In this document: positions 1-62,074 of the stretch, in pieces | How the letters are laid out: every line of letters starts with the position of its first letter | How positions within the stretch are numbered: position 1 is the first letter of the stretch | NCBI GenBank assembly: GCA_012521995.1 | Contig: JAAYLH010000048.1 | Location: forward strand, 1 to 62,074 | Source of the DNA: Bacteroidales bacterium | Lineage (GTDB): Bacteria; Bacteroidota; Bacteroidia; Bacteroidales; UBA7960 | Direction: 5' to 3' | Length of the DNA: 62,074 nucleotides | Made by a program: the position numbers and the translations under genes | The notes under the pieces: model-generated | Seen by the model: only the letters and a program-made list of their open reading frames with translations | What the model was told of the DNA's origin: nothing | The model's database searches: none

Positions 1-1
1 G

Positions 2-691
2 GGAAATATTTCCAATTTTATTTCATCGCTTTCGAAGGCCAATGTGGCCCTTTCAGTGAGCCTTACGGCTGTAGCCACGCTTTCGGCGACGCTGATGACG
101 CCGCTGAATTTTGCCCTTTGGGGTGGCATGTATGTAAGGTATTCCACCCGGGCCATGCATTTGAACATCCCCATCGAGATCGATTTCCTTCAGATGGCCC
201 AAACCGTGTTTATCCTTTTGGGCGTCCCATTGCTCCTGGGGATGTATGTCGGGAACCGCTTTCCGCAATTTACAAAGAAATACCTCAAGCTCATCAAGAT
301 AGGCTCCATTTTGCTTTACCTGGTCTTTATCTTCGGGGCTCTGTATGCCAATCTTGAACATTTTGCCGGGAGCATCCTGCCTATCGGCATCTTGGTATTG
401 CTTTTAAATGTTGTGACCTTGTCAAGCGGATTTCTTGTTGGGACCATTTCCCGGGTTTCGCGGGCCGACCGCCGGACGCTGAGCATAGAGACGGGCATCC
501 AAAACTCGGGCCTGGCGCTAATTCTGATCTTTAACCCCAAGCTCTTTGATGGGAATGGGGGTATGGCATTTATGGCGGCCTGGTGGGGCATCTGGCAGAT
601 GATCAGCGGACTGGTGCTTGCTGCCATCCTTTCGCGGATAAAAATCCCTGTGCTTCGCGAAGCAAGGGTTCCGGTGGATTCATCCAAATAA
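2..691 (+). CDS. Bile acid:sodium symporter (BASS) family transporter, 5'-truncated by the window edge
   Basis: The reading frame is open from base 2, so the N-terminus lies outside the window. The GTG at 44 is internal: residues before it (GNISNFISSLSKAN) already match the family. BASS proteins are inner-membrane secondary transporters that couple uptake of bile acids or other organic anions to sodium. Visible are the family-like stretch SKANVALSVSLTAVATLSA and the crossover-helix motif IETGIQNSGLAL (conserved E-x-G-x-QN type), with several hydrophobic helices. The C-terminus is complete, ending PVDSSK. Substrate cannot be told from sequence; in Bacteroidetes these are often not bile-acid specific. 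Family assignment is firm, substrate unknown. Confidence 0.85.
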   Translation, partial: GNISNFISSLSKANVALSVSLTAVATLSATLMTPLNFALWGGMYVRYSTRAMHLNIPIEIDFLQMAQTVFILLGVPLLLGMYVGNRFPQFTKKYLKLIKIGSILLYLVFIFGALYANLEHFAGSILPIGILVLLLNVVTLSSGFLVGTISRVSRADRRTLSIETGIQNSGLALILIFNPKLFDGNGGMAFMAAWWGIWQMISGLVLAAILSRIKIPVLREARVPVDSSK

Positions 692-748
692 TGAACCTGC
701 GGGGTTGCCTGTTTTGACCGGCCGGGTTTTTTGTTTGTGAAACCTGAA

Positions 749-1867
749 CTAGGCCATATGAAAGCCCCGCTGGTTCAGCTCTTTGGCAGCAAGATAAGGA
801 TATGTATTTTCATCAAGCGGATAGTCCCAGCAACCCATTGAGTGGAATATTTCTCCTCCGAACCCCGATTTGAAGCGGTAGAGTCCATAAAGGGGATGGG
901 AAGGATCGGGGGAAGGGGATACCCCAAACATGTCGTAATCGGAGCAGCCCTTTTGTTTGGCGAGGTTGATGGCTTTCCACTGCAGGGCGTAGGTGGCCAT
1001 CAGGTTCTTGTTCCGGTTGGAAGAGGCCCCGTAGAGGTAGGATGCCCTGCTATCGGCAATCACCAGGAACATGGCCGCCAGGGCTTGTCCATCGTGTTCG
1101 GCAACGAGCAATTTCACCTCGGTATCGGTTTGTTCCTGACGTGCTGTCATCACTGCCCTGAAGTAATCCAGGTCGTGCAGGAAGAAGTGGTTGCGGGCGG
1201 CGGTTTCCCCATACATGTCATACCAAACTCCGAGGTCTTCCATGCCCATTTCGTGCACCTCAACGCCCTTGCGAGCCGACAGGCCAATGTTGTAGCGTGT
1301 TTTGGGCTTCATGCGCTGAAGCAGCTCGGCAGGGCTTTTTTTCAGGTCAAGGAACAAGGTATTGCTGGGGAGGTTGTTGGAAGCTGTCTTACGAAAGTTC
1401 CAGTTGATGGTGTTGATATTGAAGCGCAGTTCCTGCATCGACTGCTCAGGCGGGCCCAGCCACCACCCATCCTGGTCGTAATATTGGTTGTCGCCTGCCC
1501 ATAACGACTCCCAGAACAGGTCGTAGCGAATAGAGATACAATTTTTGGGAAGGAAAGGACGAAGACATTCTGATAATTCCTCCAGGAACACTCCTTGCTG
1601 TTCCTGTGAAGGCTCGAGCTCAGGCCCATAGGGGACATAAGCCATTGTGTGCTGTTTGCTGATGGGTTTGATCATAAGGAGCACATCCGAGCTGAGCATC
1701 CCCCGCTGCACAGGGTCGTTAAACAATCCACTGCGGCTTGACTTGAATTCAATGGCCCTGGATTCCTCTCCCATTTTTTGTTTCACCTTTGACCAGAAAG
1801 CAGTCTGCTGAACTATGGGGGTCGAGAAAAGGCATTCGGCTTCTTTGGGCTTAATTTCTGTAAGCAT
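749..1867 (-). CDS. FemAB-like GNAT acyltransferase (lipid II:glycine glycyltransferase family)
   Basis: A 372-residue protein resembling FemAB/GNAT_6 aminoacyl or acyl transferases, which transfer an amino acid or acyl group onto peptidoglycan precursors or other cell-envelope acceptors. Support: the N-terminal lobe with QTAFWSKVKQKMG, then the central MKPKTRYNIGLSARKGVEV segment (typical family pattern K.RYNI..A.K.G), and the C-terminal lobe with SYLYGASSNRNKNLMATYALQW and YDMFGVSP, ending in the usual Y.FK.GFGG pattern. No signal peptide, so it is cytoplasmic. ATG start at 1867 has a good Bacteroidetes promoter upstream (1941-1972). The gene stands alone. The exact acceptor is unknown; peptidoglycan cross-bridge is only the family default. 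Confidence 0.8.
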   Translation of the reverse strand: MLTEIKPKEAECLFSTPIVQQTAFWSKVKQKMGEESRAIEFKSSRSGLFNDPVQRGMLSSDVLLMIKPISKQHTMAYVPYGPELEPSQEQQGVFLEELSECLRPFLPKNCISIRYDLFWESLWAGDNQYYDQDGWWLGPPEQSMQELRFNINTINWNFRKTASNNLPSNTLFLDLKKSPAELLQRMKPKTRYNIGLSARKGVEVHEMGMEDLGVWYDMYGETAARNHFFLHDLDYFRAVMTARQEQTDTEVKLLVAEHDGQALAAMFLVIADSRASYLYGASSNRNKNLMATYALQWKAINLAKQKGCSDYDMFGVSPSPDPSHPLYGLYRFKSGFGGEIFHSMGCWDYPLDENTYPYLAAKELNQRGFHMA

Positions 1868-1940
1868 TTCTGTTGGTTTCCCGTGGAAATTTTCAAAAAA
1901 ACAAGAAAAATGATTTCAATCTAAACCTTGCTGAAGCGGG

Positions 1941-1972
1941 CAAATGTAGCCCTAATAAGTGATAAATCCAAA
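1941..1972 (-). promoter_or_regulatory. Bacteroidetes-type promoter of the FemAB-like gene
   Basis: Read on the minus strand, TTTG (1969-1972) is followed after 20 nt by TACATTTG (1941-1948). This fits the Bacteroidetes -33 TTTG / -7 TAnnTTTG pattern with correct spacing. It would start transcription about 65 nt before the ATG at 1867. Confidence 0.5.
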
Positions 1973-2047
1973 TTAATGAAAGAGGCAAAAATGTCATTAT
2001 GAGCTGATAATGATAGGACAAGGGGAAGAGGTTGATGCAGCGTAGAA

Positions 2048-2482
2048 TTACTGCTTTACGGACTTATCCCAGCGGAGCATTTCTTTTTTTCGTTCGGCAC
2101 CCGGCGATAATAACCATTCTTCCCACTTGCCCGGAGGACCCGATGGCAGGGAGTCAGAAAAGCAAGCGAGTTTTTTCCCACGGCTTCGCCTATGGCTCCG
2201 GATGCATAACTATTGCCGAATTTTTTTTGCAATTTGTCCATATGTAATGGTCTCTCACCCGGGTAGTGAAACCGGCCTTTGCCAAAACTTAGGCTGGAAA
2301 GGTGTTCCACAGAGGTGAAGGGTAATGGGGCTGAGGTAGCTGAAATCCCCGGTGAAGCAAAGCCTGACATGCTCCATGATTGGGTTGGCCTGGTTGTCTC
2401 AAGGCATTCCTTGGTAATGGGTTTTCATGTCAATAAGAGCTTTTTCTTTTTTACCTATGAATGCAAGGAAATATACATTCCG
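2048..2482 (-). pseudogene. Decayed O6-methylguanine-DNA methyltransferase (Ogt/Ada C-terminal domain)
   Basis: Conceptual translation on the minus strand across frames gives a nearly complete methyltransferase. One frame reads NVYFLAFIGKKEKALIDM, then GDFSYLSPITLHLCGTPFQ, PKFWQ and ETITYGQIAKKI. A second frame reads FGNSYASGAIGEAVGKNSLA followed by the active-site motif FLTPCHRVLRASGKNGYY. A third frame ends EMLRWDKSVKQ and stop at 2048. Lesions: in-frame TGA at 2399-2401, TGA at 2255-2257, a frameshift in the T8 run at 2221-2228, and a frameshift in the T7 run at 2084-2090. The acceptor Cys of PCHRV survives, but no frame is longer than about 100 codons. The intact family member would directly repair O6-alkylguanine. 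Two lesions are in homopolymers, but two separate nonsense codons argue for real decay. Confidence 0.8.
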
Positions 2483-2490
2483 TTTTGAGG

Positions 2491-2802
2491 TTGCCACCAA
2501 TTAATTCTCCGAAAGGGCTATTAAAAAAGGACCAATAAAACGCAACCCTATTCACGGTTTCTTTGCTTGTATTCCAAGGTGTTCTGTTTGGTTTTAATCT
2601 TTTGTTCACCGGGGTTACAGTCTCATTTGGGAAATCTGTACTATTGAAAAGGCAATATGGGTATCCCGGAAGGAGATTTAGGTATTTTGTTTAGGAAGAA
2701 TTAATATCTTCCAGAGGTTAATTTTGTCATTCAAAAAAACAAACGTGAAGGGTTTCCAGGCAAGCCACCTTGCCAGGCGCAGTATTTTCAATACATTTGA
2801 CA
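2491..2802. other. Intergenic stretch without a recognisable gene
   Basis: About 310 bases of AT-rich sequence between the methyltransferase pseudogene and the YkgJ-like gene. The only motif seen is TAATTTTG at 2719-2726 (plus strand), which fits a Bacteroidetes -7 box, but no -33 element lies at the usual distance. Nothing else is recognised. Confidence 0.4.
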
Positions 2803-3327
2803 ATGGAAAAAGAAAATGCATTACAGAACTACATAAAAATGCGCGATGAGGTGGATGCGCATTGTGCCAGGCTTTACGCCCTGCATTCCTCTCATTTAAA
2901 TTGTGGTGAGGGTTGTGACAAGTGTTGCATGGACTTTGGTATTTTCCCTGTGGAATATTATAGCATTATAGAGCAGGCAAGCAAAGACCTGACCAAAGGC
3001 CAACAGCAAACTTCTGAAATGGATTGCCCTTTTCTGGTGGACCATCGCTGTGTGATCTATGCCGCCCGCCCGATCATATGCCGCACTCAAGGCTTGCCTT
3101 TATTGTTTATGGGCGAGGAAGGATGGGAACTCTCAGCTTGCGAACTGAACTTCAATCAATTTGATTTCGGGGAATTCCACCAAGAGAACACCTTCCCCCA
3201 GGACCGGTACAACAGCCGTCTTTACCTGATCAACAAGGAATTCATTGAAACCCTTGCTGGTAAGCCTTACCAGCCCACCGACCTGATCCCGCTTCGTCAA
3301 CTTTTTCAGAAATATTTGAAGCATTGA
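2803..3327 (+). CDS. YkgJ-family cysteine-cluster protein (putative zinc- or iron-chelating domain)
   Basis: A 174-residue cytoplasmic protein of the YkgJ/CxxCxxCC family, proposed to bind zinc or an iron-sulfur centre; its reaction is not known. The cluster cysteines are visible: LNCGEGCDKCCMDFG (CxxxCxxCC), then DCPFL, HRCVIY and RPIICRTQGLP, the usual pattern F(L)...RC.IY..RP..CR. I chose the ATG at 2803 over the TTG at 2770, because homology begins after MEKEN and the TTG would add 11 unconserved residues. Stands alone, convergent with katA. Function is only a family label. Confidence 0.8.
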   Translation: MEKENALQNYIKMRDEVDAHCARLYALHSSHLNCGEGCDKCCMDFGIFPVEYYSIIEQASKDLTKGQQQTSEMDCPFLVDHRCVIYAARPIICRTQGLPLLFMGEEGWELSACELNFNQFDFGEFHQENTFPQDRYNSRLYLINKEFIETLAGKPYQPTDLIPLRQLFQKYLKH

Positions 3328-3640
3328 GTAAAAAAATTTGTTTGTATGAATTTTTTCATTTTTTATGTTTATTTTCTAATCATTCATTACACCACGCTCT
3401 TACCATGCTCTTGTCAAGGCCGTGTGAGCTTCTTGTCCGGCTTTCCTGCACAGGACGAAGGCAGGACGATGATCGGATTTGGGAGGGGTAAAAGCCCTTG
3501 ATTTACAAGGAATAAAGGCCTGGTCAGGCAATAAATGGACCCCGACGAAAAAAACTCACCGGATGACGGGCTGCCATCCGGTGAGAAAAGAAGTTGCAAC
3601 AGATCAGATTCTTTCAAAAGGAATCTGAAAAAAATCAGGT
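3328..3640. other. Intergenic region between convergent genes
   Basis: About 310 bases between the YkgJ-like gene and katA. The only feature is the katA terminator at 3547-3585. A 67-codon minus-strand frame (3414-3617) reads straight through that hairpin and resembles nothing, so it is not called. Confidence 0.5.
3547..3585 (-). terminator. Rho-independent terminator of katA
   Basis: A perfect 11-bp inverted repeat (CTCACCGGATG at 3555-3565, CATCCGGTGAG at 3575-3585) with a 9-nt loop. On the minus strand it is followed at once by a run of seven T. It lies 56 bp past the katA stop codon. Confidence 0.8.
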
Positions 3641-5110
3641 TTAGCCTTTGAAGGTAACGCCCAGTCCTTTGGCCACGCCTTCGCCCAGTTTCTGGCTGGT
3701 TTTGAAGAAATGGCCCAGCTGGCGCTGGATGATCTCGTCCTTTTTGGGGCCGCAGATGCCTTTCATATGGCCCACGATATTGTTGATGGTGTTCTGCTGT
3801 TCCTGGGGAGTCATGACCTTTTCGAACAGCATTCCGGGCTGGGTGAAGTGGTCGTCGTCGTTCTCGTTGCGGTCATACCAGTCGGCTACGTTCGAGTCGA
3901 GCACCATTGGTGGTTCCTTCTGATCGGGCATCGCTACGATGTCATCGAAGCTGTTGGGGTGGTAGTTGGGAGAAGACCCGCCATTGTCGTCGACGCGCAT
4001 AGAGGCGTCGCGCTCATAATTGTTGACTTGGGTGATGGGGCGGTTGACGGGGATCTGCTCGTAGTTGGCGCCCAGGCGGTAGCGGTGGGCATCGGGATAG
4101 GAGAGGAGCCTGCCCTGCAGCATCTTGTCGAACGAATAGCCCAGGCCGTCCACCACGTGGGCAGGGGCAAAGGCCGATTGCTCGACATCGCGGAAGTAGT
4201 TCTCGGGAATCTGGTTGAGTTCCATCACGCCCACGTCGATGAGGGGGAAATCGCCGTGAGGCCAAACTTTAGTCAGGTCGAAGGGGTTCCATTTGAAGGT
4301 TTTGGCCTGTTCTTCGGTCATTACCTGGATCTTCATCGTCCACTTGGGGAAATTGCCGCCTTCAATGGCCTTGATGAAGTCTTCCTGGGCCCAGTCAGGG
4401 TTCTTGCCGCGCATCTCATCGGCTTCGGGGCCGGTGAAGTTTTTGATGCCTTGCTGGGTTTTGATGTGGTATTTTACCCAAACCCTTTCGTTCCTGGCAT
4501 TGATCATACTGAAGGTGTGGCTTCCATAGCCATTCATATTTCGATAGCTATAGGGCGTTCCGCGGTCGCTGAACAGGACGATTCCCTGGTGCATCGTTTC
4601 GGGATTCAGGCTGAAGAAATCCCAGAACATCGTGGCATCCTTGAGGTTGGTTTTGGGATTGCGTTTCTGCGTATGGATGAAATCGCTGAACTTCTTGGGG
4701 TCCTTGATGAAGAATACAGGGGTATTATTTCCCACCAGGTCCCAGTTTCCATCTTCGGTATAGAATTTTATGGCGAATCCCCTGGGGTCGCGCTCGGTGT
4801 CGGCGCTGCCCTTTTCACCGCCCACGGTGGAGAAGCGGACGAACACCCTGCATTCGTTGCCCACCTTCCTGAACAGCCCAGCGCGGGTGTATTTGCTGAT
4901 GTCGTGCGTGACGGTGAATTTCCCAAAAGCGCCCGTTCCTTTGGCGTGTACCACCCTTTCGGGGATGCGCTCGCGGTTGAAGTGGGCCATTTTTTCGTGA
5001 AGGATAAAGTCCTGCAACAGGATGGGCCCGCGCGGGCCTACGGTCATACTGTCTTCGTGCTTTGCATAGGGAATGCCAGCTGCCGTCGTTAGTTTTTTCT
5101 TTTTCTCCAT
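3641..5110 (-). CDS. katA: Monofunctional haem catalase KatA (small-subunit clade)
   Basis: A 489-residue catalase that disproportionates hydrogen peroxide to water and oxygen in the cytoplasm. All key residues are present: the distal His55 in RVVHAKGTGAFG, the distal Asn in DLVGNNTPVFF (about 128), and the proximal haem-ligand Tyr338 in RLLSYPDAHRYRLG. Length matches small-subunit clade-3 enzymes, which also bind NADPH. It lies 49 bp downstream of a Fur/PerR-type regulator on the same strand, with its own terminator after the stop, so the two form a peroxide-response operon. Start ATG at 5110 is followed by MEKKKKLTTAAG, typical of the family. Very secure. Confidence 0.97.
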   Translation of the reverse strand: MEKKKKLTTAAGIPYAKHEDSMTVGPRGPILLQDFILHEKMAHFNRERIPERVVHAKGTGAFGKFTVTHDISKYTRAGLFRKVGNECRVFVRFSTVGGEKGSADTERDPRGFAIKFYTEDGNWDLVGNNTPVFFIKDPKKFSDFIHTQKRNPKTNLKDATMFWDFFSLNPETMHQGIVLFSDRGTPYSYRNMNGYGSHTFSMINARNERVWVKYHIKTQQGIKNFTGPEADEMRGKNPDWAQEDFIKAIEGGNFPKWTMKIQVMTEEQAKTFKWNPFDLTKVWPHGDFPLIDVGVMELNQIPENYFRDVEQSAFAPAHVVDGLGYSFDKMLQGRLLSYPDAHRYRLGANYEQIPVNRPITQVNNYERDASMRVDDNGGSSPNYHPNSFDDIVAMPDQKEPPMVLDSNVADWYDRNENDDDHFTQPGMLFEKVMTPQEQQNTINNIVGHMKGICGPKKDEIIQRQLGHFFKTSQKLGEGVAKGLGVTFKG

Positions 5111-5159
5111 AAGCTTTCTTTTTTAGGTTTGAATGGTTTGGTTTATCTGGGTCTATGTA

Positions 5160-5576
5160 TCAGTCTGAGAATTTTCCTGTCAGGTTCACCTGGATATCCC
5201 TGATGATAAAGCCCGGGATGTTCTTTTCTTCAAAGTATTTTGCCAGGACCTTATCCAGCAAGGGGTCGAAATAATCTTCGATTCTCTCGGTGCCTTCGCC
5301 GTGGAGGTGGTGATGTTTTTGGAGGATGGCATCGTAGCGCATCACATCCTTTTCGGTCCTGACTTTTTTGATCAGGCCGCTGGCGTCAAGGCTTTCGAGC
5401 GCACGGTAAACGGTTGCGGTGGAAATGCTGGGGAAGTGGTTTTTCACATACCCAATAATGTTGTCGGCCGTGGGGTGTTCACCCAGCACTACCACTGCCT
5501 CCAGGATGATCAGCCGCTGAGGGGTGACCTTTAATCCTTTTTCGATTAAGAGGTTGCGGATATCCTTGACAGACAT
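5160..5576 (-). CDS. Fur-family regulator, PerR-like, without the structural zinc cysteines
   Basis: A 138-residue Fur-superfamily repressor. Visible are the winged-helix DNA-binding part (LLIEKGLKVTPQRLIILEAV, then SISTATVYRALESLDASGLI) and the dimerisation part with the histidine cluster QKHHHLHGEG. There is no cysteine anywhere in the protein, so the CxxC pairs that bind structural zinc in classical Fur/PerR are missing. I set the start at 5576 (MSVKDIRNLL) rather than the upstream 5642. The extra 22 residues are unconserved, and that DNA holds a -7 box (5619-5626) and a palindromic operator (5583-5595). It is the first gene of the operon with katA, so a PerR-type peroxide sensor is the likely role. 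Family firm, signal inferred. Confidence 0.85.
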   Translation of the reverse strand: MSVKDIRNLLIEKGLKVTPQRLIILEAVVVLGEHPTADNIIGYVKNHFPSISTATVYRALESLDASGLIKKVRTEKDVMRYDAILQKHHHLHGEGTERIEDYFDPLLDKVLAKYFEEKNIPGFIIRDIQVNLTGKFSD

Positions 5577-5582
5577 AATTTC

Positions 5583-5595
5583 ATCATTAAATGAT
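5583..5595. promoter_or_regulatory. Putative Fur/PerR operator in front of the regulator-katA operon
   Basis: The sequence ATCATT-A-AATGAT is a perfect 6-1-6 inverted repeat of the Fur-box type. It lies 7 bp before the regulator ATG and downstream of the likely -7 box, a position suited to repression. Autoregulation is inferred. Confidence 0.55.
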
Positions 5596-5618
5596 AACGA
5601 TTCCCATTTAGGAACAAA

Positions 5619-5626
5619 CAAATATA
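5619..5626 (-). promoter_or_regulatory. Putative -7 promoter element of the Fur/PerR-katA operon
   Basis: Minus-strand TATATTTG fits TAnnTTTG and would place the transcription start just upstream of the palindromic operator. I do not see a convincing -33 element at the usual spacing. Confidence 0.35.
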
Positions 5627-5718
5627 AGAAAATTTTATTCAACTAATTAAGGAGTGTAAAAATCTTATTAACAATTTGTTAAAAGGGAATCTGGGCCAGA
5701 AAAGACTGTTTAATGAAA

Positions 5719-6451
5719 TTATTTTTTTAAGGTTCTGCTTCGGTGGGGAAGGATTTTGTTGAGGCCGCCCATCCATTTGGAGTCCTTTGAGATTTCAGGC
5801 ATTTCCTCCACCGGGTCGATGATGCCATAGGGATAGCTGGGGGCGCCACAAACCACCACAAGGCTTTCCTTGTCGATGCGTTTCTGCAAGGCCCTGACAT
5901 CCATATGGAAATGGTCGGTGAGGGGAATTCTAACCAGCTCGAGGTCGAGCAGATGGGCCGCTTTTTCGAATGCAGGGTGAACCCTGGCAGGTGCCAGGAT
6001 CTTTTTTTCTCTTGCGGTTTTTATGTTTGTGTTGAGCCCATTCGCGATAGGTGAACATTGCCAGGATGATGCTTTCGGTGCCACCCGAACTCATCGTTCC
6101 CACGGCATGCGGGTTGTGAACCATCTGGGCTGTTATTGAAAGAACTTCAGCCTCCATTTCTTTCAGGCCGGGGAATGCAAAAGCATTCAGGTAGTTTTCT
6201 GAAAAATAACTCGTGTAGGTTTTCTGCAACAGTTCATTGTGTTCATCATTCAGGTAATATACCAGGCTCTTCACCTTCCCCTGCTTCCACCGGATGTCCT
6301 CCCAGCGGCGTTCTTCCAGTTCACGGAGGATGTCTTCAGGCGGACTGCCTTCAGTTGGGAAAAGATTATGCTCTATTCCTTTGGTTTTTTGGTCATAAAC
6401 TGAGAACCTGAACAAGGAAGGGAATGAAGAATTTCTTCTGGAAATGTACAA
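5719..6451 (-). pseudogene. Truncated, frameshifted PLP-dependent lyase/decarboxylase (sphingosine-1-phosphate-lyase-like)
   Basis: Two overlapping minus-strand frames together encode the first half of a group-II PLP decarboxylase closest to sphingosine-1-phosphate lyases. Frame one (from 6451) holds WKQGKVKSLVYYLNDEH, LNAFAFPGLKEMEAEV and the phosphate-binding motif VGTMSSGGTESIILAM. Frame two holds REKKILAPARVHPAFEKAAH and GAPSYPYGIIDPVEEM. The frame changes near 6000-6030, where there is an A-rich run. The frame then ends at 5719 with unrelated residues, well before the PLP-lysine region expected in the family. About 240 of an expected 400-500 residues remain, so it cannot make an active enzyme. 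Confidence 0.75.
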
Positions 6452-6674
6452 AAATTAAAACAATTATTTAATAAAATGGGCAAAAAACCGAAGGTCTTCC
6501 TTCTGGTTTTTGGAAAAGAAGCAATTGGTAATCAGGTCATGAATACTTTCCGGGTTTGAAAGGCCCTTGTGAAACCCTTTTACAAAAAGGGTCTCCAATC
6601 AAACACAGTCCTTCGAATGCCCTTTTACAACCAGGGTATTAATCATCAGGCATAATCGGGAATGGAAGCTAAAA

Positions 6675-7898
6675 TTAGGCAATCCTTTTTCTCCAATGAC
6701 CCCTGTTTGAACCTATACGTTTCCCTTGTGATTTAGGAGCCTCCGCTGTTATTGTGTTGTTCAGCAGGGGATAGGACTCATTGATTGTCTCAGGGATTTG
6801 TCTTCCGATGAGGCGCTGGATGTCATTCAGGAATGCTTTTTCCTCGGCATCGCAGAAAGCAATGGCAGAGCCGTTGGCGCCCGCGCGGCCGGTTCGGCCA
6901 ATGCGGTGCACATAGGATTCGGGGATGTTGGGCAATTCAAAATTAATCACATGCGAGAGATCATCGATATCAATTCCCCTGGCTGCGATATCCGTTGCAA
7001 CGAGCACCCTGGTTTGTCTCGATTTAAAATTGTTTAGCGCCTTCTGACGGGCATTTTGCGACTTATTGCCATGGATGGCTTCTGCCATAATCCCGGCCCG
7101 GCTCAGGTCACGTGTGACCTTGTCGGCACCATGCTTGGTGCGGGTAAACACCAATGCCCTGTCAATGGTTTCCCCTTTTAAGACTTCAATGAGCAGGTTC
7201 TTTTTATTTTTCTTATCCACAAAATAAACGGACTGGTTGATGGTGTCAACGGTGCTTGAAACGGGCGTAACAGATACTTTTGAAGGATTCACCAGAATGG
7301 TATCGGCCAGTTGAACAATGGCGGGTGGCATAGTGGCAGAAAAGAACAGGGACTGCCTTTTGCGGGGCAGGCGCGCTATCACCTTTTTAACGTCGTTCAC
7401 AAAGCCCATATCGAGCATGCGGTCGGCTTCATCCAAGACAAAAAATTGGATGCTGTCAAGCTTCACGTGGCCCTGGTTCATCAGGTCGAGCAGTCGGCCG
7501 GGGGTAGCAACAAGGATATCAACGCCCTTTCTCAGGGCATTCACCTGGCTGTTTTGGTTTACGCCACCAAAAATGACGTGATACCTAAGGTTTGTATGGT
7601 GACCATAAGCGGCAAAGCTTTCGCCGATTTGTATGGCCAGCTCTCGGGTAGGGGTGAGGATAAGGCTCCTGGTCGGGCGCTTATCAGCATGATGGTTTAT
7701 TTCCCTGGAAAGCAGTTGAATAATGGGAATCGCGAAAGCAGCTGTTTTGCCTGTGCCTGTTTGGGCGCAACCCAAAATATCTTTCCTGTTTAGAACCAGT
7801 GGGATGGCTTGTGCCTGGATCGGCGTGGGAGTGGTATAACCCTCTTTCTTTACAGCCCTGAGGATGGGTTCAATTAAATTTAAATTTTCAAAAGTCAT
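6675..7898 (-). CDS. rhlE: DEAD-box ATP-dependent RNA helicase, RhlE type
   Basis: A 407-residue RNA helicase that unwinds RNA duplexes with ATP, probably in ribosome assembly or RNA turnover. Motifs in order: Q motif around TTPTPIQAQAIP, Walker A AQTGTGKT (45-52), PTRELA, DEAD box in FVLDEADRML (156-159), SAT (187-189), VLVATDIAARGIDI, and HRIGRTGRAG. The C-terminal tail is short and basic (GSNRGHWRKRIA), as in RhlE proteins. Start ATG at 7898 precedes MTFENLNL, typical for the family. No operon partner: the upstream neighbour ends about 260 bp away. RhlE versus another subfamily is slightly uncertain. Confidence 0.92.
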   Translation of the reverse strand: MTFENLNLIEPILRAVKKEGYTTPTPIQAQAIPLVLNRKDILGCAQTGTGKTAAFAIPIIQLLSREINHHADKRPTRSLILTPTRELAIQIGESFAAYGHHTNLRYHVIFGGVNQNSQVNALRKGVDILVATPGRLLDLMNQGHVKLDSIQFFVLDEADRMLDMGFVNDVKKVIARLPRKRQSLFFSATMPPAIVQLADTILVNPSKVSVTPVSSTVDTINQSVYFVDKKNKKNLLIEVLKGETIDRALVFTRTKHGADKVTRDLSRAGIMAEAIHGNKSQNARQKALNNFKSRQTRVLVATDIAARGIDIDDLSHVINFELPNIPESYVHRIGRTGRAGANGSAIAFCDAEEKAFLNDIQRLIGRQIPETINESYPLLNNTITAEAPKSQGKRIGSNRGHWRKRIA

Positions 7899-8158
7899 TA
7901 TTTAGTATTTGTTTTCAGACCGGAATCAATAATAAAGGTTCTAGTTCACCGGTCTGATGAAAAAGAATGCTTTTTGTTTAAACTTTTAATGGTGGGGAAT
8001 AATATTCCGGAGGTATTGGCAGAATGACTTCTGTCGCATCGACTGTGTGTGCAGCCCTTTATTAACGTTTAAACCTGCCCAATCATCCTGGGACTTTCTG
8101 CCGTTTTCAAAATTTGTTTTTTCGGCAAGGGCAAAGGTATATATAATAACCTTGGCTT

Positions 8159-9214
8159 TTACAAAGTATTGAAAAAGCGGTCCACCAACACCTCTTTGGG
8201 CAAGACAAAAGAATCTTCTGTCAGGAGCTTTCTCATTTGCGAGGCCCAATAGGGTGCCTGGATTACGCCCCTTGATCCCAGTCCGTTGAAGATGGCCAGC
8301 TGGGGGTGGAGGGGGTGGAAACCCAAGATGGGGATCCGGTCTTTAGACACGGGACGCACCCCTGCCCAGTGGTCAACCACATCGTAGGTCACCTTGAGCA
8401 TCCTGTTCAGTTTTTCTTTTAACTCCTGCAAGCCCTGTTTGGTCGGTTCATTGTCGAGGGATTGCTGGCTGTAGTTAGCCCCCACCCGGAATCGCCCCTG
8501 GTCCAGGGGAAGGATAAAGACTTCGTCTCTGAGGATGTATTGCTCTTCAAGTTCGGGAGCAAGGATTTCCAAGACTTCGCCCTTGTTGGCCGAAATCCCA
8601 TATTCCTTGAACCATGGGTTATTGAGGGCTCCGGGGCCTTCACAAAAGACGATGCATTCGGTTGATAGCTTATCGCCGACCCTTACGCTTCCTGCATGGA
8701 GACTTATTTTGGAATAATTGAGCTTCTGTTCAATCAGTAGCCCTTTTCCTCTGAACCACCGGGACAAGGCGTAAACCAGACCGGGGACTTCCACAAAGCC
8801 CGAATTAGTTGTGAGAACAACCGCTTTTCCCGGGTTGAGGCCGGGAAATCCTCCTGCAGGGATGATTTGCAGGATATGATCCTTCAATTCATTTTGCATA
8901 GCCTTTTTCCATTCAGGCATGGTTTGAGGAAGGATTAGCCTGGCAGTAGGGGTTTCAAACAGGAACTTATTTTCCAGCTGCGTTTCAAGTTCCAAATAGG
9001 TGTTTTTCAAGGCAGGAAACAGGAGGTCAAATCGATCGGTCTGTCGTATCTTGCGGGCCACTAGCGGGTGAAACATCCCGGCAGCAGCCTTGGATGCCGT
9101 ATCGGGTAATCCAGGATCCATCACCCGGAAATCCACCCCGTGCTTCCACAGCTCCCAGGCCAGCAAGCTGCCTGCAAGACCCTGTCCGATAATCAATATT
9201 TGAGTATGGATCAA
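8159..9214 (-). CDS. FAD-dependent oxidoreductase of the DAO family
   Basis: A 351-residue flavoprotein related to glycine/D-amino-acid oxidases (DAO fold). The N-terminus carries the FAD-binding Rossmann motif ILIIGQGLAGSLLAWELW (GxGxxG type) followed by an acidic FRVMDPG strand end. The C-terminus has DHWAGVRPVSKDRIPILG and FNGLGSRGVIQAPYWAS, the typical closing FAD contact (GhGsrG). It is cytoplasmic with no signal peptide. Members of this branch have no defined substrate that I know of; amine or amino-acid oxidation is the family expectation. Single gene. Confidence 0.82.
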   Translation of the reverse strand: MIHTQILIIGQGLAGSLLAWELWKHGVDFRVMDPGLPDTASKAAAGMFHPLVARKIRQTDRFDLLFPALKNTYLELETQLENKFLFETPTARLILPQTMPEWKKAMQNELKDHILQIIPAGGFPGLNPGKAVVLTTNSGFVEVPGLVYALSRWFRGKGLLIEQKLNYSKISLHAGSVRVGDKLSTECIVFCEGPGALNNPWFKEYGISANKGEVLEILAPELEEQYILRDEVFILPLDQGRFRVGANYSQQSLDNEPTKQGLQELKEKLNRMLKVTYDVVDHWAGVRPVSKDRIPILGFHPLHPQLAIFNGLGSRGVIQAPYWASQMRKLLTEDSFVLPKEVLVDRFFNTL

Positions 9215-9382
9215 TGTGTGATTATTTTTATAGAATTGGTTTTCAATGTTTAAAGATAATATTTATCAGGGATAATAAAAATACCTCAGGTAAAATCACT
9301 AAAATTATGTAAATGAAGACTTTTAAAAGAACACCAGACGTTTTAGCATAACCGTAAAAGCGGCGAGTAATTGTTTTCGCGG

Positions 9383-10302
9383 CTGAATGGGGAAGTATTC
9401 CGCCATAGAACCCTTTCCCTTTACCACTGAGTGTGCGTTGATAAGCCCTATTCTTTCCGGGATGCCCTTTTTGTGGCACTGGTCGGTCCTCAGGGCTATG
9501 GGTGCATATACGTTGTCCGCGAGGGAATAAACGCCCAGATGAGGGTTCCGGAGCCCTTGATGAAGGGTTCCTCGGCTTTTTGGGATTTTGTTCCTGCATT
9601 AGAAGGAATGCATTTAGGCCGGGCCTTTGAGGATGATGGTCGGTCTTTTCTGAAGCTGAAGGTCAAGCTAAGGTCAAGGAACGTTGCCGTTGGCCTTACG
9701 TATGAATTTTTTATCGAAACCAATGTGGGCAAGTGCTTTTGCCCCCGGAATTCAATGAACTTTCCAGAAAGGAATATATGGTTTGTTTGGATATGCGTAA
9801 TGATTATGAAATCGAAGTCGGTCGTCTTAAGGGTGCCCTTTGCCCGCCCTCTTCCAGCTTCTGCGGAGAGGTGGTGGTGGAACAATTGCCGAATGAGAAA
9901 GACTGCAATATCCAGCTTTATTGCACGGATGGGTTGCACTGTGAGAAGGACAGCGCCAGGATGAGGCACCATGGTTTTCAGGATGGGAGCCAGTTGCATG
10001 GTGGGTGCATTGCCTTTACGGAGGAAGTAAGGAAACACGAGCTTGGTTCGAGGTTTATCGGAAAGAGCTTCGGTTTTGATGAGCATATTGGTGAACGTAT
10101 CATCCCTGATGTTATTTCTTGTTGTTATTCCTGCGGAGAGACCTGTGACATAGATGTCAACTGTGTATACGACCCTTGCCACCGTTTGTTTGTTCAATGC
10201 CAGGGGGGCATCCATTCGTTGAAAGGATGCTGTTGTAAGGAATGTAAGGAGGCCCAGATTCTACAAAAAAGGCTTGAACAATCTGCTTCCTTGGAGGTTT
10301 AA
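9383..10302 (+). pseudogene. trhO: Decayed tRNA uridine-34 hydroxylase TrhO (YceA, rhodanese family)
   Basis: Two plus-strand frames reconstruct TrhO, which makes 5-hydroxyuridine at tRNA position 34. Frame one gives GEVFRHRTLSLYH, an in-frame TGA (9428-9430), then VCVDKPYSFRDALF, IYVVREGINAQM and EDDGRSFLKLKVKLRSRNVA. Frame two (from about 9733) gives PPEFNELSRKEYMVCLDMRN, DYEIEVGRLKGA, the rhodanese active loop YCTDGLHCEKDSA (usually YCTGGIRCEK), FIGKSFGFDEHIGERI and a Cys-rich tail ending about 10290. The frame changes between about 9720 and 9735. With a nonsense codon, a frameshift and substitutions in the active loop, the gene is dead. It ends just before dus. Confidence 0.82.
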
Positions 10303-10335
10303 AAAAAGCACTGATCTTGAAAGGTGCTACAAAAA

Positions 10336-11376
10336 ATGCAGATAGGAAAGCCCCATAATTTCTGGATGACCCATGGCCATCCACTTTTCGCCCTGGCTCC
10401 GATGGAGGATGTCACCGACACGGCTTTCCGCGAGCTGGTGCTGCGGCTGAGCGATCGCGGACAGTTGCACGTGCTTTATACTGAGTTTACATCCACCGAT
10501 GGGCTTTGCCATCCGATTGGCCGCGAGAGGGTGAACCACCGGTTGAAAGTCTCCGAAAGCGAGCGCCAACTTCTCAGGGAAAAGAACGTTAAGATCGTGG
10601 CCCAGGTATGGGGTAACAAGCCTGAGAAGTATTTCCAGGCCATCCGTTATATTGAGGACAACTTTGATTTCGATGGTATCGACATCAATATGGGCTGCCC
10701 GGTGCGCAACGTTGTGGCTCACGGGAGTTGCTCGGCACTTATCAATCAGGAGCCCCTGACAGGGGAAATCATTGCCGCTGCACGTGAAGCGACCAAGTTG
10801 CCTCTGAGCGTAAAGACCCGCCTGGGGGTGAAGCAGGTGGATACTGAGCGCTGGATGCAATTCTTGTTACGGCAACCTTTGCAAGCAATCATTCTCCACG
10901 GGCGTATCCAGAAACAAATGTCGCAGGGTCAGGCAAACTGGGATGAGATTGGCAAGGCCGTGGAGATGCGTGATGAACTGGCGCCGCACATCCGAATCAT
11001 TGGTAACGGGGATGTGGATACAATTGCAGATGGACTTTCGCTTAGCCTGAACTATGGCACGGATGGAGTAATGATCGGCAGAGGAATATTTAAAAATCCC
11101 TGGTTGTTTTCACCTGAAAGGGGAGAAGTTAAGCCGGAAGAAAGAATAAAAACCTTGATGATCCATCTTGATGTATTTGAAAAGAATTGGGGAACTGAAA
11201 AGCATTTTGCTATTCTCAGGCGTTTTTTCAAGATTTATCTGAATGGTTTTCCTGGCGCTGCCGAACTGAGACAGCAGATGATGCAGGTTAACCATTACGC
11301 GGAAGCCCGGATGGTAATCTTAAATTTCAAGCAGGCGATGCAGGAAGGGCAAAATGGAGGACTTGAAGGTTTTTGA
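10336..11376 (+). CDS. tRNA-dihydrouridine synthase
   Basis: A 346-residue FMN enzyme that reduces uridine to dihydrouridine in tRNA D-loops using NADPH. Seen: the N-terminal FALAPMEDVTDTAFRELV motif, FDGIDINMGCPVRNVVAHGS with the catalytic Cys in GCP, KTRLGV, ILHGRIQKQMSQG, IIGNGDV and DGVMIGRGIFKNPWLF, in the family order. The start is taken at ATG 10336; GTG at 10324 and ATG at 10366 (MTHGHPLFALAPM) are alternatives. Known members usually read K.G.GAALM after GCP. This one has AHGSCSALI, a modest deviation. It follows the trhO pseudogene closely, so both may once have been one tRNA-modification unit. Confidence 0.9.
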   Translation: MQIGKPHNFWMTHGHPLFALAPMEDVTDTAFRELVLRLSDRGQLHVLYTEFTSTDGLCHPIGRERVNHRLKVSESERQLLREKNVKIVAQVWGNKPEKYFQAIRYIEDNFDFDGIDINMGCPVRNVVAHGSCSALINQEPLTGEIIAAAREATKLPLSVKTRLGVKQVDTERWMQFLLRQPLQAIILHGRIQKQMSQGQANWDEIGKAVEMRDELAPHIRIIGNGDVDTIADGLSLSLNYGTDGVMIGRGIFKNPWLFSPERGEVKPEERIKTLMIHLDVFEKNWGTEKHFAILRRFFKIYLNGFPGAAELRQQMMQVNHYAEARMVILNFKQAMQEGQNGGLEGF

Positions 11377-11481
11377 TTCAATGATGTTAATAAGACGGGA
11401 GGACGGTTAGTCCATAAGTTAGGTATCTCGCTAATAATCAGCAAGGGCAGCATGAGAAAAGAAAAGTGCTATGGCAGAATT

Positions 11482-11503
11482 GGCCTCTTAGGAGAGGCCT
11501 TTT
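11482..11503 (+). terminator. Rho-independent terminator downstream of dus
   Basis: A 7-bp perfect stem, GGCCTCT (11482-11488) and AGAGGCC (11493-11499), with a 4-nt loop followed by TTTT. It lies about 105 bp after the dus stop and just before the left end of the IS481 element. Confidence 0.6.
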
Positions 11504-11519
11504 AATATGTAATAGACAA

Positions 11520-12841
11520 GACTTGATCTGACAGCGGGGTATTTTTTGCCTATTTTGGCCATGCGTTTTCAGAGGCATTTTCTCTTGGAATGATCTCTGA
11601 AAACAGGGGGCTTAAACGGCCCCCTGGACCATTCCAGTCGGACAGGCTATTCCTGACAGGTTGGTCGCCACCAGAGCCTGTTTCCGCTTGACCTGTCGGG
11701 TTCAAATTTACAACATTTTGGTATTGAGTCTCAAGCATTTTGTTTTTTGCAAGATCAAGTGACTCTTTCCATGTTTGCATTGGTGTTCTGCCAAAGCAAT
11801 ATTTGCCTGAATGGGTTCTTTGATTGTTGTACTCATCCAACCAAACATCCAGATCTTGTTGAAGCTGTTCAATGGAGTTGTAAATCTTTTTTCTGAACGC
11901 CACTGCATAAAACTCATCCTGGATCGTTCGGTGAAAACGTTCGCAAATTCCATTTGTTTGCGGGTGCCGGGCTTTGGTCCTGGTGTGATCAATATCCTCC
12001 ACTGCAAGGTAAAGTTGGTATTCATGGTGTTCCCTTGCCCCACAGAACTCCGTACCTCTGTCGGTGAGAATACGCAGCAGCCTGATGCCACTTTCCTCAA
12101 AGAGAGTTATAACCCTGTCGTTGAGCAGATCTGCGGCCACCAGGGCGTTTTTGCGGTCGTAAAGCTTAGCCTGGGCAATCTTGGAATAAGTATCAATAAA
12201 AGTTTGCTGATAAATCCGCCCTACACCTTTAATGGTTCCAACATAATAGGTGTCTTGTGCTCCCAGGTATCCGGGATGGTAGGTTTCTATTTCACCTTGA
12301 GCCTGCTTTTCTTCCTTGGCTTTTTCAAGGGCGGCTACTTGTGCTTCTGTAAGGATCACGCCTTGATTGGCTGAATGTTTCTCAAGATTCTTAAGGCGCT
12401 TGGAAAACTTCTCTAAGTCATGGCGCAACCAAACCGAACGCACCCCGCCAGGGGAAATGAAAATGCCCTTTTTCCTAAGCTCATTTGAAGCTCTTACCTG
12501 GCCGTAGGCAGGATAAGCCAGTGCAATATTAACCACAGCTTCTTCAACAGCCTCTTCAACACGGTTTTTCATTATTGGCTTCTTGCGGGATATTTCCTGC
12601 AATGCCTCTGGACCGCCATTTTCGTAAAGGTCCTTAAACCGGTAAAAGCTATCCCGGCTAAAGCCAAATATCTTGCACGCTTGAGATACATTGCCCAATT
12701 GTTCGGCAAGATTTAATAATCCTAGCTTGGTTTTGATTAATTTTACTTCTGTATTCATTGTCTGACAGTTTTTGGGGGGTTAAACTTATTTGTGTTTGGA
12801 GATTCAAATTTAGTTTAATTCCCCCACTGTCAGATTAAGTC
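11520..12841 (-). mobile_element. IS481-family insertion sequence, intact, about 1.32 kb
   Basis: One transposase gene is bracketed by terminal inverted repeats. The left end 11520-11539 reads GACTTGATCTGACAGCGGGG. The right end 12822-12841, reverse-complemented, reads GACTTAATCTGACAGTGGGG. That is 18 of 20 positions matching. The transposase is intact, so the element may be active. I could not find a convincing target-site duplication in the flanks (left ...AATAGACAA, right GTGACTAGTT), so the outer borders could be a few bases off. Confidence 0.85.
11550..12758 (-). CDS. IS481-family DDE transposase
   Basis: A 402-residue single-frame transposase. The N-terminal helix-turn-helix reads GNVSQACKIFGFSRDSFYRF, followed by the second DNA-binding part with AYPAYGQVRASNELRKKG. 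Then comes the rve catalytic core with D169 in GAQDTYYVGTIKGVG, D233 in LTDRGTEFCG and E273 in PQTNGICERFHRT, followed by the usual LDVWLDEYNNQRTHSG segment. It is full length with no frameshift. The tail after about 350 (GSGGDQPVRNSLSDWNGPG) is element-specific. It catalyses cut and paste at the flanking repeats. Confidence 0.95.
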   Translation of the reverse strand: MNTEVKLIKTKLGLLNLAEQLGNVSQACKIFGFSRDSFYRFKDLYENGGPEALQEISRKKPIMKNRVEEAVEEAVVNIALAYPAYGQVRASNELRKKGIFISPGGVRSVWLRHDLEKFSKRLKNLEKHSANQGVILTEAQVAALEKAKEEKQAQGEIETYHPGYLGAQDTYYVGTIKGVGRIYQQTFIDTYSKIAQAKLYDRKNALVAADLLNDRVITLFEESGIRLLRILTDRGTEFCGAREHHEYQLYLAVEDIDHTRTKARHPQTNGICERFHRTIQDEFYAVAFRKKIYNSIEQLQQDLDVWLDEYNNQRTHSGKYCFGRTPMQTWKESLDLAKNKMLETQYQNVVNLNPTGQAETGSGGDQPVRNSLSDWNGPGGRLSPLFSEIIPRENASENAWPK

Positions 12842-12939
12842 GTGACTAGTTCATTTAATAAGTTTGAAAGCCTTTATTTCCTTACAGCCATTTCCTTCTT
12901 ATTACCGTTAAAAAAGACACACCGTATTTTCTTGTGAAT

Positions 12940-13878
12940 TTACCGGGTTTCTTTCAGGTACTTGAACAATTCGTTATCGGTAGTCAGGATAATGCTGGTT
13001 TGCTTATCCAATGATTTCTCGAGCGATTCCATAGCCCGAATGAAACTGTACAGGTCTCTTGACATGGCAGAACGGTTGTAAACTGAGGCATAAACTTCTG
13101 TAGCCTTAGCGTCGGCCCGCCCCCTAATCATTTCAGCCTCTTTGACAGCTTCTGATTGGATCTGGGCCAGGTCGCGTTCCTTGTCACCTTCAATTTTCCG
13201 CGCTTCTCCCTGGCCTTCTGAACGAAACTGATCGGCTATACGGTTGCGTTCACTGATCATACGATCATAAACACGCTCCCTTACTTCGGCTACGTAATTC
13301 ATCCGCTTAAAGCGAAAGTCTAATATTACAATCCCCAAGTCAGCTGTCTTTTCATTGGCACGCTGCAGAATCATGGCCTCTATTTTTTCCCGGCCAACGG
13401 TGATGTCTTCCAGAACTTCCAGTTCCTGCAGGTAATCCTCATAGACTTCCGGGATGCGGTTGGTGGAACGAACCAAGTCAAGGAGTTCATGGCTGGCAAT
13501 AGCATTACGGGTCTCCCCATCAAGAATGTCATCGAGGCGCGATTGCCCGCTGCGTTCATCCCGCAGGCGAATAAAAAACTGAAGCGGATCGGTGATTTGC
13601 CAGCGCGCATATGTGTCAACATGAATGAACTTTTTATCTTGCGTGGGTACCTGGTTAGGGTCACCATCCCATTTCAGATACCTTTTATCGAAGTACTGCA
13701 CTTTTTGAATAAAGGGCATTTTATAGTTTAAACCGGGCTCGGTGCGGGCACCGCCAACTGGCTTGCCGAACTGGGTGACTATGGCTTGCTGGGTTTCGTC
13801 AAGGATGAACATGGTGCTCAGGCTTAGAATCAGGATCACCACCAAGGAAACAAGGAGAATAATATGTTTGAGTTTCAT
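12940..13878 (-). CDS. hflC: HflC, SPFH-domain regulator of the FtsH protease
   Basis: A 312-residue membrane-anchored SPFH/band-7 protein that, with HflK, forms a large periplasm-facing assembly around FtsH and modulates membrane-protein turnover. Residues 1-25 form the transmembrane anchor (LKHIILLVSLVVILILSLST), followed by the signature FILDETQQAIVTQFGKPVGG and the coiled SPFH part with VREREVYDRMISERNRIA-like sequence, then a Q/E/A-rich helix with EAEMIRGRADAKATEVYA. I start at ATG 13878 (MKLKHI); the frame continues to 13923 but would overlap hflK. It lies 19 bp after hflK and is co-transcribed with it. Confidence 0.92.
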   Translation of the reverse strand: MKLKHIILLVSLVVILILSLSTMFILDETQQAIVTQFGKPVGGARTEPGLNYKMPFIQKVQYFDKRYLKWDGDPNQVPTQDKKFIHVDTYARWQITDPLQFFIRLRDERSGQSRLDDILDGETRNAIASHELLDLVRSTNRIPEVYEDYLQELEVLEDITVGREKIEAMILQRANEKTADLGIVILDFRFKRMNYVAEVRERVYDRMISERNRIADQFRSEGQGEARKIEGDKERDLAQIQSEAVKEAEMIRGRADAKATEVYASVYNRSAMSRDLYSFIRAMESLEKSLDKQTSIILTTDNELFKYLKETR

Positions 13879-13897
13879 GTCTTTCACTTTTAAGAGG

Positions 13898-14872
13898 TTA
13901 ATCGCTTTGCCTGATTTGGTCAATATTCAGCAAGGGCAAAACATTGGTGCCTTCCTCATCCACAATGATCTTGTTGCCAAGCTTGGGAAGGATGCGTTCC
14001 ATCGTTTCATAATAGAGGCGCTTCTTTGTCACGTCCGGTGCTTTAATGTATTCATTGTAGAGCGAGTTAAAACGGTCGGCTTCCCCGATGGCTCGGTTGA
14101 CGCGGTTCAGGGCATATGCTTCAGCCAGCTGAATGGTTTCCTGGGCTTCACCCCTGGCTCGTGGTATTACCCGGTTGTATTCCGACTCAGCTTGATTAAT
14201 CAGGGTTTCACGTTCCTGCTGTGCTTCGTTCACGGCGTTAAAAGAGGGTTTTACCGGATCGGGTGGGTTGACATCCTGAAGAACTACCTGGTCGATCCTG
14301 ATGCCGTTTTCATATTCGTTGCACATACGCTGAAGCAGGACTTCCACGCTTGAAGCCACTTCCTGACGGCCAACAGTAAGGACTTCATTTACGGTTCTGT
14401 CACCCACAATTTTGCGCATCGCTGCCTCAGACATGTCGTGCAGGGCATCTTCTGCATCGCGGACACGGAAAAGATAATTGTAAGAGTTCACGATGCGATA
14501 TTGGACAACCCATTCCACATCTGCCAGGTTGAGGTCACCAGTCAGCATTAACGATTCATCAATAAAATCGTCTTTTGAATATTGCGAACGACCGCTTGCC
14601 TCAATCGTCCGGAAACCAAATTCCTGCTTAAGTTGTCTTTGGACTGGTATCTTATACATTCTTTCCAGTCCATAAGGCACAATAAAATTCAGGCCAGGTT
14701 GCACCGTCCGGTTATACTTGCCAAGGAATAATACAAGTCCTTCCTGCTCGGGTCCAACCGTTTTAATGGATGTTAGCAAGGCAATCAAGACCAACAGGCC
14801 TATCAGTACCTTTCTTGAATTTTTTTTAATCATTTCCACCATTCTGCGGAACTGAAGTTCTTGTTCGGTCAT
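13898..14872 (-). CDS. hflK: HflK, SPFH-domain partner of HflC
   Basis: A 324-residue SPFH/band-7 protein with one N-terminal transmembrane helix (VLIGLLVLIALLTSI, about 20-35). It is followed by VGPEQEGLVLFLGKYNRTVQ and GLNFIVPYGLERMYKI, then DLNLADVEWVVQYRIVNSYN, and a long helical part with NEAQQERETLINQAESEYNR. The proline-rich N-terminal stretch of proteobacterial HflK is missing, as is common in this phylum. First gene of the hflK-hflC pair. Its substrate is the FtsH protease, not encoded in the window. Confidence 0.93.
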   Translation of the reverse strand: MTEQELQFRRMVEMIKKNSRKVLIGLLVLIALLTSIKTVGPEQEGLVLFLGKYNRTVQPGLNFIVPYGLERMYKIPVQRQLKQEFGFRTIEASGRSQYSKDDFIDESLMLTGDLNLADVEWVVQYRIVNSYNYLFRVRDAEDALHDMSEAAMRKIVGDRTVNEVLTVGRQEVASSVEVLLQRMCNEYENGIRIDQVVLQDVNPPDPVKPSFNAVNEAQQERETLINQAESEYNRVIPRARGEAQETIQLAEAYALNRVNRAIGEADRFNSLYNEYIKAPDVTKKRLYYETMERILPKLGNKIIVDEEGTNVLPLLNIDQIRQSD

Positions 14873-15073
14873 TTTAAGTTGATTTTAAGGGTGCTAAGCG
14901 GCGTATTTTTGTCAAGGTCTTTAAGTTGTTTGAAGGTATAAATGTACTATGGTACCACCTGAAAACCTAATTTATCCTTTTCCGTTCACCAGGTTCCGGA
15001 AAGGGCTTGGCCTTATCTGGCTGATGGCGATCAATTTGCAGGGAGCAATGGCTCCCTGCTTAAAAAGAAAGTC

Positions 15074-15895
15074 CTAAAGTTGTCTGTAATAGGTCGGCGA
15101 CTTTCCTGTTGCTTTCTTGAAAAAGTGACTGAAATGCTCAGGTTCTGAGAACCCCAGGTTGGCGGCGATTTCCTTTATACTTTCTCCCGAAAACTTCAGG
15201 TCGCGGCAGGCCCTGATCAGCAACTGCTCCTGAATCACCGATTTGGCCGAAACACCCATTACCCGCTTGACCACCTGATTCAGGTATTTGGGTGAGAGGT
15301 ACATCATTCCTGCATAATCACCAACTTGGTGCTTTTCATGGAAATGTCCCGCAACCAGTTGTTTGTATTTGCCCACTATGTTCAGCTCGCGGCTGTTGCT
15401 TGAAGCATTTACCTCGACATTGCACTTGCTGTCGCAATAGATCAGCAGGGTATTCAACAGGGAGGCCACGGCATCCTCCCGATTGGGGATTTGTGAGGCA
15501 TTGAGTTCTGCGATCATCTCGGCCAGTGCATTCACTCTGTGCCCGATCTTGGGGCTGAGCACCATCACCGGAACCTTACCATCTCCATTATAGATGATCA
15601 GGTCTTTCATCTTAAAATTGCCAAAAGGCCGTTCAAGAAAATAATCCCCCGGAAAGCTCAGGATCCAACCCCGGGGTGCCGGATGACAAGTGTAATTCAT
15701 TGCTAGCAAGCTCCCGGGTGCAATCAGGGCAATGGTATTTGGATAGACTTTTATGGGCTCATGGTTAACCTTCAGATCTGTTACCCCATCAGCCATCCAA
15801 AGGATCTGGAAGTGATCCTGATCATTGAATTTCCTGTTTCTGCGATCCAGACGGTGAACACAAATACCTTGATTTTTTATGATTTCTCTGATCAT
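15074..15895 (-). CDS. AraC-family transcriptional regulator
   Basis: A 273-residue regulator. The N-terminal half is a cupin-like ligand domain (DQDHFQILWMADGVTDLKVN, then YPNTIALIAPGSLL). The C-terminal half is the double helix-turn-helix: VGDYAGMMYLSPKYLNQVVK, then SIKEIAANLGFSEPEHFSHF and the family ending FKKATGKSPTYYRQL. Start at ATG 15895 (MIREIIKN), nine residues inside the longer frame. It is divergent from the DUF885 gene at 16110, with 214 bp between, so control of that gene or of itself is possible but not shown. Confidence 0.88.
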   Translation of the reverse strand: MIREIIKNQGICVHRLDRRNRKFNDQDHFQILWMADGVTDLKVNHEPIKVYPNTIALIAPGSLLAMNYTCHPAPRGWILSFPGDYFLERPFGNFKMKDLIIYNGDGKVPVMVLSPKIGHRVNALAEMIAELNASQIPNREDAVASLLNTLLIYCDSKCNVEVNASSNSRELNIVGKYKQLVAGHFHEKHQVGDYAGMMYLSPKYLNQVVKRVMGVSAKSVIQEQLLIRACRDLKFSGESIKEIAANLGFSEPEHFSHFFKKATGKSPTYYRQL

Positions 15896-16109
15896 AATTT
15901 GAATGTACAAAAAAAAAACCAATCATCATTTTTTTATGGGCTTTAGTTTTTGGTTTGAGAACCTTAATGGAACTGCTGCGGCAACTCATTTGCATTGCAT
16001 GAGTTCCAATTAATTTTCCCTCTTTATGCAGCTGTGCTTTTATTTTTTGCCAAAATTGCCTAATCTTACAGTTGAAAATGTGGATACCCATACCCAAGCC
16101 CTGTTGATT

Positions 16110-17813
16110 ATGAAAAAAATTGCCTTTTTTGTCCTGTTTCTTAGCTCCCTTTCTCTTTTGGCACCCGCCCAGGGATTTGAGCTTTATGAGCCCATATCAA
16201 GCTATCAGGCCGATCTGAGGACGCTTGAACGCAAATATTCAATGCACGAAAGCCAGGAATATTACGATCGCATCAATCAGCATTACAATGATTGGTTGGC
16301 AACCATTGAAAAAATAGATTTTGATCAACTCTCCTACGATGGGAAAATGGATTACATCCTGTTCAGAAATCACATCCTGAAAAGCCAGTTTCTGCAACAG
16401 CTGGAAGAGGAAGCATTTCAAAAGGTGGAATTTGTGACAGACTTTGCCAGTGACCTTTACCAGTTTGTCAGCAACCGCCGCAGGGGAGGTCTGGTCAATG
16501 GCAAGGATGAGGCGTCCTTGTTTCATCAATCCACCCTGGCTTTCCGTGAAGCCAATGAGGACCTTGAAGTGGTCATGCCTTTTTCCAGCTGGATGGAGGC
16601 CGATAAGGCTGGCGATGAGATAAAGAGCCTGCGCGAAAATGTCGGCGAGGCCTGGCAGTTTTATTATGGCTATCATCCGGCGTTTAGCTGGTGGACAGAG
16701 ACGGCTTACCGCGACCTGGAACAGACTTTGATAGCCTATGAGAAAAGTATTCGCGAACATTATGTCACGGATGCCGTGAAAGGCGACGGCAGCGGGATTG
16801 TGGGCAGGCCAATTGGCCGTGAGGCTTTGTTGCAACGGCTGCAGTTCGAGTTCATCCCCTATACTCCTGAAGAGCTTATCACCATTGGCGAGCAGCAACT
16901 GGAGTGGTGCCGCAACGAAATGATTGCCGCCTCGCGCGAGTTGGGCTTTGGCGAAGACTGGCACGCTGCCCTCGAGCACGTCAAAGACAAGTTTGTGGCC
17001 CCGGGTGAGCAACCCCAAATGATCAACGGCTTGGCGGAAGAAGCCATTGCTTTCCTTGAAGACAATGATCTGCTGACCATTCCGGAGTTGGCCAAAGAGA
17101 CCTGGCGCATGGAGATGATGTCCGCCCAGGCGCAAATGATGAACCCCTTTTTCCTGGGCGGAGAGTCGATCATCATTTCCTATCCCACCCATATCATGTC
17201 GCACGAGGCCAAGCTGATGAGCCTGCGTGGCAACAATCCCCACTTCTGCAAGGCCACTGTGCATCACGAACTCATTGCCGGCCATCACCTCCAGGGTTTT
17301 ATGAACCAGCGCCACAAGCCCTATCGTCGCCTCCTGGGAACCCCCTTCTGGCTTGAGGGCTGGCCCCTTTACTGGGAGTTCCAGCTTTATGAAATGGGAC
17401 TGCCTGAGGGGCCAGAGGACCGAATGGGATTCCTCTTTTGGCGCAAACACCGTGCCGCCAGGATTCTGTTTTCCCTGAGGTATCACCTGGGTCAGATGAG
17501 TCCGCAGGAATGCATAGATTTCCTGGTGGAAGAGGTGGGTCACGAGCGCGCCAATGCCGAGGCAGAGGTCAGAAGGTCGTTTATGGGACGTTATGATCCA
17601 CTGTATCAGCTGGCTTATATGATCGGCGGCATACAGTTTCAGGTGTTGAGCCGTGAAATGCGGGGCCATGGCAGAACCTTCCGCGAGTTTCACGATGAGG
17701 TGATGCGTCAGAACAATATCCCCATTGAATTGCTCCGGATGTATTTGCTGCAGGCACCCTTAACAAAAGACTTTTCCACCAGTTGGCGATTTGCTGAGGG
17801 GTACCGTCCCTGA
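16110..17813 (+). CDS. DUF885 family protein, exported, metallopeptidase-like
   Basis: A 567-residue protein with an N-terminal signal peptide (KKIAFFVLFLSSLSLLAPAQG, cleavage about 20), so periplasmic or secreted. DUF885 proteins are thought to be zinc peptidases related to gluzincins. The hallmark is seen at residues 386-392 in HELIAGH, inside VHHELIAGHHLQGFM, with the following downstream Glu-rich helix (LEGWPLYWEFQLYEMG). Start is ATG 16110 rather than 16026, because the added residues precede a clean signal peptide. Convergent with hypD, only 14 bp apart. Substrate is unknown; peptide hydrolysis is inferred from the motif. Confidence 0.88.
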   Translation: MKKIAFFVLFLSSLSLLAPAQGFELYEPISSYQADLRTLERKYSMHESQEYYDRINQHYNDWLATIEKIDFDQLSYDGKMDYILFRNHILKSQFLQQLEEEAFQKVEFVTDFASDLYQFVSNRRRGGLVNGKDEASLFHQSTLAFREANEDLEVVMPFSSWMEADKAGDEIKSLRENVGEAWQFYYGYHPAFSWWTETAYRDLEQTLIAYEKSIREHYVTDAVKGDGSGIVGRPIGREALLQRLQFEFIPYTPEELITIGEQQLEWCRNEMIAASRELGFGEDWHAALEHVKDKFVAPGEQPQMINGLAEEAIAFLEDNDLLTIPELAKETWRMEMMSAQAQMMNPFFLGGESIIISYPTHIMSHEAKLMSLRGNNPHFCKATVHHELIAGHHLQGFMNQRHKPYRRLLGTPFWLEGWPLYWEFQLYEMGLPEGPEDRMGFLFWRKHRAARILFSLRYHLGQMSPQECIDFLVEEVGHERANAEAEVRRSFMGRYDPLYQLAYMIGGIQFQVLSREMRGHGRTFREFHDEVMRQNNIPIELLRMYLLQAPLTKDFSTSWRFAEGYRP

Positions 17814-17827
17814 TTTTATTCTGCCCT

Positions 17828-20191
17828 TTAGCCGTCCTTGTGTTCCGTGCGGGCAATGATCTCGTTTTGCAGGTCTTCCCCAAGGTCGTTGAAGTAGTCG
17901 CTGTAGCCTGCCACCCTGACGATCAGGTCGCGGTATTTCTCAGGGTGATTTTGGGCGTCGCGCAGGGTATCGGCCGAGACCACATTGAACTGGATGTGGT
18001 GGCCGTCCATCCTGAAATAGGTGCGGATAAGGGCTGTGAGTTTGCGGTAACTTTCGGGATCATCGAAAAAAGATGGGGTGAACTTCTGGTTAAGCAACGT
18101 ACCGCCTGTTTTGATGTGGTCTATCTTGGCTGCTGATTGTAAGACTGCCGTTGGGCCTTTCTGGTCAGCACCCTGCACAGGGCTGATGCCTTCCGAGAGG
18201 GGCTTGCCGGCCAGGCGACCATCTGGCATCGCGCCAGTCACGCTGCCGAAATAAATGTGGCAGGTGGTGGGCAGCATATTGATGCGGAATTTGCCCCCAC
18301 GGTAACAGGGCCTTCCGTCCACGGCATCGTAAAAGAGCTGAAATAGAACCTTGGCATGCTGGTCTGCATATTCATTATCATTGCCATATTTTGGGGTGTT
18401 GAACACCAGTGCACGGTGGAACTCCTCATATTCCTTAAAGTCCTTTTCCAGGGCTTCCAGCATTCCCTTCATCGTGATGGCTTCCTGTTCGAATACGTGG
18501 TAGCGCAGGGCTGTCAGGCTATCGGTCACGCTGCCCAGACCCACCCCCTGGATGTAGCTGGTGTTGTAGCGGGCACCTCCGGCATTGTAATCCTTCCCTT
18601 TTGCAATGCAATCGTCTATAAGCAGGGAAAGGAAAGGCACAGGGAGCTGGGTGGCAAACAACTGTTCGATGACTAGGTTGCCTTCAATCTTGACATCTGC
18701 AAAAAAGCGGATTTGTTTTTTATAAGCTTCAATTAAATCTTCAAAGCTATTGAATGCCAAGGGATCACCTGTTTTAGGCCCGATTTGCCTTTCGGTGCGC
18801 GGGTCAAAGCCATTGTGAAGGGTCACTTCCAGGATCTTTGTCAGGTTGAAGTAGCCAGTGAGGATATAGGCCTCTGTGCCAAAGGCGCCCGTCTCCACAC
18901 AGCCCGAAGCGCCCCCGTTGCGTGCGTCTTCCAGGTCCTTGCCCTGGCGCAGCAATTGCTGGATGATGGCATCGGTATTAAAGATGGAAGGTTGCCCGAA
19001 GCCCGTACGGATGATGTCGAGGGTCTTGTGAATGAAGCGGTCGGGGTTTTTCTTGCTGATCTGCACCATGCTGCTGGGCTGCAGCAGGCGCATTTCCCGG
19101 ATAACCTCCAGAATGAGATAGCTCATCTCGTTTACGGCATCGTTGCCATCAGGTTTAACCCCTCCCATGTTGATTAAAGCAAAGTCGGTATAGGTATTGC
19201 TTTCAAGTGCGGTGACCCCGATCTTCGGTGGGGCAGGGTGGTTGTTGAACTTCACCCAAAAACACTGCAGCAGTTCACGGGCTTGCTCACGGTCAAGGCT
19301 ACCTGCAGCCAATTCTTTTTCATAAAAGGGTATCAGGTGCTGGTCAAGGCGGCCCGGGTTAAAAGAATCCCAGGGATTGAGTTCGGTAATGACCCCCAGA
19401 TGGATGAACCAATAATGCTGCAGGGCTTCGTGGAAAGTCTGGGGGGCGTAGGCAGGAACCCTGCGGCAAATGGAGGCCATCTGCTGGAGTTCCGTCCGCC
19501 GTTGCTCATCTTTTTCCCTTGCTGCCAACCCATCCAAGGCCTCCGAATGGCGGTAGCTATATTCAATGAGTGCTTGTGCTGCAATCTTCATGGCCCTCAG
19601 TACCGCAGCCTTGGCAGGGGCTTCCTTATCCGTGCCCAGGTCAAGGCGCAGGAGTGCTGCATCACATTCTGCAATCAGGTTAAGCATCCCTTTGCCGAAC
19701 ATTCTCCTGCCCAGCACCGTGTGTCCCGGGGCACGCTGCTCCTGGAATTCGGTGAAAATGCCTGCTTCATAGGACCGTTTCCAGCGCGTACTCATCAGGC
19801 TCATTAGCTTATCGCGATTTGTGCGCCCCTTCCAGAACGGGATGATCTCCTCCTGGAATATTTTCCTTGTCTCTTCTGAAACCTTGAACGATACCTTGGG
19901 GCGCGAATCCAGGATGTCCAGATCTTCCAGGGAATGCAGACTCACCTCGGGGTAGGTGGGGGTGGCTTTGGGGGCAGGACCACGTTCACCTACAATCAAC
20001 TCCTGCTCACCAATATAGACGCTCTTGTTGGCAAGGATATACCGGAAGCAAAGGGCTCTCTGAACTGGCACAGGCTCGTTTTCAGGCAGCAGGTCACGAT
20101 AGAATTTCGTCACCAGCACCGCACGCTCGTGATTAAGCGTATTGATGGCCTCGAGGCTTTGTGTTCTGAGGAATTTAACTCTTGAATTCAT
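17828..20191 (-). CDS. hypD: trans-4-hydroxy-L-proline dehydratase, glycyl-radical enzyme HypD
   Basis: A 787-residue glycyl-radical enzyme. HypD removes water from trans-4-hydroxy-L-proline to give 1-pyrroline-5-carboxylate, which is then reduced to proline. The radical-enzyme residues are there: Cys431 and Glu433 in GGASGCVETGAFG, and Gly762 in IVRVAGYSDYF. Residues that define hydroxyproline binding in the characterised clostridial HypD also fall at the expected places (offset of three): Phe149 and His157 in TEFQEQRAPGHT, Asp275 in LNPWDSFNPG, Asp336-Phe337 in NTYTDFALIN, and Tyr447 in YILTGYFN. This separates it from pyruvate formate-lyase, glycerol or choline lyases. Its activase lies 86 bp upstream on the same strand. 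Oxygen will destroy the active form. Confidence 0.93.
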   Translation of the reverse strand: MNSRVKFLRTQSLEAINTLNHERAVLVTKFYRDLLPENEPVPVQRALCFRYILANKSVYIGEQELIVGERGPAPKATPTYPEVSLHSLEDLDILDSRPKVSFKVSEETRKIFQEEIIPFWKGRTNRDKLMSLMSTRWKRSYEAGIFTEFQEQRAPGHTVLGRRMFGKGMLNLIAECDAALLRLDLGTDKEAPAKAAVLRAMKIAAQALIEYSYRHSEALDGLAAREKDEQRRTELQQMASICRRVPAYAPQTFHEALQHYWFIHLGVITELNPWDSFNPGRLDQHLIPFYEKELAAGSLDREQARELLQCFWVKFNNHPAPPKIGVTALESNTYTDFALINMGGVKPDGNDAVNEMSYLILEVIREMRLLQPSSMVQISKKNPDRFIHKTLDIIRTGFGQPSIFNTDAIIQQLLRQGKDLEDARNGGASGCVETGAFGTEAYILTGYFNLTKILEVTLHNGFDPRTERQIGPKTGDPLAFNSFEDLIEAYKKQIRFFADVKIEGNLVIEQLFATQLPVPFLSLLIDDCIAKGKDYNAGGARYNTSYIQGVGLGSVTDSLTALRYHVFEQEAITMKGMLEALEKDFKEYEEFHRALVFNTPKYGNDNEYADQHAKVLFQLFYDAVDGRPCYRGGKFRINMLPTTCHIYFGSVTGAMPDGRLAGKPLSEGISPVQGADQKGPTAVLQSAAKIDHIKTGGTLLNQKFTPSFFDDPESYRKLTALIRTYFRMDGHHIQFNVVSADTLRDAQNHPEKYRDLIVRVAGYSDYFNDLGEDLQNEIIARTEHKDG

Positions 20192-20277
20192 TTTAATTTT
20201 GGATTTACAGATTAGTGGATTGGTGTTGTGTATCCGGTTTCAGGAAACCTTAAATTTTGAACATTTAACCCCAAACC

Positions 20278-21075
20278 TCACCCTCCCAACTTAGTTTCAA
20301 ATCCTGCTTTTTCAAAAATCTTCATTAATGTCTTTATTTGGTCTGAAGTAATCTCCGGTCCGAATGCCGGCGGCTCCTGCATCCCCAGTGCTTCGTACTT
20401 CTTCCTTCCCAGCCTGTGATAGGGCAGGAGGTTGATGGCTTCGATGCGGGCGCCGCTGTCCTGTATGGCCTTCCGGATGGCTTGCATATCTTCAGGCCGG
20501 TGGTTTACCCCCGGAATCACGGGGATGCGGACAACCACCTCCGGACCTTTGCCTTTCAAGGACTGAAGGTTTTTCAGGATCAGGGCATTCCCAATCCCTG
20601 TATAGGCTTCGTGCACCTTATTATCGGTGGTCTTCAGGTCGAACAGCAGCATATCCGTCAGGCCGGCCACTTCCCGGAACACTTCCTCTAAGGCGTAGCC
20701 TGAGGTGTCCACGGCCGTGTGTATGCCCGCCTCCCGGCAAAGGACAACCATTTCTTTGAGGAATTCCGGTTGCTGCAGGGGCTCGCCTCCCGAGAAGGTC
20801 ACCCCGCCGCCGCTCTCTTCAAAAAACAGCAGGTCGCGCTTCAGCTGATTCATTACCTCCCTGCTGGTAAAATATTTTCCAACGGTTTCTTCCACCACGG
20901 CCTGATCTCCGTTCAGGGGGCGCTTACGCCTGATGGTCTGGGGCTCTCCCGAAATGCCTTCGGGATTGTGACACCACAGGCAATTCAGCGGACAGCCCTT
21001 GAAGAACACCGTGGTGCGTATCCCCGGACCATCGTGCACCGAGTACCTGCGAATGTCAAACAACAATCCCTGCAC
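20278..21075 (-). CDS. hypE: Glycyl-radical enzyme activase for HypD (HypE), radical SAM
   Basis: A radical-SAM activase that uses S-adenosylmethionine to install the glycyl radical on HypD. It has RRYSVHDGPGIRTTVFFKG followed by the cluster motif GCPLNCLWCHNPEG (CxxxCxxC), then ESGGGVTFSGGEPLQQPEFL, VDTSGY, DMLLFDLKTTD, RIPVIPGVN and INLLPYHRLGRKKYEALG. The segment between the SAM cluster and GGVTFSGGEP has no cysteine, so the extra ferredoxin-like cluster domain of most activases is absent, as in PflA. No ATG lies near the start. GTG at 21075 (MQGLLFDIRRYS) is chosen; TTG at 21126 adds 17 poorly conserved residues. It lies directly upstream of hypD. Confidence 0.88.
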   Translation of the reverse strand: MQGLLFDIRRYSVHDGPGIRTTVFFKGCPLNCLWCHNPEGISGEPQTIRRKRPLNGDQAVVEETVGKYFTSREVMNQLKRDLLFFEESGGGVTFSGGEPLQQPEFLKEMVVLCREAGIHTAVDTSGYALEEVFREVAGLTDMLLFDLKTTDNKVHEAYTGIGNALILKNLQSLKGKGPEVVVRIPVIPGVNHRPEDMQAIRKAIQDSGARIEAINLLPYHRLGRKKYEALGMQEPPAFGPEITSDQIKTLMKIFEKAGFETKLGG

Positions 21076-21223
21076 CTTGACCTTTTTTTGAAAACATTGC
21101 AATGACAAATTTAATCCATTGCGCAATTAGAATGATTTTTTTGTACCATACTTGCTAATTTCATACGCATTTTGGTTAATTCTGGCTAATATTGATTTAT
21201 TACTTAATCCTATTTTTGGTTGT

Positions 21224-23506
21224 ATGAAGAAACTATACATCTTATTTGTCTTGGCCCTGCTGGCCGCAGGTTGCTCCCCCGGGATCACCATCACCGAAGC
21301 CCATTACGAACGAGCTGAATCTTACCTTTTGCCCAATATCAGCAAGCGGGTGTACCACTTGGAGGTGCGTCCTCATTGGCTGGCCGACAGCAGCGGCTTC
21401 TGGCATAGCACCCAAACCCGAGAAGGCAAGCGCTTTTTTATTACCAGCCTGGAAGAACGAAACACCCGCCCGCTCTTCGACCATAACCGATTGGCAGCTT
21501 CCCTTAGCGAAAGCCTTGATAAGGAAGTGGATGCTGCCGACCTTCCCTTCGATCAGATACAATTTGTTTCTAGCGATTTGATATCTTTTAGAATAGGGGA
21601 ATCGAAATACCATTACGACCTAGCCTCCCAATCGCTTTTTATCCCTGAAGACCAACCCGATACAACCCGGAAGCCGGGCCTCTCTCCCGATGGCTGCTAC
21701 AAGGCCTTTGTCCGCGATTACAACCTTTTTGTAAGGGATGTGGTGACAGGGGAGGAGCGCCAGTTAAGTACTGCGGGACGCGAGGGCCTGGAATACGCTA
21801 GCCCTTATGGGTGGTATGACCTGATGGAAGGCGAAGGCGGGGAGCGTCCTGAAAGCTTTTTTGTAAGCTGGTCTCCCGATTCCCGAAAACTATACACCTA
21901 CCTGGTCGACCTGTCAATGGCTGAGAAAATGTACCTGCTCGACTTCTCTGTCGATACCCTCTTCCGTCCCCGCCTTTTGAGCTATTACAGGGGCTCTCCC
22001 GGCGACACGACCCTGGTATGGTACCGCCCCGTGATCTTCGACCTCACAAGTGGGCAGGAGATCTTCATCGATATCCCTCCTGTGCCCCATTTTAATGGAC
22101 TCCCGCTGGAGTGGACCGAAGACTCCGAGAGCCTTTTTGGCGTCTTTGCCCACAGGGGCTATAAACAGGCCGACCTGATCCGGGTGGATGCAATTTCGGG
22201 CCGGGTGGAAACCATAATTTCTGAAGCCAGCGACACTTCCGTGGAATACTCCAGCCTGATCCTGGAGCCTGTGGGGCGGGATAAGGTCCTGTTCAGCTCT
22301 CAAAAATCCGGATGGCATCACCTTTATCTGCACGACTGGGAAACGGGCGCCCTGATCAACCCCGTCACCAGCGGAGAATATGTGGTAAAAAGCGTACTTC
22401 GGGTAGATGAGGCCAAGGGAAGCATCTATTTCGTGGCCAGCGGGAGGGAACCGGGCCGCGACCCTTATTACAACCACCTCTACCGGGTAAATCTTGACGG
22501 TGGGGGCCTGAGCCTGCTGACACCCGAAGATGCCCACCACGAATTTAGCTTTTCGCCTTGCGGGCTTTATGTGGTCGATAACTACTCCAGGGTCGATTTA
22601 CCAACGGTTTCAGTATTGCGGCAGCTTTCTGACGGAAGTGAGTTGTACCGCATCAGTGAAGCCGATGCAAGCGACCTGCTGTCCGATGGCTGGACGCCTC
22701 CGGTGGGGTTTAACGTTAAGGGACGAGATAGCATCACCGATATTTATGGCATTGTTTATCAGCCATTTAATTTCAATCCCCGCCGAAAATATCCCCTCAT
22801 CGATTATTCCTATACCGGCCCCCATACTGCCAGCGTTCCCAAGTCTTTCTCCGCTGCCCTGCTCAACATCCAGAACCCCCTGCGCGCCTTTGGCTTCGCG
22901 GTGATGGTGGTGGATGGCCTGGGTACCAATGGCCGCTCAAGGGCCTTCCGCGATATCTCCTACCAAAAGATGGGCTTCAGCCTCGATTGTCACGTGGCCG
23001 CCATAAGTCAACTGGGAGAGCGCCACCCTTGGATAGATACCACCCGGGTGGGCATCTTCGGGCATTCAGCCGGGGGATACGATGCCGGGCGCGCACTGCT
23101 TCAATACCCTGATGTGTATAAGGTGGGGGTGGCTTCGGCCGCCGACCACGACCATCGGATGGAGAAAGCCTGGTGGCCTGAGATGTATATGGGCTATCCT
23201 GTGGGCGATTTTTACCACGAACAGTCGAACGTCATCAATGCGGCCAACCTTCGGGGACGCTTGCTCATCGCCCACGGGGCCTTAGACAATAACGTGAACC
23301 CCTCGGCCACTTACAAACTGGCCGAAAACCTGATCCGCGCCCAGAAAGACTTTGATATGCTTATCATTCCCTCGGCCGACCACAGCTTCGGACGCAGTCA
23401 GGGCGACTATTTCACCAAGGTCCGCTGGAATTATTTCATCCGGCACCTGCTGCCCGCCGAACCTGTTCTCAACTATCACTTCAGGACTATCCTGATGGAA
23501 GAGTAA
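21224..23506 (+). CDS. DPP-IV-like serine peptidase (S9 family), lipoprotein
   Basis: A 760-residue exported peptidase of the prolyl-oligopeptidase/DPP-IV family, which removes N-terminal dipeptides after proline or alanine. The lipobox LLAAGCSPG anchors it by Cys17. Next comes the DPP-IV N-terminal beta-propeller (SWSPDSRKLYTYLVD, LEWTEDSESLFGVF and similar repeats), then the alpha/beta-hydrolase domain. The nucleophile is Ser615 in GIFGHSAGGYDAGRALL, the Asp is in AHGALDNNVNP, and the His is in IPSADHSFGR. GHSAGG replaces the more usual GWSYGG of DPP-IV. Start ATG 21224, because the upstream 24 codons precede a clean signal peptide. Confidence 0.9.
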   Translation: MKKLYILFVLALLAAGCSPGITITEAHYERAESYLLPNISKRVYHLEVRPHWLADSSGFWHSTQTREGKRFFITSLEERNTRPLFDHNRLAASLSESLDKEVDAADLPFDQIQFVSSDLISFRIGESKYHYDLASQSLFIPEDQPDTTRKPGLSPDGCYKAFVRDYNLFVRDVVTGEERQLSTAGREGLEYASPYGWYDLMEGEGGERPESFFVSWSPDSRKLYTYLVDLSMAEKMYLLDFSVDTLFRPRLLSYYRGSPGDTTLVWYRPVIFDLTSGQEIFIDIPPVPHFNGLPLEWTEDSESLFGVFAHRGYKQADLIRVDAISGRVETIISEASDTSVEYSSLILEPVGRDKVLFSSQKSGWHHLYLHDWETGALINPVTSGEYVVKSVLRVDEAKGSIYFVASGREPGRDPYYNHLYRVNLDGGGLSLLTPEDAHHEFSFSPCGLYVVDNYSRVDLPTVSVLRQLSDGSELYRISEADASDLLSDGWTPPVGFNVKGRDSITDIYGIVYQPFNFNPRRKYPLIDYSYTGPHTASVPKSFSAALLNIQNPLRAFGFAVMVVDGLGTNGRSRAFRDISYQKMGFSLDCHVAAISQLGERHPWIDTTRVGIFGHSAGGYDAGRALLQYPDVYKVGVASAADHDHRMEKAWWPEMYMGYPVGDFYHEQSNVINAANLRGRLLIAHGALDNNVNPSATYKLAENLIRAQKDFDMLIIPSADHSFGRSQGDYFTKVRWNYFIRHLLPAEPVLNYHFRTILMEE

Positions 23507-23541
23507 AGGGGCCCCGCTTTCGCGGAAAATTTTTGGCGGGA

Positions 23542-24426
23542 TCAGTCGTCCGCCGGTTCTGTTTCCAAAAGGTAGGAGCTCCGGAACTCCCTGGGTGTGA
23601 TGCCCTTGATCTTGCGGAACACCCGGTTGAAATAGGAGAGGTTAGGAATGCCCGACTCGGCGGCCACACGCATCATCGTCAGATCCTTGTTGCCCAGCAA
23701 CTGGCAGGCCCGGGCAATACGCACCTCGTTGAGAAATTCAGTGACCGTCTTGCGGGTGCGCTCCTTGAAAAAACGACAAAATGCTTCCTTGTTCATACTG
23801 GCCACCCCAGCCACCTCTGCCAGGCTTATGGGGCGATGGCTCTGCTCCATCAGGAAGCGCATCACGTTCTCCATTCGTTTGCCTTCACGGGCCGAGTAGT
23901 TGCGGATGCTCCCCAGTGAGTTCAGGCGCTCCAGTAATTCACCCTCAACGATCAGCTCAAGCACCTCAAAGCTCCGTATGATCTTTTGCAGGCCTGATAG
24001 GTTGCGGAGCTTAACGATACGGCTGCGAAAAAATGAATGTCGGCCGGTGATGCGGTAACAACCCTCTAGGCTGCGAAGCCGCCCTGGCAGACCCTCAAAT
24101 TCTGCAATACCTGCCAGCCTGCCCTCGATGAGCTCCAGATCGAAGAACAGCGACTCGCTGTGGGCCTGGCGCGAAGATTGCTCCCGGTAATAACGCTCAT
24201 CGTTGCGGAATACGTGAGGCACGTTCGAACCCATCAGGAAGATTTCCCCCGGCTTGAAGCCCCCGATGTAATCGCCCACCACCAGGCTGCCCTCGCCCTT
24301 CAAAATCACAGTGAGCTGCAGCTCAGGGTGCTGGTGCAGCTTGTCGTAGAAATGGCTGACCTGATCAACCTGATGCCTAACCAGCTCATTCTCGGGCTTG
24401 GGGATTTTAAATGGGAGTACCTTCAT
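23542..24426 (-). CDS. AraC-family regulator with cupin domain
   Basis: A 294-residue regulator with an N-terminal cupin (VSHFYDKLHQHPELQLTVIL, then GDYIGGFKPGEIFLMGSNVP and HVFRND) and a C-terminal double helix-turn-helix (SLAEVAGVASMNKEAFCRFF, then MMRVAAESGIPNLSYFNRVF and the closing KIKGITPREFR). The cupin probably binds a sugar or other small ligand. Start ATG 24426 (MKVLPFKIPKP). A TACATTTG -7 box (24452-24459, minus strand) sits between two arms of an inverted repeat, suggesting autoregulation. Convergent with the DPP-IV-like gene. Confidence 0.9.
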   Translation of the reverse strand: MKVLPFKIPKPENELVRHQVDQVSHFYDKLHQHPELQLTVILKGEGSLVVGDYIGGFKPGEIFLMGSNVPHVFRNDERYYREQSSRQAHSESLFFDLELIEGRLAGIAEFEGLPGRLRSLEGCYRITGRHSFFRSRIVKLRNLSGLQKIIRSFEVLELIVEGELLERLNSLGSIRNYSAREGKRMENVMRFLMEQSHRPISLAEVAGVASMNKEAFCRFFKERTRKTVTEFLNEVRIARACQLLGNKDLTMMRVAAESGIPNLSYFNRVFRKIKGITPREFRSSYLLETEPADD

Positions 24427-24431
24427 ATATG

Positions 24432-24477
24432 ATTTTGACCGTTTTCCTTTCCAAATGTATAAAAAAAAGGTCAAAAT
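24432..24477 (-). promoter_or_regulatory. Promoter and possible operator of the AraC-family gene
   Basis: Perfect 9-bp inverted arms ATTTTGACC (24432-24440) and GGTCAAAAT (24469-24477) flank a minus-strand -7 box TACATTTG (24452-24459). Nothing convincing is seen at -33. The placement is what an autoregulatory site would look like; protein binding is inferred. Confidence 0.4.
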
Positions 24478-24532
24478 ACTGTTCACTTTGAATACAAAAA
24501 AAGGCTCATCGCGCCCACCAAAATAAGAACCA

Positions 24533-24553
24533 CCCCGGGAAAGTTTCCCGGGG
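24533..24553 (-). terminator. Hairpin terminator of the FAS1 lipoprotein gene
   Basis: A perfect 10-bp inverted repeat CCCCGGGAAA / TTTCCCGGGG around one base lies 41 bp past the stop at 24595. On the minus strand it is followed by T-rich but broken sequence, so it is an intermediate-quality intrinsic terminator. Confidence 0.6.
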
Positions 24554-24594
24554 CGGCCTCGTATGAAAAACACATACGGAATGGAGGGGTTTTC

Positions 24595-25656
24595 TTAGTT
24601 CAGTTCGGGCAGGATCACGCGGTCTATAACGTGTACTACGCCATTGGTTGCCTGGATGTTGATCAGCGAGGTGTCGATATTGGATTCGCGCTCGTTGGCA
24701 TCCGTGATGGTAAAGTTGCTGGTGTTCACTTCGAAAGTACCATTCAACGTGGGTACCGTTCCGCTTACCAGGTCGCTAGAGAAAAAACGGCCTTCCACTA
24801 CGTGGTAGAGCAACACCTGGGTCAGGACTTCTACCGGGATTTCGTCAAGGCTGTTGAAGCCCAGTTCGCCAAGCAAGGCAACGAATGCAGCATTTGTAGG
24901 AGCAAACACGGTGAAAGGTCCGCCGGTGGCCAGTACTTCGTTCAGATCTGCTGCGATCACAGCGTCAACCAGGATCGAAAATTCAGGGGCAAAGCTCTGA
25001 GCCAGTCCCACCAGGTTCATGGTCGGGGGCAACATCACTTTATCGATGGCGTGGATGATGCCATTGCGGGCTTTGATATCGGCCATAATGACCTGTGCAT
25101 CGTTCACGAATACACTATTGTCGAGGTTGATTTCAACAGCAGCACCGTTGGCAGTTGGTACGAATCCATTGCTGAGCATGTCGCTGGTTACGATCCCGTC
25201 AACCACGTGGTAGAGCAAAATGTTGGCCAGGTTGGGCACAGAGGCAATGTTGTTGGGATGCAGTCCCAGTGCAGCGAAGGCAGCGTCGGTGGGTGCAAAA
25301 ACCGTGAGGCGATTCGAAGATACTACGCCGGCTAAACCGGTACGGGCAAGGGCTACGTTAAGGGTGCTGAAGGTCGGACCGTTGGCGGCGGAAGCTGCCT
25401 TGCGTTCTTCTTTGTTTTCTCCCTGGACAAGGATGTCCTTCTTGGATGAGGTAATATCAAAACTATAACCATTGCCGTTGGCGGCATTTTCAAAACTTGC
25501 CAGTTTCTCAACAATGTTCATTTCCCTCTCGGTAACATCAGCTACAGGGCTGATTTCTTCCTTGCTGCAGGAAGCAGCGAATACACCAAGGGCGATTATC
25601 AGGCCAAAGCGAAGGGCAGTGGCGCGGCTTGCGATTTTGATCATTTGTTTTTTCAT
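24595..25656 (-). CDS. Lipoprotein with two FAS1 (fasciclin) domains
   Basis: A 353-residue exported lipoprotein: lipobox FAASCSKEE (Cys30) and then two FAS1 adhesion domains. The first runs about 90-205 with LTVFAPTDAAFAALGL, LANILLYHVVDGIVTS and NGIIHAIDKVMLPP. The second runs about 215-350 with FTVFAPTNAAFVALLG, TQVLLYHVVEGRFFSS and NGVVHVIDRVILPE. Each shows the H1 and H2 boxes of fasciclin domains. FAS1 proteins mediate attachment to surfaces or other cells. Start MKKQMIKIAS; a second Met at residue 5 is possible. Single gene with its own terminator. Confidence 0.92.
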   Translation of the reverse strand: MKKQMIKIASRATALRFGLIIALGVFAASCSKEEISPVADVTEREMNIVEKLASFENAANGNGYSFDITSSKKDILVQGENKEERKAASAANGPTFSTLNVALARTGLAGVVSSNRLTVFAPTDAAFAALGLHPNNIASVPNLANILLYHVVDGIVTSDMLSNGFVPTANGAAVEINLDNSVFVNDAQVIMADIKARNGIIHAIDKVMLPPTMNLVGLAQSFAPEFSILVDAVIAADLNEVLATGGPFTVFAPTNAAFVALLGELGFNSLDEIPVEVLTQVLLYHVVEGRFFSSDLVSGTVPTLNGTFEVNTSNFTITDANERESNIDTSLINIQATNGVVHVIDRVILPELN

Positions 25657-26131
25657 TTGAGTTTATTTTTAAGGGTTTTTTTTTGGGGGTTTGTTTGATC
25701 AGTAAACAGCAGGTGTTTTCCTTTTGTTTAAGAAAAATGAAAAAAAATTAAACAAAATATTTTGTAAGTTTGATAATCAGCAAAATGTTCAGCCTTTCCT
25801 TTTTTCTCCCCTCCATTAATCTCTTCAAATTTTTCATTTTTCATTTTTTTCTGATCTGCCCCCGGCTCCCTCCATAGGCTTACAATGGTCGTTACCGGCA
25901 AGGCCGCATCAGGGCCTGGCAGGGGCATCATACGAGGATGGTACGAGCATGGTTAAATGAAAAATAAAAAAATAAAAATGAAAAAATAAAAATTTAAGAT
26001 GAAAAAACCATTGAAAAACAGGTTCTGACTTAAGACAGCATTTTTTTAATATTCACCTGCAGAAGCGATACCATTGCGGATTGGTTTCTTTATTGGTTTA
26101 ATTTTGAAAAGATAATTGCTCAACTAATACC
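25657..26131. other. Low-complexity AT-rich intergenic region
   Basis: About 475 bases without a gene. It contains a perfect 14-bp palindrome ACAAAATATTTTGT (25752-25765), a TAAGTTTG box just after it on the plus strand, and a long run of A/T with repeated AAAAATAAA and AAATGAAAA units around 25960-26000. A 67-codon minus-strand frame here is biased by that composition and is not called. Confidence 0.5.
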
Positions 26132-26566
26132 ATGATGACAATGTTATCCAATGATGTGTTAAAGCATTTCGGGTTTTTGGTTAATGAGTTCGGTTTTGTC
26201 AAATTGCCGGAATACCACTATGTTAGGGAAATCCACAACGAATTTGCCGGCGGGGGAATGATTATCAAACTTACTTATGATGGAGGGTTCTGGCTAAATA
26301 TCCTTGTGCCAAAGTTCGACATCAGCCCGATCCTGAACGGGGAAAAAAGGACCGTGGATTATGACAATTCTTTATTTAAAGTGTATGATCTGGGCAATCT
26401 GGACCTGGACAAGAAAATATACAATGCAGTTTCTATAGAAAACTTCTCTGAAAAGGAATTATGGTACTACGCCAGGCTGCTCAGGGAAAACCCTGAAATT
26501 TTAAAGGGCGACCTCAGAAAACTGAAATGGAAATTCTGGCTTTTAAAAAAACTGAGATTAAGATAA
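26132..26566 (+). CDS. Hypothetical protein, 144 residues
   Basis: I do not recognise a family. The protein is soluble with no signal peptide. It begins MMTMLSNDVLKHFGFLVNE and has an aromatic-rich middle (GGFWLNILVP, VDYDNSLFKVYDLG) and a basic C-terminal helix (KLKWKFWLLKKLRLR). Internal Met at 26135 and 26141 are alternative starts. The mixed amino-acid use and a clean stop support a real gene, but nothing in the neighbourhood (FAS1 lipoprotein, AlkD-like) suggests a role. It resembles in length small immunity-type proteins, which is only a remark. Confidence 0.55.
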   Translation: MMTMLSNDVLKHFGFLVNEFGFVKLPEYHYVREIHNEFAGGGMIIKLTYDGGFWLNILVPKFDISPILNGEKRTVDYDNSLFKVYDLGNLDLDKKIYNAVSIENFSEKELWYYARLLRENPEILKGDLRKLKWKFWLLKKLRLR

Positions 26567-26915
26567 TCATCAAGTCAGGCTGAGCAGAATGAAAATTTCA
26601 GGTTCTGAAATGATAGGGTCGGGGACAGCCTGAAGGTTTTTTCTATGGTGCCTCTAAGAGGTGCATCAATTGCGGGGAACCGCTGGTTTCCTCTCTCTAT
26701 GGCATTTCTGAGAAGTATTTCTTTCCCTCTCGCGGGGGGGACATAGCGAGAGAAAATTTCCTCCCTCCCCAATGCAGCCCAGCGGGATGCCACCGTTCTT
26801 TCAACCCTTACATTGCAATCCCAGGAATGCCGGACTTTAGTCCCTGGTTTTTCCATTTGCCGATAATTGTCTATTTTTATTCTGCTAAAAAAACAACATT
26901 AAACTCACAAACGAT
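26567..26915. other. Intergenic region with hairpins, possible interspersed repeat
   Basis: About 350 bases with no gene I can support. It holds a 7-bp inverted repeat CTCTCGC/GCGAGAG (26727-26733, 26746-26752) and a shorter one around 26646-26665. A minus-strand frame of 93 codons (26575-26856) runs through it and is rich in Arg and Pro, with no recognisable domain. An intergenic repeat element is possible, but I cannot test copy number here. Confidence 0.4.
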
Positions 26916-27587
26916 ATGACAGCAGCCGAGATCCTCATCCAGTTGAAAGCCAAAAGCGATGAAAAAGTGATGGCTCATAACCGCAAATACGGGGCGGCAG
27001 ACAATCAGTTTGGGGTGAAAATGGGCGACATCAGGGCGCTGGCCAAAAAGATCAGAAAGAACCACGCCATGGCGCTGGACCTCTGGGATACAAAAATCAT
27101 TGACGCCCGCCTGCTGGCCTGCCTGATCGCCGACAACAAGGCCCTGACTGCTGATGAGCTGGATGAACTGGTGCGCTCCATCGACTTTGTGCACCTGGCC
27201 GACTGGTTCATTGCCTATGTGCTTAAAGACCACCCGAACAGAGAGGTCCTGCGGGAACGCTGGATCAATGATGCTGACCGCTGGGCGGCCCGTTCGGGCT
27301 GGGCCCTGACGGCAGAAAAGATCGCCAAAGACGCCGATGGCCTTGACCTTGATCAATTACTTAGCCGTTTGGAAAACGAAATGCCCAACGCGCCATCCGA
27401 GGTGCAGTGGACGATGAATTTTGCCCTGGCCTACATCGGCATCTACCACCCGCAACACCGTCAAAGGGCCCTTGCCATCGGCAATTCCCTGGGCATTTAC
27501 CGCGATTACCCCGTCTCAAAAGGCTGCACCTCGCCCTTTGCACCCATCTGGATCAACGAGATGGTGAGCAGGCAGGAGGGAAAATAG
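26916..27587 (+). CDS. DNA alkylation repair protein, AlkD-like HEAT-repeat family
   Basis: A 223-residue all-helical protein of the AlkD/DUF1061 type, DNA glycosylases that remove N3- and N7-alkylpurines. Seen: NRKYGAADNQFGVKMGDIRA (family KFG.p....G.....iR.lAK), LWDTKIIDARLLACLIADN, SIDFVHLADWFIAYVL and RWAARSGWALTAEKIAKD, and the closing INEMVSRQEGK. The DNA-contact aromatic and acidic residues fall in the W..D / DW patterns expected, though I did not align them. Upstream the only alkylation repair partner is the decayed O6-methyltransferase at 2 kb. Confidence 0.8.
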   Translation: MTAAEILIQLKAKSDEKVMAHNRKYGAADNQFGVKMGDIRALAKKIRKNHAMALDLWDTKIIDARLLACLIADNKALTADELDELVRSIDFVHLADWFIAYVLKDHPNREVLRERWINDADRWAARSGWALTAEKIAKDADGLDLDQLLSRLENEMPNAPSEVQWTMNFALAYIGIYHPQHRQRALAIGNSLGIYRDYPVSKGCTSPFAPIWINEMVSRQEGK

Positions 27588-27646
27588 ACCAGAAGCTCCC
27601 CATGCATTGCTTTAAAAGGGAAAAATTTTCAGGCTTTTTGATCTCA

Positions 27647-27757
27647 TAACAAGCCCGCCTGCCGGCAGGCAGAGAACAAGGATTAATGAATTACGAAGTT
27701 TCCCGAACTTGAACTTGGTGTGGCCCTCTACTCCTAACTCCAAACCCCAAACCTCGA
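27647..27757. repeat. Left arm of a long imperfect inverted repeat flanking hydF
   Basis: Reads AACAAGCCCGCC, then the perfect palindrome GCCTGCCGGCAGGC (27657-27670), GAACAAGGATTAATGAAT, TTGAACTTGG and ACTCCAAACCCCAAACCTCG. The same blocks in the same order occur in reverse complement after hydF (28994-29137). The arm ends about 40 bp before the hydF start. Confidence 0.7.
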
Positions 27758-27771
27758 CTCATTTTTTTCGA

Positions 27772-27779
27772 TATCTTTG
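27772..27779 (+). promoter_or_regulatory. Putative -7 element of hydF
   Basis: TATCTTTG fits TAnnTTTG and sits 17 nt before the hydF ATG, giving a very short leader. I see no -33 match at the right distance. Confidence 0.35.
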
Positions 27780-27796
27780 CATCTAAAATTAATCCA

Positions 27797-29002
27797 ATGT
27801 CAAAAGGCAGGGAAAACAAGCCCCATATAGGGATCTTTGGGCGGCGCAACAACGGGAAGAGCTCGTTTATCAATGCGCTGGCCGGGCAGGATATTGCCAT
27901 TGTTTCGGATGTTCCCGGCACGACAGCCGACCCGGTGCGCAAGTCGATGGAGCTGCCCGGAATCGGACCTGCCATCCTGGTGGACACTGCGGGTATTGAC
28001 GACAGTGGGGAGTTGGGCACCAAACGGGTGAACCGTTCGCTGGCTGCCCTGCGCACCGTGGATATGGCCATACTGCTCATCACCGAAAATTTGTTTGGGG
28101 AGTATGAAGAAAGCCTGGTGGGTTCGTTTCAGGCGCAGGATGTCCCCTTCATGGTGATCCATAACAAATCGGACCTGTATCCCATTTCGCCTGAGCTGCA
28201 GGAGCGGCTGGAACGGGATTATGGCGTAGTTGCCCTTGAGTTTTGCGCGTTGCATCCCTCAAATGTGGAAGAAGTGATTGGCACCTTGCGTAGGGTAATG
28301 CCCGAGACGGCATACACCTCGCGCAGCCTGCTGGGTGACGTCCTTCAGCCGGGAGACCTGGTGCTGCTGATTACGCCTATCGACAGTGAAGCCCCCGAGG
28401 GGCGGATGATCCTGCCGCAGATGCAGGCTGTGCGCGATGTGCTGGATAACGAATGCCCCGTAATCCTGGTCAAGGAAAACGGCCTTGAGGAGCTGCTCAG
28501 GGATCTGAGGCCCAGGCCAAAGCTTGCGGTGACAGACAGCCAGGTCTTTAAAATGGCGGATGCTGCCGTGCCCGAGGATATCATGCTTACCAGCTTCAGC
28601 ATTATGCTGGCGCGCCATAAAGGTGATTTTGAAAACTACCTGAAAGGGACCCCGAAGATCGGGGAGCTGAAAGACGGCGACCGGGTGCTGATCCTTGAGT
28701 CGTGCACCCACCACGTCTCATGCGATGACATCGGGCGTTTCAAGATCCCCAACTGGATGAAGAAATTTACGGGAAAAGACCTGAGTTTTGACGTGGTGGC
28801 AGGTCTGAGCGATACGCCCAGGCCTATCGGCGATTATGCGCTGGTGGTGCAATGCGGCGGATGTGTGATCACTCGCAGGCAGGTCATCGGGCGGTTGAAA
28901 CCCGCAGTGGATGCAGGGGTGCCTGTCACTAATTATGGAATGGCCATTGCCTGGATGCACGGCATCTTTGAACGGGCGGTGGAGCCGTTTTTGAAGGTTT
29001 GA
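27797..29002 (+). CDS. hydF: [FeFe]-hydrogenase H-cluster maturation GTPase HydF
   Basis: A 401-residue scaffold GTPase on which the two-iron subcluster of [FeFe]-hydrogenase is assembled before transfer to the apo-enzyme. The GTPase domain (1-170) shows the P-loop IGIFGRRNNGKSSFINAL (15-22), SDVPGTTADPV, DTAGID and NKSD. The C-terminal cluster domain carries ESCTHHVSCDDIGRFKIP (Cys303, Cys309) and VVQCGGCVIT (Cys353, Cys356), together the iron-sulfur ligand set. Translation start MSKGRENKPHIGIFG is typical. It is bracketed by inverted repeats and followed by hydE 315 bp later. No hydG or hydrogenase is in the window. Confidence 0.96.
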   Translation: MSKGRENKPHIGIFGRRNNGKSSFINALAGQDIAIVSDVPGTTADPVRKSMELPGIGPAILVDTAGIDDSGELGTKRVNRSLAALRTVDMAILLITENLFGEYEESLVGSFQAQDVPFMVIHNKSDLYPISPELQERLERDYGVVALEFCALHPSNVEEVIGTLRRVMPETAYTSRSLLGDVLQPGDLVLLITPIDSEAPEGRMILPQMQAVRDVLDNECPVILVKENGLEELLRDLRPRPKLAVTDSQVFKMADAAVPEDIMLTSFSIMLARHKGDFENYLKGTPKIGELKDGDRVLILESCTHHVSCDDIGRFKIPNWMKKFTGKDLSFDVVAGLSDTPRPIGDYALVVQCGGCVITRRQVIGRLKPAVDAGVPVTNYGMAIAWMHGIFERAVEPFLKV

Positions 29003-29137
29003 GGTTTGAGATTTGGGGTTTGAGATTTGGAGTTAAAGGTTTAAGGTTTAAGGTTCCAAGCTCAAGGTTTCAGGTTTTTTAAGGAAATTCTCAATTCATT
29101 ATTCCTTGTTCCTGCTTGCCGGCAGACAGGCTTGTTC
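28994..29137. repeat. Right arm of the inverted repeat flanking hydF, with degenerate GGTTTGAG-like tandem repeats
   Basis: Starts at the end of hydF with several GGTTTGAG / GATTTGGGG / AGGTTTAA units, then TTCATTATTCCTTGTTCCTG, CTTGCCGGCAGACAGGC and TTGTTC. In reverse complement this repeats the left arm (27647-27757) block by block, with mismatches and a longer tandem section. The arms could form a very long stem around hydF. Confidence 0.7.
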
Positions 29138-29317
29138 TGAAATCTAAAAGTCCGGAATTATTTTTCTATGAACATGAAAATGGAATATGGAATTTTGATT
29201 TTTGAGGTTTTTTTGAAATGAATTCCTTTTAGACTATTATTCCATTTTCTTTGCACGCGGCAGACCGTTATTTTTGGTTTTTGGCTTTTTTGTATAATAA
29301 ATTTGAAGACTTTCAAT
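29138..29317. other. Remainder of the hydF-hydE spacer, with a possible hydE -7 box
   Basis: The full spacer between hydF and hydE is 315 bp; its first part is the repeat arm. In the rest I see only TATTTTTG at 29269-29276 on the plus strand, a TAnnTTTG match about 42 nt before the hydE ATG, so hydE probably has its own promoter. Confidence 0.4.
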
Positions 29318-30415
29318 ATGTCCGAACTGATTCAGGAAATATTACAAAAGGAATACCTTGAAAAGGCTGATCTGGTTGCTATGTTGTCAGCAGAGGGAGA
29401 GGATCGGCAACTGTTGTTTGAGCAGGCTGCGGCGGTGAAGGCCGCGTATGTGGGCAACAAGGTGTATTACAGGGGGCTGATCGAGTTTTCGAATATTTGC
29501 GGGAAGAACTGCCTGTATTGCGGCATCCGGGCCGGGAACAAGAATACTCACCGCTACGAAGTGGAGGAACAGGAAGTGCTGGATGCGGCGCGATATGCGT
29601 GGGAGAATAAGTTTGGCAGCCTAGTGCTGCAGTCGGGTGAGCGCTCGGATAAGGCATTTGTGGATCGTATAGAACATCTTTTGCGTGAAATCAAGGCCCT
29701 GAGCAATGGTGAACTGGGCATTACCCTGTCGCTGGGAGAGCAGAGCGAGGAGACCTACCATCGCTGGTTTGAGGCCGGGGGGCACCGTTATCTGCTCCGG
29801 ATTGAGGTATCCAATCCTGAATTATATCCCAAATACCACCCGCACAATAAGAAACACGATTACAGGGCTCGTCTTGACTGCCTGCACTTGTTGCGAAAAG
29901 TTGGCTACCAGGTGGGTTCAGGCGTGATGATCGGGCTGCCCTTCCAGACTGCGGAAGATCTGGCTGATGACCTGATGTTCCTCAGGGAGCACGACATTGA
30001 TATGGTGGGGATGGGGCCTTATATCGAACACGAAGACACTCCCCTCTATAAATACAAAGACAAGTTGCTGCCCAAACAGGAGCGCTTTGATCTGGCCCTG
30101 AAGATGGTAGCCAGCTTGCGCATCATGATGAAGGATATCAATATTGCAGCCACTACGGCGATGCAGACTCTGGATCCGCTGGGTCGTGAAAAGGCCGTAA
30201 AAGTGGGCGCCAATATCATTATGCCCAACCTGACGCCCACGCGTTACCGCGAGGATTACCTGTTGTATGAAGATAAGCCCTGCCTGGATGAGGATGCCGA
30301 CGAGTGCCGGCGCTGCCTTGAGGCCCGCATCCATATGGCAGGGGGTGAAGTGGGCTTTGGTGAATGGGGCGATTCAAAGCATTTTAAAAAGCGGAAAGAG
30401 TCGGGAAATTCTTAA
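29318..30415 (+). CDS. hydE: [FeFe]-hydrogenase H-cluster radical SAM maturase HydE
   Basis: A 365-residue radical-SAM enzyme that takes part in building the dithiomethylamine-bridged two-iron precursor of the H-cluster. Seen: GLIEFSNICGKNCLYCGI with CxxxCxxC (Cys61, 65, 68), LQSGERSD, SLGEQSEETY, GVMIGLPFQTAEDL, MGPYIEHEDTPLY and MPNLTPTRYREDYLLY. A second set of Cys, KPCLDEDADECRRC (CX7CX2C), matches the optional auxiliary cluster site seen in some HydE. Start ATG 29318 is preferred to TTG 29303. Forms a functional unit with hydF. Confidence 0.95.
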   Translation: MSELIQEILQKEYLEKADLVAMLSAEGEDRQLLFEQAAAVKAAYVGNKVYYRGLIEFSNICGKNCLYCGIRAGNKNTHRYEVEEQEVLDAARYAWENKFGSLVLQSGERSDKAFVDRIEHLLREIKALSNGELGITLSLGEQSEETYHRWFEAGGHRYLLRIEVSNPELYPKYHPHNKKHDYRARLDCLHLLRKVGYQVGSGVMIGLPFQTAEDLADDLMFLREHDIDMVGMGPYIEHEDTPLYKYKDKLLPKQERFDLALKMVASLRIMMKDINIAATTAMQTLDPLGREKAVKVGANIIMPNLTPTRYREDYLLYEDKPCLDEDADECRRCLEARIHMAGGEVGFGEWGDSKHFKKRKESGNS

Positions 30416-30478
30416 ATTTGTCAGGAAGCGGTTCCGACATGTGAACGGAAGAAACCATTCATCAAAATACCGTTTACT

Positions 30479-33400
30479 ATGGCCAAAGATAAGTTTTCTT
30501 CAGGGGCCCTTGAAGTGAACCTTGCCAACACACGCAAGGACGATATTACTGTAACGCAAGAGCATCTGGATTTCATCGCCCTTTCGAATGAATACTGGGG
30601 TATACAACAGCGTACCCGTGATTTCTTTCTGGAGTTGAATCACCCTTATGCCAATCATCATTTCCTTGCCGAAGAACTGCGGAAGATCCTTTTGGGCGAC
30701 TTTTGGCTGTATGAAAGCCTGGAGGAGCGGGATCAAGCCTTTGGCCTGATGATCAAAATAGCCGAAGAGCTGCTTGATCAGCCCGTAAAACAAGCTGACC
30801 GTGAGAGTTTGCTGCGGAGCCTGCTTGAGTTTGGTGGCTTGCTCAGAAAAGACGGGCAGGTACAAGCCAAGGGAGTGCTTGCTTTCTTGCTTGACAGGCT
30901 GGAGTTGATTGCCGACAAAGATCCCCTGTTGTTGGTGCGTTGTTCGGGAAGCATCCGCAAGCATTTGGGTGAGCTGGTACAAGATCAGGAATTTGGGGAA
31001 AGAACTTTTGATTTCATCAGAGATGTCGCCCGTAAGAATCTGGATTTCTGGATGGAGAACCACAGCCCGGAGGTGTGGTTTGAGGATAAACGTGAGCTGT
31101 TCTCTAAGGATTATTCCGAACTAATCGGGCAGGTGGGCCTCGGCTGGTTTGCTGAAACTGCCAGAGATCTTGAAAGTTTGGATGTAATGAATGGGTTAGA
31201 GAAACATTTGCCCCTGTATCCTGAGATTTCTGCCCGTTTCCAGGGGCTGATTGAAGGCTTTGAAAAGAACATTGAACGATTTTATTACATCATTTTCCTG
31301 CTGCAGCATCCCGGCCTGGAGGATCAGCGGCATCAGTTGCTCTGGGAGCTGAACAAGATCCTTCGCGACATACACAATGAACTTAAGCCTGATGAGCTGA
31401 CGAGCTTCATCACCAATATCTTCAGCCTGTTTGCCGAACTGAAGGAGCATCATATGGCCACGGTGCTCGATTGCATCCTTACCTTGGGCAAGGAGGTGAT
31501 ACAGGTGAAGGAACGGCGGATCATCAGCTTTTTTGAGAACGAGCTGATCAAACTGGGCTTTGTGGCTCCAGGAGCAGTATATATCCAGGAGAACTGGCAG
31601 ATGAACGTGGACCCCAACCACGTGAAGAACATCAGGGTTTGGCTCGAGCTGATAGAGCATGCCCCCTACACCTTCAGGAAACTGCTCTCGGCCCTGATCG
31701 TTAACCTCAGGCTGGGCGGAATCTTTATATTCGATACCGACCTGTTTCAGCGCGACATCACCAAACTGCTCAACAGCGATATTTCGCCACTATTTAAGCA
31801 AATCAAACAGCTCACCCGTATTTTCCCAGTGTATTTTAATGAAATAGGCGCAGAAGGGGAGTTGCGGGAGGTGACCACCGTGATGGACGAGATCTCGGGG
31901 AGACAGGACAAGCTGATTCATTTCCTGCGCAAGCAAGTGCACATCGAGGGCAATAATACCCACATCGAATTGACGCGGAAGATCTTTCATTTCTGGTACG
32001 ATGGAACGCCCACAGCCCTGAAAGAAATGGTCCCCGCTGATGTCTTTGCTGCCATTGACAAGAACAGCCGGTGGTTTACGGGAGTGCATCACCTAATCCT
32101 CGAGATGAGCAAGGCTAGTCATAGCGGTCCCGGTGACCTGCTGAAGATGAGAGAGGAAGATTTTTATGAACTCCTCGAGGGATGTGAAGGCCATGGAGAG
32201 GATGACAGGAAAAGGCTTAGGCTTTTATTCAGGCTGTATTTCCTGCTCAGTGAGAAATATTCGTTTGAGACTACCGATATTGGGAAGAGCCTGAAGAAGT
32301 ATCGTTTTTTTACCCAGGAAGAGATTGACGGCCTGACGGCACTTCTGGAGGAAGAAAGGCTTGATGATTCGCTGGCAGCGATTTTCGGGTTTATGGAAAG
32401 GCTGAATGAAGTAATCTTTAACCCTGAGTTCAGTGAAGGGTGGGAGAGCATTTACCATAAACGTCATATCGCCTTTGGCATCCCTTCCATGTATGGACAG
32501 TACAGGGAGACCAAGTTTGAGGCGCTGGGCCTTACCTTTAAGCTGGAACGTCTGGCCTCACGTTTGATGGAACAGCGCATTTATGAGTTCAGAGCAGATA
32601 CCATTACGGCGCGTTCGCTCAGGGAGGCATTCTCGATTCTTTCCTTGTTCAGGCATGGGCTTGAACTGGACGGGGTTACAAGCCAGGGCTTCGATTCCAA
32701 CTTGCAGATGCTGCGCTATGGACTGACCTCGGAGAGCTTCTCCCTGCATCAGTTCATTAATTTGTTCCAGTTTATTGCAAAGAACGTGAAGGACATCACC
32801 AACACCTATTTCTTTGGCTTTTACGACCAGCCCCTGCGCATGATCATCCCCCAGGTCTTCGATGCAGAGAGCCTTAAGAATGAGAAGGCCCTTAACCAGC
32901 TTATCCTTGAAAAGTCAGAGTCGTTTTACAGGGAAATCTTGTCATCTTCCTTCCTGATCCAGTTGCTCGACAGTTTTATCAGCAGGGTATTGCACTCGAT
33001 GCGCAATATGGTTGACAACCTGACACCTGAGGTGATTCGTCACATCATGTCGTATGACCCGGCCCTGGTCATAAGTCCGCTCTATGAAGAAAGCCCTAAA
33101 GTCGACAACCAGATCTTTCTGGGTTCAAAGGCATTTTTCCTGAAGAAGCTCTATCTCTGGGGTTTTCCTGTGCCACCGGGTTTTGTGATCACAACAGAGG
33201 TATTCAGGCGAAGGAAGGCCATTATGGCCAGCCCTTCCCTTTCGAAGCAGGTGGATGAACAGGTGCGTTGGCAGCTCAATAGGCTTGAAAAACTAAGCGG
33301 CAAGGGTTTTGGAAATACCCGGAAACCATTGCTGTTGTCGGTTCGCTCTGGCACCGCTATATCGATGCCAGGGGCCATGAACACCTACCTGAACATTGGG

Positions 33401-34588
33401 ATGAACGACAAGATTGTGGAAGCTCTGAGCCAGCAGCCCAATTTTGGCTGGACCTCCTGGGACTGTTACCGCCGCTTGCTCCAGAGCTGGGGGATGACAT
33501 ACGGGATTTCAAGGGATGTGTTTGACCAGGTGATGGTGGACTTTAAGAACAGCTATCAGGTGGATCAAAAGATACAATTCAGCCCAGCCCAGATGCGGGA
33601 GATGGCCTTCGAGTACAAAGAAATCCTGAAGAAACATCAGGTGCATTTTGAGGAAGACCTCTGGAAACAAATCAAACAGGCAATCATGAGTGTGTTTGAT
33701 TCCTGGTCCTCAGATCGTGCCCAGGTGTACCGCAACCACTTGCAGATCGCTGATCTTTGGGGCACTGCTGTCGTGATTCAGCAAATGGTCCTTGGCAATA
33801 TTTCCGAGTATTCGGGCACGGGAGTAGTCTTTACGCACAACCCCCAGATATCGAAGCCAGGAATATATCTAAATGGCGATTTCACTTTGTGCAGCCAGGG
33901 AGAGGATATCGTCGGAGGATTGGTCCATGCACTACCTGTGTCGGTGATCCAGAAAAAAAACGCCGGTCGCGAGCATCAGCCCTCCCTGCAGGAGCATTTG
34001 CCAGCCATTTATAAGCGTTTGTACGAGATTGCCCACGACTTAGTGGAGAAGCATGGCTTTAACCATCAGGAGATAGAGTTTACTTTTGAAAGCAATCAGC
34101 CGGAAGACCTGTACATCCTGCAGGTGCGTGACCAGGATACCCGGAAGACTGAGCGCATCACTGTATTCAGCACAGCAACCGAAAAAATGAGGCTGATGGG
34201 GCGTGGAATCGGCGGTGGTGGGGGAGCAATAAACGGTCGCCTGGCCATTGACATGGAAGATCTGAAGCGGCTCAGGGCGGTTTATCCTGAAGGGGCCTGT
34301 ATTTTGGTGCGCCCCGATACCGTTCCGGATGACATACCCATGATTTTTGATTGCGATGGGCTGGTTACTTCCCGCGGAGGAATTACCTCGCATGCTGCCG
34401 TAACTGCCGCCCGCATGGGAAAGGTATGCGTTTTGAATTGCATCCCCCTGGTGGTGGATGAAAAGTCAAAGGAATGCCACATCAACGGAACGACCTTCAG
34501 ACCAGGGGACCTGATTGCAATAGACGGCTTTTCGGGCAATATTTTTGAAGGGCATTATCCAACTGAACAAGCAGAGATTATTTATTAA
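30479..34588 (+). CDS. PPDK-like ATP-grasp/phosphohistidine protein with a large unassigned N-terminal region and no PEP barrel
   Basis: A 1369-residue soluble protein. From about residue 876 it is unmistakably like pyruvate phosphate dikinase: FLGSKAFFLKKLYLWGFPVP PGF (ATP-grasp entry), then SVRSGTAISMPGAMNTYLNIG (about 954), then the phosphohistidine domain with GLVTSRGGITSHAAVTAARM (His1305) and a short tail ending TEQAEIIY. True PPDK continues with a PEP/pyruvate TIM barrel of about 350 residues; here the protein stops after the His domain. Residues 1-870 are mostly helical (for example LERFYYIIFLLQ-like amphipathic runs) and I recognise no domain. The design suggests ATP gives its phosphate to His1305 and then to an acceptor bound elsewhere. 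The GAPDH-like gene starts 18 bp downstream, so the two are probably co-translated. Reaction unknown. Confidence 0.8.
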   Translation: MAKDKFSSGALEVNLANTRKDDITVTQEHLDFIALSNEYWGIQQRTRDFFLELNHPYANHHFLAEELRKILLGDFWLYESLEERDQAFGLMIKIAEELLDQPVKQADRESLLRSLLEFGGLLRKDGQVQAKGVLAFLLDRLELIADKDPLLLVRCSGSIRKHLGELVQDQEFGERTFDFIRDVARKNLDFWMENHSPEVWFEDKRELFSKDYSELIGQVGLGWFAETARDLESLDVMNGLEKHLPLYPEISARFQGLIEGFEKNIERFYYIIFLLQHPGLEDQRHQLLWELNKILRDIHNELKPDELTSFITNIFSLFAELKEHHMATVLDCILTLGKEVIQVKERRIISFFENELIKLGFVAPGAVYIQENWQMNVDPNHVKNIRVWLELIEHAPYTFRKLLSALIVNLRLGGIFIFDTDLFQRDITKLLNSDISPLFKQIKQLTRIFPVYFNEIGAEGELREVTTVMDEISGRQDKLIHFLRKQVHIEGNNTHIELTRKIFHFWYDGTPTALKEMVPADVFAAIDKNSRWFTGVHHLILEMSKASHSGPGDLLKMREEDFYELLEGCEGHGEDDRKRLRLLFRLYFLLSEKYSFETTDIGKSLKKYRFFTQEEIDGLTALLEEERLDDSLAAIFGFMERLNEVIFNPEFSEGWESIYHKRHIAFGIPSMYGQYRETKFEALGLTFKLERLASRLMEQRIYEFRADTITARSLREAFSILSLFRHGLELDGVTSQGFDSNLQMLRYGLTSESFSLHQFINLFQFIAKNVKDITNTYFFGFYDQPLRMIIPQVFDAESLKNEKALNQLILEKSESFYREILSSSFLIQLLDSFISRVLHSMRNMVDNLTPEVIRHIMSYDPALVISPLYEESPKVDNQIFLGSKAFFLKKLYLWGFPVPPGFVITTEVFRRRKAIMASPSLSKQVDEQVRWQLNRLEKLSGKGFGNTRKPLLLSVRSGTAISMPGAMNTYLNIGMNDKIVEALSQQPNFGWTSWDCYRRLLQSWGMTYGISRDVFDQVMVDFKNSYQVDQKIQFSPAQMREMAFEYKEILKKHQVHFEEDLWKQIKQAIMSVFDSWSSDRAQVYRNHLQIADLWGTAVVIQQMVLGNISEYSGTGVVFTHNPQISKPGIYLNGDFTLCSQGEDIVGGLVHALPVSVIQKKNAGREHQPSLQEHLPAIYKRLYEIAHDLVEKHGFNHQEIEFTFESNQPEDLYILQVRDQDTRKTERITVFSTATEKMRLMGRGIGGGGGAINGRLAIDMEDLKRLRAVYPEGACILVRPDTVPDDIPMIFDCDGLVTSRGGITSHAAVTAARMGKVCVLNCIPLVVDEKSKECHINGTTFRPGDLIAIDGFSGNIFEGHYPTEQAEIIY

Positions 34589-34606
34589 CCAATAAGGAAC
34601 AAAAAA

Positions 34607-35857
34607 ATGACTATGTTGGAGAACAAGAATCTTATCGGAATTAATGGCCTGGGCCGTATCGGCAAGTTGAGTTTGTGGAATCACATTTTCAGGAGGCATT
34701 ATGAGGGGGCGGTGATCAATGTAGGGCGTGAGGTGGGCCGCAGCCTTGAAGATTTGATCCAGGTGATGGGGACCGACTCTACGTATGGAGCCTTGAACCG
34801 TTTCCTATACGGCAGCACAGGGGTAAGCAAAAAGTTTACCATTGTGGATCGCGAGCAGGGGATTGTAGATTTTGATGGATTCCCTATCAAGATTTTGCGT
34901 TCAAATCGTAACCCGCGGGAGATTCGCTGGAAGGAGAATGGAGTGCGCGTGGTGGTAGACTGCACGGGGGTGTTCAATGATCCCGTGGCAGCTGCCGATG
35001 ACATCAAGGGGAGCCTACGCGGGCACCTGGAGGCTGGGGCAAGGAAAGTGATTCTAAGCGCCCCCTTCAAGATTAAGGACAAGACCGCTAAGATGCCTGC
35101 CGACAGCTATATGATGGTATATGGCATTAACCATCTGGGTTATGACCCGGCAGCGCATCACGTCCTCTCGGCAGCGAGTTGCACTACTACGGGCCTTTCG
35201 CATATGATCTACCCTTTGCTGCAAACCCGGGAGACCTCACGCATCCTGACGGCATCCATGTCGACAGTACACGCTGCCACCAACAGCCAAAGTGTCCTGG
35301 ATGCCGTGCCCAAGGCGGCAGCCACTGACCTGAGGAAGACCCGATCCGTGTTTAACAACATCATCCTTTCGACAACTGGAGCAGCTAAGGCCCTTGAAAG
35401 CATCCTCCCCCAGATCCAGGAGATTGGCTTCATGGCCGACTCGGTGCGTATTCCCACCAATACAGTATCTTTGATCATCCTGAACATTACTTTTAGCTCA
35501 CAGTTGAACGACAAGGGCGAACCAGTGATAAACCAGCAGTTTCTGAATGGAATCTACCAGAAAGCCTCCCTGGGCCCCCAGAAGGACTTGCTGATATTCA
35601 GTGAGCAGCAAAACGTATCGGCCGATTTGATGGGTTTCCCCGCTTCGGTCGTGATAGAGGGGCACGAGACCCATACCCGCACAGGATTTATCAATCTGCC
35701 CGAAAGCCTGATGGAGTCGATGGGGGTAAAAGCAGAAAAAGACCTTCACTTGCCTGTAACCCATGCAAAAATATTTGGATGGTACGACAATGAATACGGC
35801 AGTTATGTGAGCAGCCTGGGCAAACTGGCTGTATACGTGGATCAGAACCTGAAATAA
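34607..35857 (+). CDS. Divergent glyceraldehyde-3-phosphate dehydrogenase-like protein
   Basis: A 416-residue GAPDH-fold protein, about 80 residues longer than ordinary GAPDH. The NAD-binding start reads LIGINGLGRIGKLSLWNHIF. The active site has Cys192 in SAASCTTTGLSHM (usual SCTTN) and His222 in MSTVHAATNSQSV (usual TVHAYTNDQ). Later parts are STTGAAKALESILPQI, RIPTNTVSLIILN and the closing GWYDNEYGSYVSSLGKLAVY. The catalytic Cys-His pair is kept, so oxidoreductase activity on an aldehyde is plausible. The replaced Asn and the insertion near 300-350 suggest a changed substrate pocket. A ribosome-binding AAGGA lies 6-10 bp before the ATG. Linked to the upstream PPDK-like gene. Confidence 0.88.
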   Translation: MTMLENKNLIGINGLGRIGKLSLWNHIFRRHYEGAVINVGREVGRSLEDLIQVMGTDSTYGALNRFLYGSTGVSKKFTIVDREQGIVDFDGFPIKILRSNRNPREIRWKENGVRVVVDCTGVFNDPVAAADDIKGSLRGHLEAGARKVILSAPFKIKDKTAKMPADSYMMVYGINHLGYDPAAHHVLSAASCTTTGLSHMIYPLLQTRETSRILTASMSTVHAATNSQSVLDAVPKAAATDLRKTRSVFNNIILSTTGAAKALESILPQIQEIGFMADSVRIPTNTVSLIILNITFSSQLNDKGEPVINQQFLNGIYQKASLGPQKDLLIFSEQQNVSADLMGFPASVVIEGHETHTRTGFINLPESLMESMGVKAEKDLHLPVTHAKIFGWYDNEYGSYVSSLGKLAVYVDQNLK

Positions 35858-36029
35858 TCCAGCAGTTGCTTTAAATAGCTGAATGGATTTCGTTTGCGAA
35901 AAGCAATCATTCCGCTGAAATGCGTAATTTTGTGCCGCCTGCGCAAAGGGGGTTCCCCGGAGTGCAAGGAGAATATTATCGTTACCGAAAGCAAATTATA
36001 ATTATTAATAACCATTTTTGAATTTTAAG

Positions 36030-37253
36030 ATGAAGGACGCAAGAAGACCTGATGTTGAGGTTCTGGACATTACCAGCGATGTGAAGTGGATTGGCATTCT
36101 CGATTATGACATTGTTACGTTTGACGTGGTGATGGAGACTGAATATGGGACGACATACAATTCGTATTTTATCAATGCTGAGAAAAAGGCCATTGTTGAG
36201 ACTTCCAAGGAGAAGTTCTGGGATGTTTACCTCGAAAAGATCAAAAAGGTGACTGACCCTGCCGATATTGAATACATCATCCTCAACCACACCGAGCCTG
36301 ACCATAGCGGGAACCTGGGCAATATGCTTGCACTTGTCCCCAATGCAACGGTGGTAGGTAGCCGACTGGCTATCAGCTACCTAAAGGATTTCCTCGGGAA
36401 GGAATTCAAGCACATTGTCGTCAAGGACGGAGACACTATTGACTTGGGCAACAAGACCCTGCGCTTTATTTCGGCGCCCAACCTACACTGGCCCGACAGC
36501 ATGTACACCTATCTTGAGGATGATAAGCTGTTGTTTACCTGTGATTCCTTTGGCTGCCATTATGCCCACCATAAGATGTATGACGACCAGGTTGGCGATT
36601 TCGCGGATGCTTTTAAATATTATTTTGATGTGATCCTGAAGCCTTTCAGCAAGTTTATGCTGAAGGCCATAGAGAAGATCCGCCCGCTGGATATCAGTGC
36701 CGTGCTAACGGGACACGGACCCTTGCTGATGAAAGACTGGAAGAAGTGGGTGGACCTGTCAGAAAAATTTGCCACAGATGCCCTGGAAACTCCTCAGAAG
36801 GATTATGTGTTCATCCCCTATGTCTCAGCGTACCACAACACAGGCAAGCTGGCTGAAGCCATTGCAGAGGGCATTCAAAGTACCGGTGACTTTACCGTGG
36901 AGGTAGCAGATATTGAGGCCATGCCACTGGGGGACGTAGATGAGCGGGTGGCGCGTAGCAGCGGCATCGTAGTGGGTTGTCCGACAATCAACCAGAATAT
37001 CCTGCTGCCGATTTATAAATTGTTTGCAGTGATCAGTCCCATCAGAGATAAAGGCAAAGTGGCAGGCTCTTTTGGTTCATTTGGCTGGAGCGGTGAAGCA
37101 GGCAAACTGATCAATGGCAACCTATCGAACCTCAAACTCGATGTTCAGGGTGATGGGGTATTTGTGAAATTTACACCCCACGAGAGCGAGTACCAACAGT
37201 GCTTTGATTACGGCAAGTTGATCGGGGAGAAGATTCTGGGGAAAACCATTTGA
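36030..37253 (+). CDS. Flavodiiron protein (FprA-type A flavoprotein), O2/NO reductase
   Basis: A 407-residue enzyme that reduces oxygen to water, or nitric oxide to nitrous oxide, protecting oxygen-sensitive metabolism. The metallo-beta-lactamase-like diiron domain has H87-x-E89-x-D91-H92 in [11 protein letters not shown], His153 in PNLHWPDSM, Asp172 in [11 protein letters not shown] and His229 in LTGHGPLLM, a complete ligand set. The C-terminal flavodoxin domain starts with [20 protein letters not shown] and contains [14 protein letters not shown] and [15 protein letters not shown]. No rubredoxin domain is fused. Start ATG 36030 ([12 protein letters not shown]). Upstream TAATTTTG (35925-35932) may be its -7 box. 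The next gene starts inside the stop (TTGA). Confidence 0.95.
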
Positions 37254-38080
37254 ATTTAAGAAGATTCATATTACTGAGCATCCTTACGGTTTTCCTGCCT
37301 TCATGTGGCAGCCAGCGAAAACTGGCGCTTGAATTTTTCAGGGAGCAGGAGGAAATTCACGTGCTCCTGCTTCCTCCTCAGGAGATCCTGAAAAAATATT
37401 TCCCCATTCACCCCGACAGTATTGTTGGCAACGACTACGACCCCTTTGTGCTTGAGCACAGCAAGTTCATCAAGGAAGCTGAAGATTCCGTGCTTCTTGC
37501 CTTGTTTATGTCATCACTCAAGCAGAGTCTGGAAGCCTTTGAGGTAAAGGTTTATGGCCCAGCCGACATGCAGGACTTCCTCAATCTCGACACTTCAGCT
37601 TATGTCTTCTCGTTGGCGCAACTGGAGTTGATGGAATATCTTCATGAAGAGATACGATATGCCCTACTTGATACTACCTTATACGAAGTGGCCTTCAACC
37701 CGGTGAACCTGGTGCATAGCCAGTGGTTTGAGTTTACTGAGCTGAACCATCCCGAACGGCCGATGCAGGTGTTGTACAGTGCTCAGTATACAGGTGATGT
37801 GTTTGACGGCAAGTTCAGGCATAACTTTTTGACAGGGGAGATGACCTATGAGTTTCAGCCTTACCGGATAGGTTTAGGGGATGTCTATCAACTCAGCATT
37901 TTTGCAGGGGAGAAAAATGCCCAGTTTATCTTTGATTTTCTGTTGAACAAATACGTGGATGACCGGATACGAAAACCACGCAGGATGGTAGATTATTTGC
38001 AATACGACCGCCTGGAAAACAACATTCGTCGTGCTTACGATGACCGCTTCATCCGAATCAACCCTTCGAGAGCGGATTAA
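37250..38080 (+). CDS. Hypothetical lipoprotein coupled to the flavodiiron gene
   Basis: A 276-residue exported lipoprotein with a lipobox in [13 protein letters not shown] (Cys19). I do not recognise a family. The rest is mixed alpha/beta with [19 protein letters not shown], then [20 protein letters not shown] and a tail ending [20 protein letters not shown]. It starts with TTG at 37250, overlapping the TGA of the flavodiiron gene by four bases, so translation is probably coupled. It ends by overlapping tsaD tail to tail by 4 bp. A role at the envelope is all that can be said. Confidence 0.65.
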
Positions 38081-39102
38081 TCCTTTCGTGAATTAAACCG
38101 TGTAAAAGGAGTGACTTCCTGACCTGCAAAGGCTTCCTGCAGGTACTTAAAGTAGCCTGTAACGGCAATCATGGCAGCATTGTCGGTGCAATATTCGAAC
38201 TTGGGAATGTAAACCTGCCATCCTGCCTTTTCTTCCTGGCTGAGCAGTGCGTTACGTAGGCCTGCATTGGCAGACACGCCTCCAGCAATGGCCACCTGTT
38301 TAATACTTGTATCCTGGACGGCTTTTTTTACTTTTCGGAGCAGGATTTCGACAATAGTATGCTGTATGGATGCACAGATGTCGGCTTTGTGCTTTTCGAT
38401 AAAGTCGGGATCTTTTGCCAGTTCATCTCGAAGGAAGTAGAGGATGGAGGTCTTCACCCCACTGAAGCTAAAATCAAGGCCGGGGATGTTGGGATGGGGA
38501 AAGGAGAAGGCATTGGGGTTACCTTCCCGGGCAAACTTGTCGATCAGTGGTCCTCCAGGATAGGGTAGTCCCATGATCTTTGCGGCTTTGTCAAAGGCTT
38601 CTCCAGCGGCATCGTCGATGGTCTGGCCAATGACTTCCATATCAAAATAATCGCGCACGAGCATAATCTGGGTATGTCCCCCACTTACAGTCAGGCAAAG
38701 AAAGGGGAAGGTTGGATGTTTTGGGTGGTGCTCGTCTTCAATGAACAGGGCCAGAATATGCGCGTGCATATGGTTCACCTCAATAAGGGGAATGCCGAGC
38801 GAGAGGGAAAAGGCCTTGGCGAAGCTTGCGCCCACAAGCAGTGATCCCAAAAGGCCGGGCCCGTTGGTAAAGGCCACGGCATGCAGTTGTTTTTTACTTA
38901 TATTTGCAGTGCGCAGGGCCTTGTCAATCACTGGGATGATGTTCTGCTGATGGGCCCTGGAAGCGAGCTCAGGTACCACTCCCCCAAAATCTTTATGAAC
39001 ATTTTGATTTGCGATAAAATTGGCAAGAATTTTGCGATCTTTGATCACAGCGGCGGAGGTGTCATCGCACGAAGATTCTATTCCCAGGATATAAATGCTC
39101 AT
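38077..39102 (-). CDS. tsaD: TsaD, tRNA N6-threonylcarbamoyltransferase subunit
   Basis: A 341-residue Kae1/TsaD protein that transfers threonylcarbamoyl to adenosine-37 of ANN-decoding tRNAs with TsaB and TsaE. The metal ligands H111 and H115 are in IEVNHMHAHILA. Others are IYILGIESSCDDTSAAV, VSGGHTQIML, PGLDFSFSGVKTS and VAIAGGVSANAGLRN (ATP-binding and helix motifs). The start at ATG 39102 (MSIYILG) fits E. coli numbering exactly; the longer frame from 39117 adds five residues. A likely -7 box lies at 39141-39148. Secure. Confidence 0.96.
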   Translation of the reverse strand: MSIYILGIESSCDDTSAAVIKDRKILANFIANQNVHKDFGGVVPELASRAHQQNIIPVIDKALRTANISKKQLHAVAFTNGPGLLGSLLVGASFAKAFSLSLGIPLIEVNHMHAHILALFIEDEHHPKHPTFPFLCLTVSGGHTQIMLVRDYFDMEVIGQTIDDAAGEAFDKAAKIMGLPYPGGPLIDKFAREGNPNAFSFPHPNIPGLDFSFSGVKTSILYFLRDELAKDPDFIEKHKADICASIQHTIVEILLRKVKKAVQDTSIKQVAIAGGVSANAGLRNALLSQEEKAGWQVYIPKFEYCTDNAAMIAVTGYFKYLQEAFAGQEVTPFTRFNSRKD

Positions 39103-39140
39103 AAAAAGAGGCAACAAGTTTTGGTTTAATAAAAAGGATA

Positions 39141-39148
39141 CAAAGTTA
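39141..39148 (-). promoter_or_regulatory. Putative -7 promoter element of tsaD
   Basis: Minus-strand TAACTTTG matches TAnnTTTG and lies about 40 nt before the tsaD ATG. It also touches the probable start of tamB on the other strand. A -33 element is not evident. Confidence 0.3.
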
Positions 39149-42100
39149 TCAAAAAAAGGAGAAAAATTGGGCTGATCATACTGGCAGTTATTGTTTTACT
39201 GCCTTTGCTGGGTTATGGGGTCTTGCGCAGTACGCAGGTGCAGACATTCCTGGGCCAGCGTTTTGCGGCTTACCTCTCTCGACAGCTTGACACGAAGGTC
39301 AGTGTCAGCAAGGTGGACGTCACCTTTTTCCTGAATTTTGTTCTGGAGGATGTTTCTGTGGAAGACCAGCGGGGTGAATCCATGATCTTTTCCAAGAGAA
39401 TGGTGGTGGATGTGGGGCGGTTCTCCATTCGGAAACGCTTTTTGAACGTGAATGGGATATTTTTGGACCAAACCTTCCTGGGCCTTTCAAGATATTCAGG
39501 AGAAGGAGACTTTAATTTTCAGTTCCTGATTGATTATTTTTCCGATGATGATTCCCTGCCCACTGAGAATCGGTGGAAAGTGGTATGCAAATCGCTGGAA
39601 TTCAATAAATCAGCATTCACTTTCAACGACTACAATAAGGTTTTGACAGAACAGGGTTTTGACCCCGGCCATTTTGCCATTGGCGATTTTGCCCTTGCCA
39701 TGGATGAGATCCTTCTGCAAAATGACACCCTTAGCTTTGAACTTGACCGTTTATCTTTCAGGGAGGCTAAAGACTTTGATTTGCAATACCTTTCGGGAAG
39801 CTTTGTGATCAGCCCCCTGCAGACAAAGATTTCAAATTTGATCGTCAGGACCCCAGGAAGTGATCTTCAACTTCAGGCCGGTATAGCTTATGAAGGTTTT
39901 GAGGCTTTTGGAGATTTCTTCAATTCAGTGAATCTGGATATCAGTCTGGAAGATTCAAAGTTTGACCTTGAGGATGCAGGGTATTTCATTCCCTCAGTTT
40001 ATGGTATTCGGGGTACTGTAAGACTTGGCGGGCAATTCAGTGGGCCGGTATCCAACATCAGGGGAAGGGACTTGTATGTTTATTACGGATTTAATACCAG
40101 TATTCGGGGCAACTTTCACTTGATGGGTCTGCCCCAAATCGAGGAAACTTTTATTCATGGTTCACTGGAAGAGATGCGTACCTCAGCCACTGACCTTGCG
40201 GGATTCAGGCTGCCGGTGAAGAGCCGTCAGTCCTACCTCCAGCTTTCTGATAACCTGACAAACCTGGGCAGGATGTCGTTCCAGGGGCAGGTGACTGGCT
40301 TTGTGAATGATATGGTGGCTTATGGAAGGCTTGTCACCGACATTGGCATAATTTCCTCTGACATTCTGGTACGTCGCAGTAGCTCGGGGGGCCTGCCTTA
40401 TTACAAGGGGATGCTTACCACTGAGCATTTTGACCTTGGAAAATATTTTAATGACGAGAAAAGGCTTGGACAGGTGAGTTTGAATGCTGAAGTGGAAGGG
40501 CAGGGGATTACCTTTGAAACAATGGACCTTGCCATCAGTGGCCAGGTTGGGCACATTGACCTGCTTGGGTACGATTACGAGAACCTTGAGGTAGCGGGTA
40601 TTGTGAGTAACAAACGCTTCAATGGCTCCTTGCTGGTTGATGATACCAACCTGTTTCTCGACTTCCAGGGGGTTATTGACTTTGAAGAAGACATTCCTGT
40701 CTTTGATTTCAACGCGCGAATAGAACAAGCCAATCTAACCGCCCTGAATGTTTTTCAGCGAGACACCCTGGCTTCCTCTCTGATATCGGGGCTGCTGAGC
40801 ATCAATGCCCGCGCCTCAAACCTGGATGACCTGGTAGGCAGGATCGCGCTCGACAATATTCACTACGAGGAATGGCCTATGGATGGAGGTCCTTCTTCGC
40901 ATTATATTGCTGAGCGGATTGAAGTAGTGAACACCCAGGAAGATGATGGAAGTAAAATATTCAGGCTGAGGTCGGATTTTGCCGACGGTGATCTGACAGG
41001 CAGGTTCAGATTCGATCGTTTAGGACAGTCAGTTCGGAGCCTTGTGGAAGTTTATATCCCTGCATTTTACCTCCATTTGGAACCCAATGGAAAAGGGGAA
41101 AATAATTTCCGTAACACTGCTTTTGAGTTGCGCATAAAGGACACCAACGTTCTTTCCGATTTGTTTTTTCCATCCTTACGGCTGGCACCCGGAACCACAT
41201 TGAAAGGCACTTTCGGGGAAGAATTCGGGATGCTGAATCTGGAAGGATGGTCACAGCAAATAGAGCTGGGAAGCGGCAGGATTGTAGACTGGAGGCTGCA
41301 GGGGCGGCCTGAGGGGGGGGCGTTTCGCCTTGAAATGGAAAGTGATAAGGTGCTTTTATCCGACAGCATTTTTGTCGACCAGTTGAACCTGAATGCCGAA
41401 CTGCGCAACGACAGTCTTTATTACCTTCTGGAATGGCAAAACCATGATATACTACGGAAGAATTATGCCCATATTGAAGGTCTGACACAGTTTCTGGGGA
41501 GAAAACAGTCTCAAATACAGTTCCTCCCATCCTATGCCATGATCAATGACTCCTTGTGGCGCATTAACCCTGGAAACGAGATAATGGTGGACTCGGCCAG
41601 GGTTGGAATCAGCAACCTGATGGCTTATAAGAATCAGGAACACATTAAGGTCAATGGAATTCTGAGTGCCTTCCCTGCCGACAGGTTAAACATTGAGTTT
41701 AATAATTTTGATGTTTCACACGTGGCTCATCTGATCAGGGTCAAAAAGATGAACTTTGACGGAAATGTCAGTGGAAGTCTTGACTTGGGTTCCCTGTGGC
41801 AATCGCCTCATATTGAAGCCGATTTGTATGTTCGTGACTTTGCCTTTAACTTCGATCACCTTGGTGATTTACATATTGTTAGTCACTGGGATAACCAGCA
41901 GAAGGGCTTTGGTGTTGACCTCCAGATTGTATATTACGGGAACGTTGGGACCAATATTCCCCTCGCTGCAAAAGGATATTTTTACCCCGACCGAAAGGAT
42001 GATAATTTCGACCTGGACATCACAGCAGAGAACCTGAAGATGTCGATATGGGGGCGTTATCTGGAGGCGTTTGCAAGCAACTTCAGGGGTTTGGCATCGG

Positions 42101-43644
42101 GACGTTTGAGATTGGACGGCCCATTAAGGCAGCCCGAATTGTCAGGCCGCGTAAGAATGGCCCGTGCAGGGATGCGGATTAATTTCCTGAACACCTCCTA
42201 TACCTTCTCCGATGAGCTTGTAATTACTCAAAACCAGTTTTCCTTTGAAAACGTTGTTTTGAATGACACCCTTGGAAATACAGGGCTTGCCAGCGGAAGA
42301 TTGATGCATGAAAACTTTAAAGATTGGTATATTGATCTCATGCTTAGGCCCGACCAGATGGTGATGCTGAATACCACCCGTGGCCATAATGATGTGATGT
42401 TTTACGGGCGGGCTTTTGGAAGTGGTCAGGCAAGGATCCATGGGCCCACAAAGAATGTAGTCATGGATGTTAATGCCCGCACGAACAGAGGTACCCAGAT
42501 ATTTCTGCCATTGGGAAGCACCGACCGTTTGGCCGAGACAAGCTTCATCACATTTATTTCGAGAGAGGCCGGGCAGAATGGGTTCCCTGTCCAACAGGAA
42601 GAGCAATCAAACCTTACCCTGAACTTTGATCTTGAAGTCACCCCAGATGCCGAGATTCAGTTGATCTTCGATTCGCAGATGGGAGACATTATTCGGGGTA
42701 GGGGTACAGGAAACCTGAAGATGGAAATTCCGCCTTCGGGCGATTTTGTCATGTATGGGGACTATACCATCGAAGAAGGAGATTATCTTTTTACGTTACA
42801 GAACATCATTAACAAGCGTTTTCGTATTGAACAGGGAGGCACCATTCGCTGGAGCGGTGATCCGCTGAATGCAGACATAGACCTGAGGGCTATATACAGG
42901 TTGAGGACCACGCTGTTTGACCTGGTGATGCAAATGGACACCTCAGATGTTTACCGCAGGAGGGTGCCCATTGAAACCTACCTGGTTCTGAAAGACAAAC
43001 TTGTCAACCCCACCATTTCATTTGATATCGGGATTCCTGGTGGAGATGAGGGTACCAGGGATATGCTTGAACGACTGATTACAACAGAACAGGAAATGAA
43101 CCGCCAGGTGTTCTCACTGCTGGTGTTGAACCGTTTTATGCCTACCACCGTTGACCAGTACAACACGGCCTTGGGCTATGGGGTTGGCAGCACTTCCTCA
43201 GAGTTGCTTTCCAACCAGCTAAGCAACTGGTTGTCGCAGATCAGCAGTGACTTTGATATTGGAATCAATTACCGACCGGGGGATGAAATCAGCAGTCAGG
43301 AACTGGAAGTGGCTCTGTCAACGCAGTTGTTCAACGACCGTGTGATTATTGATGGTAACGTTGGGGTTGCAGGACAGAACCCTGCCGCAGGAAGCCAGCG
43401 CACCAGCACCATCATTGGGGATGTTAATGTGGAAGTAAAAATAACGCCCGAAGGGAAGTTTCGGATTAAGGCCTTTAACCGCTCCAATACCTTCGATATT
43501 CTCAATACCAACTCACCATATACCCAAGGGATTGGGGTGTTCTACCGAAAGGAATTTGATAGACTCAGTGAACTCTGGCGTCGCAGCATGCGAGAAGGAG
43601 GTGAACCAGAGTATCAGGAAGAGGACTTGCCCGAAGAGTTATAG
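39148..43644 (+). CDS. tamB: TamB-like translocation and assembly module protein
   Basis: A protein of about 1,498 residues with a short cytoplasmic N-terminus, one transmembrane helix ([20 protein letters not shown]) and a very long periplasmic beta-rich body. The N-terminal DUF reads [20 protein letters not shown], and the C-terminal DUF490 reads [20 protein letters not shown] then [15 protein letters not shown]. TamB proteins span the periplasm and help move lipids and outer-membrane proteins. The first canonical start codon is TTG 39205, but that cuts the transmembrane helix. The frame is open from 39133, and a natural start before KKRRK would need the non-standard ATC at 39148 or CTG 39172, so the start is uncertain. 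It overlaps ribBA by 6 bp at the tails. Confidence 0.9.
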
Positions 43645-44841
43645 GATGTGTCCCATTTTTGTCCGCTTGGTTTCCATGTAGAACTGCCGGTGCGGCGTTA
43701 CGGGGATGATCAGTGGAATGGTCTGGGTGATTTCAATGCCGTAACCGGTCAGCCCTGTTTTCTTGCTGGGATTATTGGTGATCAGTTTTATGCGGCGGGC
43801 ATTGAGGTCACGCAATATCTGGGCGCCAATGCCATAATCGCGCTCGTCGGCTTTGAAACCCAGTTCAATGTTTGCTTCTACAGTATCCCGTCCCTGTTCC
43901 TGGAGGTGGTAGGCTTTCAATTTGTTGAGCAACCCTATGCCCCTTCCTTCCTGGTTCATATACAGGACAATACCCTTTCCTTCCTTTTCAACCATTTCCA
44001 TGGCCTTATGAAGTTGTCCACCGCAATCACATTTGCAGGAACCAAAGATATCGCCGGTAACACATGAAGAATGCACCCTCACCATGATCTCTTCCCCAGG
44101 CTCCCAGCTTCCTTTGATGAGGGCAAGATGCAGCTTGTCGTTTGTGGTTTGGCGATAAGCGGTAAGTTTAAAACTACCCCATTCGGTGGGCAAGTCAACA
44201 GAAATCTCCTTGGCTATCAGGCTCTCATTCTTGATGCGGTAGGCGATAAGGGCTTCAATGGAGATGATTTTGAGCTGGAAGCGTTCGGCAATTTTCAGGA
44301 GTTCGGGAAGGCGGGCCATGCTGCCATCCTCATTCATGATCTCTACAAGGACTCCCGCGGGTTGCAGTCCTGCCAAGCGGGCAAGGTCAATGCAGGCCTC
44401 GGTGTGTCCTGTACGTTGAAGCACGCCGCCCTCGCGGGCCCTCAGGGGAAAGATGTGCCCGGGACGGGCCAGTTCATCGGGATGCGTTGCCGGATTAGCC
44501 AGCGCCTTTACAGTTTTTGCACGGTCTTTGGCTGAGATACCCGTGGTGCATCCTTGGCCGGTTAAATCCACTGAGACCGTAAAGGGAGTCTCGTGCATTG
44601 AGGTGTTACGAGGCACCATCAGGTCCAGATTCAGCTGGTCACAACGTTGCTTGGTAAGCGGAGCACAGATAAGACCCCTGCCATGGGTCGCCATGAAATT
44701 GATGATCTCAGGAGTTATGGTTTCGGCTGCTGCAATGAAGTCACCTTCATTTTCGCGGTTTTCATCATCCACCACAATGACTACTTTTCCTGCCCTGATA
44801 TCCTTTATGGCTTCTTCTATCGTATTGAGTTTCCTTTGCAT
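43639..44841 (-). CDS. ribBA: RibBA, bifunctional 3,4-dihydroxy-2-butanone 4-phosphate synthase / GTP cyclohydrolase II
   Basis: A 400-residue bifunctional riboflavin-pathway enzyme. RibB domain, about 1-200: [59 protein letters not shown]. RibA domain, about 205-400: [20 protein letters not shown] with the zinc cysteines (C..C.C), [16 protein letters not shown] and [13 protein letters not shown]. It supplies the two precursors of riboflavin from ribulose 5-phosphate and GTP. It is the last gene of an operon with two glycosyltransferases, 6 bp after the nearest. No FMN riboswitch is present since it follows its neighbour directly. Confidence 0.96.
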
Positions 44842-44847
44842 CAGAAA

Positions 44848-46032
44848 TTAATTTCCGGTTTCGCCCGGGGTGGTTATGATTTTTTCGAGCCGTCGGCAGA
44901 TACTGCTCCACTGAAACTGCTCGTGAATAAATTTTAATCCGTTGTATGACAGCGTTTTAGAAAATTCCTTATGGTTAAGCAAAGATAGTATTTGTTGCGC
45001 ATAATCTGAAGGATTATTTCCAATAAGCAATTGTGTTCCTACCTGGGCCCGCAAGGCCTGGTTAGCCAGTGGTGAGGTAATAACGGGAAGGTTCATGGAC
45101 ATGGCTTCCAGGACCTTGTTTTGCAGTCCTGTGCCGATCTGCATGGGGGCTACAAAAACCTTTGCCCGGGCATACCAGGGCCTAATGTCATCCACCCAGC
45201 CTGTAACCTTAACTTTGTCGGAAGCCAATGCCCTTACCCTGTTGCCGGGATTTGCCCCTGCCAGTATTACTTTGGCATCAGGACTTTCTTTCCATACCAG
45301 GGGCATGATTTCCCGGACCAGGTATTCGGCCCCATTGATGTTTGGCGGGTATCCCATATTGCCGCTAAAAATCACTTCGAAGTCTTTTTCGGCTTCAAGG
45401 GGATGGAAAAAATCAGTATCAACTCCATTGGGAATTACATGAATCTTTTCCCTGTCAGGATGGGGGATCAAGGCGCGATCTGGAAATGAAATGATAGTTT
45501 TTTTGTCAAACAGATCAAACACCTTGTGTTCATATCGTTTTACCCGCAGATACTCCGATTTGAAAACGGGTTTCAGGTACCAGGGAGCTAGATTCAGCCT
45601 GCGGTCGAGGCCTTTTGAAAAGACATCCTGGTAATCAATGGTCTTGTCAACCGGATGGTTTTCTATATAAGCTGCCATCCTGATCAACTGACAGTATATA
45701 TGGTCAGGCTTAATGCTTTCAATGTATTTGTTGATTTCCCTGTGAATGCCTTTGCTGTAGAAATAAGCAACCTGGTATGGCTTCTTGCTGAAGAAATTGG
45801 CCACCAGCCTTGCTGCAATGCCCGCTTTTTTCAGGTGAAATACTTTTAGTCCCTTAACAAAAGGAAATAATTTTTCCTCTGCCTGAGGATGCACGCGCTG
45901 ATCGCTGAGGGCACACAAAAAGAGGTCGTGGTACTTTGCCAGTTCACGAATCTGGTAATAAGCGCGAAGTTTGTCGCCCTTTTCAAGAGGGTAGGGCACC
46001 CTGGATAATAAGACTAAGATCCGTTTCCTCAA
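44848..46032 (-). CDS. Glycosyltransferase, GT1/GT4-like
   Basis: A 394-residue retaining GT-B glycosyltransferase. N-terminal lobe: VLLSRVPYPLEKGDKLRAYY. C-terminal lobe: VIPNGVDTDFFHPLEAEKDF, VIFSGNMGYPPNINGAEYLV, then WYARAKVFVAPMQIGTGLQN and KVLEAMSMNLPVI (nucleotide-sugar site E-rich motif). It resembles the sugar transferases of exopolysaccharide clusters. It probably adds a sugar to a lipid-linked or capsule precursor in the cytoplasm. Sits between another glycosyltransferase (72 bp upstream) and ribBA (6 bp downstream). Donor and acceptor unknown. Confidence 0.85.
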   Translation of the reverse strand: MRKRILVLLSRVPYPLEKGDKLRAYYQIRELAKYHDLFLCALSDQRVHPQAEEKLFPFVKGLKVFHLKKAGIAARLVANFFSKKPYQVAYFYSKGIHREINKYIESIKPDHIYCQLIRMAAYIENHPVDKTIDYQDVFSKGLDRRLNLAPWYLKPVFKSEYLRVKRYEHKVFDLFDKKTIISFPDRALIPHPDREKIHVIPNGVDTDFFHPLEAEKDFEVIFSGNMGYPPNINGAEYLVREIMPLVWKESPDAKVILAGANPGNRVRALASDKVKVTGWVDDIRPWYARAKVFVAPMQIGTGLQNKVLEAMSMNLPVITSPLANQALRAQVGTQLLIGNNPSDYAQQILSLLNHKEFSKTLSYNGLKFIHEQFQWSSICRRLEKIITTPGETGN

Positions 46033-46104
46033 ACCAGGAGTATTAACCGTTTATTAATGGATTGCCTGTTGAACAGGGTTCTTTAAGCCAGCGTTCAAAG
46101 GTAA

Positions 46105-47319
46105 TTATTTAAGGGCTTTATTTTCAACCATCTCCTCATAGAACTTAATGAGGCCAGGCATAACTGATTCAGGGCTAAAGTTCTGCTCCACGAATTGCAC
46201 GGCTGCTTTTCCGATTTTTTCTGCGAAAGCAGGGTCCTTCTGGCATTTTACGATCAGTTCAGCCATTCGTGCAGGCTCATCGGCAAGCAGGATATGCTCT
46301 CCGTTGGTGCATCCAATGCCTTCAGCACCTATATCCGTCGAGATGATGGTTTTTCCTGCAGCCATCCCTTCAATGATTTTAACGCGCATGCCACCTCCCG
46401 ACAAGAGGGGAACCACCATGATTTGCTTATCGGCCATAAACTCAACCGCAGAGGGCACCTCACCAGCCACCACAACATTACGGGTGGCATAACGGAAGTA
46501 ACGTGGGGGGAGCCTTTTTCCCGCGAGGAAAAACTTCATCGAAGGGGCCTGTTTGACCACCAAGGGCCATACCTCCTCCAGGAACCACTCAATTCCTTCC
46601 TGGTTGGGCCGCCAGTCCATGGAGCCCAGGTGAAAAGCGGTTCCGATCATTACTTCAGGCTGTTCTTCCAGCCTGAAAAGCTTTGGCATGGTAACCGGCG
46701 CCACTATGGCAGGCTTCTGAAAGCCGTGCTTTTCGAAAAAGGCAAGGTCAACAGGAGAAATGGCCACCAGGGCATCCACCCGATGGATGGCCTGCATCTC
46801 ATATTTTTTCAACCTTGCGGCCAGTAAGCGCAGATACCATCCCTTAAATGGATTCTGCGCCCCTTTTGCCATGCGTTCCCAGATGAAATGCTCAATATTA
46901 TGAGAGCGATAAACCAGTTTAGCCCTTGAGTTTTTTCTGATAACGGGGATGTATGGCGTAAGATACAAACCTTCGAGTTGTATAATGTCAAAGGTTTCCC
47001 TTTGAAGGGTCCTTTCCAGTCTTTTTTCAATTGACTTGCTGTAAAAGCGGCTGACATTATAAGATTGCCTGGTGAAGAGGTTCAGAAAGGCCTGGACGGG
47101 TTTTACGCGGGTATCCAAGATGTGAGCCTCAAAGGCTGCTTTCTCGCGATAGTCATTTGGGATATCTTCCGGACAGATTTCACATCCTTTCAGGTTCAGG
47201 GCAATAACCTTCACCTCGTAGCCTGCCTTCCACAAGCCCTCAGTGATCTGGTGCATGGCAATGGAGCCCCCATCGGCAGGAGGGTAGGGCACTTTGTGGC
47301 AGAGTTGTAATACACGCAT
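46105..47319 (-). CDS. Glycosyltransferase, GT1/GT4-like
   Basis: A 404-residue GT-B glycosyltransferase, start MRVLQLCHKVPYPPADGG (ATG 47319; the frame extends to 47382 but would overlap the upstream gene). C-terminal lobe: AFHLGSMDWRPNQEGIEWFL, VVPLLSGGGMRVKIIEGMAA and GKTIISTDIGAEGI. It resembles the next gene, so the two may add successive sugars. It lies 16 bp after the LptF/G permease gene, which suggests a role in lipopolysaccharide or a related envelope glycan. Confidence 0.85.
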   Translation of the reverse strand: MRVLQLCHKVPYPPADGGSIAMHQITEGLWKAGYEVKVIALNLKGCEICPEDIPNDYREKAAFEAHILDTRVKPVQAFLNLFTRQSYNVSRFYSKSIEKRLERTLQRETFDIIQLEGLYLTPYIPVIRKNSRAKLVYRSHNIEHFIWERMAKGAQNPFKGWYLRLLAARLKKYEMQAIHRVDALVAISPVDLAFFEKHGFQKPAIVAPVTMPKLFRLEEQPEVMIGTAFHLGSMDWRPNQEGIEWFLEEVWPLVVKQAPSMKFFLAGKRLPPRYFRYATRNVVVAGEVPSAVEFMADKQIMVVPLLSGGGMRVKIIEGMAAGKTIISTDIGAEGIGCTNGEHILLADEPARMAELIVKCQKDPAFAEKIGKAAVQFVEQNFSPESVMPGLIKFYEEMVENKALK

Positions 47320-47335
47320 AATAGCCTGGGTTTCC

Positions 47336-48778
47336 TTAAGAAGCATCATCGGTTCTTCGAAAGACGCCAACGAATTTCTCAAAGCGTTTCACATAGCTGT
47401 CGATATCGAACAGGGAAGAATCGGTTGAAGCTTTTATTGTGAGTAATATTCCTATTGGCAAAAGCACCAGGGGGGCGATCCACATGCCTTGGTGGGCGGC
47501 CAGCACCCCTTCGCGGGCAAATTTCTCACCCGTAATGGAAAGAACGTGAAACACTACAAAGAACAATACTGAGATCACCACAGGAAGGCCGAAACCACCC
47601 TTGCGGATAATGGCCCCTAATGGTGCCCCGATCAGGAAGAGGACCACGCAGGCAAACGAAAGCGTAAACTTCCTGTGAAATTCAATCTGGTAGCGTGCAA
47701 GAGTTCTGCCCCTTTGCCTGAATTCGTCCTGTGAAAAAAACGTATGATCCTTGTTGCTCCTGACTAGTGAAACAGAGCGGTCAATATTCTGCTGGACAGT
47801 AATGGTTGACCCGGCTGTCATGAAATCTACCGGTACAATTTGGTCTTCAGTGAGACTGCCCAGCTTTTCTGTATCAGAAAGAGAGAAATAGGCAAGACGT
47901 TTGTAATAATCGTTGAGATAGCTTTCCTTGCGGGTCTTAAGTTCTCCTGAGAGGGAGTCTTCAAAAAAGATCAGCTGATCAAGGGTAAGCATCTGGAAGT
48001 GGCTCTTAAACAGTTCTTCATCCGTACGGGTGAGGTCAAAGGCGCTCAGGTCGAAACGCATGATCTGCTCGCTGAACTGAGTCCGCTGAAAGGGCTTCGA
48101 CTGGTCACGCGGGTTTTGTTGCTGAATGTCCTGGTAATTGGTGCCATTGTACAGGGTGAAAACCAGGGTACGCTTGTCCGGGGTCACCAGCATCGTGCCC
48201 CATTCAGCGACCGTTAGGTTGACATTACCCCGCTTGTCGGTATGATCGTAAATCTTGATATCGCGCAGGGTAGTCCCATCCGAATCCTTGTCCTCCACCT
48301 TGATGACGTAATTTTCTATGCCCTTGTAATAAACACCTTCCATAATATTAAAGGCAGGTCGTTGCTGCCTTACGTCATAGAGCAGCGAGTACATCTTGAG
48401 ATTGGCAACAGGCAGGACATTGTTTGAGAAATAAAACGCAACCACCACCAGAAATAAAGAAATGACCACCATGGGCCAGAGGATCTTACGCAAGGATATC
48501 CCCGCCGATTTAAACCCCACCAGCTCATAATGCTCGCCCATGCTGCCCATTGTCATGATGGAGGAAAGCAGGACCGCCAGGGGCAGTGCCATAGGGACAA
48601 AAGTGGCGCTGGCATAAAAAAGCAGCTCGGCAATGATGTACCATTCCAGGCCTTTTCCAACCAGGTCATCAATGTATTTCCATACAAACTGCATCAGGAT
48701 AATGAACAGGGCAATGAAGAAGGTGACGACAAAAGGCCCCAGGTAAGATTGTAATACCAGTTTATGCAGTTTCTTCAT
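47336..48778 (-). CDS. LptF/LptG-family permease (YjgP/YjgQ)
   Basis: A 480-residue membrane protein of the lipopolysaccharide exporter LptB2FG. Three N-terminal helices (SYLGPFVVTFFIALFIILMQ, then a second and SLFLVVVAFYFSNNVLPVAN), a large periplasmic beta-jellyroll from about 130 to 370, and three C-terminal helices (FTLSFACVVLFLIGAPLGAI, LPVVISVLFFVVFHVLSITG, GMWIAPLVLLPIGILLTI). It feeds LPS to the periplasmic bridge. I cannot decide between LptF and LptG. First gene of the operon with two glycosyltransferases and ribBA; a TATATTTG -7 box lies upstream (48829-48836). Confidence 0.88.
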   Translation of the reverse strand: MKKLHKLVLQSYLGPFVVTFFIALFIILMQFVWKYIDDLVGKGLEWYIIAELLFYASATFVPMALPLAVLLSSIMTMGSMGEHYELVGFKSAGISLRKILWPMVVISLFLVVVAFYFSNNVLPVANLKMYSLLYDVRQQRPAFNIMEGVYYKGIENYVIKVEDKDSDGTTLRDIKIYDHTDKRGNVNLTVAEWGTMLVTPDKRTLVFTLYNGTNYQDIQQQNPRDQSKPFQRTQFSEQIMRFDLSAFDLTRTDEELFKSHFQMLTLDQLIFFEDSLSGELKTRKESYLNDYYKRLAYFSLSDTEKLGSLTEDQIVPVDFMTAGSTITVQQNIDRSVSLVRSNKDHTFFSQDEFRQRGRTLARYQIEFHRKFTLSFACVVLFLIGAPLGAIIRKGGFGLPVVISVLFFVVFHVLSITGEKFAREGVLAAHQGMWIAPLVLLPIGILLTIKASTDSSLFDIDSYVKRFEKFVGVFRRTDDAS

Positions 48779-48828
48779 GGAAGTTCTTTAGAAAACATGG
48801 CTCGACTCTCAAAGGTGGCGAATTTCTG

Positions 48829-48836
48829 CAAATATA
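48829..48836 (-). promoter_or_regulatory. Putative -7 promoter element of the lptF/G operon
   Basis: Minus-strand TATATTTG fits TAnnTTTG about 50 nt before the ATG at 48778. No clear -33 element at 19-21 nt. Confidence 0.35.
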
Positions 48837-48938
48837 CAAAATACAGCCGTCAGGGCTAGGGCTTATTCCCCTTGCCTGAAAAACAAAATTTGTTAAGGGT
48901 TTATCAATAGATCAAACTTATGTAATTTTGTTGTTACA

Positions 48939-50060
48939 ATGAAATTGAATTTAAAGAATTCTAAGGGCGTAAGTCTATGGTCTGGAGCCATTCTAAGGTT
49001 CTTGTTAATCCTTTTGATTTTTTCGCAGCTTACTTCTTGCACCACCTATCGGATACGGCGTTTACCCAATAAGGAGATACAGCGTTTTGAAATGGTAAGG
49101 ATCGGGGGCATCAGACAAGCCATCAGCATTCGCGGCGACGACAAAACCAATCCTGTCCTGGTTTATTTGCACGGAGGACCCGGTTACCCCCTTTTCCCTT
49201 TTGAGCCCAGGCAGGGGTCGATGCTCAGGCTCGAGCGGCAGTTTACAATGGTTTACTGGGAACAGAGGGGGACTGGAAAATCGTTCAGCTGGCGCATCCC
49301 GCGCAAGTCAATGAGCATTGAGCAGTTTGTTGAAGACACCCGCCAGGTTATTGAGTATGTGCGCCAAGTGACTGGCGCTGATAAGGTTTTCCTTTGGGGA
49401 CATTCGTGGGGCAGCAATATTGGGGCCCTGTTCGCGGCCCGTTATCCTGAGCTGCTTTACGCGTACATTTCAACCGGCCAAAGCGTTAGCCCCTTTGAAA
49501 ATGAACAGCTGGCATATGAATTTGTCCTGGAACAGGCGCAGAATGAAAATAACCGCAAGGCCTTGAGGCAACTGGCAAAAATTGACACCCTGGAAGCCAA
49601 CTATTCCTTGAACCATGCCCTTACCGTGAGGCGCTGGGTATATCGTTACGGAGGGATCCTCAAGGAAGGCAGTGACAGGCCTTACGTGGATATCAGCGAG
49701 ATCGGGCAAATCCTCAGCGCCCCCGAATACAGTATCTCCGACAGGATCAACCTGATCCTTTTCCCGTACTTCTCGGCAGAAGAGCTTTGGGAAGACCTGA
49801 AGGCCTTTGACCTGCGCGAAGCAGCCCCCGGGATTGAAGTGCCTGTTTATTTCCTGGTGGGAAAATATGACAAAATCGTATCCGCCCAACTGGCACTGGT
49901 GTACTTCAATATGCTGGAGGCTCCTGCCGGGAAACACCTGATCCTTTTCGAACAATCGGCCCACCGCCCCTTTGATGAAGAAAGGGAAAAGTTCCTGAAA
50001 GTACTGAAGGAAAGGATTTTTCCTGAAGTTTTTGGAGAAGTGCCCCACATCCCTGAATAA
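48939..50060 (+). CDS. Alpha/beta hydrolase lipoprotein, proline-iminopeptidase-like
   Basis: A 373-residue exported lipoprotein (lipobox LTSCTTYR, Cys34 after a signal segment with FLLILLIFSQ). Hydrolase motifs: VYLHGGPGYPLF (oxyanion HGGPG), YWEQRGTGKS, the nucleophile Ser156 in FLWGHSWGSNIG, an acid in VGKYDKIVS and the His in EQSAHRPF. HGGPG and GHSWGS are the hallmarks of the S33 peptidase group (prolyl aminopeptidase) and related esterases. Upstream is TAATTTTG (48923-48930), a -7 box only 8 nt before the ATG. Single gene; substrate unknown. Confidence 0.88.
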   Translation: MKLNLKNSKGVSLWSGAILRFLLILLIFSQLTSCTTYRIRRLPNKEIQRFEMVRIGGIRQAISIRGDDKTNPVLVYLHGGPGYPLFPFEPRQGSMLRLERQFTMVYWEQRGTGKSFSWRIPRKSMSIEQFVEDTRQVIEYVRQVTGADKVFLWGHSWGSNIGALFAARYPELLYAYISTGQSVSPFENEQLAYEFVLEQAQNENNRKALRQLAKIDTLEANYSLNHALTVRRWVYRYGGILKEGSDRPYVDISEIGQILSAPEYSISDRINLILFPYFSAEELWEDLKAFDLREAAPGIEVPVYFLVGKYDKIVSAQLALVYFNMLEAPAGKHLILFEQSAHRPFDEEREKFLKVLKERIFPEVFGEVPHIPE

Positions 50061-50366
50061 TCCCCAAAGCAATAATTAGCCCCTGGTCGCCCGGCTTTTT
50101 CAGTAAAAAACCGGTGAATAGTTTTCCCTTTTGGCCATAATTTCTGAGGCCCGGCCTTTGCCCTTGCCCTCAAAAAAGATTCCTGTCCTGTATCGGGAAG
50201 GCAGATTCAGGTTCTGAGGTTAAATCAAAAAGGCTCAGGAAAAATCTAACCGAAGCCAGGGTAGGATTCGACTTTTGCGATTTTTTGAAAATTATTCCGC
50301 AAAAAAGTTGCTTGTGTTCTTTCCCTTTTGAAACCTTTTTAGGTTCGATTCAAGACCGGAGTTCAA
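50061..50366. other. Gene-free stretch downstream of the alpha/beta hydrolase
   Basis: This is the first 300 bases of a 580-bp gene-free region. It holds no frame, hairpin or promoter I can support. The 11-bp array follows at 50367. Confidence 0.4.
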
Positions 50367-50486
50367 ACGTAGTTAACACGTAGTTAACACGTAGTTTAGA
50401 CGTAGTTCAGACGTAGTTCAGACGTGCGTACACGTTTTAACTCCGTCTAAAATACGTTTAAGAAACGTTTTAAATACGTTTTAATT
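50367..50486. repeat. Tandem array of eleven degenerate 11-bp units beginning ACGT
   Basis: Units in order: ACGTAGTTAAC twice, ACGTAGTTTAG, ACGTAGTTCAG twice, ACGTGCGTAC (10 bp), ACGTTTTAACT, CCGTCTAAAAT, ACGTTTAAGAA, ACGTTTTAAAT, ACGTTTTAATT. Ten of eleven units are exactly 11 bp and ten start with ACGT. The first five share ACGTAGTT, the last five share a CGT followed by T/A-rich sequence. The period is about one helical turn. It lies alone in a 580-bp gene-free region, before the degenerate receiver gene. No coding frame explains it. Confidence 0.85.
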
Positions 50487-50604
50487 TTGACCCGGGTCCG
50501 GTTAAAAAAGAGCAAGGGCCGGGGCCGGATGAATGACGGGCCCGGAAGTTGGCTGAAAAAAAGTGAGGGGGGAGGCTTGAAAGGATCAGGACAGGGTAGA
50601 AACA

Positions 50605-50640
50605 GAAACGGCTGCCTCTGTTTCCAGAGACAGCCGTTTC
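50605..50640 (-). terminator. Hairpin terminator of the degenerate receiver gene
   Basis: GAAACGGCTG (50605-50614) and CAGCCGTTTC (50631-50640) form a perfect 10-bp stem, extended by CCTCTG/CAGAGA with one mismatch and a 4-nt loop. It lies two bases past the stop codon on the minus strand. The following T-rich part is weak. Confidence 0.6.
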
Positions 50641-50641
50641 T

Positions 50642-50950
50642 TTAATGGGAAGCGGCCTTAATTATTTTCTCGATGACCGAGTTTCGTTCATCCTTTAAGT
50701 CCATCTCTACAAGTCTGACAGAGGGGAATGATCTTTTGATATCTTCCTTGAGTTCCGGAGGGTATTTTTCGCTGAAGATGGGCCCCAGCAAAACTACCTC
50801 AGGGGATTGTTTTTCCAGGAGTTGAAATAGAGCATTGAAGCCATTGGCTTTTCCTGATACGAAAATTTCGGGACGGCCATCGAGCAAGGCCGATATGCCG
50901 TTGAGCATTATATCGCTGCTTTCTGCAATAATGATACTGATCTCCTTCAT
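50642..50950 (-). CDS. Stand-alone degenerate response-regulator receiver protein
   Basis: A 102-residue protein with the receiver-domain pattern (EISIIIAESSDIMLNGISAL, then QLLEKQSPEVVLLGPIFSEK), starting ATG at 50950. The acidic pair at positions 8-11 of normal receivers is replaced by AESSD. The phosphate-accepting Asp is Gly56, where the neighbouring NarL regulator has Asp56. It has no output domain. It probably cannot be phosphorylated in the ordinary way and may bind other partners. It lies 140 bp downstream of the NarL-type gene on the same strand and looks like a diverged, shortened copy of it. Confidence 0.7.
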   Translation of the reverse strand: MKEISIIIAESSDIMLNGISALLDGRPEIFVSGKANGFNALFQLLEKQSPEVVLLGPIFSEKYPPELKEDIKRSFPSVRLVEMDLKDERNSVIEKIIKAASH

Positions 50951-51033
50951 TGAATCAAAACATTAGTGATGCTAAATTACATCAAAGGAGAGGGCTGTAT
51001 GACCGTATTTTTACGCAATTTTTCGGAATAAAA

Positions 51034-51062
51034 CGCCCGAAACAATTTTTTTGTTTCGGGCG
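51034..51062 (-). terminator. Rho-independent terminator of the NarL-type regulator
   Basis: A 12-bp stem CGCCCGAAACAA / TTGTTTCGGGCG (51034-51045, 51051-51062) with a 5-nt loop, followed on the minus strand by TTTTATT. Lies about 30 bp after the stop at 51091. Confidence 0.75.
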
Positions 51063-51090
51063 CTGAATAAGGAATCTTCAAGCCTTAAGA

Positions 51091-51738
51091 TCAGATGTCG
51101 ATGATCTTGTTTTTGATGGCAAATTTGATCAATTCAACCGAGTTTTTCATATTTGTTTTCTGCAGGATATGGTTTTTGTGCGATTCAATGGTGCGCACAC
51201 TCAGGAACAACTTGTCGGCAATTTCACTGTTGTTGTAACCCTCGGCAAAAAGCTGAAGCACTTCCAATTCTCGGCGGGTAAGCTCAGGGAAGGGGCTGCT
51301 GGTTTTTTTCTTTTTATTTGAATAATTTCTGACAATTTCGTCAGAGATCTTGGTGTGGAAATAGTTTTTACCGCCATAAAGAGCAGTGATGGCTTCCACC
51401 AGTTCTTCTGAGGCGACATCCTTGGGCACATAGCCGTCGGCGCCGGCATCAATGGCATCCGAGATATTGTCGTAATCGGCATGCATCGAAAGGATAAGTA
51501 CTTTGATGTCGGGATACTTTTTCTTGATGATCTCAGTAGTTTCAATGCCCGACATCTCCGGCATGCTGATGTCGAGCAGGATCACGTCGGGTACATCCTT
51601 TTCAAGCAGTGCCAAAGCTTCTTTCCCACTTTGCCCAACACCTGATACAGTAATGTTCTCGGCACTTTCCAGAAAAAGCCCAATACAATCAGTAACCAAT
51701 TTGTGGTCGTCGACTAAAGCGACTTTGATTTTTCCCAT
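51091..51738 (-). CDS. NarL/FixJ-family response regulator
   Basis: A 215-residue two-component regulator. Receiver domain 1-120 with the acidic pair in KVALVDDHKL (Asp10, Asp11), the phosphate-accepting Asp56 in DVILLDISMPEMSG and Lys106 in DGYVPKDVAS. The C-terminal LuxR-type helix-turn-helix reads LTRRELEVLQLFAEGYNNSE then IADKLFLSVRTIESHKNHIL. No histidine kinase is nearby. It shares its strand and a similar N-terminal fold with the degenerate receiver gene at 50642, and is separated from it by a terminator. Targets unknown. Confidence 0.94.
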   Translation of the reverse strand: MGKIKVALVDDHKLVTDCIGLFLESAENITVSGVGQSGKEALALLEKDVPDVILLDISMPEMSGIETTEIIKKKYPDIKVLILSMHADYDNISDAIDAGADGYVPKDVASEELVEAITALYGGKNYFHTKISDEIVRNYSNKKKKTSSPFPELTRRELEVLQLFAEGYNNSEIADKLFLSVRTIESHKNHILQKTNMKNSVELIKFAIKNKIIDI

Positions 51739-51879
51739 GGTTTTCCCCCTGATTAAAGCAATATTTCAAGGCCCGAAATGACCTGATTTCTTGCCCACAC
51801 AAAATAACAACAAGTTTGCGAAATTTGCAAAAAAATATTAATAATACGGTTAAACATAAAAATCAAGCGTCAACAGCAA

Positions 51880-52638
51880 TTATTCCTTGTGGAAAATGGC
51901 AGCTGAAGCCTGGGCCGTTGGCATGATGAGCAGGTCGTTGATGTTGACGTGTGGCGGAAGGGTGGTCACATAGGCCACAACCCCGGCCACATCATCCCCT
52001 TCCAGGGGCTTAAACCCCTTGTACACATTTTGTGCCCGTTCTTCATCGCCATGGAAACGCACTTTTGAGAATTCCGTTTTCACCGCACCCGGGCTGATTT
52101 GAGTCACCCTGATGCCGTGGCTCAGCAGGTCAATGCGCATTCCCTGGCTCAGGGCATCGACGGCATGCTTAGTGGAGCAATAAACGTTGCCCTTGGGATA
52201 AACCTCACGACCAGCGATTGAGCCAATATTGATGATGTGCCCTGTTTTGCGTGCTTTCATGCCGGGGGCCACAGCCCGGGTGACGTACAACAAGCCCTTG
52301 ATGTTGGTGTCAATCATTTGCTCCCAGTCTTCCAGGCTGCCCTCTTCGATGGGGTCGAGTCCTAGGGCAAGTCCTGCATTGTTGATCAGGATGTCTATCT
52401 CTTTCCATTCCTCAGAGAGCCCGTCAATTGCTGCCCTTACATCGTGGTTGTTGCGTACGTCGAAGTCCAGGACGAGGACAGCCACTTCATGGGTGTTCTC
52501 GATTTCTTTCTTTAAATTTTCCAAACGGTTAACCCGCCTCCCTGTTAGGATCAGCTTGTGACCCAAAGAAGCAAATCGCATGGCGCAAGCCCTGCCAATG
52601 CCACTGGTAGCTCCCGTGATCATGGTAATTTTTGTCAT
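51880..52638 (-). CDS. Short-chain dehydrogenase/reductase (YdfG-like)
   Basis: A 252-residue NADP-type SDR. Motifs: ITMITGATSGIGRACAMRFA (GxxxGxG), ILINNAGLALGL (NNAG), INIGSIAGREVYPKGN (Ser) and VYCSTKHAVDALSQ (Tyr-x-x-x-Lys). Residues 14-21 after the glycine motif (LILTGRRVNRL, Arg-Arg) favour NADPH. It resembles the YdfG group acting on 3-hydroxy acids such as serine and on malonic semialdehyde. Start ATG 52638 overlaps the stop of the upstream membrane-protein gene as ATGA, so translation is coupled. The long frame from 52749 is not used. Confidence 0.9.
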   Translation of the reverse strand: MTKITMITGATSGIGRACAMRFASLGHKLILTGRRVNRLENLKKEIENTHEVAVLVLDFDVRNNHDVRAAIDGLSEEWKEIDILINNAGLALGLDPIEEGSLEDWEQMIDTNIKGLLYVTRAVAPGMKARKTGHIINIGSIAGREVYPKGNVYCSTKHAVDALSQGMRIDLLSHGIRVTQISPGAVKTEFSKVRFHGDEERAQNVYKGFKPLEGDDVAGVVAYVTTLPPHVNINDLLIMPTAQASAAIFHKE

Positions 52639-53990
52639 GGTGTTTTGGTATTTTGATTGGGAAATTTTTTTTGAAAAGATATTATTTTTGTTGATAAATT
52701 CTTTAGGAAACTTTTCTCGAGGGGAACGATGCCGATAAAGCTCATCCACAGAAAGGGGAGGGCGGGAATCTTAAACCTTACGAGGGTGCCATAGACCTGG
52801 GTGGTAATCCCAATGAAAACAAACAATACAAGGGTGAACCAGATTCCGAACCACTCCATCCGTCCCGGCCTTTTATTCCGGAAAGCGTATAGGCCCAACA
52901 GGATTATCATAAGCAGGATGGCCAGGTTTTCGATAGCGGCTGAAAGGATGATTGGGTTAGCGCTGTCGAGCAGGTGGGGTCGGAACAGGACGTTAAGCAG
53001 GGCCCTGGGGATATATGCCAGGATGCTAACAAAGTTGGGTTCAAGGAATACTTGGTGGATGAGGCTTCCCGCCTTAACATATACCGAAAAGCGCATATAG
53101 AAATTCTGTCTTTTTGCCAGGATGGCAAAGGGGTCGAATTGCGGAAACAACCATGCAATGACCATGACCACCAAAACCGAGAGCAGGATGAGCCCGGGAA
53201 AAATGATCGCGGGTGAGGGCCTTTTCAGTTTTCCCGCAAGGTGAAAGGCCAACAGGCAGGGTATCAGCAGTAAGAGCACATAAACCTTTAGCAAAAGGAG
53301 CAGGAAGCTTAGTGCAGCAAAAAAAAGGTATTGCCATCCTTTGAGGCGCTCGCCCGAGAGGATCCTGTCGGAATAAAATACGAAAAAGCCCATCACAGGG
53401 ATCAGGAGGATTTCCTTGATAAGGCCTGATCCCCAGAAGATGATGGAAGGAAAAAGGAAAATTCCGATGGCAAGAAAGGGGATCTTGCTTTGCTTCAGGT
53501 GGCGGAGGCCAAATTTATAAATGGCTACCAGGCCTGCCAGGGAAAAAAAGTTTGCAATGACCGAGTTCACGTGTATCTTGCCAAACGACAGCAGGTTCAG
53601 TAAGGCGTTGTACCTGATCATAAGCCTGTTGTCGTTATAAACGGGATACAGCTCGGGATCCCACCAATAAGGCATTTTGTCGTAGTAGGCCTGCAGGTGG
53701 GGCGCATCGGCGCCAATGCCTGTGAGCATCCGCAAGTAATCCGTGAGTTTGTGGCGCAGGGCTCCCGAAAGGACTCTGCTTTCGTTGAAGTACCGGTAGA
53801 TGTCGGCCGTGTGTGGCTCGTAGTAATAAGTATAGATGAAAATAAAGACGGCACCGGCTATGACCTTGATCAGAAACAGCGCCACCAGGGTTTTGTAGTT
53901 GAGTCCGGGCACACCCCTGAAGAAGGGCATGTGTTTTATCGCAAGCAATAAGAGATATATCCAGAGGATGGAATAGAGGGCTTCTATCAT
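52635..53990 (-). CDS. Polytopic membrane protein of unknown function
   Basis: A 451-residue inner-membrane protein with about ten to eleven predicted helices (for example SILWIYLLLLAIKHMPFFRG, VALFLIKVIAGAVFIFIYTY, IPFLAIGIFLFPSIIFWGSG, LLLLLKVYVLLLLIPCLLAF). The periplasmic loop YYYEPHTADIYRYF and a long loop with MPYWWDPELYPVYN recall envelope glycosyltransferase or polymerase-type membrane proteins of Bacteroidetes, but I do not recognise a family. Start ATG 53990 (MIEALYSILW) rather than TTG 53999. A TATCTTTG -7 box lies at 53997-54004, immediately before the start. Coupled to the downstream SDR. Confidence 0.75.
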   Translation of the reverse strand: MIEALYSILWIYLLLLAIKHMPFFRGVPGLNYKTLVALFLIKVIAGAVFIFIYTYYYEPHTADIYRYFNESRVLSGALRHKLTDYLRMLTGIGADAPHLQAYYDKMPYWWDPELYPVYNDNRLMIRYNALLNLLSFGKIHVNSVIANFFSLAGLVAIYKFGLRHLKQSKIPFLAIGIFLFPSIIFWGSGLIKEILLIPVMGFFVFYSDRILSGERLKGWQYLFFAALSFLLLLLKVYVLLLLIPCLLAFHLAGKLKRPSPAIIFPGLILLSVLVVMVIAWLFPQFDPFAILAKRQNFYMRFSVYVKAGSLIHQVFLEPNFVSILAYIPRALLNVLFRPHLLDSANPIILSAAIENLAILLMIILLGLYAFRNKRPGRMEWFGIWFTLVLFVFIGITTQVYGTLVRFKIPALPFLWMSFIGIVPLEKSFLKNLSTKIISFQKKFPNQNTKTP

Positions 53991-54027
53991 GGCATTCAAA
54001 GATAATTGTTAATTGCCAAAGAAATGT

Positions 54028-54058
54028 TTCCGCAGCTTGGCTTTGTTGCTTATTTTTG
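54028..54058 (+). promoter_or_regulatory. Putative promoter of purL
   Basis: TATTTTTG (54051-54058) fits TAnnTTTG; TTTC, a weak -33 TTTG match, starts at 54027 with a 20-nt spacer. ATG at 54085 would have about a 20-nt leader. Confidence 0.35.
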
Positions 54059-54084
54059 CCAAAAAAATAAAAACTTCGCTTCCC

Positions 54085-56322
54085 ATGGAATCATCCATCC
54101 ACGATTTTCCTGCCGGACTAGAAACTGCAAAACAACTGGGTCTCTTGCCCGAAGAGTATGACAAGATCTGTGAACTTCTGGGCCGTGAGCCTAATTTTAC
54201 TGAGCTGAGTGTGTATTCTGTAATGTGGTCTGAGCATTGTTCTTATAAGAATTCGATCAAGTGGCTGAAGACGCTTCCGCGCAAGGGGCCACATCTCTTG
54301 GTGGAGGCCGGGGATGAGAATGCAGGTTTGGTTGATCTTGGGGATGGGCTGGCCTGTGCTTTCAAGATTGAATCGCACAACCACCCTTCGGCCCTTGAGC
54401 CATATCAGGGTGCTGCCACTGGAGTAGGAGGCATCAACCGCGACATCTTCACCATGGGAGCCCGCCCCATTGCACAGCTCAACTCGCTTAGGTTTGGCAA
54501 CCCTGCCCTGGAGCGCACCAAATGGCTGCTCAAAGGGGTGGTAAAGGGCATCGGCGACTATGGCAATGCCTTTGGAGTGCCTGTTGTGGGAGGTGAGGTT
54601 TCGTTTGACGATTGCTATAATACCAATCCCCTGGTCAATGCAATGTCCGTGGGTATTGTTAAATCGGGGAATACCATTTCGGCCATTTCGGAAGGGGTGG
54701 GCAATCCTGTTTTTATAGTGGGCTCGGCTACAGGGAAGGACGGCATCCACGGTGCGACCTTTGCTTCAGAGGACATTACTGAGGCTTCTGCCGATAAAAT
54801 CCCAGCGGTACAGGTGGGCGACCCGTTCCAGGAAAAACTGCTGCTGGAAGCTTCTCTGGAGGTTATCAAGACCGGCGCCGTGGTAGGTATGCAGGATATG
54901 GGGGCCGCAGGCATTACTTGCTCAACCAGCGAAATGTCGGCCAAGGGGAAGCACGGTATGGTGATTCACCTGGATAAGGTCCCGATGCGTCAGAAGAATA
55001 TGCATCCCTTCGAAATTCTGCTGAGCGAATCGCAGGAACGTATGTTGTTGGTAGTCCATAAAGGCCGTGAAGAAGAGGTTGAGAAAGTTTTCGAGAAGTG
55101 GGATCTCAACTGTGTTCAGATCGGTGAAGTGATAGAGGGTGATGTGCTGAAGTATTATATGCATGGCGAACTCGTTGCGCAGGTTTCGGCAGATTCTCTT
55201 GTATTGGGAGGTGGCGCGCCCGTTTATGAACGGGAGTATCGCGAGCCTGCCTATTTTAAGGAAAAGGATCAGTTTAGCATGGACCAGGTGAAGGAGCCCC
55301 GCGATTTGAAAAAGGTAGCTCATTTCCTGCTTGGCTCACACAATGTCGCTTCCAAGAAATGGGTTATCGATCAGTATGATACCATGGTGGGGACCAAAAA
55401 TATGAGCACCAATTGTCCTTCGGATGCAGGGATCGTTAACCTGAAGGGTACCAATAAGGCCCTGGCCCTTACGGTTGACTGTAACGCGCGTTATGTTCAT
55501 GCGGATCCCGAAAAGGGTTGCTCTATTGCTGTAGCCGAAGCGGCACGCAACATCGTTTGCAGCGGTGGCGTACCTTCTGCCATCACCAATTGTCTGAATT
55601 TTGGAAATCCCTATAACCCCGAAGTGTATTGGCAATTTGTAGGCGCCATTAAGGGGATGAGCAAGGCTTGTACAAAATTTGAAACCCCAGTAACAGGTGG
55701 CAATGTAAGCTTTTACAACCAGGTGACCATTAACGGGAAAACAGAGCCTGTATTTCCCACCCCGACCATAGGTATGATGGGGGTGGTGGAAGATAAGGCC
55801 CACATCACCGGACTGGGCTTCCGGGAGGAAGGCGACCTGATTTATCTGCTCGGCCTGCCGCGTAATGACATAAACTGCTCAGAATACCTTTATAATTACC
55901 ACAAAGTTAAGCTTTCCCCACCTCCGTATTTTGATCTTGAAGAAGAATACAAACTCCAGCAGGGGCTGAAAAATCTCATTCGTGAAGGGCTGATTGAATC
56001 GGCCCACGATGTAGCGGATGGGGGATTGTTTGTGACCCTTTTCGAGTCAGCCAGGGTCAACGGGCTTGGGTTCAACATTGATACGGACCCTGAATACCGC
56101 AAGGATGCTTTCCTGTTTGGAGAAAGTCAGAGCAGGGTGGTGGTATCCATTTTGCCTGACAACGAAGGTGAGTTTGCTGCCCTATGTGCAATGAAGGGCC
56201 TTGATTTTTCACTCCTGGGAGAAGTCAGGGGTGTAGAAGCCGTTGTTGATGGGGAATCGTATGGCAGCATTGAAGAACTGTATGAGTTGTTTGAAAGCGT
56301 GATTCCCAAAATGATGGCATAA
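54085..56322 (+). CDS. purL: PurL, phosphoribosylformylglycinamidine synthase large (synthetase) subunit
   Basis: A 745-residue small-type PurL that makes FGAM from FGAR, ATP and the ammonia supplied by PurQ, with PurS. Seen: SVYSVMWSEHCSYKNSIKWL, GDGLACAFKIESHNHPSALE, GGINRDIFTMGARPIAQLNS, VGGEVSFDDCYNTNPLVNAM, QDMGAAGITCSTSEMSAKG, and the second half with NCLNFGNPYNPEVYWQFVGA and SAHDVADGGLFVTLFESARV. Length is that of the PurL used with separate PurQ and PurS. Start ATG 54085 (MESSIHDFPAG). Neither purQ nor purS is in the window. Confidence 0.96.
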   Translation: MESSIHDFPAGLETAKQLGLLPEEYDKICELLGREPNFTELSVYSVMWSEHCSYKNSIKWLKTLPRKGPHLLVEAGDENAGLVDLGDGLACAFKIESHNHPSALEPYQGAATGVGGINRDIFTMGARPIAQLNSLRFGNPALERTKWLLKGVVKGIGDYGNAFGVPVVGGEVSFDDCYNTNPLVNAMSVGIVKSGNTISAISEGVGNPVFIVGSATGKDGIHGATFASEDITEASADKIPAVQVGDPFQEKLLLEASLEVIKTGAVVGMQDMGAAGITCSTSEMSAKGKHGMVIHLDKVPMRQKNMHPFEILLSESQERMLLVVHKGREEEVEKVFEKWDLNCVQIGEVIEGDVLKYYMHGELVAQVSADSLVLGGGAPVYEREYREPAYFKEKDQFSMDQVKEPRDLKKVAHFLLGSHNVASKKWVIDQYDTMVGTKNMSTNCPSDAGIVNLKGTNKALALTVDCNARYVHADPEKGCSIAVAEAARNIVCSGGVPSAITNCLNFGNPYNPEVYWQFVGAIKGMSKACTKFETPVTGGNVSFYNQVTINGKTEPVFPTPTIGMMGVVEDKAHITGLGFREEGDLIYLLGLPRNDINCSEYLYNYHKVKLSPPPYFDLEEEYKLQQGLKNLIREGLIESAHDVADGGLFVTLFESARVNGLGFNIDTDPEYRKDAFLFGESQSRVVVSILPDNEGEFAALCAMKGLDFSLLGEVRGVEAVVDGESYGSIEELYELFESVIPKMMA

Positions 56323-56399
56323 CGGCCGGTTTTCCGTCGTTTCTATGTTTCCGGGCCGCGTTCACCTTGGGCGATTGCCAGTGCAAATGATGTAAAGGT

Positions 56400-57347
56400 T
56401 TACCTGGTGTGGAGATGTTCATTCATCCATTCGAGCAGGTACATAAAGACCTTTTCTTTCTCTGTTTCGTGAAACATTTCGTGCCTTCCCCTGAAGATTT
56501 TTACCTTGAGGTTCTGAAACCGTTGCTTGTAGAACTCCCTGTGAATTTTCATGGCATCCTTTCCGAAATGTCCTACCGGGTCGTCTTGGCCGCCCATGAT
56601 CAGCAAGGGGAGGGTCTTACGGTATTTCAGGTTGTGATGGGCTTTTTTCATTGCGGTAATACCCTTTGCCAGGTTGTTGTAAAAGGCCACCGAGCAATCA
56701 AATCCGCAATAAGGGTCCCTTGCATACTCATCCACTTCTTCGCGGCTTGAGGAAATCCATTCAAAAGGAGTGGGGCGGGGCTTGAAGTGACGGTTAAAGC
56801 TGAGGAAGAATATTTTATTGAACCATTTACTAACCTTATTGGGGCCGTAAAAGAGTTTTTGTGTCCTGACTACCAGTCCCAGCGCCTTTAGCAGTCCGCC
56901 AGGCATTTCAAAGGTTCCCGACAGCACCAGCCCTTGTATGTAAACGGGGTAAACGGCAATGAAATGCCGTGCCAGGATGGAGCCCATGCTATGCCCCAGA
57001 AGGAAAACAGGGACCTCAGGCTGGTTTTTCTTAATGTGGGTGTACAGGGTACGCGCGTTTTCAAGCATGATCTCCCAGCCGCGGCTGTCCGGGATGAATC
57101 CCAACCGTTCAAGGTTGCCCGCCGTTTGCCCATGCCCCGGGTGGTCGTTGATGAAAACACCGTATCCGCTTTCGGCAAGAAACAAAGCCAACTCGTGATA
57201 ACGGCCGTGATGCTCAGCCATCCCATACAAGATTTGCAAAATGCCCTTGGGCTTTCCCGATGAGGGCAAATAGCTTTTTACAAAGAACCTTTCCTGAGAG
57301 GTGCTGCTCAGGAAATAGGTTTGTTCCTTTACGATTGGTGCTTCCAT
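56400..57347 (-). CDS. Alpha/beta hydrolase, monoglyceride-lipase-like
   Basis: A 315-residue cytoplasmic serine hydrolase of the Hydrolase_4 group. Seen: GILQILYGMAEHHGRYHELA, YGVFINDHPGHGQTAGN (DHpGHG), the nucleophile Ser120 in VFLLGHSMGSILAR, an acid in GGQDDPVGHFG and His in FRGRHEMFHE. These match lysophospholipase/monoacylglycerol lipase-like enzymes. Start ATG 57347 (MEAPIVKEQ). Convergent with purL. Substrate not determinable. Confidence 0.9.
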   Translation of the reverse strand: MEAPIVKEQTYFLSSTSQERFFVKSYLPSSGKPKGILQILYGMAEHHGRYHELALFLAESGYGVFINDHPGHGQTAGNLERLGFIPDSRGWEIMLENARTLYTHIKKNQPEVPVFLLGHSMGSILARHFIAVYPVYIQGLVLSGTFEMPGGLLKALGLVVRTQKLFYGPNKVSKWFNKIFFLSFNRHFKPRPTPFEWISSSREEVDEYARDPYCGFDCSVAFYNNLAKGITAMKKAHHNLKYRKTLPLLIMGGQDDPVGHFGKDAMKIHREFYKQRFQNLKVKIFRGRHEMFHETEKEKVFMYLLEWMNEHLHTR

Positions 57348-57539
57348 AAGGTAAATTTTTAGTATTTCCCTGCCAATGAGCTATTTTTCGGAAATGTTGT
57401 ATTTTTGCCACCCTGTAACCCATTCCGCAAAAGGCAGGACCCTGGCTTGTATTCCCCAAAATTATCAAACTTATTGTTTGGTTTTGAGGAAACGTTTAAA
57501 TAATGGACAGTGAGCTGAAGGGGAAAGGGATTTTTGTTC

Positions 57540-57983
57540 ATGTATTATTTAGGTCATTTGAAAAAGCAGGAAAAACCACATTTCGGGAAGCCTCTTATGC
57601 CCTGGCAAAGGCGCTTACTGCTGGCCTGCGGGATCATCTCGCTTGGCCTAGGGCTAATTGGCATTCCCTTGCCCTTGCTGCCCACCACGCCTTTCCTGCT
57701 TTTGTCGGCCTGGTGCTTTGCCCGCAGCTCCGAGCGGTTTTACCAGTGGTTGCTGAATCACCGATATTTTGGGAAAAGCATCCGTAACTACCGGATGAAG
57801 GGAGGAGTCAGTCTGGGGGTAAAGATCGGGGCAATCACCCTTTTATGGCTAACCATTTTGTTTTCAGTGATCTTCGTTGTGAACCTTTGGTGGGTAAGGG
57901 GGCTGCTGCTTGCCATTGCCATAGGGGTCACCATCCATATATGGGCATTGAAAACCATTCGTGCAGAAGAGAATGAAGCATAG
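57540..57983 (+). CDS. YbaN family (DUF454) membrane protein
   Basis: A 147-residue inner-membrane protein of the DUF454 family with unknown role. Seen: a conserved N-terminal part with GLIGIPLPLLPTTPFLLLSA and CFARSSERFYQWLLNHRYFG, then YRMKGGVSLGVKIGAITLLW and two hydrophobic helices. ATG at 57540 is preferred; the TTG at 57534 adds only two residues. A purine-rich AAGGGGAAAGGGA run lies just before it. Single gene. Confidence 0.85.
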   Translation: MYYLGHLKKQEKPHFGKPLMPWQRRLLLACGIISLGLGLIGIPLPLLPTTPFLLLSAWCFARSSERFYQWLLNHRYFGKSIRNYRMKGGVSLGVKIGAITLLWLTILFSVIFVVNLWWVRGLLLAIAIGVTIHIWALKTIRAEENEA

Positions 57984-58114
57984 GGAAGAAGGTCTGTTTC
58001 CCGAATTCCGCTAAAAGAAAGTGCAAGGAAAAGGCCGCCAAGGCTTGAAATGCAGCTGGACGACCTGAACCTTATCCACCCTGAGGCGGAATATTTTATC
58101 TTTGAGTAAGGTGC

Positions 58115-58612
58115 TTAATGGCCGCCCTGGCCTGTATGCACGTGTCCGTGTGAAACTTCCTCCGGGCTTGCATCCCGTGCTTCCAGCACTTCGCCTTTGA
58201 AATGCAGGTCAAGGCCTGCAAGGGGGTGATTGAAATCCATCTTAACGGTTTCCTCGCTTACTTCAACCACTTTACCGTTCAATGGATTGCCCTCCTGGTC
58301 CCGCATGGGAACCGTATTGCCAATTTCCAGCATATCAGTTGCAAGTTCGCCATCGATTACAAAAACACTTTTGGGAAGATCTACGACGGCTTCCTTGTTC
58401 ACAGGGCCATAGGCCTGATCAGCAGCAATGATGAATTCGAAGGGGTCGCCCTGATTCAGGTGAGCTACCTGGTTTTCAAATTCGGGGATTAGGTTGCCCG
58501 TCCCAAAAAGAAACTGCGCAGGGTTTGCCTTTTCGGCGGTTTCAATGATGTCTCCCTGGGCGCTGCCAGAGCGTAATTCGTAGGTTAATGAAATAACTTT
58601 CGCTTGAGCCAT
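58115..58612 (-). CDS. FKBP-type peptidyl-prolyl isomerase, SlyD-like
   Basis: A 165-residue isomerase and chaperone. FKBP core around QFLFGTGNLIPEFENQVAHL, then DPFEFIIAADQAYGPVNKEA and the insert-in-flap region (VVDLPKSVFVIDGELATDML), returning with GKVVEVSEETVKMDFNHPLA and GLDLHFKGEVLEARDAS. The C-terminus EEVSHGHVHTGQGGH is short and histidine-rich, so metal binding, as in SlyD, is possible. Start ATG 58612 (MAQAKVISL). Secure family call. Confidence 0.93.
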   Translation of the reverse strand: MAQAKVISLTYELRSGSAQGDIIETAEKANPAQFLFGTGNLIPEFENQVAHLNQGDPFEFIIAADQAYGPVNKEAVVDLPKSVFVIDGELATDMLEIGNTVPMRDQEGNPLNGKVVEVSEETVKMDFNHPLAGLDLHFKGEVLEARDASPEEVSHGHVHTGQGGH

Positions 58613-58812
58613 AAAAAATAGGTTACGGTTAAAAAATCAATGGGATGACCGCCCTTTAGAGCAAGGCATCCCTGTTTGTGAATGTTCTGCGAAGATAAAC
58701 AAAATGTAATTTTATAAGCCCTTGAAAATGTTTATTTTTGCAGCCAATACCTGTAGTGCCTACGCAATGGCCGATGGAAGATGAAAAAACATAAATATTT
58801 ATTTGTTTTTTC

Positions 58813-58845
58813 TTTGGGATTGTTTGGGAAAATTTTGTAATTTTG
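58813..58845 (+). promoter_or_regulatory. Promoter of rpmG
   Basis: TTTG (58813-58816), 21-nt spacer, TAATTTTG (58838-58845): a good Bacteroidetes promoter. It gives an rpmG leader of roughly 30 nt before the ATG at 58880. Confidence 0.5.
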
Positions 58846-58879
58846 CGCTCCTGAAAATTAACAATAGGAATTTATCATC

Positions 58880-59068
58880 ATGGCAAAGAAAACGAAAGAA
58901 GCGCGGGTGCAGGTTATCATGGAATGCACCGAGCACAAAGACAGCGGCTTGCCGGGTACTTCCAGGTACATTACCACCAAGAACAAGAAGAACACCCCCG
59001 AGCGCCTTGAGCTCAAAAAATATAACCCCATTTTACGGAAAATGACCGTTCACAGAGAAATTAAATAA
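58880..59068 (+). CDS. rpmG: 50S ribosomal protein L33
   Basis: A 62-residue ribosomal protein: [40 protein letters not shown] and [13 protein letters not shown]. It has only one cysteine, so it is the zinc-free form of L33 that does not need Zn. Its upstream neighbour in many Bacteroidetes is rpmB (L28), which I do not find before it here. It is followed 11 bp later by the DUF4295 gene. Confidence 0.94.
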
Positions 59069-59079
59069 CCCTTTGAATT

Positions 59080-59235
59080 ATGGCAAAGAAAGTTGTTGCA
59101 ACCCTTAAGACCGATACCGGAAACGGTTTCGCCAAAGTGATCAGGATGAATAAATCCGATAAGACCGGAGCCTATTCCTTCAGTGAAGATATCATTGCTT
59201 CTGATAAAGTGAAAGATTATTTCAGCAAGAAATAA
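59080..59235 (+). CDS. Small DUF4295 protein
   Basis: A 51-residue basic protein. Sequence features: MAKKVVATLKTDTGNG, KVIRMNKSDKTGAYSFSED and DYFSKK. This family is small, lysine-rich and found next to rpmG in Bacteroidetes; a ribosome-associated role is suspected but not shown. ATG 59080, stop 59233-59235. Co-transcribed with rpmG (11 bp apart), then a terminator. Family recognition is good. Confidence 0.85.
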   Translation: MAKKVVATLKTDTGNGFAKVIRMNKSDKTGAYSFSEDIIASDKVKDYFSKK

Positions 59236-59262
59236 AGCCTTCCTTCTTACAAAATTTATGGT

Positions 59263-59302
59263 CAGACCTGTCCTATTCCTTAGGGCAGGTCTGATTTTGT
59301 TT
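59263..59302 (+). terminator. Terminator of the rpmG-DUF4295 transcript
   Basis: CAGACCTG (59263-59270) and CAGGTCTG (59286-59293) form an 8-bp stem extended by TCCT/AGG, followed by ATTTTGTTTT. Ends the unit before ftsY. Confidence 0.7.
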
Positions 59303-59382
59303 TCTGAATAATCGCAACCCATACCGTTTTTGAAAAGGGAATTGCATTTGCTCCCTTCTCAATCCTTTAAATACAATGGCAC

Positions 59383-59410
59383 TTGGCTTGTATTAAATTC
59401 ATTAACTTTG
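59383..59410 (+). promoter_or_regulatory. Promoter of ftsY
   Basis: TTG (59383-59385), 17-nt spacer, TAACTTTG (59403-59410). This gives a short leader before the ATG at 59433. Confidence 0.45.
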
Positions 59411-59432
59411 TGCGGATAAATCACCGAAGAAA

Positions 59433-60383
59433 ATGGGTCTTTTTGATATTTTTTCCCGTAACAAGAAAGAGAACCTTGATAAAGGTCTGAGCAAAACGCG
59501 GGAAAGCTTTTTTGGGAAGCTTTCCAAAGCTGTGGCGGGCAAATCGAAGGTCGATGCCGAAGTGCTCGACGAGCTTGAGGAAATCCTGATCAGCTCCGAT
59601 GTGGGGGTGGCTACTACCATACGCATCATCGAGCGCATTGAAGAGCGAGTGGATCGAGACAAATACCTTGGTACCGATGAACTCAACCGCATCCTTAAGG
59701 AAGAAGTGGTGGCCCTGCTGGCCGAAAACCATGCTACCGATTTTGAAAAACTTCTCGACGACAAGCACCAGCGGCCCTATGTCATTATGGTCGTGGGGGT
59801 GAATGGGGTAGGAAAAACCACAACCATTGGTAAACTTGCCCACAAGTTCAAAGGTGCCGGACACAAAGTGGTCCTGGGGGCCTGCGACACATTCAGGGCG
59901 GCAGCCGTTGATCAGCTAACCATATGGTCAAAACGGGTGGATGTGCCCATCGTCAGCCAGGGAATGGGAGCAGACCCCGCAAGCGTGGCCTTCGAAACCC
60001 TGCAATATGCCGTGAAGAATCAGATGGACGTGGTAATCATCGATACCGCCGGAAGGTTGCACAACAAAATTAACCTGATGAACGAGCTCTCCAAGATTAA
60101 ACGGGTGATGCAGAAGGTGATTCCAGAAGCCCCCCATGAGATTTTACTGATCCTTGATGGGTCGACCGGGCAAAATGCCTTTGAACAGGCCAAGCAGTTT
60201 ACTGCCGCCACCGAAGTCAATGCCCTGGCCATTACCAAACTCGATGGCACTGCCAAGGGCGGCGTGGTCATCGGCGTCAGCGACCAGTTCCAGGTGCCAG
60301 TGAAATATATCGGGGTAGGCGAGACGGTGGAGGACCTTCAGCTCTTCGACCGCAAGGCTTTTGTTGAGTCCATCTTTCAGTAA
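59433..60383 (+). CDS. ftsY: FtsY, signal recognition particle receptor
   Basis: A 316-residue NG-domain GTPase. The N domain (1-100) starts MGLFDIFSRNKKENLDKGLS. The G domain has the P-loop GVNGVGKTTTIGKL (about 122), DTFRAAAVDQL, DTAGRLHNK (about 203) and TKLDGTAKGG. There is no long acidic A domain, as in many Bacteroidetes. It takes ribosome-nascent-chain-SRP complexes to the translocon. The next gene, rimO, begins 11 bp after the stop, so a small operon is likely. Confidence 0.95.
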   Translation: MGLFDIFSRNKKENLDKGLSKTRESFFGKLSKAVAGKSKVDAEVLDELEEILISSDVGVATTIRIIERIEERVDRDKYLGTDELNRILKEEVVALLAENHATDFEKLLDDKHQRPYVIMVVGVNGVGKTTTIGKLAHKFKGAGHKVVLGACDTFRAAAVDQLTIWSKRVDVPIVSQGMGADPASVAFETLQYAVKNQMDVVIIDTAGRLHNKINLMNELSKIKRVMQKVIPEAPHEILLILDGSTGQNAFEQAKQFTAATEVNALAITKLDGTAKGGVVIGVSDQFQVPVKYIGVGETVEDLQLFDRKAFVESIFQ

Positions 60384-60394
60384 AATCTGACCCT

Positions 60395-61687
60395 TTGTCC
60401 AGAAAGAAATCATTGAACGTCATCACTTTGGGTTGCTCCAAAAACCTGGTGGATTCTGAACGAATCCTCGGACAGCTGCCCGCAGGGAAATATAGGCTTT
60501 CGCACGATGCTTCAGGCCCTGCTGATATTGTCATTATCAATACCTGCGGCTTCATCAGGGACGCCAAGGAAGAAAGCATCGACACCATCCTCGAATATGT
60601 CGAAGCCAAGAAACAGGGCCTGGTGGAAAAAGTCCTGGTAACAGGCTGTCTTTCGCAGCGTTACAAGGAAGCCCTGGAGAAAGAGGTCCCCGAAGTGGAT
60701 GCCTGGTTTGGGGCCCGCGAGCCCGATGATTTGTTTGATTACCTTGCCCATCCCTATTCCACCCACAGCGGCAAGCGATTCCTGACCACACCATCCCATT
60801 TTGCCTATCTGAAAATTGCCGAGGGCTGCGACCGCACCTGCTCTTTCTGTGCCATCCCAATGATTCGCGGGGCCTTCCGCTCGCGCACCATTGAAAGCCT
60901 GGTAGAGGAAGCCCATAACCTGGCCGCTAAAGGGGCGAAAGAATTGCTGCTGGTGGCCCAGGACCTGAGCTATTATGGCTACGACCTGGAACGCAAACCC
61001 TTGCTGGCGCCATTGCTCAGAGAACTCTCAAAGGTGCAAGGCATCGAATGGATCAGGCTGCATTACGCCTATCCCCAGAAATTCCCCGAAGAGGTGATTC
61101 CCATTATGGCCAATGACCCGAAGATTTGCCGATACCTGGACATTCCATTACAACACATCAACGACGACATTCTGAAGGCCATGAAAAGAGGGCACGACAG
61201 GCAGGGAACCCTGCAACTGCTCGAGAAGTTTCGTAAGCAAATCCCGGGAGTGGCGCTAAGAACCACCTTATTGGTAGGATTTCCAGGAGAAACGCGCAGA
61301 GAATTTCAGGAGTTGCTCGATTTCGTCAAACTGGCTCGTTTTGAACGCCTCGGGGTGTTCACCTATTCGCCCGAAGAAGGCACCACCGGTTATGCTTTGG
61401 GCGACCCGGTGCCGGAGAAGGAGAAACAGCGCCGCGCCGACCAACTGATGGAACTTCAGGCAGAAATTTCGGGCGCCCTTAACGAAGAAAAGATCGGAAA
61501 GACCTTCAAGGTCCTTATCGATAGGACAGAGGGCGATTATTTTATCGGGCGTACCGAATTCGACTCGCCCGAAGTTGACAACGAAGTGCTTGTAGATAAA
61601 GCTCCCGGAATCCGGATTGGAAATTTTGTAAACGTGAAGATCAATTCCGCCACCGACTTTGAGCTATTTGGGACGGAAATTTTTTAA
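60395..61687 (+). CDS. rimO: RimO, ribosomal protein S12 methylthiotransferase
   Basis: A 430-residue radical-SAM enzyme that adds a methylthio group to Asp88/89 of S12. The N-terminal UPF0004 domain has Cys14 in TLGCSKNLVDSE, Cys51 in INTCGFIRD and Cys85 in VTGCLSQRY, the auxiliary cluster ligands. The radical-SAM domain has CxxxCxxC in GCDRTCSFCAIPMIRGAFRS (145, 149, 152) and LLVAQDLSYYGYDL. The C-terminal TRAM domain follows, with KVLIDRTEGDYFIGRTEFDS. It starts with TTG 60395, since no ATG precedes the conserved SLNVITLG. Together with the Dus and TsaD enzymes, it adds to the translation-modification genes of the window. Confidence 0.95.
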   Translation: MSRKKSLNVITLGCSKNLVDSERILGQLPAGKYRLSHDASGPADIVIINTCGFIRDAKEESIDTILEYVEAKKQGLVEKVLVTGCLSQRYKEALEKEVPEVDAWFGAREPDDLFDYLAHPYSTHSGKRFLTTPSHFAYLKIAEGCDRTCSFCAIPMIRGAFRSRTIESLVEEAHNLAAKGAKELLLVAQDLSYYGYDLERKPLLAPLLRELSKVQGIEWIRLHYAYPQKFPEEVIPIMANDPKICRYLDIPLQHINDDILKAMKRGHDRQGTLQLLEKFRKQIPGVALRTTLLVGFPGETRREFQELLDFVKLARFERLGVFTYSPEEGTTGYALGDPVPEKEKQRRADQLMELQAEISGALNEEKIGKTFKVLIDRTEGDYFIGRTEFDSPEVDNEVLVDKAPGIRIGNFVNVKINSATDFELFGTEIF

Positions 61688-61706
61688 AGGTCAAAACTTT
61701 TCGATT

Positions 61707-62074
61707 ATGATCAAACCCAAATTAACATTGGAAGAGATCAATGCCCTGAACCGAGATACCCTGATGGGGCACCTGGGAATGGAATACCTTGAAATCAGGG
61801 AAGGCTATGTCTATGCCCGCATGCCGGTCGACCACCGGACCCTGCAGCCCGCTGGCATCCTCCATGGCGGGAGCAGCCTGGCCCTGGCCGAGACCATTGG
61901 GGGACTGGGTTCTGTTTTCCTTGTCGACAGCGAACAATTTGACGTGCGCGGATCTCACCTCAGCGCCAATCACCTGAGGGCCGGCACAGGCAACTGGGTT
62001 TATGGTAAGGCCACCATCATCCACAAGGGGCGTAATACCCATTTGTGGAATATCGATATTTTTGACGAACAGGA
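61707..62074 (+). CDS. Hotdog-fold acyl-CoA thioesterase, PaaI/MenI-like, 3'-truncated by the window edge
   Basis: The first 122 codons of a thioesterase. Seen: LMGHLGMEYLEIREGYVYAR, VDHRTLQPAGILHGGSSLAL and AETIGGLGSVFLVD, with the HGG catalytic loop and the following Glu. These match 1,4-dihydroxy-2-naphthoyl-CoA hydrolases and general PaaI thioesterases. Start ATG 61707 (MIKPKLTLEEINAL), 19 bp after rimO. The C-terminus lies outside the window. Confidence 0.85.
   Translation, partial: MIKPKLTLEEINALNRDTLMGHLGMEYLEIREGYVYARMPVDHRTLQPAGILHGGSSLALAETIGGLGSVFLVDSEQFDVRGSHLSANHLRAGTGNWVYGKATIIHKGRNTHLWNIDIFDEQ

Follow-up and report, generated by a model that had tools for sequence, protein, structure and literature searches.

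PPDK-family enzymes are modular. Glucan, water dikinase, a dikinase of this superfamily, has a long N-terminal substrate-binding part with starch-binding modules, and its His domain precedes the nucleotide domain. In rifampin phosphotransferase (RPH), the barrel of the PPDK chassis is replaced by a largely helical acceptor domain, served by a swivelling His (PMC4844700). VadK (M. tuberculosis Rv1127c) is a barrel-less PPDK derivative that autophosphorylates on His422; it interacts with methylcitrate-cycle enzymes, and a regulatory role has been reported (PMC12636432). There is hence precedent for a PPDK relative that lacks the barrel and still charges its histidine.

The window analysed here (the whole 62,074-nucleotide stretch of contig JAAYLH010000048.1 from a Bacteroidales bacterium) encodes a giant PPDK-like protein, PPDKL, in a stop-free frame with an ATG start. 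The gene and its PPDK-derived parts are as follows.

30479..34588, + strand: PPDKL, giant PPDK-like protein of 1369 aa (open frame; orthologues of equal length and order)
33104..34135, + strand: ATP-grasp domain, residues 876-1219 (PF01326; phmmer to PPDK; structural match to 1kbl; ATP-site residues invariant)
34130..34204, + strand: short linker between R1217 and G1243 (alignment)
34193..34579, + strand: phosphohistidine (swivel) domain, residues 1239-1367 (PF00391; 2fm4, Z 15.9)
34391..34393, + strand: codon of His1305, equivalent of PPDK His455 (alignment; invariant in 40/40)

Pfam recognises just two domains, PPDK_N (PF01326) at residues 921-1225 with E 8e-29 and the phosphohistidine domain PEP-utilizers (PF00391) at residues 1273-1353 with E 4e-15. 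By phmmer, residues 878-1219 and 1235-1367 align to C. symbiosum PPDK 16-339 and 387-517 (E 2e-73; 30-33% identity to PPDK), with H1305, in the motif RGG(x)TSHAAV, falling at the position of His455. The predicted structure (residues 175-1369) superposes on residues 2-518 of PPDK (1kbl) with Z 40.9 and an rmsd of 2.4 Å over 481 residues. We aligned 40 PPDKL sequences from several phyla: the PPDK residues K22, R92, E323, Q335, R337 and H455 are kept in every member, while D321 is replaced by Glu (E1198). The linker between the ATP-grasp and His domains measures 25 residues in 38 of the 40, compared to 57 in 10 PPDKs. PPDKL is very probably a functional phosphotransfer chassis.

In contrast to PPDK, PPDKL has no PEP/pyruvate barrel. 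A Pfam search of the whole protein gave no match to PF02896, and the C-terminus corresponds to PPDK position 518 in the superposition, with nothing beyond for a barrel. The first-pass annotation of this DNA had recognised the ATP-grasp and phosphohistidine of PPDK in residues 876-1369, the missing barrel and some 870 unassigned residues in front; Pfam, phmmer and the superposition bear out the first of these, and the Pfam and PDB searches and the N-terminal model the others. A PEP barrel hidden in residues 1-870, which that annotation had named as a finding that would overturn its reading, was sought in the predicted structure and is ruled out by the all-helical model. The further expectation that ATP should charge His1305, for an acceptor other than pyruvate, is supported at the level of sequence and predicted fold by the invariant ATP-site residues and His, the absent barrel and the predicted all-helical N-terminus.

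Neither a chance fusion or assembly artefact nor a broken PPDK accounts for the gene. The architecture recurs in full-length orthologues at 38-69% identity, and the host genome carries an intact PPDK of 949 aa, separate from PPDKL and its sole PF02896 protein. PPDKL scores below the cut-off of each related family: 359.2 bits for PPDK (TIGR01828, cut-off 843.45), 83.7 and 70 bits for PEP synthase (NF005057 and TIGR01418, cut-offs 598 and 739.75), 32.9 bits for RPH (NF041857, cut-off 999) and 269 bits for NF004531/PRK05878, which we take to be the family model covering VadK (cut-off 456). VadK and PPDKL both combine the ATP-grasp and His domains of PPDK and lack its barrel; however, VadK is a protein of ~50 kDa tied to the methylcitrate cycle and has no N-terminal acceptor-like region, whereas PPDKL has 870 extra residues and is tied to GAPDH. 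RPH is a structural match to PPDKL (Z 23), but its acceptor domain lies between the ATP-grasp and His domains, where PPDKL has only the short linker, the extra region of PPDKL lying in front and having no sequence match to RPH. The ATP-grasp of PPDKL precedes the His domain, unlike the order in glucan, water dikinase, and Pfam detects no carbohydrate-binding module in the protein.

Among named genome records, PPDKL genes of this fixed architecture occupy at least 279 loci; they were found in 33 of 393 genomes of the order and, in the phylum to which a Cloacimonadota relative belongs, in 50 of 125. PPDKL is thus a large, hitherto undescribed bacterial family that has kept the histidine-charging half of PPDK and replaced the substrate half by a new helical one. 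That half contains two conserved blocks.

30479..33103, + strand: N-terminal region, residues 1-875, all-alpha, no known family (no Pfam/PDB match; AlphaFold2 model)
31595..31966, + strand: core block A, residues 373-496 (conservation profile; 40-sequence cross-phylum alignment)
32429..32548, + strand: core block B, residues 651-690 (model; conservation profile; 40-sequence cross-phylum alignment)

Residues 1-870 have no Pfam match and match no PDB chain sequence, and no relatives of the region were found in a scan of viral contigs. AlphaFold2 predicts an all-helical structure (mean pLDDT 82.7) in which a less conserved, solenoid-like part (about residues 1-360) is followed by a conserved core; a long beta hairpin at 655-676 falls inside block B. 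Fold searches returned generic helical repeats only (Foldseek TM < 0.2; VIA Z up to 11 at 16 Å rmsd), which we read as uninformative. The core carries charged residues that are invariant across phyla, with conservation as strict as that of the ATP site: R386, D419, D421, Q424, E459, R463, D470, D477, H481, R484, K485, H488, E490 and N492 are invariant in block A, and E656, K661, R662, H663, S670, Y672 and E677 are conserved in block B. Such invariant, phosphate-binding-type residues would be as expected of an active site.

The gene directly downstream of PPDKL, which we name GapX, belongs to the GAPDH family.

34607..35857, + strand: GapX, divergent GAPDH-family enzyme of 416 aa, 18 bp 3' of PPDKL (PF00044/PF02800; alignment to 1vc2; nested co-occurrence; cross-phylum adjacency)

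GapX shares both GAPDH domains with type I GAPDH, and the alignment to 1vc2 shows that catalytic Cys192 and His222 are kept. It is ~80 residues longer, has ASCTTT for ASCTTN, replaces the usual NAD Asp (INVGRE) and scores 290 bits on TIGR01534 (cut-off 367). The NAD-specifying Asp is also missing in some NADP-linked anabolic GAPDHs.

The gene neighbourhood check proposed in the first-pass annotation reveals a GAPDH link which that reading had missed: GAPDH is by a wide margin the commonest neighbour of PPDKL, and the two co-occur across phyla. A GAPDH gene lies within the retrieved flank (up to 10 kb) at 63 of 81 PPDKL loci and is directly adjacent at 50, while the second-commonest neighbour family reaches 22. 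Order-wide, GapX is present in 19 of 393 genomes, all 19 within the 33 that have PPDKL (hypergeometric 8e-24, uncorrected for genome kinship). In the Cloacimonadota relative's phylum, GapX likewise adjoins PPDKL in 19/19 sampled loci that extend past the gene. Three monophyletic GAPDH clades pair with PPDKL, each in a different layout (GapX follows PPDKL; a variant precedes it on the same strand; a canonical GAPDH is transcribed divergently), and some PPDKL operons carry two GAPDHs. Furthermore, the PPDKL and GapX distances correlate with r 0.95. We are highly confident that PPDKL is functionally coupled to GAPDH, and it probably drives or controls the GAPDH step by an undescribed route; no PPDKL-GAPDH link was found in the literature searched, a body that leaves out most subscription papers. 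The acceptor had earlier been left as a metabolite, a protein or the N-terminal region itself: a non-pyruvate acceptor still stands, and the neighbour and co-occurrence data narrow it to the GAPDH step.

The overall explanation that we tentatively favour is that PPDKL acts together with GAPDH as an ATP-dependent histidine phosphotransferase, and we infer its chemistry and direction as follows. The ATP-grasp would move the beta-phosphoryl of ATP onto His1305 with release of AMP; Pi is probably consumed and PPi released as in PPDK, judging from the intact PPDK residues and from VadK. The small domain would then swing across to the helical core of the N-terminal region, in which an acceptor site replacing the PEP barrel may be formed by blocks A and B. 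The likeliest acceptor would be the phosphoglycerate/acyl-phosphate of the GAPDH step, and the assignment of phosphoglycerate/1,3-bisphosphoglycerate (1,3-BPG) is put forward with reserve, as one possibility. Overall, the conversion would read 3-phosphoglycerate + ATP (+ Pi) ⇌ 1,3-BPG + AMP + PPi, in the forward direction feeding 1,3-BPG to GapX (or other GAPDHs) towards glyceraldehyde-3-phosphate, and in reverse making ATP from AMP and PPi. Calculated from textbook values, the standard free energy towards 1,3-BPG is about +4 kJ/mol for the proposed reaction, compared to about +19 for phosphoglycerate kinase (PGK). PPDKL would therefore serve this gluconeogenic step as PEP synthase/PPDK serves the conversion of pyruvate to PEP. 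Because the organism has a canonical PPDK, it probably makes use of PPi-linked phosphotransfer already. The boldest version, a step of central metabolism not known so far, carried out by a "phosphoglycerate dikinase" (3-phosphoglycerate + ATP + Pi ⇌ 1,3-bisphosphoglycerate + AMP + PPi) with its own GAPDH, GapX, as a PPi-linked PGK alternative in many uncultured anaerobes, is speculative and somewhat unlikely.

Several observations count against the phosphotransferase proposal. PGK is encoded in the host genome, in 9/11 distant genomes and in 32/33 PPDKL genomes, which rules out PPDKL as a substitute for a missing PGK and hence leaves no pathway gap that needs PPDKL. Helical repeats serve protein recognition just as commonly as metabolite binding, and for VadK, the known relative without a barrel, the reported role is regulatory. 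Nor is GAPDH always close to PPDKL: locus L078 shows none in 10 kb on either side, and in G724 GapX lies 0.86 Mb away.

The main rival, in itself rather unlikely, makes PPDKL a histidine (di)kinase with a regulatory role, the solenoid binding GAPDH and the charged His phosphorylating it, or controlling it allosterically, according to the ATP/AMP/PPi state. Three GAPDH clades as partners would be directly explained by a GAPDH-binding protein, the N-terminal model looks like protein-binding helical repeats, and VadK offers a precedent in its His422 autophosphorylation and its contacts with methylcitrate-cycle enzymes (PMC12636432). However, the strict conservation is focused in two polar blocks, more like a catalytic pocket, and no invariant GAPDH residue was identified as a phosphorylation site. 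It is unlikely that PPDKL feeds the GAPDH step by phosphorylating another small molecule (glyceraldehyde, dihydroxyacetone or glycerate, for example). The identical chassis and GAPDH linkage would suit such a role, and RPH takes an unrelated acceptor on its helical domain (PMC4844700), but genes for a transporter or dehydrogenase of such a substrate do not recur beside PPDKL; triose kinases are usually peripheral, whereas PPDKL pairs with core GAPDH genes. Improbable, too, is an acceptor in trans, be it the separate PPDK with its barrel or another protein, with the N-terminal part a mere scaffold: the family's swivel domain can move and the genome does hold one PF02896 protein, yet this is a full PPDK that needs no donor, the partner of PPDKL is GAPDH rather than PPDK, and blocks A and B would have no need of invariance. 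A decaying or chimeric PPDK devoid of phosphotransfer activity, for which the missing barrel and shortened hinge might speak, is hardly credible given ATP-site and His residues invariant over several phyla, fixed length and domain order, and strict co-inheritance with GapX.

If PPDKL carries a new GAPDH-tied acceptor site, either many uncultured anaerobes (Bacteroidales, Cloacimonadota and others) run an ATP-to-AMP/PPi-linked step in lower glycolysis/gluconeogenesis that has escaped notice, or GAPDH is served by a dedicated kinase that has. Either outcome would be surprising for a pathway thought complete, and two purified proteins suffice to test both.

Three further genes lie near PPDKL and GapX in the window.

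27797..29002, + strand: hydF, [FeFe]-hydrogenase maturation GTPase (TIGR03918 above cut-off)
29303..30415, + strand: hydE, [FeFe]-hydrogenase maturase (TIGR03956 above cut-off)
36018..37253, + strand: flavodiiron protein, FprA-like (PF19583 and PF00258)

A divergent PGK ("PgkX") was rejected as a third partner, being present in 51 of 393 genomes of which only 7 have PPDKL (about 4 expected). A role for PPDKL in hydrogenase maturation or with the flavodiiron protein was likewise discarded: all three genes neighbour PPDKL in its own lineage only (hydF at 8/81 and hydE at 9/81 loci), and they are absent at two close orthologues that keep GapX.

PPDKL, a giant relative of pyruvate phosphate dikinase (PPDK), is encoded by 1369 uninterrupted codons in the translated window, directly followed by a gene for a divergent GAPDH-family protein, GapX:
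30479-34588 (+), PPDKL, candidate ATP-dependent phosphotransferase, 1369 aa
34607-35857 (+), GapX, 416 aa

A Pfam search of the whole protein returned only PPDK_N and a phosphohistidine domain, both at the C-terminal end, and phmmer aligns PPDKL 878-1367 with PPDK 16-517. The predicted structure of residues 175-1369 (mean pLDDT 85.8) superposes on PPDK 2-518 with Z 40.9 and 2.4 A over 481 residues. This fit is to crystal forms such as 1kbl and 1dik, in which the His domain faces away from the ATP site; 2r82 fits worse (14.3 A). The equivalents of PPDK K22, R92, E323, Q335, R337 and H455 (H1305 in PPDKL) are invariant in 40 cross-phylum family sequences, while the D321 position is Glu in all 40 (E1198 in PPDKL). 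Domain search, alignment, superposition and invariance thus agree with the first-pass annotation that the ATP-grasp motifs and phosphohistidine are kept. The linker between the ATP-grasp and His domains has 25 residues versus 57 in PPDK, hence the domain swing in PPDKL must differ.

The PEP/pyruvate barrel (PF02896) was not found in PPDKL by Pfam; the protein stops where the barrel would start. A normal, complete PPDK is encoded elsewhere in the host genome and is the one protein there with PF02896. A model of residues 1-885 (mean pLDDT 82.7, pTM 0.71) is all-helical, the exceptions being one long beta hairpin at 655-676 and a handful of very short strands. It thus holds no hidden barrel, in agreement with the absence noted at first pass. 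The front part also remains without family assignment, as first described: Pfam and PDB sequence searches gave no match, and fold searches retrieved generic helical repeats only. Two blocks within it keep invariant charged residues despite overall identity of 38-48%, a pattern that looks like that of a substrate or docking site.

Invariant residues in the PPDKL N-terminal region
373-496: R386, D419, D421, Q424, E459, R463, D470, D477, H481, R484, K485, H488, E490, N492
651-690: K661, R662, H663, S670, Y672, E677

PPDKL is a new form within the PPDK superfamily, and a real and widespread family rather than an oddity. Among 58 searched relatives, own genome not counted, 9 have a close orthologue of equal length; across Bacteroidales, 33 of 393 genomes carry a family member. 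The family is all but missing from an even phylum sample, which yielded, own genome aside, only one 60-residue match (E 6e-4). Named genome records gave 279 relatives; the 80 kept are mostly Bacteroidales metagenome assemblies, with some labelled Cloacimonadota, Calditrichota, Chloroflexota, Geobacteraceae and Bacillota. Of 125 genomes in the phylum to which the Cloacimonadota record belongs, 50 carry PPDKL, with overall identity dropping to the 38-48% range. No published description of the PPDKL-GAPDH pair was found in the open-access papers searched, and the family is apparently undescribed.

PPDKL is linked to GAPDH by gene order and co-occurrence, and very probably coupled to it in function. 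GapX begins 18 bp past the PPDKL stop codon, its start preceded by an AAGGA motif, and remains the neighbour in close orthologues, even those without the hydrogenase maturation genes hydE/hydF alongside. The neighbourhood comparison proposed at first pass found GAPDH to be the commonest neighbour, within the flank at 63 of 81 loci and adjacent at 50; the next family reaches 22, and several of the 18 loci without GAPDH are truncated by contig ends. The partners form three monophyletic clades.

GAPDH clades at PPDKL loci
Clade 1: GapX; downstream of PPDKL
Clade 2: variant with altered phosphate loop TTTSAIRT; upstream, same direction
Clade 3: canonical GAPDH; divergently transcribed

Some operons have the order variant-PPDKL-GapX. 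The PPDKL tree requires 12 layout changes, hence the linkage persisted while partner and orientation switched. Within Bacteroidales, 19 of 393 genomes have GapX, and each of these is among the 33 with PPDKL (hypergeometric 8e-24, genome kinship ignored; by family, 11 nested in 16). GapX adjoins PPDKL in 19/19 Cloacimonadota-phylum loci uncut at the gene, and lies 35 bp downstream at locus L176. Distances of the two proteins correlate (r 0.95).

In the variant clade, TTTSAIRT stands in place of TTTGAAKA in the phosphate-binding loop. The variant gene precedes PPDKL by between a few bases and some tens at loci L081, L082, L084, L095 and L113, and also occurs at L186 and L187.

Anatomy, invariant residues and the GAPDH link are established by the data, whereas charging, acceptor and direction of the reaction are inferred. 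From the chassis, ATP would charge His1305, leaving AMP; the M. tuberculosis VadK, a barrel-less PPDK, autophosphorylates on its own His422 (PMC12636432). Because of the GAPDH link, the phosphoryl acceptor would belong to the GAPDH step. The favoured candidate is 3-phosphoglycerate/1,3-bisphosphoglycerate, since this reaction with ATP -> AMP + PPi lies near equilibrium on textbook values and GapX has lost the NAD-specifying Asp (INVGRE). This loss hints at an NADP-linked, biosynthetic enzyme. That the chassis can take new substrates, as first suggested, is illustrated by rifampin phosphotransferase, where a different, largely helical domain can take the barrel's place (PMC4844700). The main rival is a VadK-like regulatory kinase targeting GAPDH; by the tests run, PPDKL itself fails as VadK, as it does as PPDK, PEP synthase and rifampin phosphotransferase. 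PPDKL is a candidate for either a new reaction or a new form of control at GAPDH, and this can be put to the test. A divergent phosphoglycerate kinase (PGK) as third partner was rejected as uncoupled, and PGK is not missing from PPDKL carriers.

This PGK (about 430 aa; VRVDHNVVKKG, AGSKFDTKI, GGGDTMQELK) occurs in 51 of 393 Bacteroidales genomes (loci L158:9680-10990 and L159-L166) and is the only PGK of genome G688. The hydF, hydE and flavodiiron genes are lineage-specific neighbours of PPDKL. At L067 and L074, the loci of the two close orthologues without hydE/hydF, two small genes related to each other (products of about 142 and 145 aa) lie upstream of PPDKL on the opposite strand. Between the flavodiiron gene and tsaD, a fast-diverging gene (34-47% identity) sits within an otherwise conserved block:
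37250-38080, predicted lipoprotein-like gene, 276 aa

At L035 (G000:C123), too, a PPDK relative of the ATP-grasp type neighbours a dehydrogenase: two glutamate dehydrogenase genes flank a tandem pair with PPDK_N domains and receiver-like N-terminal parts, without PF02896:
7464-11045 (+), 1193 aa
11042-14020 (+), 992 aa
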